Below, one piece after another: positions 1 through 64,000 of a DNA stretch of 64,000 bases (position 1 is the first letter of the stretch; every line of letters begins with the position of its first letter). Source of the stretch: Jannaschia seohaensis (lineage in GTDB: Bacteria; Pseudomonadota; Alphaproteobacteria; Rhodobacterales; Rhodobacteraceae); assembly GCF_900116765.1 (NCBI RefSeq), contig NZ_UETC01000002.1:310001-374000 (forward strand). Direction: 5' to 3'. Both the position numbers and the translations under genes were made by a program. The notes beneath the pieces were generated by a model. It saw only the letters and a program-made list of their open reading frames with translations. It did no database searches and was not told where the DNA came from.

Positions 1-276
1 CATCGTTGATCCACCTGTATTGATGGCCCGCCACAGGCCTCTGCTCACGTTCTCGGACGATCTCGCGTCGCCTTCTTAGCGTCACAGTTTAGCGAGGGTG
101 TTGCCACGCGTCACCACCAAAAACGAATCGGCATGTCGACTTTTGGCAGATCAGCAACGCCGCCATCCGGCGCCGCAGCCGAGCGCCGACCGCCCTGCCC
201 CGCCCCCCCGTGTCGGCCTTGCCAGAACGCGGGCGCGGAGCGATGCTGTCTTCGCTACATCAAGGGAGGTCTCGAC
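1..276. other. Non-coding left edge of window
   Basis: I see no convincing gene. Both strands carry short open frames with Arg/Pro-rich, shadow-like translations. The first three bases read as ATG on the minus strand. They are preceded, in that direction, by AGGTGG seven bases away, so a leftward gene could start at position 3 and run out of the window. ftsZ would be the expected gene there, but nothing of its coding sequence is visible. Confidence 0.3.
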
Positions 277-480
277 ATGACCGTAGAGCGAACGATCCTT
301 CTCGTTGTCGGCGTCATTGTGCTGGCCAGTGTCCTTCTGGCGGTCACCGTCAGCATCAAATGGCTCTGGCTGACCGGCATCCTGGGCGCGCATCTGATCC
401 AGGCATCCTTTACCGGCATCTGCCCGGTGGTGATGACGCTCAAGAAGATGGGGCTGCCGACCAAGGCCGGCTTCGCCTGA
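277..480 (+). CDS. DUF2892 (YgaP-type) small membrane protein
   Basis: The product is 67 residues: a hydrophobic segment at about residues 7-27, a second at about 29-45, then a conserved-looking ICPVVMTLKKMGL tail. Two closely spaced membrane helices followed by a C-P...LKK-G tail are typical of the DUF2892 family, the transmembrane part of YgaP rhodaneses, where it occurs as a free-standing inner-membrane protein of unknown role. The ATG at 277 is preferred over upstream starts because GGAGG lies six bases before it and the upstream residues are low-complexity. It converges on ftsA with only nine bases between the stop codons, so it is not part of the dcw operon. Confidence 0.75.
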   Translation: MTVERTILLVVGVIVLASVLLAVTVSIKWLWLTGILGAHLIQASFTGICPVVMTLKKMGLPTKAGFA

Positions 481-489
481 TCCGCCCCA

Positions 490-1818
490 TCACCAATTGT
501 CCTTGAACCAACGCACGGCGCGGCGCAGCGGCGCGCCGTGGGTGCGGGCGGGGATGTAGTCGAAATCCCAGAATTCGTCCTGCGGCTCGGCACCCTGCAT
601 GCAGAGCCCCACACAGGCGGCGAAAGCAGGCCCCTTGGCCGCCTCGGGCAAGCCCTGAACCCTGAGCGGGCGGCCAAGACGCACCTGATTGCCCAGCACC
701 CGCGCCGCCAGCGCGTCGAGCCCCGGGGTCTGGGACGCGCCGCCGGTCAGCACGATCCGCTGCGACGGCAGATCGCGGAAGCCAGCCGCGTCGAGACGCG
801 CGCGCACCTCCTCCAGGATCTCCTCGACCCGGGGCCGGATGACACCGATCAGATCGGTCCGCGTGATGGTGCGGCGGTCATGGTGCCAATCGCCGGTCTC
901 GCCCTCCAGCGCGATCTGCTCGCGGTCGTCCATGCCGGTGGCGACGACGCCGCCGTAGCGCGTCTTGATCATCTCGGCCATCTCGCGCGGGATCAGGAAG
1001 CCTTGCGAGATATCGGAGGTCACATGGTCGCCGCCCATCCGGACGGTGTCGGCGAAGACCATGTGCTTGCGCATGAAAATCGAGATGCCGGTGGTCCCGC
1101 CGCCCATGTCGATGCAGGCGGCGCCGAGTTCCTTTTCGTCCTCGACCAGCGCGCTGGTGGCCGCCGCATAGGGGGCGGAGGCCAAACCCGCCAGCTCAAG
1201 ATCGCAGCGGTGAATGCAAGTGAGCAGGCTCTCGATGGCGAAGGCGTCGACCGAGAGCATGTGGACATCGGCCCGCAGGATCTCGCCGGTCTGGCCCCGG
1301 GGATCGCGGAGGGTCGTGCGGTGGTCGATGCCGAAATTGACGGGCTGGGCGTGCAGGATCTCCCGCCCCTCCCCCAGATCGGGTGCGTCGACCGAGGCCA
1401 GAACGCGGCCCACGTCGTGGACGGTGCAGGGGCCGGATTCCAGCATGACCTCGCCCGAAAGGCCCAGGCTGCCGGGCCGGCCGCCGGAGAAGCAGGCGAT
1501 GACATGATCGACGCGCACCCCCGCCATCTTCTGCGCGCCCTGCACGGCGGTGCGGATCGCGCGCTCGGTCTCGGGCATGGCGTCGACCTCGCCCATGCGG
1601 ATGCCGCGGGACCGCGTCGTGGTGGCGCCGATCACCCGGAAATTCGACTGGCCGGCCATATGGCCCACGCCCTCGCCCTGGGGCGTATTCTCCTCGAAGC
1701 GGAGGACGAGACAGGCCGTCTTATGCGTGCCCACGTCCAGGATCGCCACGACGCCACGTTGCAGCGCGGCCTGACGCTTGCGGCGCATCGCGCGCTGGGC
1801 TTGGAACACACGGCTCAT
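490..1818 (-). CDS. ftsA: Cell division protein FtsA
   Basis: Actin-like ATPase that anchors FtsZ filaments to the cytoplasmic membrane and recruits late divisome proteins. At 442 residues it has the family length. The phosphate-1 loop is seen as AILDVGTHKTACLV near residues 26-40, the phosphate-2 signature as DMGGGTTGISIF near residue 218, and the adenosine motif as VLTGGASQTPGL near residue 355. The C-terminus, RRAVRWFKDNW, is an amphipathic membrane-targeting helix. Its ATG overlaps the ftsQ stop by four bases (ATGA), so it is translationally coupled as the last gene of the leftward dcw operon. ftsZ does not follow directly. Confidence 0.95.
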   Translation of the reverse strand: MSRVFQAQRAMRRKRQAALQRGVVAILDVGTHKTACLVLRFEENTPQGEGVGHMAGQSNFRVIGATTTRSRGIRMGEVDAMPETERAIRTAVQGAQKMAGVRVDHVIACFSGGRPGSLGLSGEVMLESGPCTVHDVGRVLASVDAPDLGEGREILHAQPVNFGIDHRTTLRDPRGQTGEILRADVHMLSVDAFAIESLLTCIHRCDLELAGLASAPYAAATSALVEDEKELGAACIDMGGGTTGISIFMRKHMVFADTVRMGGDHVTSDISQGFLIPREMAEMIKTRYGGVVATGMDDREQIALEGETGDWHHDRRTITRTDLIGVIRPRVEEILEEVRARLDAAGFRDLPSQRIVLTGGASQTPGLDALAARVLGNQVRLGRPLRVQGLPEAAKGPAFAACVGLCMQGAEPQDEFWDFDYIPARTHGAPLRRAVRWFKDNW

Positions 1819-2690
1819 TCGTCGTCCTTCTCATAGCTCAGCCGTTCGAGATCCTGGAGGCGCTTGAGCTCTTCGCGCGCAGGGTCGGACAGCCGGAGGG
1901 TGGGGCGGTCGCCGAGCCTGAGGTCCACGACGGTCACGTCGCGGGCCAGCAGGTCGGTCGCGGAATGCATGGCCAGCACGCGGTCGAGCGCGGCGGCGGG
2001 CGCCTCTTCGGGCAACAGGATGCGCTGGTCGCGGGTCAACACCACGTCCCAGCGGCGCGCGCCGACACGGGTCAGCCCGACCAGCCGGTCGGCCACTGGG
2101 GCGGCGGCGGCGATCAGATCCAGCGCCTGCGCGGCCTCGCGATCAGCGCCCTCGCCCGCGATCAGCGGCAGGGCTCCGGCCATGGAGATGTCGTCGAGCT
2201 GGGCCACGTGATGGCCCGTCGCATCCAGCGCGGTGATCCGGCCCTCGTGCTTCCAGGCCAAGGCCGGCTCCCGCTCCGTCACCTTGAGCAGCAGAACGCC
2301 GCCGGAGCGGATGCGCACCTCGGCGCGCTTCACCGGGTCCAGTTCTTCCAGCTTGGCACGCAGCGCGGCGGTGTCCAACTGGAACTGGGACAGCGGCAGA
2401 TCGACGGGGAGCACTTCCTGGATGTCTTCCTGGAGCTGCTTGGACGCGCCCTCAATACGCAGGAGCGAGACCATGAATTCCGGCCGGTCCTGCACCGAAC
2501 GGATCAGCTCCTCCCAACGGTCGACGATGGCGGTCTGGCGTGCCTCGTCGTCGATGTACCAGACCGCCGCCGCCAGAACGGCGAAGCCCGGAAAGCCCCA
2601 GCGCACCAGCCAGCGGAACATGGGCGTCAGCCACAGACGCTGCATCCGGTAGTCGAGCTTGGAGGGCGCGGGGTCCTTCACCGGTCGCAT
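1815..2690 (-). CDS. ftsQ: Cell division protein FtsQ
   Basis: Bitopic divisome protein that bridges early and late division proteins in the periplasm. The 291-residue product has a short basic cytoplasmic N-terminus, one membrane helix at about residues 28-48, then a POTRA-like region beginning near residue 80 ([13 protein letters not shown]) and the FtsQ beta domain ([24 protein letters not shown]). I chose the ATG at 2690 because upstream sequence in this frame is a shadow of ddl. The ftsQ start lies inside the last 13 bases of ddl, and its stop overlaps ftsA, so the three genes form a tightly coupled string. Confidence 0.93.
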
Positions 2691-3592
2691 GACGCGTCCT
2701 CCACCAACCGGACGCAGAGCTGCCCGAAGGTCAGCCCCGCATGCTGCGCCTGCTCGGGACTGAGAGAGGTCGGCGTCATCCCGGGCTGGGTGTTCGTCTC
2801 CAGAAGGATCAGCCCGTCCAGGCCCCGGCTCTCGTCCCAGCGGAAATCGGTGCGGCTGATCGACCGGCAGCCCAGCGCGCGATGGGCGCGCAGCGCGTAG
2901 TCCTGGCAGGCCGTGAAGATCTCGGCGGGCAAATCGGCCGGCAGCACATGAGCGGAGCCGCCCTCGGCATATTTCGCCTCGTAGTCGTACCAGCCGTCGG
3001 TCAGAATCTCGGTGACTGTCAGCGCCTCGTCGCCCAGCACGGTGCAGGTCAGCTCGCGCCCGGGCGCGTAGGTCTCGACCATGACCTCCGCCGGCATGGT
3101 GTCGGCCAGCTTGGGCGGGCCGTTCGCCCCCTCGTGGACGATGTAGATGCCGACCGAGGAGCCCTCGGCATTCGGCTTTACGACATAGGGCGGGGTCATC
3201 GCATGGGCCGCCTGCGCGGCATCGCGGCTGACGATGATGCTGTCGACCACGGGCAGCCCGTGGGCGCGGAAGATGTCCTTCGACCGCGTCTTGTCCATGG
3301 CGGTGGCCGAGGCCAGCACGCCGGAATGCGTATAGGGCAGGCGCAGCCATTCCAGCAGCCCCTGAACGCACCCATCCTCGCCCCAGCGCCCATGCAAGGC
3401 GTTGAAGACGATATCCGGCCGTAGCTCCGCTAGGCGCTCCGGGAGATCGGCGCCCGCGTCGACTTCGAAAACGCGATAGCCTTCTCCGCGCAGCGCTTCA
3501 GCACAGCCACGGCCGGTGGAGAGCGAGACGTCGCGCTCCGAGGAGGGACCGCCCATCAGGACGGCGATTTTCGAGGATGCCCTGCCCGACAT
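2678..3592 (-). CDS. ddl: D-alanine--D-alanine ligase
   Basis: ATP-grasp ligase that makes the D-Ala-D-Ala dipeptide for peptidoglycan precursors. The 304-residue protein (E. coli DdlB has 306) shows [20 protein letters not shown] at the N-terminus, the substrate loop [12 protein letters not shown], the ATP-binding stretch [13 protein letters not shown], and the Mg-binding end [12 protein letters not shown]. The start at 3592 (MSGRASS) is preferred to a further upstream MRRRKAG because the family begins just before KIAVLMGG. It sits between murB (110-base gap) and ftsQ (13-base overlap), as in other dcw clusters. Confidence 0.95.
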
Positions 3593-3702
3593 ACCTGCTT
3601 TCCTGCGCCTCACCGGGTCGCTTTCTTGCGCCTCGGCTTATTGTGTTTGCCCCGTGCCCAGTGCGGGCGATCTCTGACGGACCTGATCGGGGATCGGGGC
3701 CC

Positions 3703-4629
3703 TCAGTCCCCGGCGGGCTCTCCGACCCGCTTGATCTCCCATATTAGCGATATTCCGCTCGTCTCGTGAACCCTCTTTCTGACGTCTTCGCCAAGTGATT
3801 CGAGATCGGCCGCCGTGGCGCCGCCCCGATTGACGAGGAAGTTCGAGTGCTTGGGCGACATGATTGCCCCACCCTTTGTCGCGCCGCGCATCCCGGCCTC
3901 ATCGATGACCTTCCACGCCTTGAGCTCATGGGTGTCGTCGGCGCGGCCGGTCGAGGAGTATCCGGCGGGGTTGCGGAAGGTGCTCCCGGCGCTGCGCTCC
4001 TTGGTGGGTTGGGTCGCGTCGCGCTTGGCGATCTGCTCGGCCATGCGGGCCTCCAGGGCGGCGGGGTCGCCCGCCGGCGCGCGGAAGGTGGCGCGGGTAA
4101 CGACGGCGCCGTCAGGCAGGTCCGACGACCGGTAGGCGAGGTTCAACGCCGCGGCCGGCAGCGTCAGGGTGTGACCCGCGCGACTCACTGCCTGGATTTC
4201 TACGAGGTGATCCGCCACGTAAGTTCCGTAGCACCCCGCATTCATCGCCACCGCCCCTCCGATCGACCCCGGGATCGTCCGCAGGAAGGTGAGATCCCTG
4301 CCCGCCTGCGCCGCGCGGCGCGCGACATGCGCATCGAGCGCCGCGGCCCCCGCATGAACGAGGTCGCCCTCGATCTCGATGGCGTTGAAGCCCCGCCCCA
4401 GGCGGATCACCACGGCCCGCAGGCCGCCATCCCGCACGATCAGGTTCGAGCCGACGCCCATCGGGAAGACGGGCACGGACGGGTCGAGCGCGGCGAGAAA
4501 CTGCGCGAGATCGTCCCGGTCGGCGGGCTGGAAGAAGGCATCGGCGGGTCCGCCGACCCGCAACCAGGTGAGGTCGGCGAGGGGACGGTCGGTCGTCAGC
4601 GGGCCACGGGTCTCGGGATAGGAGGTCAT
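3703..4629 (-). CDS. murB: UDP-N-acetylenolpyruvoylglucosamine reductase
   Basis: FAD-dependent reductase that converts UDP-GlcNAc-enolpyruvate to UDP-MurNAc, the second committed step of peptidoglycan synthesis. In the 308-residue product the FAD-binding segment is visible as [14 protein letters not shown] and [13 protein letters not shown], the catalytic region as [17 protein letters not shown], and the late conserved part as SAGSTFRNP. The end [19 protein letters not shown] is typical of the short (type II) form. The ATG at 4629 is used; a TTG 36 bases upstream is possible, and neither has a good ribosome binding site. It lies 75 bases after the DUF2484 gene. Confidence 0.94.
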
Positions 4630-4704
4630 GCCGGTGGGGATATTCAGCCTGTCGCGCCAGGACAAGCGACCGGGTCAGGCGCGCGGGCCGGAAAACCGGA
4701 CGCC

Positions 4705-4989
4705 CTACTCCGTCGGCCGTCCGAGCCGCGCCATCACCCAGCGCCAACCATAACGCAACGGCCAACGCAGCACGCTGCCCATGACCCCGGCTCCGATCAG
4801 CGCCCAGACCCAGCCCTGGCTGACCCAGATCCAGACCAGAAGCGGTACACCCACGGCGATCAGCCCGTAGGCGGCGGGCCAGGATTGCTTGGAGGTTAGG
4901 ACGACCATCAGCACCCAGGCCACGACCACCCAGAGGCAGAGCGCGACTAGGGCCACGGGATCAGCCCCCCAGCGCCTCGGGTAGGGCAT
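4705..4989 (-). CDS. DUF2484-like small membrane protein
   Basis: This 94-residue protein has three hydrophobic segments (about residues 12-31, 39-56 and 58-70) and a basic C-terminus. Position between murC and murB, size and composition fit DUF2484, an uncharacterised family that I recall from Rhodobacteraceae dcw clusters; the match is from memory, not a search. With the ATG at 4989 it overlaps the end of murC by 29 bases. A GTG about ten codons downstream (V of PVALVAL) would remove the overlap and is a reasonable alternative start. Co-expression with the mur genes suggests an envelope role, but none is known. Confidence 0.7.
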
Positions 4990-6379
4990 TGGCCCAGGCC
5001 GAGATCGTGCCGGCGCCCAGGCAGACCACGATGTCGCCGGGCCGCGCCTGCTCCTTGACCAGCCGTGCCAGGTCGGCCTCGTCGGTGACAGCGCGGGCGT
5101 GGCGGTGGCCGGTGCGGATCAGCCCGTGCACGAGGTCGTCGCGGGACGCGCCCTCAATCGGCTCCTCGCCCGCGGGGAAGACCTCCGCGATCCCGACCAC
5201 GTCCGCCTCCGAAAAGCAGCCGCAGAACTCGTCGAAGAGCGAATGCAGCCGCGAGTAGCGGTGGGGCTGATGGATGGCGATCACGCGGCTGCCTTCGGCG
5301 ATGGACTGGCGGGCCGCCTTGATGACGGCTGCGATCTCCACCGGGTGGTGGCCATAATCGTCGATGATCGGAACGCCGTTCCATTCGCCCACGCGGGTGA
5401 ACCGGCGGTTGACCCCGCCGAAGCGCGCGAGGCCCTCTCGGATGACGTCGTGGGGGACGCCCAGCTCCCGCGCGACCGCCACGGCCGACAGCGCGTTGGA
5501 GACATTGTGATCGCCCGGCATTGGCAGCGAGCAGCCCTCGATCACCGCGCCTTCGCCCTGCAACTGGATGTCGAAATGCGCGACCCCGGCCTCATAGCGC
5601 AGCCCCACGGCCCGCACATCCGCCTGGGCGTTGAAGCCGAAGGTCACGACGCGCCGGTCGGTGACGCGGCCGACCAGGGCGCGGACCTCGGGATGGTCGG
5701 TGCAGCAGACGGCCAGCCCGTAGAACGGGACGTTGGAGACGAAATCGGTGAAGCCCTTGCGCAGGTTCTCGATGGTCCCCCAATGCTCCATGTGCTCGGG
5801 GTCGATATTCGTCACGATGGCGATGGTCGCGGGCAGGCGGTTGAAGGTGCCGTCGCTCTCATCGGCCTCCACCACCATCCACTCCCCCTGCCCCATGCGG
5901 GCGTTCGAGTCGTAAGCATGGATGATGCCGCCATTGATCACGGTCGGGTCCATCTCGCCCGCGTCCAGCAGGGCGGCGACCATCGTCGTCGTCGTCGTCT
6001 TGCCATGCGTTCCGGCGACGGCGACATTGGACTTGAGCCGCATCAGCTCCGCCAGCATTTCGGCGCGGCGGACGACCGGCAGGCCCTGGGCGCGCGCGGC
6101 GTCCAACTCCGGGTTGCCCGGCTTGATCGCCGAGGAGATGACGATGACCTCCGCGCCCTCAAGGTTCTCGGCGGTCTGGCCGACGAAGACCTTGGCGCCC
6201 AGCTTCTCCAGCCGCTTGGTGATCTTCGACGCCTTCAGATCCGAGCCCTGGACCGTGTAGCCATGTGACAGGAGCACCTCGGCGATGCCCGACATGCCGA
6301 TCCCGCCGATCCCCACGAAGTGGATCGGGCCCATCTTAGTCGGAAGCTTGGTCGCTTTCATCTGGAAGATCGCATTCAT
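4961..6379 (-). CDS. murC: UDP-N-acetylmuramate--L-alanine ligase
   Basis: Mur ligase that adds L-alanine to UDP-MurNAc using ATP. The 472-residue protein has the three Mur-ligase parts: the UDP-binding N-terminus with [17 protein letters not shown], the ATP loop [18 protein letters not shown] near residue 115, and the C-terminal domain with [24 protein letters not shown]. The ATG at 6379 overlaps the murG stop by four bases; a second in-frame ATG at 6361 is also possible. The run of threonine codons at the P-loop gives a short CGT-repeat-like DNA track that is explained by coding. Confidence 0.95.
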
Positions 6380-7464
6380 CTCTGGTGGCTCACGGATTGG
6401 ACGAGGTCCGCGAGCCGCATAGCCGCATCCGGCACGGCGGTCGAGTGCGCGGCGCGGGCCATGCGCGCGGCCCCGTCTGGGTTGGAGAGGATCAGCTCGG
6501 CCTGCTCGGCGAGGCTGGCGGCGGTGAGTTTCGATTCCGGCATCATGATCGCGGCCCCGGCCTCGACCAGGCCGCGGGCATTGGCCGTCTGATGATCGCC
6601 CGCCGCGGCCGCGTAGGGGATCAGGATCGAGGGGCGGCCGATGGTCGCCAGATCGGCTACGGTCGAGGCGCCGGAGCGGCAGATGACGAGCTGCGCGTCG
6701 GCCATTCGTGTGGGCACGTCGTCGAAGAAGCTGCGCACCTCGGCGTCGATTCCGGCCTCGGCGTAAAAGGACGCGACGCGCGCCTCGTCCTCGGGTCGGG
6801 CCTGATGGGCGACCCGGATGTGGCGGCGGATGGCCTCCGGCAGATTGGCCAGCGCTTCGGGCACCACGTCCGAAAGAATGCGCGCGCCCTGGCTGCCGCC
6901 AATCACCAGGATCGACATCGGGTGATCGCCCGGCGCGATATAGGGCGCGTTCGCGCGGCGCAGGATCGCGTCGCGGACCGGGTTGCCGACATGCAGGCCC
7001 TCGACCCCTTTCGGCAGGGCGGTCGGCCAGGTGCCGCAAGCGACGGCATCGACGCGGGGGGCGAAGATCTGGTTCACGCGGCCCAGGATGCCGTTCTGCT
7101 CATGCAGGAGGCGGGGCAGCTTGAGCAGCACCGCCGCCGCCAGCGCCGGAATCGAGGGGTAGCCGCCAAAGCCCGCCACCGCCGCCGGTCGGTCGGCGCG
7201 GAAATTGCGCAGCGCGGCCATCACGCCGCCGGTCAGCTTCAGAGGCACGCGCAGCTTGGCCAGCGCGCCGCCACGGGCGAAGGTGGCCGAGGGCACGACC
7301 TCGATATCGACATCCTCGGGGAAGTTCCCCGCGTAGCGCGCGCCCCGATCGTCGGTCGAGAGCTTCACCCGCCAGCCACGGCGCAGCATCTCCTCGGCGA
7401 GGCTCTGGGCGGGGAACATATGCCCGCCCGTGCCGCCAGCGGCGATGACCAGCAGCGGGCTCAT
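6376..7464 (-). CDS. murG: MurG, lipid II-forming GlcNAc transferase
   Basis: Peripheral inner-membrane GT28 glycosyltransferase that adds GlcNAc to lipid I to make lipid II. The 362 residues include the N-terminal G-loop [18 protein letters not shown], the acceptor-domain motif [25 protein letters not shown], the UDP-GlcNAc-binding part [15 protein letters not shown] and the donor loop [11 protein letters not shown]...GRPSILIPY. The ATG at 7464 overlaps the ftsW stop by four bases, and the stop overlaps murC, so ftsW-murG-murC are translationally coupled. Confidence 0.96.
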
Positions 7465-8630
7465 CGGTAGCCGTTCGATAGCAAGTGGTCGCCGATCTCG
7501 GCCTGCGGCCGCTGCCGCGTGAACGACAGGAGCATCCCCATCAAGAGCCCCATCGCGATCAGCGAGGAGCCGCCATAGCTGACGAAGGGCAGCGTCATGC
7601 CCTTGGCGGGCAGCAGGCGGACGGCGACGCCCAGATTGATGAACGCCTGAGAGGCCAGAAGCACGGTCAGCCCCGTCCCGGCCAGCCGGATGAACACGTC
7701 CCGTTCCGTGCACAGACGCAGGAGAGAGCGATAGGTGATGGTGGCGAAGAGGATGATGACGGCCAGCACCATGATCATGCCGTATTCCTCGGCCGCGACG
7801 GCGATGATGAAGTCCGTATGCGCGTCGGGCAGCGTCCACTTCACGCGGCCCTCGTTGACGCCGGTGCCGAGGAAGCCGCCCTCGCGGATCGCGTCGATCG
7901 CATAGCCCATCTGGGTCCGGGGATCGACCTCGGGCGTCAGGAAGCCGTCGATGCGGCGGGCGAAGTGCTCGGAATTCTGGTAGGCGATCACACCGACCGC
8001 GCCCACGGCGGCGACCACGCCGGTTAGCAGCAGAATGGGCGCTCCGGCCACGAAATAGACCGCCGACCAGGCGACGATGGTCAGCATCGCCTGTCCGAAA
8101 TCCGGTTGAAGCGCCAGAAACCCGACGACGATGCCCAACAAGGCGAAGCTAATCGTCTTGCCCGGGGGACCGCCCGGCTCCACGCCGGCGGCCATCAGCC
8201 AGGCGGTGACGGTGATGAAAACGGGCTTGAGAAACTCAGACGGCTGCAACGAGGCGAAGCCCAGCGAATACCAGCGGGTCGCCCCCTTGCCGAAATCCGT
8301 GCCCAGAACCGGCAGAAGCATCACCGCGACCAGCGCGGCGGCAAAGCCCAGCACCGCCAGACGGCGCACCAGGAGCGGCGACATCGCCGAGACCGCGAGC
8401 ATGACCGCGAAGGCCATCGCACCGAAGATGGCCTGCCGCTCGACATAGAAGAACTGGGGCTGACCGTTGCGCTCCGCCAAGGGCACGGACGCGGCCAGCC
8501 CGAGCACGATCCCGATGGCGAACAGCATCGCAACGCAGAGCAACACGCCCTTGTCCAGCGTCCGCCACCATCGGGAAAGGATGGCCTCGCCCGGAAGGAC
8601 GACGACCGCGCCATGCGCAATCTCTGTCAT
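7461..8630 (-). CDS. ftsW: Septal peptidoglycan polymerase FtsW
   Basis: SEDS-family glycosyltransferase that polymerises lipid II at the septum with its cognate class B PBP. The 389-residue polytopic protein has about ten hydrophobic helices, the conserved periplasmic stretch [20 protein letters not shown] in its middle, and the late signature [22 protein letters not shown]. It is the first gene of the leftward dcw segment present here; the 143 bases upstream of it must hold its promoter unless transcription enters from farther right, where a convergence-free gap precedes the SCO gene stop. Confidence 0.95.
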
Positions 8631-8773
8631 TGGTCCGCCTGCACTCGACTGCCCGTCCGGTTGTCCGGATCTGATCGGGTCAGTGTAGCTGAGCGATTCG
8701 CGCCGCGCTACCCTTCGCCGCAGCCACTGGGGGAGTGTGGCCGAACGGCGCGCGGCGGCCCCATAGGTGGCGG

Positions 8774-9370
8774 TTAGAGAACCGCGGCGATCTTGGCCTT
8801 GGCCTCGTCCGCGGCGGTGCCGTAGGGGATCAGGTCGACCACCTCGCCGCGGGCATTGAGCACGAAGATCGAGGCGTAGTGATCCATCGTGTAGTCGCCC
8901 CCGTCCAGAGGCCGCTTCTGGAAGTAGACCCGCCAGGACTTGGCCATGTCCCAGACCGCCTCCGGTTCGCCGGTGATGCCGAGGATTCGGTGGCTCTGCG
9001 GTTCCAGGTAGCTCTTGAGGAATTCCGACGTGTCCCGCTCGGGGTCGATGGTCACGAAATAGGCGCCAAGCGCTTCGGGGGCCACGTCCATCTCGCTCAG
9101 CCAGGTCTCCATGTCATAAACCGTGGTTGGGCAGATCTCGGGACAGTGGGTGAAACCGAAGAACAGCAGGCTGGGCCGGCCCTGGAAGGCCGCCTCGGTG
9201 ATGGGCTGGCCGTTATGGTCGGTCAGGCGGAAGGGCGCGCCGAGCTTGGTGCCCGTCACGCGCGCGGCGCGGCGGCTCTCCATCACTTGGCGGACGGCGA
9301 CACCGGCGCCGAGGGCCAGCACGGCCACCCCGCCGCCCAAGCCCAGGGTCAGAAGCGTTCGACGATCCAT
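8774..9370 (-). CDS. SCO1/SenC-family copper chaperone
   Basis: Thioredoxin-fold, membrane-anchored periplasmic protein that helps deliver copper to cytochrome oxidase. The 198-residue product has an N-terminal membrane anchor (about residues 7-26) and the Cu-binding pair in FTHCPEICPTT, with the matching histidine in TMDHYASIFVL, so all three copper ligands of the family are present. It starts four bases after the PCu(A)C gene and is almost certainly cotranscribed with it, a common pairing for cytochrome-oxidase copper-site assembly. Confidence 0.92.
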   Translation of the reverse strand: MDRRTLLTLGLGGGVAVLALGAGVAVRQVMESRRAARVTGTKLGAPFRLTDHNGQPITEAAFQGRPSLLFFGFTHCPEICPTTVYDMETWLSEMDVAPEALGAYFVTIDPERDTSEFLKSYLEPQSHRILGITGEPEAVWDMAKSWRVYFQKRPLDGGDYTMDHYASIFVLNARGEVVDLIPYGTAADEAKAKIAAVL

Positions 9371-9374
9371 GCGC

Positions 9375-9887
9375 TCAGTTCCCGTGGGCTCCTTGGCCGG
9401 TCTGGGAGGCAGCGCGAATCTCAGGCAGGGTCATCACGGGAAAGACCAGCGTCACCTCGCCGGACTCGGCGAAAGTCAGCGTCACCTCATGGGCCTCGCC
9501 AGCGGTCAGCGGCGCGGTCAGGCCCATCAGCATCAGGTGCAGCCCGCCGGGGGCCAGCGTCACCGTCTCGCCCGCGGGGACGGGGATCCCGCCCTCGACC
9601 TCGGACATGGACATGACGCCCTCGCTCATCCGCATCTCGTGCAGTTCGACCCGAGCCACGAAATCGCCCGCGACCGAGGCGGCGATCAGCGTGTCGTCGC
9701 TGTCGCCCCGGTTCTCAATGGTCAGGAAGCCGCCCGCCACGGGCGCGTTCGGCGGGGTCTCCCGCAGCATCGGTGCGGAGAGGTGGAGTTGGCCCAAGGT
9801 CGCGGCCGGACCGCTGGCCCAGAGCGGCGAGGTCACGGCCGCGACCGAGAAGACGGTCAGGGCGCAGGCAGCGAGGGGGTTCCGCAT
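9375..9887 (-). CDS. PCu(A)C periplasmic copper chaperone
   Basis: The 170-residue product has a signal peptide ending near AAVTSPLWA and the beta-barrel typical of PCu(A)C/DUF461 proteins. The copper-binding set is visible as VELHEMRMSEGVMSMSEV and GGLHLMLMG, matching the H-(M)X10MX21HXM type motif of the family. The start at 9887 is chosen because it begins the signal peptide and has GGAG upstream; a longer reading to 9926 adds an unlikely Arg/Cys-rich leader. It forms a two-gene unit with the SCO gene. Upstream it is separated from the TRAP operon by a strong hairpin. Confidence 0.88.
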   Translation of the reverse strand: MRNPLAACALTVFSVAAVTSPLWASGPAATLGQLHLSAPMLRETPPNAPVAGGFLTIENRGDSDDTLIAASVAGDFVARVELHEMRMSEGVMSMSEVEGGIPVPAGETVTLAPGGLHLMLMGLTAPLTAGEAHEVTLTFAESGEVTLVFPVMTLPEIRAASQTGQGAHGN

Positions 9888-9954
9888 CGGGCGACTCCGA
9901 ATTGTGCATCGAAGGCCACATGGCACCCGCCCCCGGCAATTCCAAGAGCGACAC

Positions 9955-9992
9955 CCGGTCGCAACCTTCCAGCCCTGGAAGGTTGCGACCGG
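9955..9992 (-). terminator. Hairpin terminator after TRAP operon
   Basis: Perfect inverted repeat: a 17-base arm (9955-9971) and its exact complement (9976-9992) around a GCCC loop. It begins seven bases after the dctM stop in the direction of dctM transcription and lies before the copper-chaperone promoter, so it most likely ends the TRAP operon transcript. There is no long T tract on the minus strand after it, so termination may be intrinsic but weak, or the hairpin may protect the 3' end. Confidence 0.75.
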
Positions 9993-9998
9993 CGCGCT

Positions 9999-11447
9999 TC
10001 AGTTGCCGTAGGCGACCGAGGGCAACCAGGTCGTGAGCGCAGGGAACATGAACACGATCGCCAGGCCCGTGAGCTGCAGCAGCACGAAGGGGATGACGCC
10101 GCGGTAGATGTGACCCAAGCTGACGCCCGGCGGGCAGACGCCCTTGAGGTAGAACAGCGCGAAGCCCACGGGTGGCGTTAGGAACGATGTCTGTAGTGTC
10201 ACCGCCACGAGGATCGCGAACCAGACCACCGACGGGTCGGCCACTACATCGAAGCTGGGCACCGCCAGGGTTAGCCCCTGAATGATCGGCAGCATCAGTG
10301 GCATGATGATGATCGTGATCTCGATCCAGTCCAGCAGGAAGCCCAGCAGGAAGACGATGAACAGGATGAACAGGACGATCATGTAGGGGTTCTCGAAGAT
10401 CCCCAGAACATGGCTCTGCACGATCTCGTCCCCGCCATAGCGCCGCAGCACCAGCGCGAAGAAGTTCGCCGCCAGGAAGATGCCGACGATGTAGCCTGCG
10501 GTGTTCAGGGTGGACCGGGCGACCTCCTTGAAGACCTTGAAGCTAAGCTTGCCATTGGCCAGCGCCAACAAGGTCGCCCCCATCGCGCCGAGGCCGGAGG
10601 CTTCCGTCGGCGTGGCGAGGCCCGCGAAGATCGAGCCGAGCACCAGCAGGATCAGGAAGAGCGGCGGGACGACGGCCAGCAGCACCTCCTTCACGATCGG
10701 CCAGGAGATCTCGCCCGCATCGGGCGGGACCGGCATGGCGCTCGGCTTGATCAGGCCGAACACAACGATGAAGGCAATGTAGAGGCCGCCAAGGATCAGC
10801 CCGGGAAAAAGCGCGCCCATGAACAGGTCGCCCAGCGAGATCGCCAGCTGATCCGACATGATGACGAGCATGATCGAGGGCGGGATCAGGATGCCCAGCG
10901 TCCCGGCCGCCGCGATGGTCCCCGTGGAAATCTCCTTGGAATAGCCCTGCTGCATCATCTGCGGCAGCGCCATCACGCCGAGCAGCGTCACCGAGGCGCC
11001 GATCACGCCGGTGGAGGCAGCCAGGATGATCCCGATCAGCAGAACCGTCAGCGCGAGGCCGCCCCGCAGGCCGCCGAAGAGCTTCTGCATCGAGACCATC
11101 ATGCGCTGCGCCACACCGGATTGGTCCAGCATCAGGCCCATATAGATGAACATCGGCAGCGCCACGAGGACCGGGTTCTGCACGATATTGCCGAACAGCC
11201 GGTTCGAGAGAACCGAGAGGCGTTGGTAATCGATCCCGGTCCGGTCGAACTCGATGATATCCTCGAAGGCCCGGCGATAGGGGTCGAGGAAGATCTCGGC
11301 GAAAAGCGCATAGATCAGCGACACGCCGACCAGGGCGAAAGCCACCGGGATGCCGCGGAACAGCATCCAGATGAAGGTCAGGAACATGACCAGCACGACC
11401 AGCTCGTTGAGGGTCATGATCTGGCCGATAAATCCGAGCAGTCCCAT
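9999..11447 (-). CDS. dctM: TRAP transporter large permease (DctM)
   Basis: Large membrane subunit of a tripartite ATP-independent periplasmic transporter, driving uptake with an ion gradient. The 482-residue protein has twelve or more hydrophobic segments. It includes the family stretch STGVIGASVTLLGVMALPQM, and a hydrophilic insertion at about residues 48-85 (DPYRRAFEDIIEFDRTG) seen in permeases of the larger TakP/mannitol-type TRAP group. The start ATG shares one base with the dctQ stop (TGATG). It is the last gene of dctP-dctQ-dctM and is followed by a strong hairpin. Confidence 0.92.
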   Translation of the reverse strand: MGLLGFIGQIMTLNELVVLVMFLTFIWMLFRGIPVAFALVGVSLIYALFAEIFLDPYRRAFEDIIEFDRTGIDYQRLSVLSNRLFGNIVQNPVLVALPMFIYMGLMLDQSGVAQRMMVSMQKLFGGLRGGLALTVLLIGIILAASTGVIGASVTLLGVMALPQMMQQGYSKEISTGTIAAAGTLGILIPPSIMLVIMSDQLAISLGDLFMGALFPGLILGGLYIAFIVVFGLIKPSAMPVPPDAGEISWPIVKEVLLAVVPPLFLILLVLGSIFAGLATPTEASGLGAMGATLLALANGKLSFKVFKEVARSTLNTAGYIVGIFLAANFFALVLRRYGGDEIVQSHVLGIFENPYMIVLFILFIVFLLGFLLDWIEITIIIMPLMLPIIQGLTLAVPSFDVVADPSVVWFAILVAVTLQTSFLTPPVGFALFYLKGVCPPGVSLGHIYRGVIPFVLLQLTGLAIVFMFPALTTWLPSVAYGN

Positions 11448-12301
11448 CAGGCGGCGTCTCCGTCCTTGTCACGCGTCAGGTAGACGACCGCCAGCACCGC
11501 CGCCGTGACGATCAGCGTGGTGAGAACGGTTATCTTCATTTCTTGATTGAACGGCAAATCGATCTCGTCGAAGAACCATGTCCGGCTGGCTTCCCGCGCT
11601 GTCTCGGCGTCGGTCACGAGCATCGCGATGCCGAGCGCGGCGTAGTAGATCGCGAGGTTGATCGCGAAGGCCACCGAGGGCAGCGCATAGACCAGCTGGT
11701 TCCAGAGCGTCGGCTTCTTCACCTTCGCCAGCATCCGCAGATAGGCGAACCAGGTCGCGACGGCGACCAGCAGGAACGCCACGTTCACAAAGCTCTTGAG
11801 GAAGTAGAGGCCGTGGAGGCCGTTCGGGCTGCTCGATCCTTCGCCGGAGGCGATGGATTGGAGCGCATAGGCCAGCGTCACGTCCCAGCATAGGATGATG
11901 AAGGGCAGGAACAGCCAGGACAGGCCGAATATGTCGATCCAGCGCTGCTTCCGCTCCGGATAGCCGTCATAGAAGATGTCGACGCGCACATGGGAGTTCG
12001 TCGTGACCGCATAGGCCACGCCGATCAGGACGGCGGCGCCGTAGAGCCACCATTGCAGATCGTCCATCCAGGCCTGGTTGCCGGGTCCGATGCCGATCCG
12101 TCCGAGGTTCCGCAGTAGCACCTGCGCCACGATCACCACCATCAGGATGGGAAAGATCCAGGCGAAGAAGTTCGAGACCTGCACGATGAAGCGGTCGCCG
12201 CGATTATGCTCGGCGCGACCGACCTCACCGGGGTCGGAGATGGCGACGACCGGGCCGCCCGCGTCCTGCGCGACCGTCTCGGCCTGAATAGCATCGCTCA
12301 T
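11447..12301 (-). CDS. dctQ: TRAP transporter small permease (DctQ)
   Basis: Four-helix small membrane subunit that pairs with DctM. The 284-residue product is longer than the usual 160-200 residues, with a hydrophilic N-terminal extension of about 35 residues and extra hydrophobic segments, again typical of the TakP-like group. Conserved small-permease features are VLLRNLG and WWLYGAAVLIGVAYAVTTNSHVRVD. The ATG at 12301 has GAGGGG upstream; longer readings run into the intergenic hairpin. It lies 138 bases after dctP, with a palindrome in the gap. Confidence 0.9.
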   Translation of the reverse strand: MSDAIQAETVAQDAGGPVVAISDPGEVGRAEHNRGDRFIVQVSNFFAWIFPILMVVIVAQVLLRNLGRIGIGPGNQAWMDDLQWWLYGAAVLIGVAYAVTTNSHVRVDIFYDGYPERKQRWIDIFGLSWLFLPFIILCWDVTLAYALQSIASGEGSSSPNGLHGLYFLKSFVNVAFLLVAVATWFAYLRMLAKVKKPTLWNQLVYALPSVAFAINLAIYYAALGIAMLVTDAETAREASRTWFFDEIDLPFNQEMKITVLTTLIVTAAVLAVVYLTRDKDGDAA

Positions 12302-12320
12302 GGATGTCCCCCTCGCATCA

Positions 12321-12336
12321 GGGCGGCGCGCCGCCC
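12321..12336 (-). promoter_or_regulatory. Intercistronic hairpin between dctP and dctQ
   Basis: Perfect GC-rich palindrome (arms GGGCGGC and GCCGCCC, two-base centre) 20 bases before the dctQ start. A stem at this place in TRAP and ABC operons often stabilises or partly terminates the message so that the binding protein is made in excess of the permeases. That role is inferred from position only. Confidence 0.5.
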
Positions 12337-12439
12337 ACGGTATAATGTCGAGGCGGACGGCTCGCACCGCCCGCCTCGGGGTCTGGTCGGGATCGACCCG
12401 AACCCGCGCCTTCACCTCCGTCGAGACGCGGGCGGTCGA

Positions 12440-13489
12440 TCAGTTGCGCGGACGCGGCAGGTAGATCGTGTCACCCCAGGTCTTGTAGCCGGCGCGATAT
12501 TCCTGAAGGTCGGCCCACACCTCGGCGAAGTAGGCGTCCTCGGCGGCGAGCTCGGCGGCGACCTCGTTCCAGGCATCTTCGAAGGCGGCCAGAATCTCGG
12601 GCGACCAGGTCTTGATCGTCACGCCGTTCTGCTCGGTGTTCTCGACCATGGCCGAGAAGTTCGTCGCCTCGCCTTCGGCGAAGTTGGTGGTGATGTTGGC
12701 CAGGCAGGCGACGCGGATCTGCTCCTGCGTGCGCTCGTCCAGGTCTTCCCAGCGGTCCTTGTTGATCAGCAGTTCGAACAGCGTCGCGGGCTGGTGCCAG
12801 CCGGGGAAGTAGTTGTACTTCGCGATCTGGTGGAAGCCGAGCCGCGCGTCGATGCGGGGCATGGAGAACTCGGTCGCGTCGATGGCGCCGCGCTCCAGAG
12901 CCGGGAAGATGTCGCCGCCGGCCAGCAGCGAGGTCGACACGCCCAGCTTCTGCATCACCTCGGCGCCCAGGCCGAAGAAGCGCATGTTCAGGCCTTCCAG
13001 ATCCTCGAGCGAGTTGATCTCGTTCTTGAACCAGCCCGAGGTCTCGGGCGCGATGATGCCGCAGGGCAGGACCTGAACGTTGTAGCCGTTCTGGTCATAC
13101 ATGCGCTGGAACATCTCGGCGCCGTCGTCATAGAGCATCCAACCCAGGAACTCGCCCGCCTCGGGGCCGAAGGGCACGGCGGCAAACAGCGAGGCGGCCG
13201 TGATCTTGCCCTGCCAATAGCCCGACGTCGTATAGGCCGCATCGACCGAGCCGTTGGACACGGCGTCCAGCGCCTCCAGCGTCGGCACCAGCTCACCCGG
13301 ATCGAAATGCTCGAACTCCACCTCTTCGGAGATCGCATTGATCTTCTCGACGAAGTCGACGCCGGCGGTGCCGAGGATCGGCAGGTTCCGCGCGAAGGCG
13401 GAGGTCATCTCGAAGACCTCCTGCGCCTGCGCGGCGCCGACGATAGAGGTCGCGGCCGTGGTGGCCAGGGCGATTGCCTTGAGTTTCAT
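12440..13489 (-). CDS. dctP: TRAP substrate-binding protein (DctP, TakP-like)
   Basis: Periplasmic solute receptor of the TRAP system. The 349-residue product has a clear signal peptide (MKLKAIALATTAATSIVGAAQA). The order of motifs, with VDAAYTTSGYWQGK, CGIIAPETSGWFKNEI, MRFFGLGAEVMQKLG and PGWHQPATLFELLIN, resembles the TakP branch whose known members bind 2-oxo acids or similar carboxylates. The actual ligand cannot be read from the sequence. It is the first gene of the operon; about 235 bases separate it from the divergent YbdK-type gene, so a shared control region is likely. Confidence 0.9.
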   Translation of the reverse strand: MKLKAIALATTAATSIVGAAQAQEVFEMTSAFARNLPILGTAGVDFVEKINAISEEVEFEHFDPGELVPTLEALDAVSNGSVDAAYTTSGYWQGKITAASLFAAVPFGPEAGEFLGWMLYDDGAEMFQRMYDQNGYNVQVLPCGIIAPETSGWFKNEINSLEDLEGLNMRFFGLGAEVMQKLGVSTSLLAGGDIFPALERGAIDATEFSMPRIDARLGFHQIAKYNYFPGWHQPATLFELLINKDRWEDLDERTQEQIRVACLANITTNFAEGEATNFSAMVENTEQNGVTIKTWSPEILAAFEDAWNEVAAELAAEDAYFAEVWADLQEYRAGYKTWGDTIYLPRPRN

Positions 13490-13726
13490 ATCCTTGGTTC
13501 CTCCCTATTGAACCCAAACAAGCGGGGCTTTGCCCCTGCGCCGGGGTCTCCCGCCCGACTGGTAAGGTTTCTTTACCGCTCCGCGCCGCTGGGGGCCAGC
13601 ACGAATCAGCCGATTTGAGGCGTTGACAGGGCAATAATCTATCTGATCGCCAAGTAATTGCTGGGTCTTTGCCCTCCCCCTCCGGTCGCGGCCGCGTTAC
13701 GGTCCCGGCAAGAGGAGGGCCCGCCC

Positions 13727-14845
13727 ATGGCAGAAGAGCCGCCGTTCACCATCGGCATCGAAGAAGAATATCTGCTGGTGGACGCCGAGACCGGCGCCCT
13801 GGCCGAGGCCCCGGCCGAGTTGATGGACGAGGCGCAGGAGAGGTTGGGCAAGCAGGTCTCGCCGGAATTCCTGCAATGCCAGATCGAGGTGGGCACGGGC
13901 GTCTGCGCCTCCGTGGCCGAGGCCCGCACCGACCTCGCGAATCTGCGCCGCACCGTGGCCGATCTGGCCGGGCGCCACGGCCTCGCCCCCATCGCCGCCT
14001 CCTGCCACCCGTTCTCCGACTGGCGCGACCAGCATTTCACCGACCGCGACCGCTATCGCGGGCTGGCGCGGGACCTGCGCGGCGTGGCCGACCGGATGCT
14101 GATCTGCGGCATGCATGTCCATGTCGGCATCCCCGCCGAGGAGGACCGAATCGACCTGATGGGCCAGATGGCCTATTTCCTGCCGCATCTGCTAGCGATG
14201 TCGGGGTCGTCGCCGTTCTGGCAGGGGCAGGATACGGGCCTGTCGAGCTACCGACTGACCGTCTTCGACAACATGCCCCGGACCGGGTTGCCGCCGCTCC
14301 TGTCGAACTGGTCGGACTGGCGGCGCTCGGTCGAGACGCTGGCTCAGCTGGGGGTGATCGAGGACGGGACCAAGATCTGGTGGGACCTGCGGCCCTCGGA
14401 CAATTTCCCGACGCTGGAGACCCGCATCTGCGACATCTGCCCGCGGATCGAGGATGCGCTGACGCTGGCGGCCCTGCTGCAATGCACGCACCGGATGCTC
14501 TGGCGTCTCAAGCAGCGCAACCAACGCTGGCGCGTCTATGACCGCTTCCTTCTGGAGGAGAACCGTTGGCGGGCCATGCGGCATGGTGTGCGCGAGGGAC
14601 TGATCGATTTTGGCCGCCATCGGATCATCCCCCTGCCCCAACTGGTCGATGAATGGCTGGAGCTGATCGCCGAGGACGCCGATCAGCTCGGATGTCAGGC
14701 CGAGGTGGCCCGCGCCCGCGCGCTCGTCCGGGCGGGCAACGCCTCCGACCGGCAACGCGAGATCTTCGAGGCGGCGGGCGGCGGGGCCGAGGGCGGGCGC
14801 GCGGTCGTGCGGCACCTGATGGCGGAATACCGGGAGGGGCTCTAG
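13727..14845 (+). CDS. YbdK-type carboxylate-amine ligase (GCS2 family)
   Basis: Member of the glutamate-cysteine-ligase 2 superfamily, which makes gamma-glutamyl or related amide bonds with ATP. The 372-residue length equals that of E. coli YbdK. The N-terminal [16 protein letters not shown] supplies the metal-binding glutamates, followed by [10 protein letters not shown] and the active-site region [17 protein letters not shown]. The ATG at 13727 has AGAGGAGGG upstream. The gene stands alone, divergent from the TRAP operon. Physiological substrates of these free-standing proteins are mostly unknown. Confidence 0.88.
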
Positions 14846-15010
14846 GCGGCCGGGCGCGCCGCCACCACCGCTGCGGTCGTTGGACCGGCCTGCATCATCA
14901 CGGGTTCACAAATACTCCAGATCCCACGGCCTGACCTGGGCGCGGGCCTGACCGAGGGGCGGGTTCCCTGCCCCATCGCCCTTGCCAACGCGCCCTTTCC
15001 CGCGTTAATT

Positions 15011-15022
15011 GAACGCGTGTTC
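15011..15022. promoter_or_regulatory. Candidate operator before valine operon
   Basis: Imperfect dyad GAAC-N4-GTTC, extended on the left to AATTGAAC, 26 bases before the acyl-CoA dehydrogenase ATG. Dyads of this kind are bound by TetR-type repressors of acyl-CoA and branched-chain catabolism in proteobacteria. No regulator gene is next to it, so the assignment rests on sequence shape and position only. Confidence 0.3.
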
Positions 15023-15048
15023 TATTCCTAGCGGCGCGGGAGGGCCCC

Positions 15049-16188
15049 ATGGACTTCGCACTCTCCGAGGAAAGCTCCGCCGTCTTCGACATGGCCCGCG
15101 ATGTGGGCCAGGCCGAGATCGCGCCCCATGCCCGCGCCTGGGAGGCGGAAGGCTCGATCCCGAAGGACCTCTGGCCCAAGCTGGCGAAGTTGGGCTTTGG
15201 CGGGCTCTATGTCACGGAGGAGTCCGGTGGTTCTGGGCTGACCCGGCTGGACGCGACGCTGGTCTTCGAGGCGCTGTCGATGGCCTGCCCCTCGGTCGCG
15301 GCCTTCCTGTCGATCCACAACATGTGCGCCAAGATGATCGACGGGTTCGGCTCGGACGAGCTGAAGGCGAAATACCTGCCGAAGGCGCTGACCTGCGAGA
15401 CCTTCTTCTCCTATTGCCTGACCGAGCCGGGCAGCGGCTCGGATGCGGCGGCGCTGAAGACCAAGGCGGTGAAGACCAACGACGCCTACCGGCTGACCGG
15501 CACCAAGGCCTTCATCTCGGGCGGCGGCTATTCCGACGCGTATATCGTGATGGCCCGCACCGGCGAGGCGGGGCCGCGCGGCATCTCGGCGCTGGTGGTC
15601 GAGGACGGGGCCGAGGGCCTGTCTTTCGGTGGGCTGGAGGACAAGATGGGCTGGCGCTCGCAGCCCACGCGCCAGGTCCAGTTCGACGACTGTCCGACGC
15701 CGCTCGGGAACCTCCTGGGCGAGGAAGGGCGCGGCTTCTCCTATGCGATGGCCGGGCTCGATGGCGGGCGGCTCAACATCGCGGCCTGTAGTCTGGGCGC
15801 CGCGCAGCAGGCGCTGGACCAGACCGTCGCCTATGTGAAGGAGCGGAAAGCCTTCGGCCAGAGCCTCGCGGAGTTCCAGAACACCCAGTTCCGCCTGGCC
15901 GAGATGGAAATCGAGTTGCAATCCGCCCGCGTTTTCCTGCGGCAGGCGGCCTGGAAGCTGGACCAGAGCGCGCCCGACGCGACGATGCATTGCGCCATGG
16001 CCAAGAAACTGGTCACCGAGGCCGGGAGCCGCGTGGTGGACGGCTGCCTGCAACTGCATGGCGGCTATGGCTATCTGGGCGATTACGGGATCGAGAAACT
16101 GGCACGCGACCTGCGCGTCCATCAGATTCTCGAGGGGACCAACGAGATCATGCGCTTGATCGTCGCACGCGGGATGCTGGCGGCGTGA
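15049..16188 (+). CDS. Acyl-CoA dehydrogenase, probably isobutyryl-CoA
   Basis: FAD-dependent oxidation of a short branched acyl-CoA to its 2-enoyl form. The 379 residues contain the family signatures CLTEPGSGSDAAAL (near residue 125), TGTKAFISGGG, RKAFGQSLAEFQNTQF and the C-terminal LHGGYGYLGDYGIEKLARDLRVHQILEGTNEIMR, where the glutamate of EGTNE is the catalytic base of this clade. The two following genes code the next specific steps of valine breakdown, so isobutyryl-CoA is the likely substrate; 2-methyl-branched alternatives cannot be excluded. Confidence 0.88.
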   Translation: MDFALSEESSAVFDMARDVGQAEIAPHARAWEAEGSIPKDLWPKLAKLGFGGLYVTEESGGSGLTRLDATLVFEALSMACPSVAAFLSIHNMCAKMIDGFGSDELKAKYLPKALTCETFFSYCLTEPGSGSDAAALKTKAVKTNDAYRLTGTKAFISGGGYSDAYIVMARTGEAGPRGISALVVEDGAEGLSFGGLEDKMGWRSQPTRQVQFDDCPTPLGNLLGEEGRGFSYAMAGLDGGRLNIAACSLGAAQQALDQTVAYVKERKAFGQSLAEFQNTQFRLAEMEIELQSARVFLRQAAWKLDQSAPDATMHCAMAKKLVTEAGSRVVDGCLQLHGGYGYLGDYGIEKLARDLRVHQILEGTNEIMRLIVARGMLAA

Positions 16189-16221
16189 TGCGGCCTCGGA
16201 CCGCTGGCGCGGTCCGACCCG

Positions 16222-16280
16222 CCGGGGGGCTTTGCCCCCCGGACCCCCCAGGATATTTAGACAGGGAAGAAGAGGGGGCG
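16222..16280 (+). repeat. Dispersed hairpin repeat, copy A
   Basis: A 9-base-pair stem (CCGGGGGGC, loop TTT, GCCCCCCGG at 16222-16242) is followed by ACCCCCCAGGATATTT and a purine tail CAGGGAAGAAGAGGGGG. The same modular element occurs at 30622-30674. I recall similar GGGGGC...GGATATTT...GGAAGAAG elements as frequent intergenic repeats in Rhodobacteraceae. Here the purine tail doubles as the ribosome binding site of the next gene, whose GTG follows two bases after the repeat. Confidence 0.75.
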
Positions 16281-16282
16281 GC

Positions 16283-17323
16283 GTGACCGAGATCGATATT
16301 CGTCAAGACGGCCGGGCGGGGCGCATCACGCTGAACCGGCCGGACGTGCTCAACGCGCTCTCCTGGGAGATGTGCCTGGCCATCGAAGCGGCGCTGGACG
16401 GCTGGGCGGAGGCGCCCGGGATCGACCTCGTGCTGATCGAAGGGGCGCCGGGGCGCGCCTTCTGCGCCGGGGGCGACATCCTGGAGATGCACAAGGCGGG
16501 GACCGAGGGGCGCTACGAATACGGGCAACGCTTCTGGCGCGACGAATACCGGATGAACGCCAAGATGTTCCGCTTTCCGAAGCCGGTGGTCAGCTTCCTG
16601 CACGGCTTCACCATGGGCGGCGGCGTGGGCGTTGGCTGCCATGCGTCCCATCGGATCGTGAACGAGTCGAGCCGCATCGCGATGCCGGAATGCGCCATCG
16701 GGCTGGTACCGGATGTGGGCGGTTCGCTGATCCTGGCGCGGGCGCCCGGACGGTTGGGGGAATATCTTGGCACCACGGGCATGCGAATGGGGCCCGGGGA
16801 TGCAATCCATGCGGGCTTTGCCGATCTCTACGTGCCGGAGTGCTGGGACGACTTGAAGGCGCGGCTCTGCGAGAGCGGAGATGTCGGGCTGGCGGATGCG
16901 GCGGGAGTCACCCCGCCCGAGGCGCCGCTGGCCACGATGGCTCAGGAGATCGACGCGCTTTTCGGTGGCGAGACGCTGGGCGATATCGCGCGGGCCTGCG
17001 CGGCCTCCGAAAGCGAGGTGGCCCAAGGCGCGATGAAGGCGCTTCGGGCCAATTCCCCGCTATCGATGGCCTGTACCGTCGAGATGCTGCATCGGCTGGG
17101 GGACGACCCGACAATCGACCAGGCTCTGCTGCTCGAGTACCGCTTTACCCATCGCGCACTGGAGCATGCGGATTTCGTCGAGGGTATCCGCGCCCAGATC
17201 GTCGACAAAGACCGCACGCCGCGCTGGCGTCATGCCGGGCCCGACCAGGTGCCCCCCATCGACGTCTCGGCCATGCTGCGGCCGCTGCCCAAGGACACGC
17301 CACTTCCGGAGGTCACCCCATGA
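16283..17323 (+). CDS. 3-hydroxyisobutyryl-CoA hydrolase
   Basis: Crotonase-fold thioesterase that frees 3-hydroxyisobutyrate from CoA in valine catabolism. The 346-residue length fits this subgroup rather than the ~260-residue enoyl-CoA hydratases. Motifs are GRAFCAGGDILEMHKAG (oxyanion hole), FLHGFTMGGGVGVGCHASHRIV, and MPECAIGLVPDVGGSLILAR, which carries the Glu and Asp positions of hydrolases. The start is a GTG at 16283; its Shine-Dalgarno sequence AGAGGGGG comes from the upstream dispersed repeat. The stop overlaps the next ATG by four bases. Confidence 0.88.
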   Translation: MTEIDIRQDGRAGRITLNRPDVLNALSWEMCLAIEAALDGWAEAPGIDLVLIEGAPGRAFCAGGDILEMHKAGTEGRYEYGQRFWRDEYRMNAKMFRFPKPVVSFLHGFTMGGGVGVGCHASHRIVNESSRIAMPECAIGLVPDVGGSLILARAPGRLGEYLGTTGMRMGPGDAIHAGFADLYVPECWDDLKARLCESGDVGLADAAGVTPPEAPLATMAQEIDALFGGETLGDIARACAASESEVAQGAMKALRANSPLSMACTVEMLHRLGDDPTIDQALLLEYRFTHRALEHADFVEGIRAQIVDKDRTPRWRHAGPDQVPPIDVSAMLRPLPKDTPLPEVTP

Positions 17324-18189
17324 AAATCGCGTTCATCGGCCTGGGCAACATGGGTGCGCCCATGGCCCGCAATCTTATCGCCGCGGGGCATGACGTGGCG
17401 GGCTACGACACCGCCGCCACACCCGAGGGCATCGACATGGCGGCGAGCGCGGCGGCGGCCGTGGCGGGGGCGGAGGTGGTCATCACCATGCTGCCCAATG
17501 GCGGGATCCTGCGCGCCGTGGCCGAGGAGATCGTCCCCGCAATGGGCGCCAGCGCGGTGTTGCTCGACTGCTCAACCGTGGACGTCGAAAGCGCCCGCGC
17601 GGTCGCCGCGCAGGCCGAGGCGGCGGGGCTGATGGCGCTGGACGCGCCCGTCTCCGGCGGGATCGGCGGCGCGGAAGCGGGGACGCTGACCTTCATGGTG
17701 GGCGGCGCACCCGAGGCGCTGGAGATCGCGGCACCACTGCTCGACGTGATGGGCGGGCGGACGGTCCATTGCGGGCAGGCGGGCAGCGGGCAGGCCGCGA
17801 AGATCTGCAACAACATGATACTGGGCGCGACGATGGTGGCGACCTGCGAGGCCTTTGCGCTGGCCGACAAGCTGGGGCTCGACCGGCAGGCGATGTTCGA
17901 CGTGGTCTCGACCTCCTCGGGGCAGTCCTGGTCGATGAACACCTACTGCCCGGCCCCGGGGATCGGACCGAAGAGCCCGGCAGACAACGATTACAAGCCG
18001 GGCTTTGCGGCGGAGTTGATGCTCAAGGATCTCGACCTCGCCCGCCAAGCGGCAGAGGAGGCGGGAGCAGCGACGCCCATGGGCGATGCCGCGCTGGCCG
18101 AGTACCGCGCTTTCGTCGAGGGGGAGGACGGGCGAGGGCGCGACTTCTCGGCGATGCTACCGAGGTTTCAGGGCAAAACGCGGGGCTGA
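17320..18189 (+). CDS. mmsB: 3-hydroxyisobutyrate dehydrogenase
   Basis: NAD-dependent oxidation of 3-hydroxyisobutyrate to methylmalonate semialdehyde. The 289-residue protein begins with the dinucleotide motif IAFIGLGNMGAPMARNL, has the substrate motif DAPVSGGIGGAEAGTLTFMVGG and the catalytic lysine in GQAAKICNNM. The late KDLDLARQAAEEAG fits the family. It is the third gene of a coupled operon with the acyl-CoA dehydrogenase and the hydrolase; the methylmalonate-semialdehyde dehydrogenase gene (mmsA) is not in the window. Confidence 0.93.
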   Translation: MKIAFIGLGNMGAPMARNLIAAGHDVAGYDTAATPEGIDMAASAAAAVAGAEVVITMLPNGGILRAVAEEIVPAMGASAVLLDCSTVDVESARAVAAQAEAAGLMALDAPVSGGIGGAEAGTLTFMVGGAPEALEIAAPLLDVMGGRTVHCGQAGSGQAAKICNNMILGATMVATCEAFALADKLGLDRQAMFDVVSTSSGQSWSMNTYCPAPGIGPKSPADNDYKPGFAAELMLKDLDLARQAAEEAGAATPMGDAALAEYRAFVEGEDGRGRDFSAMLPRFQGKTRG

Positions 18190-18205
18190 CGCGCCCCGCG
18201 CGGGC

Positions 18206-19633
18206 TCACATCAGGCGCTGCACATTCACACCGAAGGTGACGGCGCCGATCTTCTCGCCGGTGTCGGGATCGACGATCGGCATCGACGCCTGGATCTGGT
18301 AGTAACCCGTGCTGTCGTCGAACTCGACCTCGCTGATGTGCAGCCCGCCATCCTCGCGGTCGTAGGTCTCCTGCCACTTGGCCTCGTCGCCCTGCCAATA
18401 GTCGGAGGTGACGGCGCTCTGCGCCACGTTCAGCCCGCGATTATCCATCACGAAGGCCTCGGTGACGAAGCCCGCCGAGCCGCGCTGCCGCTGCGCCAGG
18501 GTGAGGGACGCGTCGCGGGTCATAAGGTCTTCGATCAGAGGTCCACCGCCGGACTTGGCCTGGGCGCGCCATTCCCGGTCCAGGGCTTCGATATCCTCGA
18601 GCTTCAGCTCGGCATGGGCGGCGTTCTGGGCGCGGATGGCGGCGATCAGCTCCGGGTCGGTCAGCCAGGAGCTGAGCTCCCGCTCGACATAGGCGGCCAG
18701 CGGCACCTTGTAGACGTCTTCCTGGCCGGGCGACGAGATCATCGTGAGCGTGACCACGTTGCGCATGTCGTCGGACAGCCCGCTGGTGAGCGAAGCGACC
18801 TGGGCGAGGTCGCTTTCCCGCGCGCTTCCGAGAGCGACGAGACCATTGAGAAGGGTATGTGCCTCCGACCAGCGGTCATACATCGCGCTCAGCTCGTTGC
18901 GGACGATGTCGGTCCGGGGCGGGTTGATACCCGCCTGCGGCATGCCGTCCCGCAGCGCGACGAGGGTCGCGTCGAAGGTAGAGACCGCCGCGGCGAGATC
19001 GCCGCCCGTCCCGAAGGCATCGATGCCGGCGCTCATCCCGCAAACGATGCGGTCCATCTCCGCCAGAAGCTTGGTCTGGCGGCCCATGAAGTTGAGCGCG
19101 ACCGCATCCACCTGCAAAAGCTCCTGCGGGTTGGAGTAGCGGCCGGAGACGTCGGCCAGCAGGCTTTCGGCCGAATCCATCAGGTCCGCATGGGTCGTGG
19201 CGACCGCCGAGAGCGCAGCGGGCGTGGGCGTCCCGGTCGCGACGGCACGGATCGGCTCCCAGGCGCTCTCCATGGCGTCGAGACGGCGGACGATCCGGCC
19301 GTTCGTTCTCGGTCCCGGAACACCGAGCGCCGGGTCGCCATCGCGCAGACCGGCGACGACGAAATCGAACAGCGTCGTCGCCTCCCGGCGCGCATCCGCA
19401 CTGATCGCGGGATCCACGCTGGCCCGACAGGCGGTCGCGACAGCCTGCTCTCCGAGAGAGCGGAGGTTGGCGGACAGGAAGACCCGTGCCTTGCTGCCGT
19501 CATAGACCGCCTCTTCGGCGAAAGCGGGGGGAGCGGCGACCGTTACGCAAAGAACCGCGACGGCGCTCAGGCAGGCGGACGAAAGAGCCTGCGGGCGGGG
19601 CGGGAAAAACAAGGCGACTCGAGATAAGGGCAT
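18206..19633 (-). CDS. Secreted PilJ-like and Cache-like sensor protein
   Basis: The 475-residue product has a signal peptide ending AAPPAFA and no further membrane helix. After it come two segments resembling the PilJ-type helical module of methyl-accepting proteins: one near residues 40-130, the second with NFMGRQTKLLAEMDRIVCGMS near residue 180. The last ~130 residues look like a small PDC/Cache domain (GFVTEAFVMDNRGLNVAQSA, then SEVEFDDSTGYYQIQASMPI, ending GEKIGAVTFGVNV). There is no HAMP, kinase or signalling output, so it may be a free periplasmic ligand-binding partner. The start at 19633 gives the signal peptide; a longer reading to 19756 is unlikely. It converges on mmsB. Confidence 0.6.
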   Translation of the reverse strand: MPLSRVALFFPPRPQALSSACLSAVAVLCVTVAAPPAFAEEAVYDGSKARVFLSANLRSLGEQAVATACRASVDPAISADARREATTLFDFVVAGLRDGDPALGVPGPRTNGRIVRRLDAMESAWEPIRAVATGTPTPAALSAVATTHADLMDSAESLLADVSGRYSNPQELLQVDAVALNFMGRQTKLLAEMDRIVCGMSAGIDAFGTGGDLAAAVSTFDATLVALRDGMPQAGINPPRTDIVRNELSAMYDRWSEAHTLLNGLVALGSARESDLAQVASLTSGLSDDMRNVVTLTMISSPGQEDVYKVPLAAYVERELSSWLTDPELIAAIRAQNAAHAELKLEDIEALDREWRAQAKSGGGPLIEDLMTRDASLTLAQRQRGSAGFVTEAFVMDNRGLNVAQSAVTSDYWQGDEAKWQETYDREDGGLHISEVEFDDSTGYYQIQASMPIVDPDTGEKIGAVTFGVNVQRLM

Positions 19634-19794
19634 TGGACAACCCTCCTCGATCTGGTTCGATTCGACCCTGATCGGGGAGGTGGGCAAAACGATGGCCGAA
19701 AGGGCGAGCAGGCGGGGCTCTGCTGCGCTCGGCACAGCCGTCCTGCAACCGGACACGGGCAGAACGCAGTTCCAAAACGCTTGACCGAGAAGAA

Positions 19795-19871
19795 TGGCGC
19801 GGTTGACGGGGCTCGAACCCGCGACCCCCGGCGTGACAGGCCGGTACTCTAACCAACTGAGCTACAACCGC
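19795..19871 (-). tRNA. tRNA-Asp (GTC)
   Basis: Read on the minus strand this 77-base gene folds as a cloverleaf. The acceptor stem is GCGGTTG/CAACCGC, followed by TAGCTCAGTTGGTTAGA in the D arm, an anticodon loop with GTC, a T arm with GGTTCGAGCCC, discriminator G and encoded CCA. Anticodon and G73 identify an aspartate tRNA. No integrase or flanking duplication marks it as an integration site here. Confidence 0.95.
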
Positions 19872-19944
19872 GCGTGAGCGGCTCGATAGCGACCTCCGTG
19901 GGGGGGGTCAATGCCCTCTGCACATCCTTTGTCCAAACGGCGCG

Positions 19945-20739
19945 TCACATCGCCGGCAAGTCCCGGATCGGCCCGCGATCCAGGCGCCACGCCTCGGGCC
20001 CGGCCGAAGGAAAGAGGGTCCGCACCAAGGGATCGTGCCCCGGCACCACGAGACCCGGAGCGGAGGCGAGGGCCTGGATCGTCGCGAAGCCTTCCAGCAT
20101 TTCTTCGACATCAACGACGATGGGGAACGGCTTGGCGGCCCGGTAGTTCTCATAGAAATGCGCCGCGTCCGAGGCGAGGCAAAGCCATCCGACCTCGGTG
20201 CGGACCCGCACGGCCTGCAACCCCTTCGAATGGCCGCCGATACGATGCACCGTCACGCCCTCGGCCACCTGCCCGTCGCCCTGGTGAAAGACGACCCGGC
20301 CCGAATAGAGCCGCCGCACCGCCTCGCAGATATGGTCGCCGGTAAACGGCATGCGCAGCGCGTCGTGGCACATGCAAGGTCCGGTGGCATAGGCCATCTC
20401 GGCGGCCTGGATGTGCAGCGTCGCGTTTGGAAACAGGTGCAGCCCGCCCGCATGGTCGTAATGCAGATGCGTGACGATCACCCGGTCGACGGCCTCGGCG
20501 GCAAGACCGAACGGGGCCAGCGCCTCCCGCGGGTCGCGCTGAATCGGTCGGGACCGGCGCGCGCCCTCTTCCGCGTCATAGCCCGTATCGACCAGGATCG
20601 TCTCCTCGCCGCGCCGGAGCAGCCAGATGAAGTAGTCGATCGGATGCCGCGCCGCGTGGTCGTCGTCGAAGAGAAAGCTATCCCCCCGCACCCGCGCGGT
20701 CCGATCGCCATAGCGCAGCGCGAAAACCTCCCAGCTCAT
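19945..20739 (-). CDS. Metallo-beta-lactamase-fold hydrolase, AHL-lactonase-like
   Basis: The 264 residues carry the full dinuclear zinc set of the metallo-beta-lactamase fold: THLHYDHAGG near residue 91, a histidine in GGHSKG, the aspartate in LASDAAHF and a final histidine in VPGHDPL. The overall layout (LVDTGYDAEEGARR before the first motif) resembles the N-acyl-homoserine-lactonase family, but many members act on other lactones or esters. Its ATG overlaps the stop of the ABM-domain gene by four bases, so the two are coupled. Confidence 0.8.
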   Translation of the reverse strand: MSWEVFALRYGDRTARVRGDSFLFDDDHAARHPIDYFIWLLRRGEETILVDTGYDAEEGARRSRPIQRDPREALAPFGLAAEAVDRVIVTHLHYDHAGGLHLFPNATLHIQAAEMAYATGPCMCHDALRMPFTGDHICEAVRRLYSGRVVFHQGDGQVAEGVTVHRIGGHSKGLQAVRVRTEVGWLCLASDAAHFYENYRAAKPFPIVVDVEEMLEGFATIQALASAPGLVVPGHDPLVRTLFPSAGPEAWRLDRGPIRDLPAM

Positions 20740-21023
20740 CCCTCGACCCGATCCCAGGTCTTGACGTGCTTGGCCACGATCATCGGCGTCACCGCCGCGT
20801 CGAACACCTTGTAGTGCTGGGTCTGCCGATGGGCGTCGAACCCCGCCGCGTCGTCGTAGATTTCATAGAGAAACACCTCGTCGGACCGGGACGGGTCGGT
20901 CAGCACGTCGAATCGCAGGCAGGCGGGCTCTCCCAGGGACGCGCGCGCATTCGCCATCAGGGCGGGCAAGAAGTCGGGCATCCGGCCCGAGGCGACCTCG
21001 ATGGTGACGGTGACTGCGAACAT
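20736..21023 (-). CDS. ABM-domain monooxygenase-like protein
   Basis: A 95-residue ferredoxin-like alpha/beta barrel protein of the antibiotic-biosynthesis-monooxygenase (ABM/LsrG-like) type. It begins FAVTVTIEVASGRMPDFLPALMANA and has the core PACLRFDVLTDPSRSDEVFLYEIYDDAAGFDAHRQT. The start at 21023 has AGGGAGG upstream and fits the family start; a longer reading to 21116 crosses the divergent promoter. It is the first gene of a leftward pair with the lactonase-like hydrolase. The substrate is unknown; such proteins act on small signals or quinones without cofactors. Confidence 0.8.
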   Translation of the reverse strand: MFAVTVTIEVASGRMPDFLPALMANARASLGEPACLRFDVLTDPSRSDEVFLYEIYDDAAGFDAHRQTQHYKVFDAAVTPMIVAKHVKTWDRVEG

Positions 21024-21083
21024 GCTTTTCCTCCCTGCGCGCATGCGCCTAACTGCGCCCGACTGTCGCAGGGAGGGCACGGA

Positions 21084-22151
21084 ATGTCCAAAGAGTTCGA
21101 GATTGCGGTGTTTCATGGCGACGGCATCGGCCCCGAGATCATGGCACCCACGCTGCGCCTCTTGGACGGGCTGTCGGGGGCCTATCGCTTCGCCTGGCGC
21201 GACTGCCCGGCGGGGGCGGCGAGCTATCTCGACTGCGGCTCCGATCTGCCGGAGGCGTCGCTAGAGACGGCGCGTCGGGCGGACGCGATCCTGCTCTCGG
21301 CCCTGGGCGATCCGGCGGTGCGCTACCCGGACGGCACCGAAATGACGCCGCAGATCGACATCCGCATTGCGTTGGACCTCTATGCGGGCGTGCGCCCGGT
21401 CCGCATCGTCCCGGGAATGCGGACGCCGCTGGCCTTGCCGGAGGGCAAGGTCGTGGACTTCGTCCTGGTCCGGGAATCGACCGAAGGTCTGTTCCATACC
21501 CAGGGCAAAGGCACCGTCACCGCCGACATGGCCGAAGAGACCCTGCGCCTCACCCGCCGCACCACCGAGAAGGTGTGCCGCTTCAGCTTCGACCTGGCCC
21601 GGGCGCGCAAGGCGGAAGGCCACCGGGGCCGCGTGACCAGCGTGGACAAGGCCAATGTCTTCCGCGCCTTCGCCTTCTGGCGGGAGATCTTTGACGGGGT
21701 GGCCCGGGACTACCCGGACCTGACCGCCGACCATGCCTATGTCGACGCGATGGCGCTGTGGTTCGTGCTGAAACCCTGGGACTGGGACGTGATGGTGACC
21801 GAGAACATGTTCGGAGACATCCTCTCGGACCTGGGCGCGGGGCTGATGGGCGGGCTCGGCATGGCGCCCTCGGCCGATATCGGCGACGACCATGCGGTGT
21901 TTCAGCCCTGCCATGGCTCCGCGCCGGATATCGCGGGCCAGGGGATCGCCAACCCCTTCGCGATGATCCTGTCGGCGGGGATGATGCTGGATTGGCTGGG
22001 GCGGCGGCACGCGGTGCCCGAGATGATCGCCGACGCGGCGCGGGTGCAGGCCGCCGTCGATGGCTGCCTCGCCGCCGGAGAGACCACCGGCGATCTTGGC
22101 GGGACGCTCGACACCGAGGGCGCGGCGGATGCCGTGATCGCCCGCCTGTGA
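21084..22151 (+). CDS. Isocitrate/isopropylmalate-family dehydrogenase
   Basis: Beta-decarboxylating NAD(P)-dependent dehydrogenase of 355 residues. It shows [18 protein letters not shown] at the start, [14 protein letters not shown] in the substrate region, and the metal-site block [18 protein letters not shown] followed by [18 protein letters not shown] and [17 protein letters not shown]. It is more diverged than leuB or icd and lacks their pathway neighbours, so tartrate/malate-type or another 2-hydroxyacid substrate is possible. The stop overlaps the GTG of the next gene by four bases (GTGA), indicating a two-gene catabolic unit. Confidence 0.82.
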
Positions 22152-23143
22152 CGCTGCGGGTCGGATTGCTGGGGCTGGGCTATTTCGCGCAGTTCCACCG
22201 GGAGGCCTGGGGCCGCATCCCTGGCGCGACCCTGGCCGCGACGGCCGATGGCGACCCGGCGAAGGGAGCGGACCATCCCGACCTCGACGGCTTGCTGGAT
22301 GCGGGGATCGACCTGCTGGACATCGCGACACCGCCGCCGACCCATGCCGCCGCCATCCGCGCCGCCCTGCCCCGCGGCTTGCGCGCGATCATCTGCCAGA
22401 AGCCGTTCTGCACCTCTCCCGAAGAGGCCCGCGCCGTCACCGAAGCGGCCGAGGCGGCGGGCGTCCCGCTGATCGTGCACGAGAACTTCCGCTTCCAGCC
22501 CTGGTTCCGGACGATGCGGGCGGCGCTCGACGCGGGCCGCATCGGCCGGCCGCTGTCGTTGACGTTCCGCCTGCGCCCCGGCGACGGACAGGGGGAGGAT
22601 GCCTATCTCGCGCGGCAGCCCTATTTCCGGACCATGCCGCGCCTGTTGATCCACGAGACGGGCGTGCATTATCTCGACGTCTTCCGCTACCTGATGGGCA
22701 TGCCGGACGGGATCTATGCCGATCTGCGGCGGCTGAACCCCGCGATCCGGGGGGAGGACGCGGGGCTGGTCGTGCTCGACTATGGCGGCGGCGCCCGGGC
22801 CGTCCTGGACGGCAACCGGCTGCTCGATTTCGACACCGACGATCCGCGGCGGACTTTCGGGACGGCTCTCCTGGAAGGCACGGAGGGCAGTCTGCGGCTA
22901 GCGGGGGATGGCGCGGTCACCTGGCGCCGCTTCGGCACGCGCGAGACCGAGACCCTGCTTCACGCGCGGGACTGGCCGGGCTTCGCCGGCGACAGCGTCC
23001 ACGCGCTGCAATCCCACGTCGTGCGGGCGCTGAGCGGCGCGGGCGCGCTGGAGAACACCGCGCGGGACTATCTGGAGGTCATCGAGATGGTCGAACTGGC
23101 CTATGCCGCCTTCGAGGCGAGGACGCGCCTGCCGCTCCGTTGA
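22148..23143 (+). CDS. Gfo/Idh/MocA-family oxidoreductase
   Basis: A 331-residue NAD(P)-dependent oxidoreductase, usually acting on sugars or cyclitols. It starts VGLLGLGYFAQFHREAWGRIPG (Rossmann fold), has ICQKPFCTSPEEA at the position of the family EKP motif, with Glu replaced by Gln, and VHENFRFQPWFRTMR and LIHETGVHYLDVFRYLMG for the substrate face. The start is a GTG within the stop codon of the upstream dehydrogenase. The pair could oxidise successive intermediates of one hydroxy-acid or polyol route; that is inference from coupling. Confidence 0.83.
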   Translation: MTLRVGLLGLGYFAQFHREAWGRIPGATLAATADGDPAKGADHPDLDGLLDAGIDLLDIATPPPTHAAAIRAALPRGLRAIICQKPFCTSPEEARAVTEAAEAAGVPLIVHENFRFQPWFRTMRAALDAGRIGRPLSLTFRLRPGDGQGEDAYLARQPYFRTMPRLLIHETGVHYLDVFRYLMGMPDGIYADLRRLNPAIRGEDAGLVVLDYGGGARAVLDGNRLLDFDTDDPRRTFGTALLEGTEGSLRLAGDGAVTWRRFGTRETETLLHARDWPGFAGDSVHALQSHVVRALSGAGALENTARDYLEVIEMVELAYAAFEARTRLPLR

Positions 23144-23255
23144 CGGATCGATCGAATGCGATGTGTTCGTCGCAGGGCGTTAGGGAAGCCTTTATCTCTC
23201 CCCTCCATCCTGCGCGGGCCAACCATCATGTGAAACATGACGAATCGAGGCTGCG

Positions 23256-23432
23256 ATGATCCGTGTGACCTTCTGGGCGAGGCGAAGTTCCTACGTCCAG
23301 ACACTGGAGATGAAACTGGCTATCCTGTTGCTATGCCTCTTTTTGGCGCTGCTCGGGCTGATGCCCGTGGCGACCGAGGCCGGAAGAGACTGTGAGGAGG
23401 ACGGTGGCGACATCTGTGCGCCAGCGCCCTAG
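23256..23432 (+). CDS. Possible small secreted or membrane peptide
   Basis: An open frame of 58 codons with a hydrophobic run (LAILLLCLFLALLGLMPVA) followed by an acidic tail with two cysteines (DCEEDGGDIC). An internal ATG at 23310 would give a 40-residue peptide beginning directly with a signal-like sequence. No homolog is recognised and the ribosome binding site is weak. Its stop overlaps the convergent rpe stop. Confidence 0.35.
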   Translation: MIRVTFWARRSSYVQTLEMKLAILLLCLFLALLGLMPVATEAGRDCEEDGGDICAPAP

Positions 23433-24124
23433 TCGCGGCGGGCGGCCTCGGCCGCACTGCGGATCTCGCGGATGGCGCGGCCATAGCCCTCCGGGTTGTC
23501 GACCGTGCCATGCTTGAACACCGCGGACCCGGCGACCAGAACATCCGCCCCGGCCTCAGTGACCAGAGGGGCCGTGACGGGGTCCACCCCGCCATCGATC
23601 TCGATATGAATGGGTCGGTCCCCGATCATCTCGCGCAGACGCCGCACCTTGGCGATCTGCGAGCGGATGAACTTCTGCCCGCCGAAGCCCGGATTGACGG
23701 TCATCACACAGATCAGGTCCACTTCGTCCAGCAGCATCTCCACCGCCTCCGCCGGCGTGCCCGGGTTCAGCGCCAGCCCCGCGCGCACCCCCGCCCCGCG
23801 AATCGCCTGGAGTGTCCGATGCACATGCGGCCCGGCCTCCAGATGCGCGGTCAGCACATCGGCCCCCGCCTCGACGAAGCCCTCCAGATAGGCGTCCACT
23901 GGCGAGATCATCAGATGCACGTCCATGACGCCGCGGATATGCGGCCGGATCGCGGCGCAGGTCGCGGCGCCAAAGCTGATATTGGGCACGAAATGCCCGT
24001 CCATCACATCGACATGGACCCAATCGGCCCCCTGCCCTTCGATGGCGGCGCATTCGGCGCCAAAGTTGGCGAAATCGGCGGCGAGGATCGAGGGGGCGAT
24101 CTTGATGGAGCGATCGAAGGTCAT
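23429..24124 (-). CDS. rpe: Ribulose-phosphate 3-epimerase
   Basis: TIM-barrel epimerase that interconverts ribulose-5-P and xylulose-5-P in the pentose phosphate and Calvin pathways. The 231-residue protein shows IAPSILAADFANFG, the metal-binding VHVDVMDGHFVPNISFG, DVHLMISPVDAYLEGF, MTVNPGFGGQKFI and IEIDGGVDPVTA, all family signatures with metal ligands intact. It follows the 5-formyl-THF cyclo-ligase gene by 17 bases on the same strand, so the two may be cotranscribed. Confidence 0.95.
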   Translation of the reverse strand: MTFDRSIKIAPSILAADFANFGAECAAIEGQGADWVHVDVMDGHFVPNISFGAATCAAIRPHIRGVMDVHLMISPVDAYLEGFVEAGADVLTAHLEAGPHVHRTLQAIRGAGVRAGLALNPGTPAEAVEMLLDEVDLICVMTVNPGFGGQKFIRSQIAKVRRLREMIGDRPIHIEIDGGVDPVTAPLVTEAGADVLVAGSAVFKHGTVDNPEGYGRAIREIRSAAEAARRD

Positions 24125-24141
24125 GGAAGTCTCCTGAGGGG

Positions 24142-24702
24142 TCAGTCCGCCCCGACCACGCCGCGGTCGGTCACGATATAAGGCAGCAGCACGTCATGGG
24201 GGCCGCGCGGGATTTGCGGCAGGCGTTGCGCCTCCACCGCGAGGCCCACGATCAGCGCGTCGGACAGGCCCGCCAGCGTCCGGTCATAGAACCCGCCGCC
24301 ATAGCCCAGCCGCGCGCCCGAGGCGTCGAAGCCGCACATCGGCACGATCACCACGTCCGGCACGCGCCAGCCGCCCTCGACCGGCTCCGGCACGTTGAAG
24401 GCCCCCGGGGCCATTTCGCAGCCTGGCGTCCATTCGCGGAACCGCAGCGGCGCGCCCTTGGAAGTGACTACGGGCACGCAGATCCGGTTGTCGAGGCTAA
24501 GGGCCCGCATCACGCGGGTCGGGTCCACCTCGGAGCCGATAGGCATGTAGCCCGCGATGGTCCGCCCCTTCAGATGCATCAGCCGGGCATAGAGCCGCAC
24601 CGCCGCCGCCGCGCGCGCGGTGATCGGGGCCGCCTCGCGCGCGGCAAGGCAGCGCTTACGCAGTTGCGCCTTCATCTCCCGAAGCCTAGCGTCCGCGGTC
24701 AT
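24142..24702 (-). CDS. 5-formyltetrahydrofolate cyclo-ligase
   Basis: ATP-dependent conversion of 5-formyl-THF to 5,10-methenyl-THF, recycling a folate storage form. The protein of about 186 residues has KAQLRKRCLAAREA near the N-terminus, GYMPIGSEVDP, and the nucleotide-binding end DVVIVPMCGFDASGARLGYGGGFYDRTL. The start is uncertain: the ATG at 24702 overlaps the divergent VOC start in a CATG, a GTG lies six bases upstream, and an internal ATG at 24675 would free some promoter space. Confidence 0.88.
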   Translation of the reverse strand: MTADARLREMKAQLRKRCLAAREAAPITARAAAAVRLYARLMHLKGRTIAGYMPIGSEVDPTRVMRALSLDNRICVPVVTSKGAPLRFREWTPGCEMAPGAFNVPEPVEGGWRVPDVVIVPMCGFDASGARLGYGGGFYDRTLAGLSDALIVGLAVEAQRLPQIPRGPHDVLLPYIVTDRGVVGAD

Positions 24703-25303
24703 GGCCACCTTCGATCACTTCGCCGTCTCCGCCGCAACGCTCTCCGAGGGGGTCGCGCATGTCGCGGCGGTGTTGGGCCTGCAGATGGGGCCTGGGGGAA
24801 AACACGACCTGATGTCTACCCATAATCGCCTCTCGGGCCTGGGCCCCGGCGAATACATGGAGGTCATCGCCATCGACCCCGACGCGCCCCCGCCCGGCCG
24901 TCCCCGCTGGTTCGACCTGGACCGGCGGTCGGGGCCGCCCCGGATCGGCAACTGGATCGCGCGGGTGAACGATCTGGACGCGGTGGTGGCGCGCTGGCCG
25001 GAGGCGGGACAGCCGCTGTCGTTCCAGCGCGGCCCGTTCCGCTGGCGCATGGCCGTTCCCGATGACGGGATCCTGCCCTTCGACGGCTGCTTCCCCGCCC
25101 TCATCCAGTGGGAGAGCGCCGCGCCCAGCTTCGACGACGTGGGCCTGCGCCTGACGGGGCTGGAGCTGCGCCATCCCGAAGGCGCGGCTCTGGCCGAGGT
25201 CCTGGCCGACCTGATCCGCGACCCGCGCATCCAAGCCGCCACCGGCCCGCGCCGGATCACCGCGCATCTCGACACGCCCGACGGCCCCCGCACCCTGTCG
25301 TGA
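24701..25303 (+). CDS. VOC/glyoxalase-like domain protein
   Basis: A 200-residue protein with a vicinal-oxygen-chelate type start (FDHFAVSAATLSEGVAHVAAVLGL) and GLGPGEYMEVIAIDPDAP, resembling the glyoxalase-like family that has one recognisable VOC half and a divergent second half (GLRLTGLELRHPEGAALAEVL). Its metal ligands and substrate cannot be assigned with confidence. The start overlaps the divergent cyclo-ligase start, and its TGA overlaps the GTG of the following metalloprotease gene by four bases. Confidence 0.72.
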   Translation: MATFDHFAVSAATLSEGVAHVAAVLGLQMGPGGKHDLMSTHNRLSGLGPGEYMEVIAIDPDAPPPGRPRWFDLDRRSGPPRIGNWIARVNDLDAVVARWPEAGQPLSFQRGPFRWRMAVPDDGILPFDGCFPALIQWESAAPSFDDVGLRLTGLELRHPEGAALAEVLADLIRDPRIQAATGPRRITAHLDTPDGPRTLS

Positions 25304-25695
25304 GCGACGCGCTGCCCCCCAGCCTGGACGAGATCGAGGCCCTGGCCCAGGCCACGCGCGACGCCCTGCCCGCCCCCTTCGCGGGTCTGGCCACCGAGGT
25401 CCGCCTGGTGGTCGAGGACTGGCCCTCGGAGGAGATCCTCGACGAGATGGAGATCGAGGACGCCTACGACCTGACCGGTCTCTACGAGGGCGTGCCGCTC
25501 ATCGAGCGCTCGGTCGAGCACCCCGAGCCGCCCTCGACCGTCAGCCTCTTCCGCCGCCCGATCCTGGACGAATGGGCGGCACGCGGCGACGTGACCCTGG
25601 GGGAGCTTGTCGCCCATGTCACGGTCCACGAATTCGCCCATCATTTCGGCTGGTCCGACGAGGAGATCGCCCGAATCGACCGCTGGTGGGAGTGA
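25300..25695 (+). CDS. Small zincin-like metallopeptidase
   Basis: A 131-residue acidic cytoplasmic protein with the zinc motif HEFAHHFGWSDEEI near the C-terminus (HExxH, with a following acidic stretch). Size, the acidic N-terminal half and the sequence TVHEFAHHFG fit the minimal zincin family (PF06262-like) of unknown substrate. The GTG start lies in the stop codon of the VOC gene, so the two are translated as a unit. Confidence 0.82.
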   Translation: MSDALPPSLDEIEALAQATRDALPAPFAGLATEVRLVVEDWPSEEILDEMEIEDAYDLTGLYEGVPLIERSVEHPEPPSTVSLFRRPILDEWAARGDVTLGELVAHVTVHEFAHHFGWSDEEIARIDRWWE

Positions 25696-26069
25696 GCCCC
25701 AGGCCAGCGCGACGTCCAGCGGCTCCGGATCGGCTAGCCTCCGCAGATAAGCCAGGGGCGCGCATGGCCTGCGCCATGGCCTAGATCCCGGTCGCAATCT
25801 CTTCAAAATCGAAACGCTTGGCGCGCGCTCTCCCGGGCGAGACGGTCCGAGCGCACTCCACCGACCGCCCTCCCCTGCGGTTCGCGCCGATCATGCGCCG
25901 CCACGGCGTCCGAAGCCGGCCTGCGCGCCCCGCGCGAAGATCGAGCCGCAGCGCCGATGGCGGCGCCAGCCATCCGCTCAGGATTCCCTGCTTCGTCTCC
26001 GTTTGGGGCCGGTCATCTGGCGGCGATCCCGCTGACCTGGACGAATCGGCCGCAGCCTCCAAAACGCAG
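25696..26069. other. Intergenic region without recognised gene
   Basis: About 370 bases between the zincin gene and the carD terminator. Open frames on both strands are short, Arg/Pro/Ala-rich and lack ribosome binding sites. I see no RNA gene, repeat or promoter that I would defend here. Confidence 0.5.
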
Positions 26070-26091
26070 AAAGCGCCCCGCGGGGCGCTTT
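26070..26091 (-). terminator. Intrinsic terminator of carD
   Basis: Perfect 10-base-pair stem (AAAGCGCCCC/GGGGCGCTTT with a two-base centre). On the minus strand it is followed by CTGCGTTTT and lies 25 bases after the carD stop. The stem itself ends in T residues, so it can act in both directions. Confidence 0.8.
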
Positions 26092-26115
26092 CGACCAGCC
26101 CTTGCCGCTGGTGGA

Positions 26116-26622
26116 TCAGGCGGCGGCGCGCGACGACAGGATATCGTCCACCGCTTTCAGAGCGCCGTCCTCGTCCATGTCGTTCACGGCGGCGAGTTCC
26201 CGGGTCAGACGGTCGAGCGCGGCTTCATAGAGTTGCCGCTCGGAATAGGACTGCTCCCGCTGTTCGTCGTTGCGGTGCAGGTCGCGCACGACCTCGGCGA
26301 TGGCGATCAGGTCGCCGGAGTTGATCTTGGCCTCGTATTCCTGCGCGCGGCGGGACCACATGGCGCGCTTGACGCGGGCCTTGCCCTTCAGCGTCGACAT
26401 CGCCTTGGTGACGATATCGGGCGAGGAAAGCGCGCGCATGCCCACATCCGACGCCTTGTTGGTGGGCACGGAGAGCTTCATCTTGTCTTTGGTGAACTGG
26501 ACGACGAAGACCTCCAGTTCGTAACCTGCCACTTCCTGCTTCTCGACGGCGACGATCTGGCCCACGCCATGCGCGGGGTAGACGACGAAATCGTTCGGGC
26601 GGAATTCGGGCTTCTTGGCCAT
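26116..26622 (-). CDS. CarD-family transcriptional regulator
   Basis: RNA-polymerase-binding regulator (CarD/CdnL type) that stabilises open promoter complexes. The 168-residue product begins KPEFRPNDFVVYPAHGVGQIVAVEKQEV, the Tudor-like polymerase-interaction domain, followed by a helical DNA-contacting part (MSTLKGKARVKRAMWSRRAQEYEAKI, DLHRNDEQREQSYSERQLYE). The ATG at 26622 is supported by GAGG six bases upstream and by family length; longer readings add an Arg/Pro-rich leader. It is transcribed alone and ends at a strong terminator. Confidence 0.93.
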   Translation of the reverse strand: MAKKPEFRPNDFVVYPAHGVGQIVAVEKQEVAGYELEVFVVQFTKDKMKLSVPTNKASDVGMRALSSPDIVTKAMSTLKGKARVKRAMWSRRAQEYEAKINSGDLIAIAEVVRDLHRNDEQREQSYSERQLYEAALDRLTRELAAVNDMDEDGALKAVDDILSSRAAA

Positions 26623-26839
26623 GGGCATCCTCATACTGGGTCGCGCCCGCCGGGGATCGGCGACAAAAATCCGCGCCCGTAGCAAAGCGACGGGGCACGG
26701 GTTCGGCGTGACGATGTTGACCCGCTGCCCGGAAGGGGTCGGATCGGGTCGGCAGACAGACACGGGCAGACGCCCGATATCAGGATGACCATATCATATT
26801 TCAAGGCCCTGCGGAAGCGTCTGCCGCGCGGCCTCCGAG

Positions 26840-27175
26840 TCAGCCGCCCTCGCCCGGCGCCTCCGAGAAGAGCTCCATCTTGCCAGGCTTGCCATCCATC
26901 TCCTCCGCGTTGGGCAGAGGGTCCTTCTTGGTGATGATGACAGGCCACGCCTCGGAATACTTGCGGTTGAACTCGACCCACTTGTCCATATCCGGCTCGG
27001 TGTCCGGGCGGATCGCGTCGGCGGGGCATTCCGGTTCGCAGACGCCGCAATCGATGCATTCGTCGGGATGAATGACCAGCATGTTCTCACCCTCGTAGAA
27101 ACAATCCACGGGGCAGACCTCGACGCAATCGGTGTACTTGCAGGCGATGCAGGCGTCAGTGACGACGTAGGTCAT
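26840..27175 (-). CDS. fdxA: 7Fe ferredoxin FdxA
   Basis: Low-potential electron carrier with one [3Fe-4S] and one [4Fe-4S] cluster. The 111-residue protein starts [23 protein letters not shown] and continues with the second cluster motif [18 protein letters not shown]. The spacing of the first motif is the 7Fe type. The hydrophilic tail [19 protein letters not shown] is typical of alphaproteobacterial FdxA. The start at 27175 matches the universal MTYVV beginning. It sits between carD and the S4-domain gene on the same strand. Confidence 0.96.
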
Positions 27176-27206
27176 GGGCGCTGTCCTTTCCGATGTCGGT
27201 GCGGGC

Positions 27207-27635
27207 TTAGCGGGCGGGAACGGCGCGTGCAAGTCGCGGAGAAGGGCCGTTCGTCACAGGGCCGCGAGGGGCCGGCGGGCGCTGATCCTCGGCCCAGTCG
27301 CGGGCTTGGTCCAGGCGTCGGCGATCCCGGCCGGTGGGGCGGGGGCCGACACGCGGCACAGGAGCAGGCGAATTGTCCGTGTAGGCGGCTTGCGCCTCGG
27401 GAGCGGGGCCCCGGCGGCTGAGCAGCGCCTGGATCTCGATCACGCGCACGCGCGACCCGGCGGCAAATGTGAGCGTGTCGCCCGGGGCCACGCCATAAGC
27501 GGGCTTGGTGACGCGTTCGCCGTTCACGCGGACATGGCCGTCGCTCACGGTCCGCGCTGCGAGGCTGCGTGTCTTGAAGAACCGCGCCTGCCAGAGCCAC
27601 TTGTCGAGCCTCTGGCGGGCGGGTGCCTCGCTCAC
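27207..27635 (-). CDS. S4-domain RNA-binding protein (Hsp15-like)
   Basis: The 142-residue protein opens with an S4 domain, [35 protein letters not shown], as in Hsp15, which binds stalled 50S subunits carrying nascent chains. The last 60 residues are a basic, Pro/Arg-rich extension. The start overlaps the helicase stop by four bases, so helicase and S4 protein are coupled, a pairing that suggests joint work on structured RNA. Confidence 0.85.
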
Positions 27636-30559
27636 TTGTCCTTGAGGGCCGCGAGGGCCGCGAAGGGATTGTCCGGATCGATGGCCTTCTCACGCTTGGG
27701 CCGCGATTCGAAGGTGCGGGGGCCCTGCTCCTTGGGCGGGCGTTTGCCCTTGGGGCCCTGCCCCTTCGCCCCCTTGCCCTGCGGTTTGCCACGTCCGCGA
27801 TTGCGGTCGCCCGGTTGCCCATCGCGACGTGGGCCGCGGCCGCCCTGGCGGCGAGGCGCCCAGGTGAAAATGTAGAAGGACTCGGTCTCCGGCGCGGCGT
27901 CCTCGGCCGGTGCCTCCGTGGCAGCTGCGTCCTCGGTCGGTGCGTCCGTGGCAGGCGCTTCCGAGGCCGCCTCCGTCTGCGTCTCGGAGGGCGCCGCGTC
28001 GGTCGGCGTCTGCGCCCCCTCCTCCGAAACGGTCTCCGGCGCGGGCGCGGCCGCCTCTCCGTCCTCGGAGACGGGCGGTGCGGTCTCCGCGCCCTCGGGC
28101 GCCGGGGTCGCGTCGGACTGGGTCTCAGCGGCCGGCTCCGCCGGCGTCTCTGCCTCGGCCTCGAGCTTGGCGGCGGGCTTGGCCTTGGGCCGCTCGCCCT
28201 TCTCGGCCTTGTAGCCCAGGCCGCCCATCAGGTCGGCGAATTGATCCAGCGTCATGCCGGTGATCGAGAGCATATCCGCCGTCGCTTCGAACCCGCCGCG
28301 GCTGTCCATCGGGCGGATCATGTCGGCGAGACGCTCCAGCATGTCGATGCGGATCGCCCGCTCGCCCGCGAGGCGATACCCGGCCATCGGATAGTATCCC
28401 TGCGGCGCGCCCTTGACAGCCGGGACGGTCACGAGGCCCGGCGGCGGGGCCTCGGGAAACTCGTCGATCCCCTGCCAAAGCGACCAGAGCACGAGGCGCA
28501 ATCGGGTCGGCGCGGGCTTGAGCAGGAGCTGCTGGAAGATGGTGAACTGGCCGAAGCGGACGCCGTGCTTGCGGAGCTGCCCACGCGCCTCCTGGTCGAG
28601 CTCCTTGACCTCGGCCGCGACCTCGGCGCGCGGAATCACGCCCATCCCCTCCAGGAGGCGGAAGGCGAAGCCACGCGCGAGCCCGGTGACGGCCTCGTCC
28701 TTGGACAGGGCAAGCAGCGGCTCGAGCGCGGCATTGACCTTGCGGTCGATGAAGTGTTGCAGGCGGCGGCTCACCTTCTGCATGACCTCGGGGCCCGCTT
28801 CCTCGTCGACGAAGGCCTCGACGCCGGGCTTGAGCGGATCGTCGCCCTTCACAAGCTTGCCCACCGCCTGGTCGCCCCACATCAGGCCGCCCTGCTCGGT
28901 GAAGTCCATCTCCGTATCGGGCGCGTTGTAAAAGCGGTCGGCGCGCAGGTGGAACTCCGGCCGCAGGGCCTGGGTCGCGGCCTGCCGCACGGTCTTGGCC
29001 TCGTCCGGCGTCGTGGTCCCGGTCTGGTGAAAGCGGAAGCCTTCGAGGCGGCCCAGCGCCTCGCCCTCGACCGTCACCTGTCCCTTGTCGTCGATCTGAG
29101 CCAAGAGGCCCTCCTTCATCTTCAGCCGCCGGAGCAGCACGCTGGTCCGCCTGTCCACGAACCGGTTCGTCAGCGCCTGGTGCAGCGCGTCCGACAGGCG
29201 GTCTTCTACCTTGCGCGTGGCCTCGCGCCAATGGGCCTCGTCCTCAACCCAGCCTTTGCGCTGCGCCACGTATGTCCAAGTGCGGATATACGCCAGTCGT
29301 TTCGACAACATGTCGATATCGCCCTGGGTCTTGTCGATGCGCTTGATCTGGCGCGCGAACCAATCTCGGTCAACGCGGCCCTTTTCGTGCAGAAAATCGA
29401 AGATCCGCGCGAGCAGGTTGGTGTGCTCCCCATGGCTGATCCCCTGAAAGTCGGGGATGCGGCAGACATCCCAGAGCAGGCGCACGTCCCTTGCATCGCG
29501 GATGCGCGCGGCGACCGATTCCAGCTGCCACAGCGTCTTGAGCGATTGCAGGTCGTCCGCCTCGCGCCCCTTGGTCAGGATCTGCTCCGGGCTGGGCGCC
29601 TCCAGCGAGGCGATCAGCGCGTCGGGCGTGCCGAAATCGAGCCGGTCGTTGCGCCAGCAGAGCCGGTCGATGGGCTTGAACTTGTGGTTTTCGATCGCCT
29701 CGGCGAGGCCCTCGTCGAGCGGCGCGGCCTCCCCGGTGGTGCCGAACGTGCCGGGCTCCGTGTAGCGGCCCGCCCGGCCCGCAATCTGAGCGAGCTCATG
29801 GGGCATCAGGGGCCGCATGCGGCGGCCGTCGAACTTGGAGGTGGCGGAAAACGCCACATGCTTGATGTCGAGATTAAGCCCCATGCCGATGGCGTCGGTG
29901 GCGACGAGGTAATCCACATCGCCGTTCTGATACATCGCCACCTGCGCGTTGCGCGTGCGCGGCGAGAGCGCGCCCATCACGACCGCCGCGCCGCCTTTCT
30001 GACGGCGCAGCAGCTCGGCGATGGCATAGACGTTCTCGACCGAGAAGCCGACGATGGCAGTGCGGCCGGGCATCCGGCTGATCTTCTTCGATCCGCTATA
30101 GGTCAGATCGCTGAACCGCTCCCGCCGGGCGAATTGCGCTTCGGGGACAAGCTGCGCGATGGCGGGCCGCATCGTGTCGGAGCCCATGAACAACGTCTCG
30201 TGCAGCCCCCGCATGTGGAGCAGCCGGTCGGTGAAGACATGGCCCCGGTCCGGGTCGGCGCAGAGCTGGATTTCGTCCACGGCCACGAAATCGGCGCCGA
30301 GGCCTTGGGGCATCGCCTCGACGGTGCAGACCCAATAGGCCGCCCGGGGCGGGACGATGCGTTCCTCGCCGGTCACGAGCGCCACCACCGAGGGCCCCCG
30401 CGCGGCGACCAGCCGATCATAGACCTCCCGCGCGAGCAGGCGCAGGGGCAGACCGATCACGCCGGTGCGATGGGCGAGCATCCGCTCCAAGGCGTAATGC
30501 GTCTTGCCGGTATTGGTCGGGCCGAGGACCGCGGTGATGCGGCCTTTGGTCATGGTCAT
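27632..30559 (-). CDS. SUV3-like DExH RNA helicase
   Basis: Superfamily 2 helicase related to mitochondrial SUV3. Of 975 residues, the first ~450 carry the motor: ITAVLGPTNTGKTHYALERML (motif I), VDEIQLCAD (motif II, DEIQ), SGSKKISRMPGRTAIVGFS, VATDAIGMGLNLDI (motif V) and AQIAGRAGRY (motif VI). A SUV3-type helical C-terminal region follows. Residues from about 780 are low-complexity: a long Ala/Glu/Thr/Pro acidic stretch and then a basic Gly/Arg/Lys/Pro tail (RRQGGRGPRRDGQPGDRNRG), probably disordered and RNA-binding. Bacterial substrates are unknown. Confidence 0.9.
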   Translation of the reverse strand: MTMTKGRITAVLGPTNTGKTHYALERMLAHRTGVIGLPLRLLAREVYDRLVAARGPSVVALVTGEERIVPPRAAYWVCTVEAMPQGLGADFVAVDEIQLCADPDRGHVFTDRLLHMRGLHETLFMGSDTMRPAIAQLVPEAQFARRERFSDLTYSGSKKISRMPGRTAIVGFSVENVYAIAELLRRQKGGAAVVMGALSPRTRNAQVAMYQNGDVDYLVATDAIGMGLNLDIKHVAFSATSKFDGRRMRPLMPHELAQIAGRAGRYTEPGTFGTTGEAAPLDEGLAEAIENHKFKPIDRLCWRNDRLDFGTPDALIASLEAPSPEQILTKGREADDLQSLKTLWQLESVAARIRDARDVRLLWDVCRIPDFQGISHGEHTNLLARIFDFLHEKGRVDRDWFARQIKRIDKTQGDIDMLSKRLAYIRTWTYVAQRKGWVEDEAHWREATRKVEDRLSDALHQALTNRFVDRRTSVLLRRLKMKEGLLAQIDDKGQVTVEGEALGRLEGFRFHQTGTTTPDEAKTVRQAATQALRPEFHLRADRFYNAPDTEMDFTEQGGLMWGDQAVGKLVKGDDPLKPGVEAFVDEEAGPEVMQKVSRRLQHFIDRKVNAALEPLLALSKDEAVTGLARGFAFRLLEGMGVIPRAEVAAEVKELDQEARGQLRKHGVRFGQFTIFQQLLLKPAPTRLRLVLWSLWQGIDEFPEAPPPGLVTVPAVKGAPQGYYPMAGYRLAGERAIRIDMLERLADMIRPMDSRGGFEATADMLSITGMTLDQFADLMGGLGYKAEKGERPKAKPAAKLEAEAETPAEPAAETQSDATPAPEGAETAPPVSEDGEAAAPAPETVSEEGAQTPTDAAPSETQTEAASEAPATDAPTEDAAATEAPAEDAAPETESFYIFTWAPRRQGGRGPRRDGQPGDRNRGRGKPQGKGAKGQGPKGKRPPKEQGPRTFESRPKREKAIDPDNPFAALAALKDK

Positions 30560-30621
30560 TACGGGTCTCGTTTAGGCCGGTTCGCTCTGTCTCCGGCGAT
30601 GCGCCGGAAGAGAATGCGGGA

Positions 30622-30674
30622 CCGGGGGCCAGCCCCCGGACCCCCGGGATATTTTTGCAGGGAAGAAGAGGGGC
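30622..30674 (+). repeat. Dispersed hairpin repeat, copy B
   Basis: Stem CCGGGGGC/GCCCCCGG (30622-30639), then ACCCCCGGGATATTTTT and the purine tail GCAGGGAAGAAGAGGGG. This matches copy A at 16222-16280 in order, orientation and most bases. It lies between the divergently placed helicase start and the TPR-protein stop, so here it does not serve as a ribosome binding site. Confidence 0.75.
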
Positions 30675-30715
30675 GCGGGAGAGTTACGGACGGGGAAAGA
30701 TCGGCGCGGGGGGCG

Positions 30716-31291
30716 TCAAAGGGCGCGTTCGCCGACCTGGCGTTCGAGGCGCTCGACGGCGGCGTTCACATTGTCCTCGGCCGGGAAGACCTGCTGCGCG
30801 CGGCGGAAGGCTTCGAGCGCCTTCTCGCTCTCGCCCAACTGTTCCATGATGATGCCAAGCCCCGCGAGCGCGCCGAAATGGCGAGGCTCCAGAATCAGGG
30901 TCTGCTCGATATCGGAGATCGCGGGGCCGTAGCGGTCGGTCAGATAGAAGGCGGTGGCGCGCAGGTTCCAGGCGGCGGCCCAGTCAGGCGCGTGGTCGGT
31001 CAGCGCAGTCAGATGGGCGAAGGCGCGGGACCAGTCTTCGGCCTCGATGGCGTCGCGGCCGCGCTGCAAGAGAAGATCCATCGCGGCGGAGCCGGAATGC
31101 GACCACCGCTCCTCGATCTCGCGGGAGAGGCGGCGGGCCTCGGCCCTATCCTCGGGCGCCGTGAGCGTGCCCAGACGGTTGAGCAGCACGTCCGGATCGT
31201 CCGACAGCACCTCCTGCGCGGGGAGGGACGTGGCGTAACCGATCGCCAGAGCCGTTACGAAACCGTTGAAGGTGACGCGAAGGTCAATCAT
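30716..31291 (-). CDS. Secreted TPR-repeat protein
   Basis: The 191-residue product has a signal peptide (ending near TSLPAQ) and three tandem TPR-like helical pairs from about residue 75, the clearest being AAAWNLRATAFYLTDRYGPAISDIEQTLILEP and FGALAGLGIIMEQLGESEKALEAFRRAQQVFP. It is likely periplasmic and mediates protein contacts. It is divergent from the SCP2 gene, with 53 bases between the two starts. Confidence 0.82.
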   Translation of the reverse strand: MIDLRVTFNGFVTALAIGYATSLPAQEVLSDDPDVLLNRLGTLTAPEDRAEARRLSREIEERWSHSGSAAMDLLLQRGRDAIEAEDWSRAFAHLTALTDHAPDWAAAWNLRATAFYLTDRYGPAISDIEQTLILEPRHFGALAGLGIIMEQLGESEKALEAFRRAQQVFPAEDNVNAAVERLERQVGERAL

Positions 31292-31344
31292 CTAATGCCT
31301 ATCCTTCCTGCCGCGTCCTGCGGCCCCCAACCCGTGAGGACCTC

Positions 31345-31629
31345 ATGAGCGATATCGTCACCGAAGCCGTCACCCAGCTCTCCCAGAAGATTGGCACCTT
31401 CGACGGCAGCGTCAAGTTCGTGATCGAAGACGAGGGCGCCGTGATGGTCGATCAGGACGGCGTACGCGCCAGCGACGAGGAGGCGGATTGCACCATGACC
31501 GCCGATGCCGAGACCTTTCAGGGTATTCTCGCGGGCGAGGTCAACCCGACCGCGGCGTTCATGTCGGGCAGGCTCAAGGTCGATGGCGATATGGGCGTCG
31601 CGATGAAGCTGGGTGGAGCGCTGTCCTGA
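31345..31629 (+). CDS. SCP2 sterol-binding domain protein
   Basis: A 94-residue single-domain SCP2 lipid-carrier fold: SVKFVIEDEGAVMVDQDGV, DCTMTADAETFQGILAGEVNPTAAFMSGRLKVDGDMGVAMKL is the diagnostic order. It probably binds a fatty acyl or related lipid in the cytoplasm. Its stop overlaps the likely start of the downstream lysophospholipase-like gene, which fits a joint lipid-handling function. Confidence 0.92.
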   Translation: MSDIVTEAVTQLSQKIGTFDGSVKFVIEDEGAVMVDQDGVRASDEEADCTMTADAETFQGILAGEVNPTAAFMSGRLKVDGDMGVAMKLGGALS

Positions 31630-32555
31630 AGCTCGACGCCCCTTTCCTGGCGGCGCTCGCCGCCGGCCCGCCGGAGGGCCACGCGGTCTGGCTTCGCGCC
31701 TCGGACAGAGTGCGCGTGCGCGCGGGCATCTGGCCCGAGGGGCATGCGGGAACTGTCTTCGTTTTCCCGGGGCGCACCGAGTGGGTGGAGAAATACGCCG
31801 ACGCGGCCGCGCATCTATCGCGGCACGGCTTGGCCTCCATCGCGCTGGACTGGCGGGGCCAGGGCCTCACGGAGCGGCCCAAGCACAATCGCCTGATCGG
31901 GCATGTCCGCGACTTCCGCGACTATCAGCGCGACCTTCGGGCGGCTATGAGCCATGCGGACGCGATCGGGCTGCCGCGCCCCTGGCACCTGCTGGCCCAT
32001 TCGATGGGTGGCCTGATCGGGCTGCGCGCCCTGATGGATGGGACACCGTTTCAACGCGCCGTATTCTCGGCGCCGATGTGGGGGCTGCCCCTGGCGCCGC
32101 ATGTGCGGCTGACGGCCTGGACCGTGTCCTCGCTCAGCTCTGCGCTGGGTCTGGGCGAGATGAACACGCCCCGGGCGGGCAAGGCCTCCGACCCGGGCAA
32201 CACGCCTTTCGAGGGCAACCTGCTGACGCGGGATGCCGAGATGTTCGCCTGGATGCAGTCGCACCTGCGGGCCGAACCGGACCTGGCGCTGGGCGGCCCC
32301 TCGCTGGGCTGGCTCAACGCCGCCCTGCGCGAGATGCACGGCCTGGCCCGGCGGGCGACGCCCCAGGTGCCCTGCCTGACGCTGCTGGGCACCGACGAGG
32401 CGATCGTCGACCCGGACGCGATCCATATCCGCCTCGCCACCTGGCAGGAGGCACATCTGGAGATCGTCGAAGGCGGGCGACATGAGGTGCTGATGGAGGA
32501 TACCGGCCTGCGGACGCGGCTCTATGACCTGATCGGGGCGCACCTGGCCGGATAG
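31626..32555 (+). CDS. Alpha/beta hydrolase, lysophospholipase-like
   Basis: Serine hydrolase of about 309 residues related to PldB-type lysophospholipases and monoacylglycerol lipases. Motifs are FVFPGRTEWVEKY, the nucleophile elbow LLAHSMGGLIGLRAL, the acid in LLGTDEAIVDPDA and the histidine in EGGRHEVLMED. No ATG, GTG or TTG lies at a plausible place before the conserved N-terminus (LDAPFLAALAAGPPEG). The best candidate is a CTG at 31626 that overlaps the SCP2 stop by four bases. A GTG about 25 codons downstream would cut off conserved sequence. Confidence 0.85.
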   Translation: MKLDAPFLAALAAGPPEGHAVWLRASDRVRVRAGIWPEGHAGTVFVFPGRTEWVEKYADAAAHLSRHGLASIALDWRGQGLTERPKHNRLIGHVRDFRDYQRDLRAAMSHADAIGLPRPWHLLAHSMGGLIGLRALMDGTPFQRAVFSAPMWGLPLAPHVRLTAWTVSSLSSALGLGEMNTPRAGKASDPGNTPFEGNLLTRDAEMFAWMQSHLRAEPDLALGGPSLGWLNAALREMHGLARRATPQVPCLTLLGTDEAIVDPDAIHIRLATWQEAHLEIVEGGRHEVLMEDTGLRTRLYDLIGAHLAG

Positions 32556-32585
32556 CGACCTCTTCGTGTCGCCCCCATGCGCGGG

Positions 32586-33260
32586 TCAGGCCAAGCGCCC
32601 TGCCTCAAGCCGCAGCACCCGGTCCATGCGGCTGGCCAGGTCCAGGTTATGGGTGGCGATCAAGGCGCCCATTCCCGTCTCTCGCACCAGCGCCATCAGC
32701 GCGTCGAACACGGTATCCGACGTGCCTGGGTCCAGATTGCCCGTAGGCTCGTCCGCCAGCAACAGGTCCGGCGCATTCGCGAGCGCCCGGCAGAACGCCA
32801 CCCGCTGCTGCTCGCCCCCCGACATCTCGGCCGGACGGTGATCCAGGCGATGGGAGAGGCCGACCCGACCCAGCAGGTCCACCGCCCGGTCGCGCGCCGC
32901 CCCCTGGCCGACCCCGTCGGCGAGTTGCGGCAGGAGGATGTTCTCGGTCGCCGTGAACTCTGGCAGGAGATGGTGGAACTGGTAGACGAAGCCGATGCGC
33001 TTTCGGCGCGCGCGGGTCCGCGCCCGGTCGCCCTTGCCCGTCATGTCCTCGCCCGCGATCAGCACCCGCCCCGCATCGGGCGCGTCGAGCAGTCCCGCGA
33101 TATGCAGGAGCGTCGACTTACCCGCGCCGGACGGCGCGACCAGGGCGCAGACCTCGCCCGAGGCGACCGCCAGATCGACGCCCGACAGCACGGTGATCTC
33201 GTTCGGCTTGCCCAGGTGGTAACTCTTGGCGATGCCCTCCAGCCGCAGCGCGTCACTCAT
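32586..33260 (-). CDS. lolD: Lipoprotein-releasing ATPase LolD
   Basis: ABC ATPase that powers release of outer-membrane lipoproteins from the inner membrane to LolA. The 224-residue product has Walker [21 protein letters not shown], the Q-loop [12 protein letters not shown] (the LolD/MacB-type [10 protein letters not shown] version), signature [15 protein letters not shown], Walker [13 protein letters not shown] and the H-loop [11 protein letters not shown]. Its start overlaps the end of lolC by eight bases. Confidence 0.93.
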
Positions 33261-34521
33261 AGCGCAGCGCCTCGACCGGGTTCATCCTAGCGGCGCGGCG
33301 GGCCGGGAAGATCGTCACCACGAAGCTGAGCGTCAGCGACAGCGCCACGGCGGTCAGTACGTCGTCCCATTCCAGCCGGGCCGGCAGTTGCGAGATGTGA
33401 CGGAACTGCGGATCCCAGACACCGCCTCCGGCGATGTAGTTCACGAGATCGAAGATCTGGTCGATATAGATCGCGAAGAGGCAGCCCAGCGCGACGCCGA
33501 TCAGGGTGCCGATCACGCCGATGGACGCGCCGCAGAGGAAGAACACCCGCAGGATCGTCCCCTCGGTCAGGCCCATGGTGCGCAGGATGCCGATGTCACG
33601 GCCCTTGTTCTTGACCAGCATGACCAGGCCGCTGGTGATGTTGAGCGTCGCGATCAGCACGAGGATCGAGAGGATGACGAACATGATGTTGTCCTCCATC
33701 GTCAGCGCCCGGAGGAACGCGCCCGAGCTGTCCTGCCACGTCCAGAGATAGGCGCCCTCCCCCGCCGCCTGGATCAGGGCGGGGCCGTAGAAATCGACGC
33801 GTTCCGGATCGTCGACCGCCACCTGCACCTCGTCGGCGACCCCGGTGCGGTTGAAGTAGAGTTGCGCCTCCTCGAAGGGCATGTAGACGCGGGTCGAGTC
33901 GATGTCCCAGCGCCCGACCTGGAAGACGAAGACGACCGGATAGGCCTTGATCCGGGGGCTGGTGCCGAAGGCCGTGCGCACCCCATCCGGAGAGATCAGT
34001 CGGATGCTGTCGCCCACGTCCACGCCGAGTTGCCGCGCGACGCCGGTGCCGATGGCGATGCCCTGCTGGTAGTCGGCGAGCGAGCCCCGCGCCTCCTCCG
34101 GCTCGGCGATGCGCGGCACCTGGGCCAGATCCTCGCCCCGCATCCCCACGACCTGCACGCCCGTGTTGCGCCCGTTCGCCGTGGCCATCACTTGGCCCGA
34201 GACCACGGGCACGGCGCGCTCCACCCCATCGACCTGCGCCACAGCGGCGGCCACCTCGTCGTAATTGGCCATGGTGCGGGTCAGCGCGCCGTTCGGCAGC
34301 ACCTCGCCATAGGCCAGCACGCTGACATGGGGGTTGGCGCCGATGATGGTGTCGACGAACTCATAGCGGAAGCCCGACCGAACGGCGAGCGTGGCGATCA
34401 GCGCGAAGACGGCGAGCGCGATGCCGACCAGGCTGATCCAGGTCATCACCGAGATGCCCCCCTCGGAGCGCTTGGCCCTGAGATAGCGCCAGGCGATCAT
34501 CCATTCGAAGCGTCTGAACAT
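33253..34521 (-). CDS. lolC: Lipoprotein-releasing permease LolC/LolE
   Basis: Inner-membrane subunit of the Lol transporter. The 422-residue protein begins [41 protein letters not shown] (first helix) and has a large periplasmic domain and three C-terminal helices with [27 protein letters not shown] and the [18 protein letters not shown] end. One permease gene with lolD is the usual alphaproteobacterial arrangement. A broken second copy of its first ~42 codons lies at 35808-35933, beyond the sulfotransferase, so the normal proS-lolC junction has been split. Confidence 0.93.
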
Positions 34522-34818
34522 GGGGCCTCCGCCGGTCCGATCAGAGCCTCAAGTGCGGGGTCCGGGAGGTATGGTCAAGGCGGCGATGAAACCGGGTGAG
34601 CGACCTTGGCTCTTGAACGACAGTAGAGGGGCAAGAAACTCGTCCGGACCTGACGGGCTTGGGGATCTACATATTTCAGGCAGGACAAAGGGACAGTTCG
34701 CGTCCGAGCTGAACAACGACTCGTTTCGCCCAGATTGCCGCACGCGGCCGAGCAGGCGGTAGCAATCGGTATACGGGAACCGTTGCCAATACACGCAACT
34801 TCAATCTACCGTCATCGA
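34522..34818. other. Intergenic region between lolC and sulfotransferase
   Basis: About 300 bases, less GC-rich than the flanks. The first 40 bases belong to the segment repeated near 35940-35970 (both include TCAAGTGCGG). The rest holds only short frames without ribosome binding sites. It must contain the promoter of lolC-lolD and perhaps that of the sulfotransferase, but I cannot place either with confidence. Confidence 0.5.
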
Positions 34819-35694
34819 ATGCAGCTTTATTCCGGTAAGAGAACCGACTCTTCGAGATGGTTCGAGTTCCCGCTCCGCCCAGGCGATGTCATTGTCTCGA
34901 CGCCGCCGAAATGCGGTACGACCTGGACGATGGCCATCGTTGCGATGTTGCTGCACGGCTCTACTGAACTGCCGGCGCCGCTCAGCGAACTCAGCCCATG
35001 GCTGGACTATTCACCGATGCCACTCGATGAAGTCGTTGCCGCATACGGATCGCAGCAAGGGCGACGCCTGATCAAGACGCACACGCCGTTGGACGGCCTG
35101 CCTATCACGGATGGAGTATTCGCCATCTCGGTGTTGAGAAACCCGATTGATGCCATGCGTTCGATGCGCAGACATGTCTTGAACATGGCCAAGGCACCGG
35201 AGCACGATCCTTTCTTGGCAGACGAAGAGACCGTGATTGCGCGAGGGATTGATCTCCCTTTCGAGCCAACGAATGTAGACGATGTCTCGCTGGGGTTGCT
35301 AGCGCGACATCTCCGCGCCGCAATAGAAGCGAAGGCCGAGGCCAACGGCTTTGTGACCATGATCCATTACAGCGACATGAAACGGGATCTGGGCCAGGTC
35401 GTCGCTCACATCGCCGCTCATATCGAAGTGGACGCGCCGCCTGATCTACTCGCCGAAATTGTCGAGGCCGCTTCGCTCGCGTCAATGCGTGCCAAGGCCA
35501 CGCGGTTCGCGCCCCTGGCCAAGGCGGGGCACTTCAAGTCACCGGAGGGATTCTTTGCAACTGGAGAACGGGGTGACCATGCTCAGATTCCACTATCTCT
35601 CATGAAACAATATGCGGAGCGAATGTCCGAGTTGCTCTCGCCCGACGAAGCAAATTGGCTCCAGGACGGGGGCTCAGACTCCGTTACGGCTTGA
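34819..35694 (+). CDS. Sulfotransferase-domain protein
   Basis: A 291-residue PAPS-dependent sulfotransferase of the cytosolic (SULT-like) type. The 5'-phosphosulfate loop is VIVSTPPKCGTTWTMAIV near residue 35, the 3'-phosphate motif FAISVLRNPIDAMRSMRRH near residue 105, and FVTMIHYSDMKRDL corresponds to the strand before the acceptor-binding helices. The ATG at 34819 fits the family start; a TTG at 34735 gives an unlikely leader. Codon use and G+C are lower than in neighbours, and it splits the proS-lolC neighbourhood, both signs of transfer. The acceptor substrate is unknown. Confidence 0.85.
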   Translation: MQLYSGKRTDSSRWFEFPLRPGDVIVSTPPKCGTTWTMAIVAMLLHGSTELPAPLSELSPWLDYSPMPLDEVVAAYGSQQGRRLIKTHTPLDGLPITDGVFAISVLRNPIDAMRSMRRHVLNMAKAPEHDPFLADEETVIARGIDLPFEPTNVDDVSLGLLARHLRAAIEAKAEANGFVTMIHYSDMKRDLGQVVAHIAAHIEVDAPPDLLAEIVEAASLASMRAKATRFAPLAKAGHFKSPEGFFATGERGDHAQIPLSLMKQYAERMSELLSPDEANWLQDGGSDSVTA

Positions 35695-35807
35695 AGAGCC
35701 GCGCCCTTGGTCTGCGGCGCGGCGGTCGCACTTATAAGTGCTCTCGCGATCCAAGAACGTCCGCTTCGCTATCCTGCGCATCATCGAGCGCCCGCAAAGT
35801 CCTCCCT

Positions 35808-35933
35808 GAGACGCGAGAAGACGGCGAGCACAAAGTCGACGAGGCTGATCCCGGTCATTCCGCTGATGCCGCCTCAGAAGCGCTTGGCCCGCAGGTAGCG
35901 CCACGTGACCGTCCATTCGAAGCGTCTGAACAT
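35808..35933 (-). pseudogene. Truncated lolC 5' fragment
   Basis: Starting from an ATG at 35933 on the minus strand the translation reads [19 protein letters not shown], stop, GGISGMTGISLV...LAVF. This aligns without gaps to the first ~42 residues of the intact LolC at 34521. A substitution creates a TGA at codon 20, and homology stops after about 42 codons. Many differences are synonymous (TAT/TAC, CTC/CTG, AGG/CGG), so the fragment is a diverged homolog rather than a fresh duplicate. Confidence 0.8.
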
Positions 35934-35970
35934 GGGGCCTCCGGGGCTGTTCAGCGTCTCAAGTGCGGCG
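35822..35970 (+). repeat. Direct repeat of lolC start region (second copy)
   Basis: This segment matches 34407-34562 in the same orientation: the lolC 5' coding end, the identical stretch CATTCGAAGCGTCTGAACAT, then GGGGCCTCCG and, after a variable part, TCAAGTGCGG. The two copies flank the sulfotransferase gene, about 1.4 kb apart. Confidence 0.75.
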
Positions 35971-36129
35971 GATGGAGAGCGGGGACAAGATGGGGAGGCA
36001 ACTCGATTGGCGAGGACCGGCGGGGGGCTAAGGTCAGCTTTGAGCCCAAAGTAGCAACTTCCAATCTCCTTGATTGTTTGTGGTGGGCCGACCTACGCTC
36101 GGGCAAAGATGAATTTGGAGGAAGCAACC

Positions 36130-36513
36130 TTGGAAAAGATAGTTGTCGAGCATGCTGACATGCCAGCGCCATACGGCGCGTATTCAACCGTCGTCCGCGC
36201 CGGTGACTTCCTGTTTGTATCGGGGCAGGCGGGCATAATTCCCGAAACAGGCGCTAAGGCAGGCGAAGATTTCGAAAGCCAAGCAAGGCAAGCCTTTGAA
36301 AACCTAGAGACCTGCCTCCGGTGTTCAGGTTGCTCCATGGACGACATCGTAAAGGTGATCACCTGGCTCGGTGATGCCAACGAAAGGTCCGCCTTGAATG
36401 ACATTTTCGGAGAGTATTTTCCGAACAAGCCGCCAGCCCGTTCGACGCCAATAGTGGACCTCCCTATGGGCCTCTTGCTTTCGATAGAGGCAACGGCAAT
36501 CGCGCGGTCTTGA
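36130..36513 (+). CDS. RidA-family (YjgF/YER057c) protein
   Basis: A 127-residue RidA-type protein; founding members deaminate reactive enamine/imine intermediates. Visible signatures are GAYSTVVRAGDFLFVSGQAGIIPETG, the helix ARQAFENLETCLRCSGCSMDDIVKV, and ARSTPIVDLPMGLLLSIEATAI, where the arginine equivalent of RidA Arg105 is present in PARSTP. A TTG at 36130 is preferred as start because GGAGG lies eight bases before it; an ATG at 36109 has no such site. Like the sulfotransferase it has lower G+C than its neighbours and sits in the split proS-lolC interval. Confidence 0.85.
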   Translation: MEKIVVEHADMPAPYGAYSTVVRAGDFLFVSGQAGIIPETGAKAGEDFESQARQAFENLETCLRCSGCSMDDIVKVITWLGDANERSALNDIFGEYFPNKPPARSTPIVDLPMGLLLSIEATAIARS

Positions 36514-36564
36514 ATTCGCCAATCGAATGGCAGCAATGTCCGCGTAGCGGACGTTCGACCCGGC

Positions 36565-37905
36565 TTACGCCACCCCGGCGTACACCTCCCTGAGCCGCGA
36601 AATCGCCGCCTCGGGCGCCATCTCCTCGCTCTCGCCCGTCCGGCGCGAGGTCAGTTCCACCTTGCCCGACGCCAAGCCCCGCGGCCCGACCGTGATCCGC
36701 CAGGGCAGGCCGATCAGGTCCATCGTGGCGAACTTTGCGCCCGCGCGCTCGCTGCGGTCGTCGTAGAGCGGGTCCAGGCCGGCCTTCACCAGTTCCGCAT
36801 AGATGCCTTCGCAGGCGCTATCCGTCGCCGCGTCCCCCTGCTTGAGGTTCACGATCCCCGCGTGGAAGGGCGTCACGCCCTCGGGCCAGATGATGCCCTT
36901 GTCGTCGTGGCTGGCCTCGATGATCGCGCCCAAGAGGCGCGACACGCCGATCCCGTGCGATCCCATGTGCAGCGGCACGGGCTTACCGTCCGGCCCCTGC
37001 ACCGTCGCGCCCATCGGCTCGGAATATTTGGTGCCGAAGTAGAAGATCTGGCCGACCTCGATGCCGCGCGCCGTGCGCCGCCGCTCCTCGGGGACCTGGG
37101 CGAAGACCGCCTCGTCATGGGTCTCGTCGGTGCGAGCGTATTTCGACGTGAACTCCTCCAGGATGCCCTGGCACTGCTCGACGCTGTCGTAGTCGATCTC
37201 CCGGTCGCCGAAGGTCAGGTCGGTGACGGCGGAGTCGTAGAACACCTCCGACTCGCCCGTCTCGGCCAGCACTAGGAATTCATGCGTGTCCTCGCCCCCG
37301 ATCGGCCCGCTATCGGCCCGCATCGGGATCGCCTGCAGCCCCATCCGCTCGTAGGTGCGCAGGTAGCTGACGAGGTGGCGGTTATAGGCATGGCGCGCCG
37401 CCGCCTCGTCCAGATCGAAGTTATACCCGTCCTTCATCAGGAATTCCCGCCCGCGCATCACGCCGAAACGGGGCCGCATCTCGTCGCGAAATTTCCACTG
37501 GATGTGGTAGAGCGTCAGCGGCAAGTCCTTGTAGCTGTTGACATGGGACCGGACGATGTCGGTGATCATCTCCTCGTTGGTCGGCCCATAGAGCATGTCC
37601 CGATCCTGCCGGTCACGGATGCGCAGCATCTCCGGCCCGTAGGCGTCGTAGCGGCCCGACTCCTTCCACAGCTCGGCGGATTGCAGCGTCGGCATCAGCA
37701 TCGGGATATGACCCGCGCGCTGCTGCTCCTCGTGGACGATCTGCTCGATCCGGCGGAGCACCTTGTAGCCCAGCGGCAGCCAGGAATAGATGCCCGCACT
37801 CGCCTGCTTGATCATCCCCGCGCGCAGCATCAGCCGGTGCGAGACGATCTGCGCCTCGGCGGGCGTCTCCTTGAGGACGGGCAGGAAATAGCGGCTCAAG
37901 CGCAT
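36565..37905 (-). CDS. proS: Prolyl-tRNA synthetase (short form)
   Basis: Class II aminoacyl-tRNA synthetase charging tRNA-Pro. The 446 residues correspond to the alphaproteobacterial form lacking the large editing insertion. It begins [29 protein letters not shown], has motif 2 in [23 protein letters not shown], motif 3 in [17 protein letters not shown], and ends with the anticodon-binding domain [27 protein letters not shown] precedes the ATG at 37905. Ancestrally it is probably followed directly by lolC; here accessory genes intervene. Confidence 0.96.
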
Positions 37906-38040
37906 CGGGGGCCTCCTATTGATCGTCCCTGCGATAGAGCCGGCGCGCGCGGGGGGCAAGCGATCACATCGCCGCGAGGCGGCTGGCGGGCGGCGGGGAT
38001 GGTCGTAGCTTCCGGGGCTTGCAGACCGACGGATCTCCGC

Positions 38041-38553
38041 ATGACCCTCAAAGCCCTCGGCGCCGAGCTCTGCCTCGCCACGCCGACCTCGGCCGCCTCG
38101 CTGGCGGAACTTGTCCGCGCCGATGCGCGTCTCTCCCTTCTGGCGGCGGCGCTCGACGCCGCGGGCTTGACCGGGACCATCGCGCAGGAGGGCCGCTTCA
38201 CCGTCTACGCCCCCACCGACGACGCCTTCGCCGCCCTGCGACCTGGCCTGTTCGAGGCGCTCCTGGCCGCGGAAAACCGCGCCCAGCTGACCGAGCTGCT
38301 GCGCTACCATCTCGACGACAGGGTGCTGACGACGCGGGATTTGCCCAACCGCGTCATCCGCGTGCAGACCCTCCTCGACAAAAGCCGCATCTGCCTGGAG
38401 CGACGGGGCGACGGCATGGTCGTGATCGACGCCAATGGCGGCATGGCGCAGGTGACCGAGGCCGATATCCGCGCCGATAACGGCGTGCTGCATGTGATCG
38501 ACCGGGTGCTGGTGCCCGGCGGCATCCCGGTCTGCGAGGACTTGGCCGACTAA
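38041..38553 (+). CDS. Fasciclin-domain protein without signal peptide
   Basis: The 170-residue product is essentially one FAS1 domain: [24 protein letters not shown], the H1 motif [26 protein letters not shown], and the H2-like end [25 protein letters not shown]1 proteins are usually secreted adhesion or carotenoid/ligand-binding proteins, but no signal peptide is visible at either possible start. It converges on ppx with five bases between the stops. Confidence 0.85.
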
Positions 38554-38558
38554 ACCCG

Positions 38559-40109
38559 TCAGGCGCGGCCGATCCGCACTTTTGGCGCGCAGCCCAGCGA
38601 CGCGGCGAGCGACCGGAACCGCGCCTCCGCCACCTCGCCATAGAGCGCTTCGCCATCGCCCTTGGGCAAGGCGAGTTCCAGCTCGCCCCGCTTGGGATAG
38701 AGCTTCAGGCGTCCCATCAATTCCGGATCCTGGGCGGAGAACATCGCGCCGAAGCGCATGGCCTTGCCGACGACCTCCGCCTCTTGCGTGTCCGCCTCGT
38801 TCAAGAGCGGCGCAAGCGCCTCGAACGGCGTTCCCTCCCGCTTGTTGCGATAGCGGTGCAGCAACGCGAGGCCCAGGAACACCCGTTCGGAATGCGTCAG
38901 ACCGCCCAGATTGGCGCGGGTCGCGTTGTCGAAGCAGATCTCGGCCCGATAGTCGGGATGCGCGCGCCAGGAGACGTCGTGTAGCAGACAGCAGGCCCGG
39001 ATCAGCCGCTGGCGCCGCTCCGAGGCGCGGGAAAAGAGCGGCGAGATGAATTTGTAGAGGATGCGGCCAAAGCCCGGCAGCCGCGCCGAGGCCGCTTCCG
39101 AGGCGCGGCAGGACTCGATCAGCGGATCGCGGGCGCGCAGCACGTCGGGCATCCGCTCATAGAGCAGGCCCTCGCGGATCCCGTAGGACGAGATCGCGAT
39201 TTCCTTTGGCCGGAACGTTTTGACCACGCGGGACAAAACCTCGGCTGCGAGCGGCACCAGCGACATCCGTGCCGAACTCGTCCGCGTCTCCTGCCGCAAC
39301 GTCTCCATGTCGGAGGCTTCGATCAGATCGAAGGTCGCGCGCAGATCCTTGGGCGTCATCGTGTATTCATGGAGCACATGAAGCGGATAGCCGCGCCGGT
39401 GCATGTCCACCCGCGCGATCGCCCGCCAGGAGCCGCCGACCAGAAAGAGCTTGTCGCTACGGTCCTGGCCCAGCACCTCGGCCATGGCCTTGACCCCGGC
39501 ATCGATCTCGGCCCGGCGCGCGCCCTTGCCCTTCACGTTCTGCAACTTGAGCGGGCCCAGCTTTCCGGAGACGGTCGCGCCCACCTGCCCGCCCCCGGGC
39601 AGCACCGCCAGTTCCATCGAGGAGCCGCCGATATCGCACATCAGCCCCTGCGCCTCAGGCCAGCCCAGCAGCACGCCCTGGGCGGAGAGCCGCGCCTCCT
39701 CGGTCCCGTCGATCACCCAGAGCTTGAGGCCCGTCGCGGCCTCTACCTCCGCCTCGAAGGCGGGTCCGTCCGAGGCTTCGCGCACGGCGGCCGTGGCGAC
39801 CGCCGTCAGGGAGTTGACCTCCATGCCCCGTGCCAGGATGGCGAAGCGGCGGAGCGCGACCATCGCCCGCTCCCGGCCGTCGGGGTTCAGCCGGCCCGTC
39901 TCGGCCAGCCCGGCCCCGAGCCCGCAAAGGATCTTTTCGTTGAAGAAATAGGCCGGAGAGCGGGCCGCCCCGTCGAAGACCACCAGGCGCACGGAGTTAG
40001 AGCCGACATCGATCACCCCCACCCGGCGCAGCGCCCGGGCTTCGGGCCCGTCGAACAGGGGCGCACCGAACGGGCCGTATTCCTCGGCCTCGGCTGCGTC
40101 GAGCTTCAT
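38559..40109 (-). CDS. ppx: Exopolyphosphatase (Ppx/GppA family)
   Basis: Sugar-kinase-fold phosphatase releasing phosphate from the ends of polyphosphate (or hydrolysing pppGpp). The 516 residues start with the phosphate-1 motif [18 protein letters not shown], followed by [13 protein letters not shown] and the phosphate-2 motif [16 protein letters not shown]. The C-terminal half is HD-like, with [21 protein letters not shown]. It follows ppk1 by about 150 bases on the same strand, so polyphosphate synthesis and breakdown are placed together. Confidence 0.92.
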
Positions 40110-40261
40110 GGGTCTCTCCCCCTGCGGCAGTCTTTCGCGCGGTTTGGCACGGTCGGCGCCGCGGGGTCAACGCGCGCCGATAGGTCGCGGGACGCCAGCG
40201 GCCAGCCGGGGACAGACGCCACGGCTTGGGCGCCGCCCCGTCCGCGTGAACCGCTCCGGGA

Positions 40262-42454
40262 CTACTCCGCCGAGTGAGTCAGTTCCGGCACATCCTTGGC
40301 GCCCGCGCTGCCTCGGCCCGAAAGCGACGGGTTCTCCATGAAGAACCGGTGGCAGCTGAAGGGGTTCTCGATCTCCGAGAGGTCCGCACGGGTCCAGGCG
40401 CCCTCCGCGCCCAGAACCCAGCTTTGCGCGACATCCGCCAGGTTCGCGGCCATGATCTGGCTGACGATCTGCGCCTTCACGGTGGGGTTGGTGCATTCCA
40501 CCAAGGTCTCGATCCGGCGGTTCAGATTGCGCCCCATCCAATCCGCCGAGGAAATATGCACCCGCGCCTTCTTGGACGGCAGCCCATGGCCGTTGCCGAA
40601 GCAGACGATGCGCGAATGCTCCAGGAAGCGGCCGACAACCGACTTGACCCGGATGTTCTCCGACAGGTCCTTCACCCCAGGCCGGAGCCCGCAAATCCCC
40701 CGGATCACGAGGTCGATGCGCACCCCCGCCTGGCTCGCGGCATAAAGCGCGTCGATCACGTCCGGCTCGATCAGGGAGTTCATCTTGGCCCAGATCGCCG
40801 CCGGACGCCCCGCCTTGGCATGGGCGATCTCGCCCTCGATGGCCTCCAGAAGGAAGGATTTGAGGCCGAGCGGCGAGATCGTCATCGCCTCCAAGCCTTC
40901 GGGAGGGGCGTAGCCCGAGATGTAGTTGAACACCTTGGTGGCGTCCCGGCCCAGCGCCTCGGAGCAGGTGAAGAGCGACAGGTCCGTATAGATGCGCGCC
41001 GTGATCGGGTGGTAATTGCCCGTCCCGAAATGGGTATAGGTCACTAGACGGTCGCCCTCCCGCCGGACGACCGTGCTGATCTTGGCGTGGGTCTTGTAGT
41101 TGGTGAAACCATAGACGACATGCGCGCCCGCCCGCTCCAACCGCCGCGACTGGCGGATATTGGCGGCCTCGTCGAACCGCGCCTTCAACTCGACCAGCGC
41201 GGTCACCTGCTTGCCCGACTCGGCCGCCTCGCAGAGCGCGGCGACGATCGGGCTTTCACGGGAGGTGCGGTAGAGCGTCTGCTTGATCGCCAGCACATTC
41301 GGGTCCAGCGCCGCCTGCTGCAAAAAGCGGATGACCATATCGAAGGTCTCGTAGGGGTGATGCAGCAGCATGTCCTTTTGGCGGATCGCCGCGAACATGT
41401 CGCCGTCATGGTCCTGCACCCGTTCGGGGACGCGGGGCGTGAAGCTGGGCCAGAGCAGATCCTTGCGGTCGTCCACCACCAGTTCCTTCAGGGCGGCGAG
41501 GCCGATCAGCCCGTCGACCTCGATGATCTCGTTCTCGTCGACGCCGATCTCGTCGACGATCTCACGGCGCAGCCCCTCGGGGGCGCCCGCCGTGATCTTC
41601 ATGCGCACGATCTCGCCCCGGCGGCGGCGCTTGAGCGCGGTCTCGAACTCGCGCACGAGGTCTTCGGCCTCCTCCTCCAGTTCCAGATCGCTGTCGCGCA
41701 GAACCCGGAAGGCGCAGTTCCCCTTGAGCGCGTAGCCGGGGAACAGCCGCTCGATCTGCATCAGCAGCAGCACCTCCAGAGGCAGAAAGCGGATCGTGTC
41801 GCCATCATCGGGCAGGCGGATGAAGCGGTCGATCTGCGCCGGGATCGGCAGCAGCGCGCGCAGCAGACGCTTGTCGGCTTTCCGCTCCAATTCGACGGCC
41901 AGGGCGAAGCCCTCGTTCGGGATGAACGGGAACGGGTGCGCCGGGTCGATAGCCAAGGGCGAGACGACCGGAAACACGTTGCGCAGGAAGTAGTCGGCCA
42001 TGTCGGCCTTCTCGGCCTTCGAGAGCGCGTCCTCCGACAGCAGGCGGATACCCGCCTGCTCCATCTCGCCACGGAGCGTCTTCCAGGTGTCCTGCTGCTC
42101 GGCCAGCAACCGGCCCGCATCCTCGTCGATCAGCACAAGCTGCTCGGCCGGGCTACGCCCGTCGGCAGCGGGAGTGCGGTTGCCGGCCCGGGCCAGTTCG
42201 CGCAGACCCGCGACGCGCACGGTGTAGAACTCGTCCAGGTTCGCCGCGCTGATCGACAGGAAGCGCAGACGCTCCAGCAGCGGAAGGCGCGGGTTCGCCG
42301 CCTCGTCCAGCACCCGCCAGTTGAACGCCAGCCAGGACCGCTCGCGGTTGAAAAAGCGCCCCGGTCCCGTCCTCCGCGCCTCGTCCAGCTCGACGGGCTC
42401 GGGCAGAGGGGCGCGCAGGAAATCGGCGGGGGGGATGTCGGATCGGTCAAGCAT
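40262..42454 (-). CDS. ppk1: Polyphosphate kinase 1
   Basis: Membrane-associated kinase that reversibly polymerises the ATP gamma-phosphate into polyphosphate. The 730-residue protein begins its N domain at [20 protein letters not shown]. The catalytic histidine is in [20 protein letters not shown], and the second phospholipase-D-like block is [21 protein letters not shown]. Other family segments are [18 protein letters not shown] and [23 protein letters not shown]. The extended N-terminus (about 30 residues) is common in alphaproteobacteria. Confidence 0.96.
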
Positions 42455-42532
42455 GGGCGGCGGCTACCGGGCGGAGATGTCGGAGAAATGACAGCGTAAC
42501 CGCAAGAACGGGGCCGGTCCAGGAAAGCCGGA

Positions 42533-44968
42533 TCAACTCCGCATGCGGGCGTGGCCGGGATCGTAGGGGCACGGGGGAATGACCCGCGCCGGGACGGGAT
42601 GACCCAGGATATCGACGGTGAGGGCGGTGCCGGGCGCGGACTGTCCGGGCCGGACGAAGGCATAGGCCAGATTGAGCCCGGTCCGGTGCCCCCATTCGCC
42701 CGAGGTAACCGTGCCGACGATCAGTCCGCCCGCTCGGACCGAAGCCCCGCCCGGCGCGGGCGCCTCCGCCGTCTCGATACTCAACGTGACCACCTTACGC
42801 CTTGGCCCGTCCGCGACGCGCCTGCGGAGCGCGTCGCGACCGACGAACGGACCCTTCTCCAAGGCCACGAACCGGTCGAGCCCGGTCTCGTAGGGATCGA
42901 ACTCCGTCAGGATATCGGCCTTCCAGTGGAGGAATCCCTTCTCCAGCCGCATCGACTCCACCGCGCGCGCTCCAAAGAGGCGCAGACCATGGGCCGCGCC
43001 CGCCCGCCGCAGCGCGTCATAGGCGGCGCGCAGGGACGGGTTGGGCACGTGGATCTCATAGGCGAGTTCGCCCGAAAAGCTCACGCCCATCACCGTCGCG
43101 GGCGCGATGCCGACATGCGCCTCGCGGACCGACAGCCAGGGGAAGGCGTCCTTGGACCAATCGCCCCGCGCGGCTGCCGACAGCACGTCCCGCGCCTTTG
43201 GCCCGGCCAGGACCAGGGTCGTCTGCGCGTTGGTCAGCGACCGGATCCGCACGTCCTCGCCGGGGCGCAGATGGGCGGTGAGCCAATCCATGTCATGGAC
43301 CTCGCTCGCCGCCGCCGAGCCATACCAGACCCGTTCGGGGCCGCGCGTGGAGGGCGGCAGATTGGCCAGCGTCGCCTCCGCCTTGAGGCAGCCGTGATCG
43401 TTCAGCAGGTAGGCAAGCCCGACCCGCCCGGCGGCCCTCGGCACCCGGCCGCAGGTCATCCGGTCGAGAAAGCCCGGAACATCCGCCCCGGTCAGCTCGA
43501 AGCGGTTGAACCCCGAGATCTCGGTCAGCCCGACGCCCGTGGCGACCGCCTCGACCTCGGCGGCGACGACCCCGTTCACCTCGTTGAAGCGGAAGCCCAG
43601 CGTCTCGACGAAACCCGGCGCCGGTTTGACGTAGTCCACCCGCTCCCAGCCGCTCACGATCCCCATCTCGGCGCCCTCGGCGATCAGCACATCGGTCAGC
43701 GGCGTGGTCTTGATCGGCCGCCCGGCGGGCCGATGCTCATGCGGGAAGTGGAAGCGGAATTCGTTGCGGTAATCCTCGACGGCCTTGAGCGCCGTCAGCT
43801 CCACCGTCGCGTGCTTGGCAAAGCGGCGCGGGTCCAGGCACCAGGTGTCGTAGCAGGCCTCCCCATGGACGATCTGCTGCGCCAGCAGCCAGCCATGGCC
43901 ACCGCCCTCCCCCAGCCCGGCGCGCAGCCCGACGATGCAAAACGCGTTGCGCTTGCCCGGGACGGGGCCGACCAGCGGCGCGCCGTCGATGGTGTAGGTG
44001 ATCGGGCCGTTCACCACCTCGCGGATGCCGGTCTCCATCAGGCAGGGCATCCGGGCGAAGGCGCCCTCCAGCACATCCGCCACCCGGTCCAGATCGTCGG
44101 GGCAGAGATCGCTGGAAAAGCGCGGGTCGATCCCATCGAGGCCCCAGGTCCGGCAGTCCTGCTCGTAGAAGCCCACCAGCAAGCCGCCCTTCTCCTGCCG
44201 GGAATAAAAGTCGCTGATCGGGCAGCGCAGCAGCGGAATGCGGTGCCCCGCCGCGGCGATGGCGGGGATGTCCTCGGTCAGGACATATTGATGCTCCATC
44301 GCGGCGACGGGATGCTGCACGCCCATCATCGCGCCGATCTCGTTGCAGCGGTAGCCGCCCGCGTTGACGACGATCTCGCAACGCACGTCGCCTTTTTCGG
44401 TATGCACGGTCCAGGACTGGTCCGCGTGCTGCGTCAGCCCGGTGACCGGCGTGTGCCGGTTGACCTCGGCCCCGGCCAGCCGCGCCCGCCGCGCCAGCGC
44501 CTGACAGAGCTGCGCGGGGTCGATATGCCCGTCAGCCGGATCCCACAGCCCGCCCAGCAGGTTCTCGGTCGAGATCAGCGGATGGCGGCGGGCGCATTCG
44601 GCCGCGTCGATCACCTCGAAGTCGATACCGATCCCTGCGGCCATGGACGCGAAATGGCGGTAGCCGTCCATCTGCGCCTCGGTATTGGCAAGGCGGATGC
44701 CGCCATCGCCGTAATTGTAGCCCACCGGATAGTCGGGATCGTCCCGGAGTTCCTTGTAAAGCGCGATGGAATGGGCCTTCAGCCCCACCATCGTCTGGTT
44801 CACCCCGAAATTCGTGACCTGCGCGGCGGAATGCCAGGTCGTGCCGGAGGTCAGCTCGTCCCGCTCGATCAGCATCACGTCCGACCACCCCTCCCGCGTG
44901 AGGTGGTAGAGCACGGAACAGCCCGCGATGCCTCCGCCGATCACGACAACCCGCGCCTGGTCCCGCAT
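42533..44968 (-). CDS. FAD-dependent oxidoreductase / GcvT fusion (DMGDH-like)
   Basis: An 811-residue flavoprotein of the dimethylglycine/sarcosine dehydrogenase type. The N-terminal half is a DAO-fold domain (ARVVVIGGGIAGCSVLYHLTREGWSDVMLIERDELTSGTTWHSA, where the histidine of GTTWH is the usual flavin-attachment position). The C-terminal half, from about residue 430, is a GcvT/aminomethyltransferase-like tetrahydrofolate domain (SFSGELAYEIHVPN, ESMRLEKGFLHWKADI, VGTVTSGEWGHRTGLNLAYAFV). It likely demethylates an N-methylated amine, passing the one-carbon unit to THF. The start at 44968 has AAGGGG at good spacing; an ATG six bases upstream does not. Confidence 0.88.
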   Translation of the reverse strand: MRDQARVVVIGGGIAGCSVLYHLTREGWSDVMLIERDELTSGTTWHSAAQVTNFGVNQTMVGLKAHSIALYKELRDDPDYPVGYNYGDGGIRLANTEAQMDGYRHFASMAAGIGIDFEVIDAAECARRHPLISTENLLGGLWDPADGHIDPAQLCQALARRARLAGAEVNRHTPVTGLTQHADQSWTVHTEKGDVRCEIVVNAGGYRCNEIGAMMGVQHPVAAMEHQYVLTEDIPAIAAAGHRIPLLRCPISDFYSRQEKGGLLVGFYEQDCRTWGLDGIDPRFSSDLCPDDLDRVADVLEGAFARMPCLMETGIREVVNGPITYTIDGAPLVGPVPGKRNAFCIVGLRAGLGEGGGHGWLLAQQIVHGEACYDTWCLDPRRFAKHATVELTALKAVEDYRNEFRFHFPHEHRPAGRPIKTTPLTDVLIAEGAEMGIVSGWERVDYVKPAPGFVETLGFRFNEVNGVVAAEVEAVATGVGLTEISGFNRFELTGADVPGFLDRMTCGRVPRAAGRVGLAYLLNDHGCLKAEATLANLPPSTRGPERVWYGSAAASEVHDMDWLTAHLRPGEDVRIRSLTNAQTTLVLAGPKARDVLSAAARGDWSKDAFPWLSVREAHVGIAPATVMGVSFSGELAYEIHVPNPSLRAAYDALRRAGAAHGLRLFGARAVESMRLEKGFLHWKADILTEFDPYETGLDRFVALEKGPFVGRDALRRRVADGPRRKVVTLSIETAEAPAPGGASVRAGGLIVGTVTSGEWGHRTGLNLAYAFVRPGQSAPGTALTVDILGHPVPARVIPPCPYDPGHARMRS

Positions 44969-45043
44969 TCGCATCCCCTTCCGTCGCCCCCACGCAGCTT
45001 TTCGCGGGCCGGGCGACAATGCAAGGGAGCGCGCCGCTCCGGG

Positions 45044-45499
45044 TTAGCCCCGCGACTCCAAGGCCGACAGCCAGCGCTCCACCCGCTCCCGGTTCACGCC
45101 CAGGTCGGAATGGCCATAGCGCGAGCGGCTCCAGACGCTGACGCGGGCGCCGTCGCCCTCGGGCGAGACCTTGACCGAGATCGCGTCGGGAAAGCCCATG
45201 AGCCGCGAGCGCTGGACATAGGTCACATGGCCCTCGTCGGGCGATCCCGCGATGCGCTCGACCCGCTCATCGGCCATCGCGATCTCGTCGAACTGCGCCG
45301 CGACCTCCTGCGGCGCGCGGTCGAGGCGCAGCGCGGGCCGGTCGCCGCCCTCCGCCACCAGGTAGTCGTTGGGCTTACCCGTCCGCGCGCCCGCCTCCGG
45401 GTCGGCATGCCACGTCTCGGGATCCATCGGCGCGGTCCGCACGAAGCCCGCGCCTGCGACGGCGGCCAGGCCGCCCAACAGAAGAAGTCGTCTTACCAT
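45044..45499 (-). CDS. DUF1499-family protein
   Basis: A 151-residue protein with an N-terminal membrane or signal segment (RRLLLLGGLAAVAGAGFV). Its core matches the uncharacterised DUF1499 pattern: RVERIAGSPDEGHVTYVQRSRLMGFPDAISVKV followed by SVWSRSRYGHSDLGVNRERVERWL. It lies 31 bases after the glycerate kinase gene on the same strand and 75 bases before the flavoprotein gene. Envelope location is likely; function is unknown. Confidence 0.85.
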   Translation of the reverse strand: MVRRLLLLGGLAAVAGAGFVRTAPMDPETWHADPEAGARTGKPNDYLVAEGGDRPALRLDRAPQEVAAQFDEIAMADERVERIAGSPDEGHVTYVQRSRLMGFPDAISVKVSPEGDGARVSVWSRSRYGHSDLGVNRERVERWLSALESRG

Positions 45500-45530
45500 G
45501 GCCTGGAGATAGGGCGACGGACCGCCCGCG

Positions 45531-46718
45531 TCACCCCATCCGCAGGATTTGCAGATCGGCGACATTGGTGCCCGTCCCGCCGGTGATCAGCAGATCGCCC
45601 GTCGCCTGCAACACGGGATAACTGTCATTCTCGGCCAGCCGGGCCGCGACGTCGATCCCCGCCGCTCGGGCGCGCGCCAGGGTGCCGTCATCGACCAAGG
45701 CCCCGGCCGCATCCGTCGGACCGTCCCGCCCGTCCGTGCCCCCCGAAAGGAAGGCCCAAGGCCGGCCCACCCCCTCCAGCGCGAGCGCGACGCGCAGGGC
45801 CAGCTCCTGGTTGCGCCCGCCGCGCCCGGAGCCGCGCAGCACCACCGTCGTCTCCCCGCCCCAGAGCCGGGTCCCCGGGGCCGCCGCCCGCGCCACGCGC
45901 GCCGCCGCCTCGGCGACATCGCCCTCCAGGGGCACGGGGTCGAGCACGGCGCCCGGCGCGGCGGCGGCCATCGCCTCCGCCGAGAGCCGGTTCGAGCCGA
46001 TCAGGCGCGTCTCCATCGCCGGGGTCTCGACAGGCTGCGCCTGTGCCAGCGCCACGCGGCAGCTCTCCGGCAGCCGCTCCCAAAGCCCTTCGCGACGGAG
46101 CAGCGCCACCGCCTGTTCCGGAGGCCCCAAGGGCGGTACACAAGGCCCCGAGGCGATGGCCGAGAGGTCGTCGCCCACCACGTCCGACAGGATCAGCGCC
46201 GTCCCCGTCGCGGGCGCCAGCGCTCGCGCCAGCCCGCCCCCCTTGATCCGGCTGAGCGACTGCCGCACCAGGTTCATCGCGCGGATGTCCAGCCCGGCGC
46301 TCAACAGCTGGCGCGACACCTCCGCCTTGTCCGCGAGGCTGACGCCCGCGACCGGCGCCACGGCCAGCGCCGAACCGCCTCCCGAAATCAGCACCAATGC
46401 GCGCTGGCCCGATCCAAGCCGTCCCGCCCAATCCAAAAGCGCGGTCCCGGCCCGTTCAGACCCGTCGTCGGGAACCGGATGGCCGCCCAGGATCACCTCG
46501 GCCCCCGCGATCTCGGCGGCATTCTCCGGGTTGGTGACGACGAGGCATGGCACGCCCGGAAAGCGGGCCAGGGCAGCCCGGGACATCGCCCCCGCCGCCT
46601 TGCCCACGGCCAGGATCGCGTCGGGCCGCGCGACGTCCGTCAATGCGCCGGTCACAGCCGCGACCGGGTCCGCCCGGCGCACGCCCGCCATGAAAATGTC
46701 AATCAAGCCGTCGCGCAT
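45531..46718 (-). CDS. Glycerate kinase (MOFRL/DUF4147 type)
   Basis: Class of glycerate 2-kinases (TtuD/GckA), once called hydroxypyruvate reductase. The 395 residues show ILAVGKAAGAMSRAAL, the glycine loop ALVLISGGGSALAVAPVAG, RQSLSRIKGGGLARALAPA and the MOFRL block RNQELALRVALALEG with FLSGGTDGRDGPTDAAGALVD. The product phosphorylates glycerate from glyoxylate, tartrate or serine routes. It heads a leftward pair with the DUF1499 gene. Confidence 0.9.
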   Translation of the reverse strand: MRDGLIDIFMAGVRRADPVAAVTGALTDVARPDAILAVGKAAGAMSRAALARFPGVPCLVVTNPENAAEIAGAEVILGGHPVPDDGSERAGTALLDWAGRLGSGQRALVLISGGGSALAVAPVAGVSLADKAEVSRQLLSAGLDIRAMNLVRQSLSRIKGGGLARALAPATGTALILSDVVGDDLSAIASGPCVPPLGPPEQAVALLRREGLWERLPESCRVALAQAQPVETPAMETRLIGSNRLSAEAMAAAAPGAVLDPVPLEGDVAEAAARVARAAAPGTRLWGGETTVVLRGSGRGGRNQELALRVALALEGVGRPWAFLSGGTDGRDGPTDAAGALVDDGTLARARAAGIDVAARLAENDSYPVLQATGDLLITGGTGTNVADLQILRMG

Positions 46719-46768
46719 CGCCCCCTCCGCGGACCGTCATCGCCAAAGGCGGCCGGCCACGGCGAAGG

Positions 46769-46853
46769 TGGTGCGGGTGAAGGGACTCGAACCCCCACGC
46801 CTTGCGGCGCCAGAACCTAAATCTGGTGCGTCTACCAGTTCCGCCACACCCGC
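46769..46853 (-). tRNA. tRNA-Leu (TAG)
   Basis: The 85-base minus-strand gene has acceptor stem GCGGGTG/CACCCGC, D arm TGGCGGAACTGGTAGACGC typical of leucine tRNAs, anticodon loop TTTAGGT (anticodon TAG), a long variable arm, T arm GGGTTCGAGTCCC, discriminator A and encoded CCA. Class II shape, anticodon and A73 identify leucine. Confidence 0.96.
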
Positions 46854-46985
46854 TCGCGGTCCCCTTAGCACCCGAAAACACCGGCGGGAAGGGCCACGAG
46901 GAGTCCGCGCCCTTGCCCCTGTTGTGCCGCATTTCGGGCGCATCTTCGAACAATCCAGGCCGAGTCGCCCATCGGGAGAAACGCC

Positions 46986-47489
46986 ATGACCGTCCAACTC
47001 CGCATGAACGCAGAAGAGCTCATCCGCCGTGCCGCACGGCCTGTGGGACCGACCGCGCGCGGCGGGATTGTTCGTGGAACCCGGATCCTCACGGCAAGGG
47101 GCGAGATCCCGGTCGAATGCCTCCGCCCCGGCGATCGGGTCATCACCCGCGAGGCCGGCATGCGCCCGATCCGCGCCATCGCCCCGGCGGACGCGCCGGT
47201 CTACCGCATCGCCGCCGACAGCCTGGGCATCGCCCGACCCGAACGCGAGACCCGCGTCGCAGCCGATCAGCATCTCGTTCTCCGCGACTGGCGCGCCTCC
47301 GCGCTGTTCGACGCCGAGCGCGCGTTGGTCCCCGCCGCGCGCCTGCGCGACGCCCGGCAAATCGTGCCCGCCGGCCGAGACGAGGTCTACCGCCTCGACC
47401 TGGGCCGCCCCGCGACGATCTGGGCGAATGGTCTGGAACTGCCCACGGGACGCAGCGAAGCCGGCGTGGTCGACGGCGCGGATGCGTGA
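46986..47489 (+). CDS. Hint-domain protein lacking the splicing cysteine
   Basis: A 167-residue protein that is almost entirely a Hedgehog/intein-type (Hint) domain: GTRILTARGEIPVECLRPGDRVIT at the front, then RPIRAIAP and HLVLRDWRASALFDAERALVPAARL. In related Rhodobacteraceae proteins the domain begins with Cys-Phe before the GTRI motif; here that place reads GIVRGTRI, so the nucleophilic cysteine is replaced (probably by Gly). Autoprocessing is therefore unlikely. GGGAG precedes the ATG. Its partner and role are unknown. Confidence 0.82.
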   Translation: MTVQLRMNAEELIRRAARPVGPTARGGIVRGTRILTARGEIPVECLRPGDRVITREAGMRPIRAIAPADAPVYRIAADSLGIARPERETRVAADQHLVLRDWRASALFDAERALVPAARLRDARQIVPAGRDEVYRLDLGRPATIWANGLELPTGRSEAGVVDGADA

Positions 47490-47741
47490 GGACGGCTGAC
47501 CGCGGGGAGCAGGTCGCGGCCCCAAGCCTCCGGGCCTGACCGCGCGGCTGCGCCCCGCTACGTTTGCATCATCGCATCGCGCGCCAGACCGCCCCCAGAC
47601 GGAACCACAAAGATCTCGCCGCGCTGCCCAGACGGGGTGTGGCGGCGCCCACCGCGCTCGGACGCAGTCGCCCGCCCCAAGGATGACTTCGGCTCTTGAC
47701 GCCCTACCCTCGCCGGGATCCTGACCTGCAAGGAGAACCCT

Positions 47742-48938
47742 ATGCGTTTCGTCACGTTCATGGCGCTGCTGGTCCCGGCCGCCGCCTGCGCTCAAACCTT
47801 CACCTGGGGCACCCGCAACACCGATTTCGAACCCGCTTTCCCCGAGCAATTCCGCGCGGAGCTGGTCTCTTCCGGCGTCTCGCTCTCGCGCGAGGTTCTG
47901 GCCGATGGCCTGGTCCATCCCTGGGGGATCGCGACCCTGCCCGATGGCGCCGGATGGCTCGTGACCGAAAGGCCGGGCCGCCTGCGTCACCTCTCCTCCG
48001 ACGGCACCCTGTCCGATCCGATCGCCGGCACGCCCGACGTAGTCGCACGGCGGCAAGGCGGCCTCCTGGACGTGGTGCTCGCCCCGGACTTCGCCGAGAC
48101 GCGCACCATCGTGGTGACCTATGCCAAGCCGGTCGATGGCGGCTCCGCCACAGCGGCGGCGCGCATGATCCTGTCCGACGATCTGAGCGCCGTCTCCGAG
48201 GTCGAGGACATCTTCGTGCAGACCCCGCCCAGCGCCAATCCGATGCATTTCGGCAGCCGCGCCGTGTTTCTGCCCGACGGCACACTCGCCATCACCACGG
48301 GGGAGCATTTCTCCGACGAAGAACGGCCCTTCGCGCAGGATCTCGACAAGACCTATGGCAAGGTCATCCGCGTGACGCTCGACGGCGCGGCGCCCTCCGA
48401 CAATCCCTTTGTCGGCGATGCCGACGCGATCGACACGATCTGGTCTTACGGCCACCGCAACATCCAGGGCGCAGCCGTGGACGCGGACGGCACGTTCTGG
48501 ACCATCGAGCACGGACCGGCCGGCGGCGACGAGCTCAACCGCCCCGAGGCGGGGGCGAATTACGGCTGGCCGCTGGTGAGCTATGGAAAGCGCTACGGCT
48601 TCTCCGGAGGCGGCGCGATCGGCAGCGGGCAGGCGTCGATGGAGGGTGTCGAGGAACCCGTGTATTTCTGGGACCCAGTGATCGCACCCGGCGGCATGGC
48701 CTTCCATTCCGGCGCGTCCTTCCGGGAGTGGAACGGTGACATCCTGGCATCGTCGCTCAACCCCGGCGGCGTGGTGCGGCTGGAGTTGGAGGACGGGCTG
48801 GTCGTCGCCGAGGAGCGCCTGCTGCGCGATCTCGGACGCGTCCGGGATGTCGAGGTGCAGCCCGATGGCAGCTTCATCGTGCTGACGGATTTCCAGGACG
48901 GGTCGGTCTTTCACATCACGCCAGCAAACCCGTCCTGA
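47742..48938 (+). CDS. PQQ-dependent sugar dehydrogenase (YliI-like)
   Basis: Soluble periplasmic beta-propeller dehydrogenase of 398 residues with a signal peptide (ending AAACAQ). Family blocks are GLVHPWGIATLPDGAGWLVTERPGRL, QGGLLDVVLAPDF, YGKVIRVTLDG, GHRNIQGAAVDADGTFWTIEHGPAGGDELNRPEAGANYGWPLVSYG and the final RDVEVQPDGSFIVLTD. The Trp/His/Arg positions around the cofactor pocket look intact. AAGGAG precedes the ATG. It oxidises an aldose such as glucose in known members; the substrate here is unproven. Confidence 0.9.
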   Translation: MRFVTFMALLVPAAACAQTFTWGTRNTDFEPAFPEQFRAELVSSGVSLSREVLADGLVHPWGIATLPDGAGWLVTERPGRLRHLSSDGTLSDPIAGTPDVVARRQGGLLDVVLAPDFAETRTIVVTYAKPVDGGSATAAARMILSDDLSAVSEVEDIFVQTPPSANPMHFGSRAVFLPDGTLAITTGEHFSDEERPFAQDLDKTYGKVIRVTLDGAAPSDNPFVGDADAIDTIWSYGHRNIQGAAVDADGTFWTIEHGPAGGDELNRPEAGANYGWPLVSYGKRYGFSGGGAIGSGQASMEGVEEPVYFWDPVIAPGGMAFHSGASFREWNGDILASSLNPGGVVRLELEDGLVVAEERLLRDLGRVRDVEVQPDGSFIVLTDFQDGSVFHITPANPS

Positions 48939-48956
48939 GCGCCGCGGCAAGAAAAA

Positions 48957-48978
48957 AGGGCGCCCCGAGGGGCGCCCT
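48957..48978 (-). terminator. Intrinsic terminator of tig
   Basis: Perfect 10-base-pair stem (AGGGCGCCCC/GGGGCGCCCT, two-base loop) followed on the minus strand by CTTTTTTC-like T tract (the A run at 48952-48957). It lies 24 bases after the trigger-factor stop and just past the convergent sugar-dehydrogenase stop. Confidence 0.9.
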
Positions 48979-49001
48979 GATCCTGTCGCGGCGCCGTGGC
49001 C

Positions 49002-50327
49002 TCAGATCTCTTCGAGCTTCTCGACCTCGGCCTGAAGCTCTTCCTTGGTGATCGGCTTGTCAGTCACGTCGGCTTTCTCAAGCACGACGTCGATCACCTT
49101 GTCCTCGAAGAGCGGCGCGCGCAGCTGCTGCTGCGCCTGGGCGTTCTGCTGGATGAACTGGAAGAACTCCCGCTCCTGCCCCGGATATTGGCGCGCCTGA
49201 TTCATGATGGCCTGGGTCATCTCGGCATCGGTGACCTCGACCCCCTCCTTCTGGCCCAGCTCGGCCAGCAGCAGGCCAAGGCGCACGCGGCGCGTGGCGA
49301 GCTTCTTGTGCTCTTCGGTGGGCTCGATCTCGGGGTGGTCGTGGCCCTGCACGTCCGGGTTTTCCTCGTGCCAGAGCTGGTGGGCGATTTGCGCCGCCTC
49401 GGCCTCGACGAGGCTGGGCGGCAGGTCGAAGCTGACCAGATCGTCGAGCTGGTCGAGCAGCTGGCGCTTGACCACCTGACGCGCGGCCCCCTGGTATTCC
49501 TGCACGAGGCGGCCGGAAATCTGCTCCTTCAGCGCGTCCAGGCTCTCGGCGCCGAATTGCTTTGCGAGTTCGTCGTCGATCGTAGCCTCGGCGGGCTTCT
49601 TCACTTCCTTGACCTTGCACTCGAAGACAGCGGCCTTACCCGCAAGATGCTCGGCCTGATATTCCCCGGGGAAGGTGACCTCGACGTCCTTCTCCTCGCC
49701 GGCCTTGAGCCCGATGAGTTGGTCCTCGAAGCCCGGGATGAAGCTGCCGGAGCCCAACTCCAGCGGGAAATCCTCGGCCGCGCCACCGTCGAAGGCCTCG
49801 CCATCGACCTTGCCCAGGAAGTCGATCACGACCTGATCGCCCTTGGCCGCCTTGCCCTTCTTGGTCTTGAAGGTCTTGGCGTTGGAGGCGAGGCTTTCCA
49901 GCGCCTCCTGGATGTCGGCCTCGGCGGGCTCGACCGTCAGACGCTCGATCTTGACGCCGGAGAAGTCGACCTCGGGCACGTCGGGCAACGCCTCGTAGGA
50001 CAGGGTGACATGGACATCGTCACCCTCTTTCCAGTCCTGATTGGCCATCTCGATCTTGGGCTGCATCGCGGGACGGTCGCCCGACTCCTCGAAATGCTTG
50101 GTGGTCGCGCCGTCGATCGCTTCCTGCATGGCCTCGCCCAGCAGGCGCTGGCCGAACTGGCGCTTGAGCAGGGCCATGGGAACCTTGCCCTTGCGGAAAC
50201 CCTTCATCTCGATCTCGGGCTGCGCCTCGGTCAGCTTTTCGTTCACCTTGGCGTCAAGGTCGGCGGCGGGGACCGTGATGGTGTAGCCGCGCTTGAGGCC
50301 TTCGTTCAGGGTCTCGGTCACCTGCAT
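49002..50327 (-). CDS. tig: Trigger factor
   Basis: Ribosome-bound chaperone with peptidyl-prolyl isomerase activity. In 441 residues the ribosome-binding N domain has the signature [20 protein letters not shown] near residue 40. The PPIase domain ([40 protein letters not shown]) starts near residue 150, and a helical C-terminal domain completes the three-part layout. It is transcribed alone from a 320-base divergent region shared with ppsA and ends at a strong terminator. Confidence 0.97.
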
Positions 50328-50354
50328 GTCGCGTCGTCCTTAGCTCATTGGTCA

Positions 50355-50402
50355 GGGGCGCGCCGCGCCCCATAGGTCAAAGGCCCGCCAATAGGGCGGG
50401 CC
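50355..50402 (-). promoter_or_regulatory. Tandem hairpins upstream of tig
   Basis: Two stems lie 28-75 bases before the tig start: a 7-base-pair stem GGGGCGC/GCGCCCC (50355-50371) and an 8-base-pair stem GGCCCGCC/GGCGGGCC with a five-base loop (50382-50402). They would sit in the tig leader RNA or mark a short independent transcript. No known riboswitch shape is recognised. Confidence 0.4.
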
Positions 50403-50573
50403 GAAATCGAGCGCCTGTCTAGGGAGAGCGACCGGGGGGCGCAAGGGGATTTGCAGGACGCTCGTCCGGCGTATCCGCCGTCCTCGCCATGTGGCCGCCA
50501 AGAGCGGGCGGAAACCGCGGCTCCGCCGATCGGCGCGAGGGGGCGGCGGTGCCGATGCCGGGACGCGCGCCGA

Positions 50574-50587
50574 TTGACGGGCGTCAA
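50574..50587 (+). promoter_or_regulatory. FNR/CRP-type box 1, upstream of ppsA
   Basis: Perfect dyad TTGAC-GGGC-GTCAA, centre about 70 bases before the ppsA ATG. The half-site TTGAC/GTCAA fits FNR/DNR/NnrR-type regulators (consensus TTGAT-N4-ATCAA, with C tolerated at the inner position). The same 14-base pattern recurs at 53655 and 55354. The rest of the 50403-50650 interval shows nothing else recognisable. Confidence 0.7.
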
Positions 50588-50650
50588 CCGCCGCACTCCG
50601 TCCAATGTCACACTCTGCCCGGGACCAAGGCGAGAGAAGCGGAGACACGA

Positions 50651-53044
50651 ATGACCAACGCGACCCCCCATGTCCTCGACTTTGCGGAGGTGCGGCGCGG
50701 CGATGTCGCCCGCGTCGGCGGCAAGAACGCCTCCCTGGGTGAAATGATCGGCGCGCTGGTGCCCAAGGGGATCGCCGTGCCGCCGGGCTTCGCCACCACG
50801 GCGGAGGCGTTTCGCGAATATCTCGCCTTCAACGAGCTGAACGCCGCGATCGCCGAGGAATTGGACGCGCTCGCCGCCGGGCGGATCGCGCTGTCTGTCG
50901 CCGGGGAGCGCATCCGGGCGATGATCCTGTCGGGCGACTGGCCCGCCGGGATCGCCGAGGCGATCCGAACCCACTACCGCGCACTGGGCCACGGGGTTGG
51001 GCAGTGGGACGTCCCCATCGCGGCGCCTGTCGCCGTCCGCTCCTCCGCCACGGCCGAAGACCTCCCCGACGCGAGCTTCGCGGGCCAGCAGGAGACGTTC
51101 CTGAATGTTACCGGAGATGAGGCTCTGCTCGACGCCTGCAAGCGCTGCTACGCGTCGCTCTATACCGACCGGGCCATCGCTTACCGGCAGATGAAGGGCT
51201 TTGCCCACGACCAGGTCGCGCTTTCGGTGGGCGTGCAGCGCATGGTCCGGGCCGATACCGGCGGGTCCGGCGTGATGTTCTCGATCGATACGGAATCCGG
51301 CTTTCCGAACGCCGTCCTCATCAACGCAGCCTGGGGCCTGGGCGAGAACGTGGTGCAAGGCGCGGTCGACCCGGACGAGTATCAGGTCTTCAAGCCGTTC
51401 CTGAACGATCCGGAGCGCGCGCCGATCCTCGAGAAGGCGATGGGCGCGAAGGCGATCAAGATGGTCCACGGGCCGGACGGCGTCCCGCGCAACGTGCCCA
51501 CCTCGAAGGCGGAGCGTGCCCGCTTCGTGCTGAGCGACGCGGAGATCGTCGACTTGGCCCGCCAGGCCGTCGTGATCGAGGATCACTACGGCTGTCCGAT
51601 GGACATGGAATGGGCGCGCGACGGCGAGACGGGCAAGATCTATATCGTGCAGGCAAGGCCCGAAACGGTGCAGTCGCGGGCCGATGCGGGCAAGCTGCGC
51701 TCCTATGCGGTCAGCGAGGCGGGCCGCGTCCTGACCGCGGGCCTCAGCGTCGGCAGCGCCGCCGTCACGGGGCGCGTCTCGATCATCGAGGATGCCGCCG
51801 ATATCGACCGCTTTGTGGATGGCTCGGTGCTGGTCACGAGCACGACCAACCCTGACTGGGTTCCGATCATGAAGCGCGCGGCGGCCATCGTCACCGATCA
51901 TGGCGGACGCACGTCGCATGCCGCCATCGTCAGCCGGGAACTCGGCCTGCCCGCCATCGTCGGCTGCGGCGACGCGACCCGCGTCCTTCACGACGAGCAG
52001 GAGGTCACCGTCTCCTGCGCCGGCGGCGAGCGGGGAGAGGTGACCGAGGGCGCCGCGCGGATCGCCGTGACCGAGGAGGCGCTGGGCGACCTGCCCCGCC
52101 CCGCGACGCAGGTCATGCTCAACCTCGCCAATCCCGGAGCCGCCTTTCGCTGGTGGCGCCTGCCCGTCGATGGCGTGGGCCTCGCCCGGATGGAGTTCGT
52201 GGTGAACAACACGGTGAAGGTGCACCCGATGGCCCTGATCCATCCCGAACGGGTGACCGACCCGGAGGCCCGCGCGCGCATCGATACGCTGACCGCCGAC
52301 TACGCCAGCCCCCCGGACTACTTCGTCGAGCGCCTGGCGCAGGGACTCTCGCGGATCGCGGCCTTCTGTCACCCGAAGCCCGTGATCGTGCGGATGAGCG
52401 ACTTCAAGACCAACGAATATGCCGACCTGCTGGGCGGGCGGGACTTCGAGCCCTCCGAGGAGAACCCGATGATCGGCCTGCGCGGCGCCTCGCGCTATGA
52501 CAGCGATCTCTACCGGGAGGGCTTCGCCCTGGAATGCCGGGCCATCGCCCGGCTGCGCGGGGTCATGGGGTTCGAGAACGTGATCGTCATGATCCCGTTC
52601 TGCCGCACGCCGGAGGAAGCCGATCGGGTTCTGGCCGTGATGGCGGAGCACGGGCTGGAGCGGGGGCGCGACGGGCTGCAAGTCTACGTCATGGCCGAGA
52701 TCCCGACGAACGTGATCCGCGCCGCGGAGTTCGCGCAGCGCTTCGACGGCTTCTCCATCGGCTCGAACGACCTGACGCAGCTGACGCTCGGGATCGACCG
52801 CGATTCCGACGCGCTGGCCGCATCGTTCCGGGAGGACGACCCTTCGGTGCTGTGGATGATCGAACGGCTCATCGGCGAAGCGCATGCGGCGGGCGTGAAG
52901 GTCGGCTTCTGCGGGCAGGCGCCCAGCAACGATCCGTCCTATGCGCGGCGGCTGGTCGGGTTCGGGATCGACAGCATCTCGGTGACGCCGGACAGCTTCG
53001 CCCAGGTCTTGCGGAACGTCTCCGAAGCGGAAAACGAAGCGTAG
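50651..53044 (+). CDS. ppsA: Phosphoenolpyruvate synthase
   Basis: Converts pyruvate and ATP to PEP, AMP and phosphate (gluconeogenic direction). The 797-residue protein has the ATP-binding domain (GKNASLGEMIGAL, VAVRSSATAEDLPDASFAGQQETFLNV), the swivelling phosphohistidine domain with TDHGGRTSHAAIVSRELGLPAIVG, and the PEP-binding TIM barrel ending VKVGFCGQAPSNDP. It carries an FNR-like box in its promoter and is followed by a small gene cassette and an L,D-transpeptidase gene with the same box, which suggests expression under low oxygen. Confidence 0.95.
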   Translation: MTNATPHVLDFAEVRRGDVARVGGKNASLGEMIGALVPKGIAVPPGFATTAEAFREYLAFNELNAAIAEELDALAAGRIALSVAGERIRAMILSGDWPAGIAEAIRTHYRALGHGVGQWDVPIAAPVAVRSSATAEDLPDASFAGQQETFLNVTGDEALLDACKRCYASLYTDRAIAYRQMKGFAHDQVALSVGVQRMVRADTGGSGVMFSIDTESGFPNAVLINAAWGLGENVVQGAVDPDEYQVFKPFLNDPERAPILEKAMGAKAIKMVHGPDGVPRNVPTSKAERARFVLSDAEIVDLARQAVVIEDHYGCPMDMEWARDGETGKIYIVQARPETVQSRADAGKLRSYAVSEAGRVLTAGLSVGSAAVTGRVSIIEDAADIDRFVDGSVLVTSTTNPDWVPIMKRAAAIVTDHGGRTSHAAIVSRELGLPAIVGCGDATRVLHDEQEVTVSCAGGERGEVTEGAARIAVTEEALGDLPRPATQVMLNLANPGAAFRWWRLPVDGVGLARMEFVVNNTVKVHPMALIHPERVTDPEARARIDTLTADYASPPDYFVERLAQGLSRIAAFCHPKPVIVRMSDFKTNEYADLLGGRDFEPSEENPMIGLRGASRYDSDLYREGFALECRAIARLRGVMGFENVIVMIPFCRTPEEADRVLAVMAEHGLERGRDGLQVYVMAEIPTNVIRAAEFAQRFDGFSIGSNDLTQLTLGIDRDSDALAASFREDDPSVLWMIERLIGEAHAAGVKVGFCGQAPSNDPSYARRLVGFGIDSISVTPDSFAQVLRNVSEAENEA

Positions 53045-53070
53045 CCTCCCGACGGGCGGGGCCGCGCCTC

Positions 53071-53089
53071 GGCGGGCGTGCCGCCCGCC
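53071..53089. terminator. Hairpin between convergent genes
   Basis: Stem GGCGGGC/GCCCGCC with a five-base loop, between the ppsA stop and the stop of the convergent 123-residue gene. It is a plausible bidirectional terminator, though no T tract follows on either strand. Confidence 0.5.
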
Positions 53090-53103
53090 AAGGGGGCGAC
53101 GCC

Positions 53104-53475
53104 TCAGCCGCCGCGCGTGGCGTCCGCCAGCCGGAGGAGCGCGGCGAGAATCGCCTGCGACAGCACCGGCGAGCGTCCGGAGCCGATGACGCGGTCGTTG
53201 TCGCGGGTGTCGCCCTCGCGCAGGGTGCAGCGCCAATGGCCGTCCTTGTCGTTGGCGCGTCCATGCACGTTCACGGCCCAGTTCGGATAGGCGAGATCGG
53301 CGACATGCATGACGCCGTCCGTCTGATCGAGATGGCGCGCCGTCGCCTTCGGGTCGGTGACGATATCGGGACGCAAATGGCTCAGCGCGAGCGCCACCGA
53401 GGACAGATCGCCCAAGGTCAGGTCGCTTTGCGTCTCCAGCCGGTCGATCAGGACATCCAGTTCAAGGTCGCTCAT
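53104..53475 (-). CDS. Uncharacterised 123-residue protein
   Basis: I do not recognise a family. The soluble protein has an acidic helical start (SDLELDVLIDRLETQSDLTL), a middle with HVADLAYPNWAVNVHGRANDKDGHWRCTL that looks like a beta-rich core, and an alanine/leucine helix at the C-terminus. GAGGAAGAGA lies before the ATG at 53475, which supports this start over a longer, proline-rich reading. It is divergent from the 53.7-55.0 kb cassette and lies 180 bases from FNR-like box 2, so shared control is possible. Confidence 0.6.
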   Translation of the reverse strand: MSDLELDVLIDRLETQSDLTLGDLSSVALALSHLRPDIVTDPKATARHLDQTDGVMHVADLAYPNWAVNVHGRANDKDGHWRCTLREGDTRDNDRVIGSGRSPVLSQAILAALLRLADATRGG

Positions 53476-53654
53476 CGGGTCTCTTCCTCTCTGTTGCGTC
53501 GAGGGCGAGCTCGACGGCGGCCTGCCTTCCATCGGCTGAGGTGCGATGCGGGACCGAAGGCGTACTGCCCATGGCGGCACGCCTGCCTGCATCGCGCGAT
53601 CCCCAGACCTCCGGGCGCCGAGCTGAGACTACCCGGATCGGGCGCGCGCCCGGT

Positions 53655-53668
53655 TTGACCGCTGTCAA
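53655..53668 (+). promoter_or_regulatory. FNR/CRP-type box 2 with -10 element
   Basis: Dyad TTGAC-CGCT-GTCAA, extended by one more base pair each side (TTTGAC...GTCAAA). A good -10 hexamer TCTAAT lies at 53691-53696. This places a transcription start near 53703, 41.5 bases from the box centre: exact class II activator geometry. The transcript would open the small-ORF and universal-stress-protein cassette. Confidence 0.75.
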
Positions 53669-53730
53669 ATCCGAGTCCGGTTGCGGCGGTTCTAATCCGG
53701 GCATCCGAAACCCGCTTCAGGAGAAGGCCG

Positions 53731-53835
53731 ATGTCCCGAGCGATGCCGCGCAGACCGACCCTGGCCCGCCTCCGGGCCCTGCCCGCCCTCTCGGCGCAGA
53801 TGGTGGCGGATCTCACGGAGCGCGTCCGGCCCTGA
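53731..53835 (+). CDS. Small basic 34-residue ORF
   Basis: Reads MSRAMPRRPTLARLRALPAL and ends SAQMVADLTERVRP. The ATG has AGGAG seven bases upstream and follows a well-placed promoter (FNR-like box, -10 at 53691). It is the first open frame of that transcript, 38 bases before the Pro-rich ORF. No homolog is recognised; it may be a leader peptide or a genuine microprotein. Confidence 0.4.
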   Translation: MSRAMPRRPTLARLRALPALSAQMVADLTERVRP

Positions 53836-53873
53836 ACCGACCGCGATCCCGACCCAGATACGGAGCCCTAGCC

Positions 53874-54083
53874 ATGACATCCCACGCGAACCTGACCGGC
53901 GGCGACCCGGACACGCCGCGCCCCCCCGACGAAACGCCCCCGCCCGCGGAGCCGGAACTGCCCCCATCAAGCGACCCGGTCTCGCCGGAAGGGCCGCCGG
54001 AGGAACCGCCGACGATCGATCCCTCGCCGCCGTCGATCTCGCCCGAGATGCCCCCCGATCCCGGGCCATCCGAGTTCGAATGA
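53874..54083 (+). CDS. Proline-rich acidic 69-residue protein
   Basis: A low-complexity protein of Pro, Glu, Asp and Ser (TPRPPDETPPPAEPELPPSS, EGPPEEPPTIDP), without signal peptide or membrane segment; probably disordered. Its TGA overlaps an in-frame ATG of the universal-stress-protein frame by four bases, so coupled translation is possible. The ribosome binding site is poor. Proline codons dominate, so a compositional artefact cannot be ruled out, but no other frame is better. Confidence 0.4.
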   Translation: MTSHANLTGGDPDTPRPPDETPPPAEPELPPSSDPVSPEGPPEEPPTIDPSPPSISPEMPPDPGPSEFE

Positions 54084-54172
54084 CGCGCGCTCCAGCCCGC
54101 GCCGAGCAGCGCACGGCAGAGGACGACCCGGCCTCGCCCGGAGGCCGACACGTGACAGGAAAGGGGCGCGAA

Positions 54173-55009
54173 ATGGCGCAATCCACGGTTCTTCTGATTA
54201 CCGACATGAACCTGACGGACGAGGCTCTACGGCGCGCCCTCGACGACCTCGATCCCGCCGCGTTCCACATTCGCGTCCTCCTCACCGAGAGAAGCGAGCC
54301 GCTTCCCGTGCTGTCGCGGGGGTCGCCGCCTTACGGGCCGATCGTCTTCCCGGAGGATTGGATCGCGCGCTTGAGCGACGAAGCCGACATCATGGCCAGC
54401 CGAGCCGCGAGCCTCCGGGAGATGCTGCGTGAAATGGGCTTCGACGGGGAGGTCGCCTCGGTCCTGGAGGAGCCATCGACGCTCGGCGAAGCCGTCACGC
54501 GCCGCGCGGCGTTCTGCGATCTCGCGGTGCTGGACGTCCTCGCTCGTCAGGAATTGCTGTCCGAGATGCTGTTCCACGGCGCCGTGGGCGTCGTGCTGAA
54601 CGCCCCCCGACTGAGCGCCGCGCTCGCCCCCCGCCATGCCGCCCTCGCCTGGGATGGAAGCATGCCCGCCCTGCGGGCGATCCACAGGGCGCTGCCCATC
54701 CTGAGACGGACGGAAAGGGTGACGATCCTGCGGATCGAGGAAGCCGGCATAAGTGGCGCGTCAGCCGACGCCGCCGTGCCGGATTTGCGGGATTGGCTGA
54801 CGCGGCATGGATGCACGGTCTCCGTCGAAAGGCGCGAGATCGAACCGGAGGGTGTCGCCGAGACGCTGCTGGGCTCCTGCCGGGATCTCGACGCCGATCT
54901 CCTCGTCCTTGGCGCCTTCGCGCGCTCCCGCGCGCGCCAGTTCCTTCTCGGAGGCACGACCCGGTCAATCACGCGTCAGGACCGGCTTCCCGTTCTGCTC
55001 TCCCACTGA
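54173..55009 (+). CDS. Universal stress protein (UspA family)
   Basis: A 278-residue protein built as two Usp-like halves. The second is clear, ending LDADLLVLGAFARSRARQFLLGGTTRSITRQDRLPVLLSH, which carries the ATP-binding G-2X-G-9X-G(S/T)-like pattern. The first half (STVLLITDMNLTDEALRRAL) is degenerate. AGGAAAGGGG precedes the ATG at 54173; an ATG at 54080 coupled to the Pro-rich ORF would add 31 residues. Usp proteins are frequent members of FNR-type regulons, in keeping with the box upstream of this cassette. Confidence 0.85.
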   Translation: MAQSTVLLITDMNLTDEALRRALDDLDPAAFHIRVLLTERSEPLPVLSRGSPPYGPIVFPEDWIARLSDEADIMASRAASLREMLREMGFDGEVASVLEEPSTLGEAVTRRAAFCDLAVLDVLARQELLSEMLFHGAVGVVLNAPRLSAALAPRHAALAWDGSMPALRAIHRALPILRRTERVTILRIEEAGISGASADAAVPDLRDWLTRHGCTVSVERREIEPEGVAETLLGSCRDLDADLLVLGAFARSRARQFLLGGTTRSITRQDRLPVLLSH

Positions 55010-55353
55010 TGCCCGCAAGCGGCCACCCGACTCCGCCCGGGCGTTCCGGGCCGGAGGCACGCCTTCGCTGAGATGCCACACGTCCCCCGGAGCGGTCAGC
55101 GAGGACCGCGCTCCGGTCGGTGCCACGCCATCGGACCGAGTCGCCCTTTGGCAGGTCGCCAAGGGGGCGAAGGGTGCCGCGCATCACGCTTTCCGCCGGG
55201 TGCCGGTTGTTCGGGTTCGTGCCCGTCCGGCGGCCGGGATCGGCCCGCCCTGCCCGCCCAGTCTCGCATATCCGGGGCCGTCGTCGGAGGGGCGGGCCAC
55301 CGCCCAGTGCCGCCCCACCCGGGAGACGCCGAACCGCGCCGCGGTCGCCCCGG
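55010..55353. other. Intergenic region without recognised gene
   Basis: About 340 bases of GC-rich DNA between the universal-stress-protein gene and FNR-like box 3. Frames here are Arg/Pro-rich with no ribosome binding sites. I see no RNA gene or strong terminator. Confidence 0.5.
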
Positions 55354-55367
55354 TTGACGAGCGTCAA
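55354..55367 (+). promoter_or_regulatory. FNR/CRP-type box 3, upstream of L,D-transpeptidase
   Basis: Dyad TTGAC-GAGC-GTCAA, the third copy in 5 kb. A -10-like TATGCT lies at 55388-55393, giving a start near 55400, again about 40 bases from the box centre. The implied transcript covers the L,D-transpeptidase gene. Confidence 0.7.
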
Positions 55368-55517
55368 GCGCGGCGCTGGTGAATCGCTATGCTGGGTGCG
55401 AACGGAGCGGAGACCCTGAGACCGATGCACCTGACTTGGACCCGGCACAAAGCGGCGATGGCCGGCATCGAGGGGAGGCGCGCCGGTTCCCCGAAGGCAC
55501 CCGCTTGTCAGGGCTGG

Positions 55518-56249
55518 ATGAGCCGCTCTCGCAGAGTGATCTTCGCCCTGGCGGCGTGCCTGCTGGCCGTCTCCGCGCCCCCCGGCCCGGCCGAGCCCCT
55601 TCGCCAGGACGCGACATTCCAGGCGCTGCTCGACGCCCATGACATCCCGCTCGTGCTCCCCGAGCGCGGCAAGGCGATCGTCGTCAATATCCCGGCCTTC
55701 GAAATGATCGCTTTCGAGGACGCCGTGCCCGTCCTGCGCAGCCGCGTCATCGTCGGCACGCCCTGGCATCGCACCCCGCGGCTTGAGACCTACGCCACTG
55801 TCGTGCGGTTCCGCCCGACCTGGCGGCCGACGCCGTCCATGGTCGCGAGCGGCGAGTATCCCAACCGGATCTGGCCGGCCGGACCGAACAATCCGCTGGG
55901 CCTCGCCGCCGTGCGGCTGCAGCCGGGTCTCCTGGTCTACCTGCACGACACCAACAGGCCCGAGCTGTTCGAAAAGGAGGTCCGCGCCCTCTCCCATGGA
56001 TGCGTCAGGGTCGAAGCCTGGGACCGATTGATTGCCTGGCTTCTCGACTGGCCACTGGCCGAGGTCCACCGGCTCGCCCAGGGAGGGCGGACGACCGACG
56101 TCCCGACGGAGCCGGTTCCGGTGGTCCTGGCCTATCTGCGGCGCTTCCCGGACGAGACGGGCACGGTGGTCGAGCATCCGGATATTTACGGGCTGAGCCC
56201 GTCGGCGAAGCTGGAGGAGGCGGGCTGCCTTGAAGTCGACTCCGGGTGA
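55518..56249 (+). CDS. L,D-transpeptidase (YkuD domain)
   Basis: Periplasmic enzyme making 3-3 peptidoglycan cross-links or attaching lipoproteins to the wall. The 243-residue product has a signal peptide (SRSRRVIFALAACLLAVSAPPGPA), the YkuD start GKAIVVNIPAFEMIAFED, the conserved VYLHDTN histidine and the catalytic block ALSHGCVRVEAWDRL with the nucleophilic cysteine. Starts at 55425 or 55458 are possible, but 55518 opens the signal peptide. Control by an FNR-like box would tie wall remodelling to oxygen limitation. Confidence 0.88.
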   Translation: MSRSRRVIFALAACLLAVSAPPGPAEPLRQDATFQALLDAHDIPLVLPERGKAIVVNIPAFEMIAFEDAVPVLRSRVIVGTPWHRTPRLETYATVVRFRPTWRPTPSMVASGEYPNRIWPAGPNNPLGLAAVRLQPGLLVYLHDTNRPELFEKEVRALSHGCVRVEAWDRLIAWLLDWPLAEVHRLAQGGRTTDVPTEPVPVVLAYLRRFPDETGTVVEHPDIYGLSPSAKLEEAGCLEVDSG

Positions 56250-56449
56250 CGGTCGCCAGCCCCCGACCCCTGCCGGACGGCGCGACGGCCGCCTCCTCCT
56301 GTCCCAGGGACGCGGCCTCGGTTTCCCGGCGCTGGCGCAATCCGCCTCCCGACCGCAGATAGCTTATTTGCCCGAAAGCGGGCCGCGGCGTTCGCCTCCC
56401 AAGGCGCGGCAGAACTTGGCGCCGTCTTCGTGGTGAACCAAATTCACGA
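56250..56449. other. Intergenic region, possibly decayed coding DNA
   Basis: Between the L,D-transpeptidase stop and the insertion-sequence remnants. On the minus strand a run reading RVVNLVHHEDGAKFCRALGG looks coding-like but is short and has no start, so it may be a piece of a broken gene. Nothing else is recognised. Confidence 0.3.
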
Positions 56450-56671
56450 CCCGGTCATATGTCCGATCAAGGTCGTGCGCGCGCGGTGTTGGAGAAAAGC
56501 GCCGCCAGATGCCAGTCGCCGCGCTGCCTGGCGCCGTAGACCGATCCCGAGCACTTCGGTGTCGCCGAGACGGAGCGCGGCTTCGGAAATGCTCACGCCT
56601 TGCGCCTGCAGCACCTCAACCTACCGCAGTTTCACGACGAAATCCTCGGTCTTTTCTCGCGTCCCAGCCAT
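56450..56671 (-). pseudogene. Decayed IS3-type orfA fragment
   Basis: From an ATG at 56671 the minus strand reads MAGTREKTEDFVVKLR, stop, VEVLQAQGVSISEAALRLGDTEV. This resembles the helix-turn-helix N-terminus of IS3-family OrfA proteins (typically ...EEIVAKLRQVEVLLAQG...I), with a TAG where Gln is expected. The similarity fades after about 40 codons. No terminal repeats are seen, so it is an inactive remnant. Confidence 0.45.
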
Positions 56672-56756
56672 TTCCTTGGTCCCCCAAACTTCGGTGCAGA
56701 ATTGCGCCAGTCGCTGGACCAATTCTGTGGGGGCAATCCGGTCTTGCCACTCAGTC

Positions 56757-56965
56757 CTGATCTTCACAAACATCGCGTCGACGCCCCGCCGCCAGCCGCC
56801 GGACTTCAGACTTCATCCTCGCGGTAGCGCGCTTGCGGATCTTGGCGACGAGCATCAGGCCAAAGCCATGCCATCAGAGCCGACAGTCTCATGGCTGATC
56901 TCAAGGCCGCGCCCGTAGAGCGGATCCCTCGACAGTACGGAAAAAGGAAACCGGACATAGGGCAT
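56757..56965 (-). pseudogene. Decayed IS6-family transposase fragment
   Basis: From an ATG at 56965 the minus strand reads MPYVRFPFSVLSRDPLYGRG then LEISHETVGSDGMALA and a stop. Shifted frames continue with FGLMLVAKIRKRAT and GGWRRGVDAMFVKI. These pieces follow the order of the N-terminal half of IS6-family transposases (YxRFPLSxRDVE, GxxxSHETVRxW, RWHLDEVFVKI). At least two frameshifts and loss of the C-terminal half make it a pseudogene. Confidence 0.55.
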
Positions 56966-57070
56966 CACCGCCAGCCGTGCTATTTCGGAGCTGGTCCTGA
57001 ACCACGTCAAAGGGTTGGGCTCGGTGTTGGCAGTATCTGACCGAGCGCTCAGCCCCGGCGCAGGCCAGGT

Positions 57071-57085
57071 TTTTCTAACAGAGCC
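57071..57085 (-). repeat. Terminal inverted-repeat remnant of IS6 element
   Basis: On the minus strand this reads GGCTCTGTTAGAAAA, close to the GGCTCTGTTGCAAA type ends of IS6-family elements, and sits about 105 bases before the remnant transposase start, as expected for the left end. The matching right end is absent. Confidence 0.5.
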
Positions 57086-57224
57086 ATTGAGCGCGTTGAT
57101 TGGCCGTACCTGCCAGTCAGTTTCCTTCAGAGTAGCAGCCCCCGCCTGTGCCAGACCGCTCGCAACCTTTCATGTTTGAAGCTTACGCCCCCTGGGCGGC
57201 GCGCGCCCTTGGAGCGCGGGATCG

Positions 57225-57350
57225 GAATTCTGGCGCGTAGCCTGCGTTGCGGAGGTCGTTTCGGCATTCGTCTGGTGCGAAGAGGCGGCAGACGGAGCCG
57301 ATTGCGTCCGAGAGTTGGTCGAATGGCCGAGCTGCGTCCTGCACGTCTTC
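57225..57350 (-). pseudogene. Possible IS630-type transposase C-terminal fragment
   Basis: One minus-strand frame reads FDQLSDAIGSVCRLFAPDEC then RNDLRNAGYAPE. This resembles the C-terminal end of IS630-family transposases (a LWxAIGxxxDxFxPxECxNYFxxAGY pattern). The surrounding frame is Arg-rich and not conserved. I treat it as a third mobile-element scrap in this 1-kb interval. Confidence 0.4.
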
Positions 57351-57537
57351 TGCGTCTCTTCGCGTCCTCCGGCTGACGGGCTCTGGCACTGGCTGTCCCA
57401 GCTCCGATCGGCAGGACGCCCGGACCCGCTCCGGCCGTCCCCTCTGACGAGGGGAGGATCGGCAACGCCGGTCCGCGGCAGACCTGCACATGCAGGGGAA
57501 GACGAGGGTATCGCGCGCGGGTCGGCGAACGCGACCG

Positions 57538-58512
57538 TCAGACCCGGGCATTCATGGGATAGACGATGTCCATCACGCCCTCTTCGAAATGGTCGAAGCT
57601 CTTGCGCCAATCGGAGCCCGGCCACATCACGTCCATCTGCCCCGCTTTCGGGCGGTAGGCGGCCGTGTAGAGCGTGCCGAACCCCTCTCCGAAGGCGACC
57701 GAATAGAGCGGTGGACGCAAGAAAGAGGCGATGAATTTCTCCGGGGTTTCCGGATGGAGCGTCAGACGGTGCAACAGGAAGCGTTCGCGCTCGACGGTGG
57801 CGGTCAAGCGGGCGTGGCTCTGCCACTCGACGCGGTCCTGATGGTTGGTGGCGACGGCGGCGTGGCTCAGGACCGTGGGCCGATCGGGTGCCAGATAGGC
57901 CGTCAGATAGCGGCGGCGGGCGTCGAGCACGGTCACGTTGTAGCTCATGTGGCAGGGCACCCGTTCGAGCACCCGGCCCGCTTCCTCCGCCGTCTCGCAG
58001 GTTTGCAGGATGTAGCGCAGGATCAGCGGCACGCCGAAGCCCTCCCCGACCGCGCGCCGGCCGCCGAAGGTCAGCGAGACGGCCAGCCCCGCGTCGTTCA
58101 TCCCATCGACGAGGCCGAAGAGACCGTCCGCCATTCCCATCACGCCGCGCCCTTGCCACCGCGTCTTCAGGAGAACGGCGTCGAAGGCGGTCACGTCGTA
58201 GTCGTAATTGCGCACGAGCAGCGGCTCTTCGCCGGGCCAGATCGCCTGGCTGCATCCGGCGAGATAGCGCGGCGGGCAATAGTAGCTCAGGAACCGGGCC
58301 TGGCTGTCGCCACCCCCGACCAGCTCGCACAGTTCCTCATAAAGGGGCACGATCTCGGGCATGTGCGTGCGTAGGGCGGTGAGGCTCTCGCGGTAGGTGG
58401 GCCGGCCGCTCAGGCCCTCGCGCGACCACCATCTCCGATAGGCGGGCCAATACTCGTTGAAGAGCGCCGCCCATTTCGGCCCGGGTGAGTCCTCACTGAC
58501 TGCGCGGAACAC
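57538..58512 (-). CDS. C45-family autoproteolytic acyltransferase/hydrolase
   Basis: Ntn-hydrolase related to isopenicillin-N acyltransferase and the insect amine-conjugate hydrolase Tan. The 324 residues include YYCPPRYLAGCSQAIWPGEEPLLVRNYDYD, where the Gly-Cys pair near residue 86 is the expected self-cleavage site and the cysteine becomes the N-terminal nucleophile. GVMGMADGLFGLVDGMNDAGLAVSL follows as in the family. It is the last gene of the leftward amine-cluster operon, 132 bases after the ATP-grasp gene with a strong hairpin in the gap. It may form, transfer or hydrolyse an amide made by that ligase. Confidence 0.85.
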   Translation of the reverse strand: MFRAVSEDSPGPKWAALFNEYWPAYRRWWSREGLSGRPTYRESLTALRTHMPEIVPLYEELCELVGGGDSQARFLSYYCPPRYLAGCSQAIWPGEEPLLVRNYDYDVTAFDAVLLKTRWQGRGVMGMADGLFGLVDGMNDAGLAVSLTFGGRRAVGEGFGVPLILRYILQTCETAEEAGRVLERVPCHMSYNVTVLDARRRYLTAYLAPDRPTVLSHAAVATNHQDRVEWQSHARLTATVERERFLLHRLTLHPETPEKFIASFLRPPLYSVAFGEGFGTLYTAAYRPKAGQMDVMWPGSDWRKSFDHFEEGVMDIVYPMNARV

Positions 58513-58590
58513 TGTGCCATCCTTCTCTGCCGCTTGGGGTCGCAGCCGGGCCGCCTGCTGGGCCGCGTCTCGCGCCGGCCCAAGGATCCA

Positions 58591-58619
58591 GGCCGGGCCG
58601 GGGGATGCCCGGCCCGGCC
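58591..58619 (-). terminator. Strong hairpin between ATP-grasp and C45 genes
   Basis: Perfect 12-base-pair GC stem (58591-58602 with 58608-58619) around a GGATG loop, 26 bases after the ATP-grasp stop. No T tract follows on the minus strand, so partial termination or message stabilisation is more likely than a full stop; it would let the C45 gene be expressed at a different level. Confidence 0.6.
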
Positions 58620-58644
58620 AAGAAACGGCCCTCGATCATGTCTC

Positions 58645-60096
58645 CTACATGATCTTGAACGCGTAATCCTCCGCCGCGCGGGCCGACGGCAGGGGCCGGG
58701 CCGTATAGGCCGATTTGATCCCGTCGATCCACTGTTTCGCTTTCGGCGTGAGTTGGAAGTTCTTGGTCATGGACCGCCCCCGCGTCACCAGGATGCCGAG
58801 GTCCGCGCCCTCATAGCGGTAGTCTCCGACATTGGAAATCCGCAGGAAGAAGGCTTCGTCTTCGGTTTCCACGGCGCGGCGGTGATAGTCGAACCGGTCA
58901 TAGACGACCTGCCCATCCGGCAGCATCTTGTAGATGCCGGACTGGGGCGCGCTGGTGATGATGTCGACATTGTCCTCGGTGTGCTTGATGACCATCTGCG
59001 ACCAGCTGTCGATCATGTCCGGGTCCGCCCAGCGGGCGTTCAGCTCATCGACATCGAGCGAGAACGGTTTCTTCGAGAACTCCAGCAGGTGGAACAGGAA
59101 GAGCGGCGCGTCCGCATGGGCGAAGGCGGCGTGATTGGTCATCGAGGACGCGCCGGTGATCCGTGGGTTGAGTTCCCCCAGCCAGATGTCGTCGTTCTTC
59201 TTGTCGATCAGGAAATCCAGCTCGAAATAGCCGCGATAGCCCTCCTTGCGGAGCTGCTCGCCGAACTGGAAGGTCAGTTCCCGCGCCTGCTGCCGCTGCT
59301 TGGGCGAGAAGGCGGTGGAGAAGATCTCGTTGCCGCACCAGCCGCCGCGATAGGGGGTCAGCTCCTTGAAGCCCACGAGTTCGGTCATGAGCGGGCCGAC
59401 GATGGTCCCCTGCGAGGTGGCGCAGGCCTCGATCGCGGAGCCCCGGCAATCGATCCGCTTCATGATCTTGATCTCGCCTTCGCCGACGATCTCGTGCTCA
59501 TGCTTGCGGAAATCAGCCTCCGAATTGATGAAGAAGGTCGTGTGCCCGCTGTCGCCGAAGGCCGATTGCAGCACGAGGTCGGTGCCGATGCCGGCCTTCT
59601 CGGCCGTCTCGACCAGGTTCTCCCATCCGGTGACCTCGGCCAGGGTGTTGGGCACCGAGGGCACACCCGCCTTGTTGCCGACGCGGACAGTCTCGATCTT
59701 GTTGTCCATCGACTGGCGTAGCTTGGCCTTGGGGAACCAGACCTCGCCGCCCAGTTCCTTGACCAGCTTTTCGGTCTTTTCGTCGAACATCAGGAAGACG
59801 AATTTCGGCTTTCCGCCGCGCGCCGTCACATAGTCGATCACCTCCTTGTGGGAGAGGAGGTAGTTGTTGATGTCCTCGATCGACTGGAACTCGTCATGGG
59901 GCAGCTCTGACGGGCAGAGCACATTTGGATGGCGCCCATCGAAGCAGTCCATGTAGCAGATATACTTGAAGTTCTTCACCCATTCGTCGATCCCGAGCAG
60001 GTTGAAGTTGGTCGCCGAGACGAAGTAGATCGGGTCCTTGTTGGTGTGAAAGTACCGCCGGATTTCCGAGATGTTGCTCAGTGTTTTCTTAGGCAT
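58645..60096 (-). CDS. ATP-grasp ligase (biotin-carboxylase-like)
   Basis: A 483-residue stand-alone ATP-grasp enzyme. The N-terminal third is a pre-ATP-grasp domain (DPIYFVSATNFNLLGIDEW). The nucleotide-binding part spans DLVLQSAFGDSGHTTFFI, and EIKIMKRIDCRGSAIEACAT, and the metal site is YFELDFLIDKKNDDIWLGELNPRITGASSMTNHA (E...N pair). There is no biotin-carrier or transferase domain, so fatty-acid-type carboxylation is unlikely. Amide or peptide-bond formation on an amine is the better guess. The gene has noticeably lower G+C and more lysine/asparagine than neighbours. It lies 83 bases after the decarboxylase gene. Confidence 0.8.
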   Translation of the reverse strand: MPKKTLSNISEIRRYFHTNKDPIYFVSATNFNLLGIDEWVKNFKYICYMDCFDGRHPNVLCPSELPHDEFQSIEDINNYLLSHKEVIDYVTARGGKPKFVFLMFDEKTEKLVKELGGEVWFPKAKLRQSMDNKIETVRVGNKAGVPSVPNTLAEVTGWENLVETAEKAGIGTDLVLQSAFGDSGHTTFFINSEADFRKHEHEIVGEGEIKIMKRIDCRGSAIEACATSQGTIVGPLMTELVGFKELTPYRGGWCGNEIFSTAFSPKQRQQARELTFQFGEQLRKEGYRGYFELDFLIDKKNDDIWLGELNPRITGASSMTNHAAFAHADAPLFLFHLLEFSKKPFSLDVDELNARWADPDMIDSWSQMVIKHTEDNVDIITSAPQSGIYKMLPDGQVVYDRFDYHRRAVETEDEAFFLRISNVGDYRYEGADLGILVTRGRSMTKNFQLTPKAKQWIDGIKSAYTARPLPSARAAEDYAFKIM

Positions 60097-60179
60097 ATCG
60101 GTCCTGTTGCTCCCGTCTTCGGTCCTTGTGCCGGCCCACTCGAGCCGTCCTCGTTTGTCGCATTTGGTCAGCGTCGCCT

Positions 60180-62921
60180 TCAGACGCTGACCACGGTCTT
60201 AAGCGCCTCCGGCGTGAAAACCCGGAGGCCCAGATCCGCCCGGAACCCGTGGATCTCGCTCACGTCGAGCGCGCGCATGAACGCCATGATTTCAGGGCTG
60301 ATCACCTGTCCGGGCACGAGGATGGGAAAGCCCGGCGGATAGGGGATGATGAAGCTCGACGACACCAGCTCCTCGCCCGCCTTCACCCGCTCGTGGGTCT
60401 CTTCGAGCGACAGATAATCGCAATTCTCTTCGTCATAGGCGAGGAAGAACGCGGTCCGGATGTCGCCCTCCGGCGTCGCCCCATCGGTGCGGAACGCGTC
60501 GTGAAACCGCGAGAAATCCGGAAGCGGCGGCACATGTTCGACCAGTGCCGCGACCCGGTTCTCGAAGGAGCGCCGCTCCATCTTGGACGCATCGTCGAGC
60601 AACTCGTCGAGTTCCCGCGCGATTTCCACCAGAACCTCGATCAGATAGGCGACCGACGAGCGCGTCGTGCCGATATTGGTCATGAAGAGCACGGTGTTGC
60701 GCGACGTCTTGTTGATCTGGATCCCGTATTTGTCCATCAGGATCTTGGTCTTGAACGTGTCCCCGTCCCAACCCGTTCCGCCGACGGCGAGGGTGATGCG
60801 GGTCGGGTCCAGGACGAATTCGTCCTGATTCCAGACCTCCCAGATGTCCGACCAGCCGTGCTCAGGGTCGAAATAGCTCTCGACCCCGCTCTGACGGTGC
60901 TCGGCAGGTATCATGTCCTCGGCGGTCAGAATCTTGAAATACTTGTTCAGAAGCGGATGCGTCGAAACGGCGCGCCGGATCGACATGGCGCTTTCCACCT
61001 GCCGCTGCGTGAACTCGAAGCCTTCGAGCTCGACCTGTCGCCGCCCCACATCGAGCGAGGCGATGATCTGGTAGTTCGGAGAGGTCGAGGTGTGGGTCAT
61101 GTAGGCTTCGTGGAAGGACTGCTCCACTTCACCTTTGAAGTCCTGATCGTTGACATGGATCATCGAGCCCTGGCGCAGTGAGGTCAGCGTCTTGTGGGTC
61201 GATTGCGTGGCATAGACCCGGACCCGCGCGTCGGGCGGCGGCACCAGCCTTGTCTCCAGCCAGGCCTCCTCGTCGGCGTTCTCCAGGGCCTTCTGCTGAT
61301 CCTCATAGGCGGCGGCGGCCTCCGGCGTCCGCAACGTCTCGCGCAGGGTATTGGCCACGCCCATCGCCGTCCGCTGCCGGTAGGTCGGCCCGAAGCGGGC
61401 AAAGGCGAACCAGGCCTCGTCCCAAAGGAAGATCAGGTCCTTCTTGATGGCGAGGCATTCCTCCATCACGCGCTGCACATTGTAGACGAGCCCGTCGAAG
61501 GTGCAGTTCGTGAGCAGGACCATGCGCACGCGGTCCAGCTTGCCCTCGGCCTTGAGCTTCAGCAGGTGATGCTTGATCTCGCGCGTGGGCACCGCGCCAT
61601 ACATCGAATACTCGCTCAGCGAGTAGCTATCCATGTAGACGACCCGCGCCCCGGCCAGGACCATGCCGTAATGGTGCGACTTGTGGCAGTCGCGGTCGAC
61701 CAGCACGATATCGCCGGGCCGCACCAGCGACTGCACCACGATCTTGTTGCAGGTCGAGGTGCCGTTGGTGGCGAAGAAGGTCTGCTTGGCGCCGAAGGCC
61801 CGCGCTGCCATGTCCTGCGCTTCCTTGATCGGGCCGCGCGGCTCCAGCAGGCTATCGAGCCCGCCGGACGTGGCCGAGGTCTCGGCAAGGAAGATGTTGG
61901 GCCCGTAGAACGCCCCCATATCCTGGATCCAGTGCGACCGGCTGATCGACTTGCCCCGGCTGATCGGCATGGCGTGGAACACCCCGGTGGGCTGGCGCGA
62001 ATACTCCTTGAGCGCGGTGAAGAAGGGCGTCTTGTAGCGCCGGTTCACGCCCCGCAGGATGTTGAGATGCAACTCCAGGAAGTCCTCCTGGTTGTAGAAC
62101 ACTCGACGGCAGCGACCGAGATCGAGCCCCGCGATATCCTCGGCGGAGCGGTCGGTGACCAGATAGGCGTCGAGCTCAGGCCGGATCTTGGCGATCAAGC
62201 GGCACGTCTCGGGACCGTATTCATGCGGGTCGATATCGTCCACGCCCTCATTGCCCACGGGCCGGAGATAGCGGTTGAGGATCGGCAGATCGTTGCGCGA
62301 CTTCAGCCGGAGCCCGGGCCGAACGACGACCGCCTGAACGTTGTGATTGAAGAGGATCCCGATCAGCGCGTCCTCGAGCGAAGGCACGACCACGGGCTCG
62401 TAGATGAACGGATCCTCCGCCCGGCGCATCCTTTGCAGATTGGCGCGCAGGAACCGTTCCTGCTGCTCGTTGACCTCATCGACGATCATCACCTCGAAAT
62501 AGGGCCGCCCCAGGGCGCGCGCCTCGGGCGAGAGCGAGGCTTCGTCCTCGTAATCCTCGTTGTCGACCTCGTCGGTCCCCAGCGGGATGCGCCGCCGCCG
62601 ATAGGCCCCGGAGGTCAGCGCCCGCGCAACGCGGCGCACCCCGACGGCAAGCTCTTCGGCATTTCCGTGGTTGAGATGCCGCCGCAGCATGTCGAAGGCA
62701 TCGCGCCCGGGAAACGCCCAATAGGTCTCGATCGGGGTCAGTTGCTCGAAGAGTTCCTCGGCGCGCAGCAGCAGGCGCTTGAGCTGCGCGCTCTCCGGCT
62801 CAGCGGAGTGCAGCCCCTCCGCCACTTCCCGCAGGACCGACCATCGATCCGCCCGCAGCTGTGTCGCGCTATAGTAGTCGCGGATCGAGGACAACTTTCG
62901 TTCTGAAGACTGGAGGTTCAT
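60180..62921 (-). CDS. Long Orn/Lys/Arg-type PLP decarboxylase
   Basis: Fold-type I PLP decarboxylase of the bacterial inducible class. At 913 residues it is longer than CadA or AdiA (715-755) because of an N-terminal helical region of about 150 residues before the response-regulator-like wing domain. The core has FFATNGTSTCNKIVVQSLVRPGDIVLVDRDCHKS, the PLP-ring aspartate in FLWDEAWFAFARF, and the Schiff-base lysine in ATQSTHKTLTSLRQGSMIH. The C-terminal domain ends in PYPPGFPILVPGQ, typical of the family. The product would be a diamine, agmatine or similar amine. AAGGGAG precedes the ATG at 62921. Confidence 0.92.
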   Translation of the reverse strand: MNLQSSERKLSSIRDYYSATQLRADRWSVLREVAEGLHSAEPESAQLKRLLLRAEELFEQLTPIETYWAFPGRDAFDMLRRHLNHGNAEELAVGVRRVARALTSGAYRRRRIPLGTDEVDNEDYEDEASLSPEARALGRPYFEVMIVDEVNEQQERFLRANLQRMRRAEDPFIYEPVVVPSLEDALIGILFNHNVQAVVVRPGLRLKSRNDLPILNRYLRPVGNEGVDDIDPHEYGPETCRLIAKIRPELDAYLVTDRSAEDIAGLDLGRCRRVFYNQEDFLELHLNILRGVNRRYKTPFFTALKEYSRQPTGVFHAMPISRGKSISRSHWIQDMGAFYGPNIFLAETSATSGGLDSLLEPRGPIKEAQDMAARAFGAKQTFFATNGTSTCNKIVVQSLVRPGDIVLVDRDCHKSHHYGMVLAGARVVYMDSYSLSEYSMYGAVPTREIKHHLLKLKAEGKLDRVRMVLLTNCTFDGLVYNVQRVMEECLAIKKDLIFLWDEAWFAFARFGPTYRQRTAMGVANTLRETLRTPEAAAAYEDQQKALENADEEAWLETRLVPPPDARVRVYATQSTHKTLTSLRQGSMIHVNDQDFKGEVEQSFHEAYMTHTSTSPNYQIIASLDVGRRQVELEGFEFTQRQVESAMSIRRAVSTHPLLNKYFKILTAEDMIPAEHRQSGVESYFDPEHGWSDIWEVWNQDEFVLDPTRITLAVGGTGWDGDTFKTKILMDKYGIQINKTSRNTVLFMTNIGTTRSSVAYLIEVLVEIARELDELLDDASKMERRSFENRVAALVEHVPPLPDFSRFHDAFRTDGATPEGDIRTAFFLAYDEENCDYLSLEETHERVKAGEELVSSSFIIPYPPGFPILVPGQVISPEIMAFMRALDVSEIHGFRADLGLRVFTPEALKTVVSV

Positions 62922-62984
62922 CCGGCCGTACTCCCTTTGGCCAAGCCTGCATGTCCGTGTCGGCACGCGGGTCGCTTTGTCGTG

Positions 62985-63953
62985 TCAGTCCGATCCCATT
63001 TTGCCGCCGACGACGGAAAAGGCCGGTGGCGGGGCCTCTGGCTCCCGGCTGTGTTCGAGCGCGGTCCTTGGATCGGCGGCCCCGAGGCCGCTCTGCGCGC
63101 CTTGCTTCGGCGTCTCGAGGGGACCGAGGGTGTGAAGGTAGGCATCCGCCCCGCTCTGCCGGTCATAGACCGAGAACTCGGCCTCGCGATCGCGGAAGGA
63201 TTTCAGCACCTGCCCCAGCCCCCGCAGACCGGTCTCCCGCTGACGCCGCACCTGGTCCATGTCCACTTCGATCGGGAACATGTCCTCCTGACCGGCGGAC
63301 TGGTGCAGAACGGTCGCCGTCGGATCGACGACGATCGAGCGGCCGACGCCCCCCGCCGCCAGCCCGTTGACCGCGAAGACGTAGCATTGGAACTGCGCCG
63401 CGGTGGCCCGCGCGATGGACAGCTCCGCGTCGCGGTCCGTCGTGCCGGTCAGCACGGGGTTGAGCAAGACCTCGACCCCCTGGCTGGTCAGCTGCCGCGT
63501 CGTCTCCGGGAACCAGATGTCATAGCAGATCGACAATCCAAAGCGGCCGACATCCGGCACGTCGAAGATGCAGAATTCGGTCCCTGCCTCAACGCCCTCC
63601 TCGTAGGGCCGGAACGGAAACATCTTGCGATAGGTCGCGACGATCTCACCCTCGGGATTGATCACCACGGAGGTGTTGTAGACCTTGCCGTCCGCCGTCT
63701 TCTCGAACATCGAGCCGGGGATTAGCCAGATCCGATGGCGCTTCGCGTCCTCGCGGAAGCTGTCGAGCGTCTCGTTCGGGAAGAACTGCGCATATTGATG
63801 GAGCGGGCCGAACGGCGCCAGCTCGCTGAAGAGCACCATCTGCGTCCAGGGAAAGCGCGCCATCAGGATGTCGAGGCGGTGCCGCATGCCCTCCACGTTG
63901 GAGTGGAGGGCGGAGACGTGCATCTGAACGCCGGCGATTGCGAAAGGTGTCAT
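62985..63953 (-). CDS. Carbon-nitrogen hydrolase (nitrilase superfamily)
   Basis: A 322-residue amidase-type enzyme with the Glu-Lys-Cys triad visible: glutamate in MVLFSELAPFG, lysine in ATYRKMFPFRP and cysteine in GLSICYDIWFPETTRQL. Known relatives act on N-carbamoyl-putrescine, omega-amides or deaminated glutathione. The last ~40 residues are a Pro/Ala-rich tail. It is the first gene of the operon, 63 bases before the decarboxylase gene. The T-rich 47 bases at the window end lie upstream of its ATG and may be part of the promoter. Confidence 0.88.
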   Translation of the reverse strand: MTPFAIAGVQMHVSALHSNVEGMRHRLDILMARFPWTQMVLFSELAPFGPLHQYAQFFPNETLDSFREDAKRHRIWLIPGSMFEKTADGKVYNTSVVINPEGEIVATYRKMFPFRPYEEGVEAGTEFCIFDVPDVGRFGLSICYDIWFPETTRQLTSQGVEVLLNPVLTGTTDRDAELSIARATAAQFQCYVFAVNGLAAGGVGRSIVVDPTATVLHQSAGQEDMFPIEVDMDQVRRQRETGLRGLGQVLKSFRDREAEFSVYDRQSGADAYLHTLGPLETPKQGAQSGLGAADPRTALEHSREPEAPPPAFSVVGGKMGSD

Positions 63954-64000
63954 ATTTTCTTTTTTCTCTTGCTCGCGAATGCCGGGCGCCGGGCGCAGGC

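What the first reader, a model, noticed from the sequence alone, without database searches (positions are those of the whole stretch)
57538..63953. Four-gene operon that may build and remodel an amine conjugate
A carbon-nitrogen hydrolase, a 913-residue Orn/Lys/Arg-type decarboxylase, a stand-alone ATP-grasp ligase and a C45 Ntn-acyltransferase/hydrolase lie in one direction with gaps of 63, 83 and 132 bases. Seen: all four have intact catalytic motifs (E-K-C triad; SxHK lysine; ATP-grasp E...N; Gly-Cys self-cleavage site). Known: C45 enzymes act on amides of amines, ATP-grasp ligases make them, and nitrilase-family amidases open carbamoyl or omega-amides of polyamines. Inference: the operon decarboxylates a basic amino acid, joins the amine to an acyl or aminoacyl group and trims the product. 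I know of no described pathway with this set.
Basis: partly seen in the sequence, partly recalled or inferred. Interest (0 to 1): 0.75.

Follow-up and report, generated by a model that had tools for sequence, protein, structure and literature searches.

The report
Conserved decarboxylase, ligase, amidase gene module
Four enzymes of unknown joint purpose travel together through many bacteria, and their gene neighbours suggest that they make and break a small amide built around GABA or glutamate rather than around a polyamine.

Summary
In detail: the four genes lie at the stated places with intact catalytic motifs. They are kept together: all four on one strand in 73 of 75 eligible Rhodobacterales loci, and DEC, GRASP and C45 recur in 10 of 10 regions fetched from a phylum-wide sample. 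C45 models as an isopenicillin-N-acyltransferase-like amidase (Z 29.4). The ATP-grasp protein lacks two bicarbonate-site residues of biotin carboxylase. The decarboxylase is probably not a lysine/ornithine/arginine enzyme: the glutamate proposed to hold the distal amine is asparagine in 111 of 111 non-identical rows, and two arginines appear. Three of five stand-alone relatives that I examined sit beside aspartate-alanine antiporters. In two lineages an Arg/Orn-to-GABA operon takes the decarboxylase's place beside the module. The product both routes can share is GABA; GABA transaminase and a PuuR-like regulator are frequent neighbours. Best reading: a GABA/glutamate-centred make-and-break amide pathway, logically like Puu or butirosin side-chain assembly. 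Partner and direction are unknown. Four searches of one open-access library for the set found no description.

The parts
62985..63953 (-). CNH: carbon-nitrogen hydrolase (nitrilase superfamily), triad E44-K110-C143; accessory member of the module
   Evidence: PF00795 113.9 bits; triad invariant in 19 of 19 aligned; no match at E <= 1e-30 in G635, G649, G073, G045, which keep the other three genes
60180..62921 (-). DEC: 913-aa fold-type-I PLP decarboxylase of the Rv2531c type; PLP lysine K577; pocket N737, R583, R741 where canonical Lys/Arg/Orn enzymes have Glu and no Arg
   Evidence: PF01276 264.7 bits; PDB 9n0n/9n0o E about 1e-249; alignments and counts
58645..60096 (-). GRASP: stand-alone ATP-grasp protein, probably a ligase (NF005096/PRK06524, named 'biotin carboxylase' in NCBIfam), E308-N310-R312
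   Evidence: NF005096 748.8 bits, cut-off 684; AlphaFold model pLDDT 72.6, pTM 0.78; ATP-grasp fold, Z 20.0-21.8 to PurK-type, biotin carboxylase, PylC and BesA entries
57538..58512 (-). C45: Ntn acyltransferase/amidohydrolase with predicted self-cleavage at Gly86-Cys87
   Evidence: NF040521 177.5 bits, cut-off 85; model pLDDT 88.0; isopenicillin N acyltransferase Z 29.4, rmsd 3.3 over 302 residues

Best explanation
The operon is a GABA/glutamate-centred amide module. DEC decarboxylates an acidic amino acid, most likely glutamate, to GABA (inferred). GRASP is an ATP-grasp amino-acid ligase that joins glutamate or GABA to an amine in an omega-type (gamma-glutamyl- or 4-aminobutyryl-) amide (fold shown by model, substrate inferred). 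C45 matures by cutting before Cys87 (inferred from fold and motif) and hydrolyses or transfers that amide, as isopenicillin N acyltransferase does with the delta-(alpha-aminoadipyl) amide (recalled). CNH is an optional amidase. GABA transaminase and succinate-semialdehyde dehydrogenase, found beside part of the loci with a PuuR-like regulator, drain the GABA. The logic is that of the gamma-glutamylated putrescine (Puu) pathway or of butirosin side-chain assembly (both recalled), with other protein folds. The partner, and whether the net direction is synthesis or catabolism, are not known.
For: Pocket: the Glu equivalent to LdcI Glu526 is Asn737 in 111 of 111 non-identical rows (106 module-type, 5 stand-alone; L093, L132 and L141 are copies of one gene), Arg583 in 111 of 111, Arg741 in 109 of 111; two canonical-type controls have Glu, Ser and Leu. 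AdiA and LdcI also have Glu. Rv2531c has Asn and the first Arg but Ile at the second. Glu526 as a proposed substrate binder: PMC5607190, passages seen. Stand-alone DECs beside AspT antiporters in Ensifer, Rhodobacter and Phyllobacterium, 3 of 5 examined. Replacement: GRASP, C45 and CNH without a DEC nearby lie in or beside an operon of agmatinase family, 5-guanidino-2-oxopentanoate decarboxylase, aldehyde dehydrogenase, D-amino acid dehydrogenase and ornithine-racemase-like genes in Shinella, Roseateles XES5 and Sinorhizobium RAC02 and, with 53-62% identity, in the distant genome G687, which has no DEC match at E <= 1e-30. GABA is the one product common to that route and to a single amino acid decarboxylation (inference). 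Neighbours: GabT-type aminotransferase near 31 of 57 and PuuR-like regulator near 30 of 57 full-flank loci (identification); SSADH in L054; glutamate-dehydrogenase-family genes in L118, L120 and L157 and proline-to-glutamate PutA in L154. C45 structure.
Against: No substrate was measured. The role of Glu526 in the text that I saw rests on docking and a cited proposal. Arg741 is not universal (Pro in L118, His in L142/L159 of one genome, Ile in Rv2531c). Two of five stand-alone DECs (L165, L168) have no AspT nearby, and in Ensifer the antiporters may serve the adjacent aspartate 4-decarboxylase. Roseateles XES5, which carries the DEC-less cluster, has a DEC elsewhere on the same plasmid, about 7 kb from arginase and ornithine cyclodeaminase genes. 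In L129 the module sits inside an ectoine-degradation cluster, whose link to GABA is unclear. The GabT-type gene is not found near 26 of 57 full-flank loci. G000 also has a PF00282 decarboxylase of unsettled substrate. The GRASP model cannot separate carboxylases from amino-acid ligases. GRASP and C45 acting on the same amide is inferred only from their pairing.
Confidence: 0.4

Rival explanations
1. Capped-ornithine catabolism: GRASP caps the delta-amine of ornithine (or of arginine-derived amines) with gamma-glutamate; DEC decarboxylates the capped amino acid to gamma-glutamyl-putrescine (or the racemase/D-amino acid dehydrogenase/keto-acid decarboxylase set does the equivalent); transaminase and aldehyde dehydrogenase give gamma-glutamyl-GABA; C45 releases GABA and glutamate.
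For: Would explain the loss of the amine-binding Glu and the gain of Arg in DEC, the interchange with the ornithine-racemase/arginase-like set, class-III aminotransferase and aldehyde dehydrogenase neighbours and the PuuR-like regulator.
Against: The same DEC pocket occurs in stand-alone DECs (5 of 5), three of them beside AspT antiporters, with no GRASP annotated in those stretches; guanidino intermediates would not need a cap.
Confidence: 0.2
2. One reading: DEC makes putrescine, cadaverine or agmatine from a basic amino acid, GRASP conjugates the diamine, C45 and CNH trim the conjugate.
For: Family name and fold; arginine-catabolic genes in the DEC-less variant; arginase and ornithine cyclodeaminase genes about 7 kb from the stand-alone DEC of Roseateles XES5; PuuR-like regulator.
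Against: Proposed amine-binding Glu replaced in 111 of 111 rows, Arg gained; no diamine-making enzyme was recognised in the DEC-less operon; CNH far below the N-carbamoylputrescine amidase cut-off. G000 has two PF02784-domain genes that could include an ornithine decarboxylase, though one may be diaminopimelate decarboxylase, so this point is weak.
Confidence: 0.2
3. The module degrades or makes a stress or osmolyte compound related to ectoine or aspartate (DEC: aspartate to beta-alanine), with GRASP forming a beta-alanyl or aspartyl amide.
For: L129 lies inside a DoeA/DoeB/EhuR cluster and L128 has similar neighbours by eye; a stand-alone DEC neighbours ectoine genes in Phyllobacterium; aspT and aspartate 4-decarboxylase beside DEC in Ensifer; Usp near 21 of 57 loci.
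Against: No ectoine genes were recognised in the other loci that I read; the DEC-less arginine operon yields GABA, not beta-alanine.
Confidence: 0.12
4. GRASP is an ordinary biotin carboxylase subunit and the four genes are only neighbours.
For: NCBIfam name NF005096; weak profile similarity to biotin carboxylase domains of solved carboxylases (best E 7.6e-5); fold match Z 21.0 to biotin carboxylase.
Against: G000 has its own AccC above cut-off and three further biotin-carboxylase-like genes, and the accC model does not list GRASP at E <= 0.001; Q294 and E296 (bicarbonate site) and K159 (ATP lysine) of E. coli biotin carboxylase (roles and numbering recalled) align with T314, A316 and Q177; no biotin carrier or carboxyltransferase gene recognised in the operon; linkage in 73 of 75 loci.
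Confidence: 0.03

Closest known systems
Rv2531c-type decarboxylase (PDB 9n0n, 9n0o, 9n0p)
   Same: Full-length homologue of DEC, 834 bits over residues 17-908; same Asn in place of the proposed amine-binding Glu
   Different: Activity unknown (PMC12910592, passages seen); second Arg is Ile; its gene neighbourhood was not examined
Canonical Orn/Lys/Arg decarboxylases (LdcI, AdiA, ODC)
   Same: PLP fold, THK lysine, aspartate of the WDEAW-type motif
   Different: Glu526-equivalent replaced by Asn, extra Arg residues, longer N-terminal part
Isopenicillin N acyltransferase (C45; 2x1c, 2x1d, 2x1e)
   Same: Fold Z 29.4, 28.6 and 28.8, clearly above the next family (23.6); conserved Cys at the chain start
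   Different: 13% identity; fungal enzyme of penicillin making (recalled); substrate of C45 unknown
BesA, PylC and L-amino acid ligases (ATP-grasp)
   Same: Same fold, Z 20.0 (BesA, rmsd 3.4) and 20.9 (PylC)
   Different: 8-10% identity, within 2 Z units of biotin carboxylase and PurK-type enzymes; substrate unknown
Puu pathway (gamma-glutamylated putrescine to GABA; recalled)
   Same: PuuR-like regulator and GABA transaminase beside the module; ligase plus amide hydrolase logic
   Different: Ligase is ATP-grasp, not glutamine-synthetase fold; hydrolase is Ntn, not class-I glutamine amidotransferase (Puu folds recalled); regulator below the PuuR cut-off (145.3 against 211)
Butirosin side chain (BtrJ, BtrK; folds and steps recalled, genes named in passages of PMC11405602)
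   Same: ATP-grasp ligase plus PLP decarboxylase making a GABA unit for an amide
   Different: Butirosin route uses a carrier protein; none recognised in this operon
Arginine transamination network of rhizobia (PMC7268258, passages seen)
   Same: Arginine/ornithine to GABA chemistry resembles the DEC-less variant
   Different: GRASP and C45 were not mentioned in the passages I saw

Membership tests
Orn/Lys/Arg decarboxylases with basic substrate | PF01276 domain and PLP lysine | tested here: met
   264.7 bits; K577 in 113 of 113 non-identical rows, 2 controls included
Orn/Lys/Arg decarboxylases with basic substrate | Glu that is proposed to bind the distal amine (LdcI Glu526) | tested here: not met
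   Asn737 in 111 of 111 non-identical rows; Glu in 2 of 2 canonical-type controls
Orn/Lys/Arg decarboxylases with basic substrate | Activity on Lys, Orn or Arg | not testable with these tools
   needs assay
Biotin carboxylase | ATP-grasp fold with E/N/R motif | tested here: met
   E308-N310-R312 invariant in 32 of 32; fold model
Biotin carboxylase | Bicarbonate-site residues Q294 and E296 (roles and numbering recalled) | tested here: not met
   align with T314 and A316 against the genome's own AccC (profile Neff 1.3)
Biotin carboxylase | Score with the accC model TIGR00514 | tested here: not met
   GRASP place not among the 6 matches at E <= 0.001
NF005096 / PRK06524 | Score above cut-off 684 | tested here: met
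   748.8 bits
C45 acyltransferase/hydrolase (isopenicillin N acyltransferase type) | NF040521 and PF03417 cut-offs | tested here: met
   177.5 against 85; 104.1 against 23.2
C45 acyltransferase/hydrolase (isopenicillin N acyltransferase type) | Ntn fold with Cys nucleophile at start of the beta chain | tested here: met
   C87 in 31 of 31; Z 29.4 to 2x1c_A; matches to many mature Ntn chains start at model residue 87
C45 acyltransferase/hydrolase (isopenicillin N acyltransferase type) | Autoproteolysis and amide substrate | not testable with these tools
   needs protein chemistry
N-carbamoylputrescine amidase (TIGR03381) | Score above cut-off 410.25 | tested here: not met
   66.5 bits
Nitrilase superfamily | E-K-C triad | tested here: met
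   E44, K110, C143 in 19 of 19
Puu pathway | PuuR score above cut-off 211 | tested here: not met
   145.3 bits
Puu pathway | Glutamine-synthetase-fold ligase PuuA in the operon | not tested
   no such gene was recognised among the ORFs read, but no PuuA model was run on the locus or genome
Butirosin-type side-chain assembly | Carrier protein in the operon | not tested
   none recognised among the ORFs read; short genes were not searched for specially

The most novel reading that the evidence does not exclude
DEC and its stand-alone relatives, including the structurally solved but functionally unassigned Rv2531c type, form a new branch of the Orn/Lys/Arg decarboxylase fold that acts on acidic amino acids. 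With GRASP and C45 it runs an undescribed cycle that stores GABA or glutamate as a small amide and releases it again, used from marine Rhodobacterales to rhizobial symbiosis plasmids.
Probability: 0.25. Interest if true: 0.8.

Novelty: new variant of a known kind. Interest (0 to 1): 0.6.

Why it matters
A tightly kept enzyme set spread through several classes of proteobacteria has no assigned chemistry that I could find and carries a misleading label ('biotin carboxylase'). If the GABA reading holds, it gives a new GABA pathway, a substrate class for a decarboxylase family with solved structures but no known activity, and a possible new amide metabolite. The substitution of an arginine/ornithine-to-GABA operon for the decarboxylase turns an open-ended puzzle into a short list of substrates to test.

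Tried and rejected
Basic-amino-acid decarboxylase: set back by the pocket counts (the 127 held repeats of the same genes, so one search removed identical rows). Ordinary biotin carboxylase: set back. N-carbamoylputrescine amidase role of CNH: score too low. Solved-structure searches by sequence gave nothing for GRASP alone, only weak biotin-carboxylase-type matches for its profile and nothing significant for C45, so both were modelled. The GRASP fold search could not choose between carboxylases and amino-acid ligases. A second PLP decarboxylase family (PF00282) has one member in G000 and PF02784 two; their substrates were not settled. Literature: of 10 answered searches in one open-access library, four were aimed at the set (the last by accession-like names only) and found no paper on it; the others sought Rv2531c, rhizobial loci, Glu526, AspT or butirosin. 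The nodule-competition paper PMC8407117 (passages seen) concerns another ATP-grasp group. PMC2922099 (passages seen) describes other ATP-grasp operons. The first background scan for sigma-54 sites had a faulty pattern and is replaced. In one search, 5 of 80 loci were left out for short flanks and 23 of 80 for the neighbour counts. The 80 loci are the best of 309 and are close relatives of one another; distant cases come, of which G618, G875 and G961 (cut genes) were not fetched as regions. Results against: L033 lacks C45 downstream and L039 lacks a local DEC (the latter genome has a DEC elsewhere); several rhizobial copies are split or cut; a paired sigma-54/NifA-type site precedes DEC in only 2 of 5 rhizobial loci.
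Full report
What is there. The window is contig 17, bases 310001-374000, of a 4.84-Mb genome; the nearest named relatives of its GRASP protein are Rhodobacterales. On the minus strand lie CNH (62985-63953), DEC (60180-62921), GRASP (58645-60096) and C45 (57538-58512). Pfam and NCBIfam confirm the families: CN_hydrolase and OKR_DC_1, NF005096 'biotin carboxylase' (748.8 bits, cut-off 684) and C45 proenzyme NF040521. Upstream of the window edge the same strand carries a Usp gene (named by eye), a fused TRAP permease (TIGR02123), a TAXI binding protein (TIGR02122) and an XRE-cupin regulator nearest to PuuR (145.3 bits, below the cut-off 211); divergent from them are a GABA transaminase (TIGR00700, 548.4 above 506.65) and a PRK07483-type class-III aminotransferase.

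Conservation. A genome-collection scan with GRASP gave 309 relatives, of which the best 80 were kept. Of 75 loci with enough flank, 73 have all four genes on one strand and 69 in the same order; exceptions are L033 (no C45) and L039 (no local DEC). Among 57 loci with full flanks the GabT-type aminotransferase (at least 50% identity to the window strain's) is near 31, the PuuR-like regulator near 30, TAXI near 24, TRAP near 23, Usp near 21. In a phylum-wide draw 207 of 398 genomes have some match to the NF005096 model, mostly other ATP-grasp proteins, and 11 of 398, G000 included, hold a full-length GRASP (510 bits and above). In the 10 other regions fetched, DEC, GRASP and C45 lie together in 10 of 10 and CNH in 8 of 10 (in L132 C45 and CNH are on the other strand). 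Two class-wide draws matched 9 of 321 and 9 of 337 genomes. Of 11 regions fetched from them, C45 lies within a few kb of GRASP in 11, DEC in 10 (two cut by contig ends), and CNH in 6 (two others cut by contig ends). CNH has no match at E <= 1e-30 in G635, G649, G073 and G045 but is present elsewhere in G542. So GRASP and C45 are the core, DEC nearly so, and CNH is optional. In L158 and four annotated rhizobial loci (L119, L120, L123, L124), which lack CNH beside the module, an amidase-family gene lies within about 15 kb; in L118 the same by eye.

Gene order varies (CNH-GRASP-C45-DEC in L129 and L131, DEC-C45-GRASP-CNH as read along L128), so linkage seems kept by selection rather than by recent common descent alone (inference).

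The decarboxylase. Its best solved relative is Rv2531c (834 bits). A 2026 review calls Rv2531c a probable amino acid decarboxylase of unclarified activity (PMC12910592, passages seen). In canonical enzymes a glutamate in the motif VEKTG (Glu526 in LdcI) is proposed to bind the substrate (PMC5607190, passages seen: docking and a cited proposal; that it holds the distal amine is recalled). In DEC the motif is QINKTSRN. After removal of identical rows, Asn737 is in 111 of 111 (106 module-type and 5 stand-alone), Arg583, six residues after the PLP lysine, in 111 of 111, and Arg741 in 109 of 111; three of the 111 rows (L093, L132, L141) are copies of one gene. Two canonical-type enzymes of one Sinorhizobium medicae locus, aligned as controls, have Glu, Ser and Leu there. 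This suggests a carboxylate in place of an amine at the far end of the substrate (inference). Of five stand-alone DEC loci that I read, three (Ensifer, Rhodobacter, Phyllobacterium; about 49% identity) lie beside annotated AspT aspartate-alanine antiporters and two (Roseateles XES5, S. meliloti ml66) do not. G000 has two genes of the fold-III Orn/Arg decarboxylase domain, at least one of which may be diaminopimelate decarboxylase.

The exchange. Shinella, Roseateles XES5 and Sinorhizobium RAC02 (90-97% identical, so one lineage) and the distant genome G687 (53-62% identical) hold GRASP, C45 and CNH in or beside a run of amino acid permease, agmatinase family (above the TIGR01230 cut-off), 5-guanidino-2-oxopentanoate decarboxylase (above cut-off), aldehyde dehydrogenase, D-amino acid dehydrogenase and an ornithine-racemase-like protein (393.3 bits, below the cut-off 480), which in Shinella ends in a weakly arginase-like part. 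From established biochemistry this set turns arginine or ornithine into GABA. G687 has no DEC match at E <= 1e-30. Only the plasmid records of Shinella and RAC02 were searched and have none; XES5 has one at 779 kb on the plasmid, GRASP being at 225 kb. The one compound that both this operon and a single amino acid decarboxylation can give is GABA (inference). Neighbours agree: GabT and SSADH (L054), glutamate-dehydrogenase-family genes in L118, L120 and L157, PutA in L154.

GRASP and C45. GRASP's model (pLDDT 72.6, pTM 0.78; the five models ranged from 49.1 to 72.6) is an ATP-grasp fold, with a PurK-type enzyme (Z 21.8), biotin carboxylases (21.0), PylC (20.9) and BesA (20.0) close together. 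Aligned to the genome's own AccC, Q294 and E296 of the bicarbonate site and the ATP lysine K159 are replaced by T314, A316 and Q177 (roles and E. coli numbering recalled; the profile is shallow). An amide ligase is therefore likelier than a carboxylase, but this is inference. C45's model (pLDDT 88.0) matches isopenicillin N acyltransferase at Z 29.4, with the next family at 23.6. That enzyme acts on the omega-amide of an alpha-amino dicarboxylic acid (recalled), which is the chemistry of a gamma-glutamyl amide.

Mechanism and confidence. Shown: linkage, motifs, folds by model, pocket changes, gene exchange. Inferred: DEC makes GABA from glutamate (about 0.55); GRASP makes and C45 breaks an amide of GABA or glutamate (about 0.45 given that); CNH is an accessory amidase. 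Direction and partner are open.

Context. On rhizobial symbiosis plasmids DEC-GRASP-C45 lies beside nifHDKEN (L123) or about 10 kb from nifA and nifB (L119, where C45 is cut). In S. meliloti SM11 a sigma-54-type site with a NifA-type upstream element lies about 209 bases before the start of the DEC match, and in L119 about 520 bases before the annotated start; L120, L123 and L124 have no such pair there. Paired sites occur 7 times in 5.2 million strand-bases of fetched DNA, all in rhizobial loci. Several rhizobial copies are split or cut, so the module is not always kept there.

Noticed in passing
L118 (NC_017327.1) about 11580-11702 and L119 about 11550-11643: Sigma-54-type site with a NifA-type upstream element before DEC in 2 of 5 rhizobial loci; 7 such pairs in 5.2 million strand-bases, all in rhizobial loci. 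In L119 the site is about 520 bases before the annotated DEC start.
   Followed up: partly
L119, L120, L123 and hits H24-H32: Rhizobial copies of DEC, GRASP or C45 are often split, shortened or fragmentary, suggesting recent decay in some symbiosis plasmids.
   Followed up: no
L129 3949-18293: The four-gene module sits between ectoine genes (EhuR-type regulator, DoeA, DoeB; an Lrp-type gene by eye) and an SSADH-like dehydrogenase plus class-III aminotransferase.
   Followed up: partly
L116 18785-20572: Ornithine-racemase-like protein whose C-terminal part scores weakly with an arginase model (44.7 bits, residues 459-569): a possible racemase-arginase fusion.
   Followed up: no
L133 3482-5653: Urea transporter fused to an M23 peptidase domain upstream of a DEC-GRASP-C45 set.
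   Followed up: no
L054 5284-6104: A glyoxalase-fold gene and a 116-residue protein without Pfam match lie just before the module in Ruegeria; by eye similar pairs occur in L154 and L158.
   Followed up: no
L120 6148-9975 and L124 5418-9237: Radical-SAM RiPP-type genes, with a Nif11-like leader peptide gene in L120, close to the module on Rhizobium plasmids.
   Followed up: no
L115 8856-10475: FMN-binding glutamate-synthase-family gene between GabT and the module in Roseobacter ponti.
   Followed up: no
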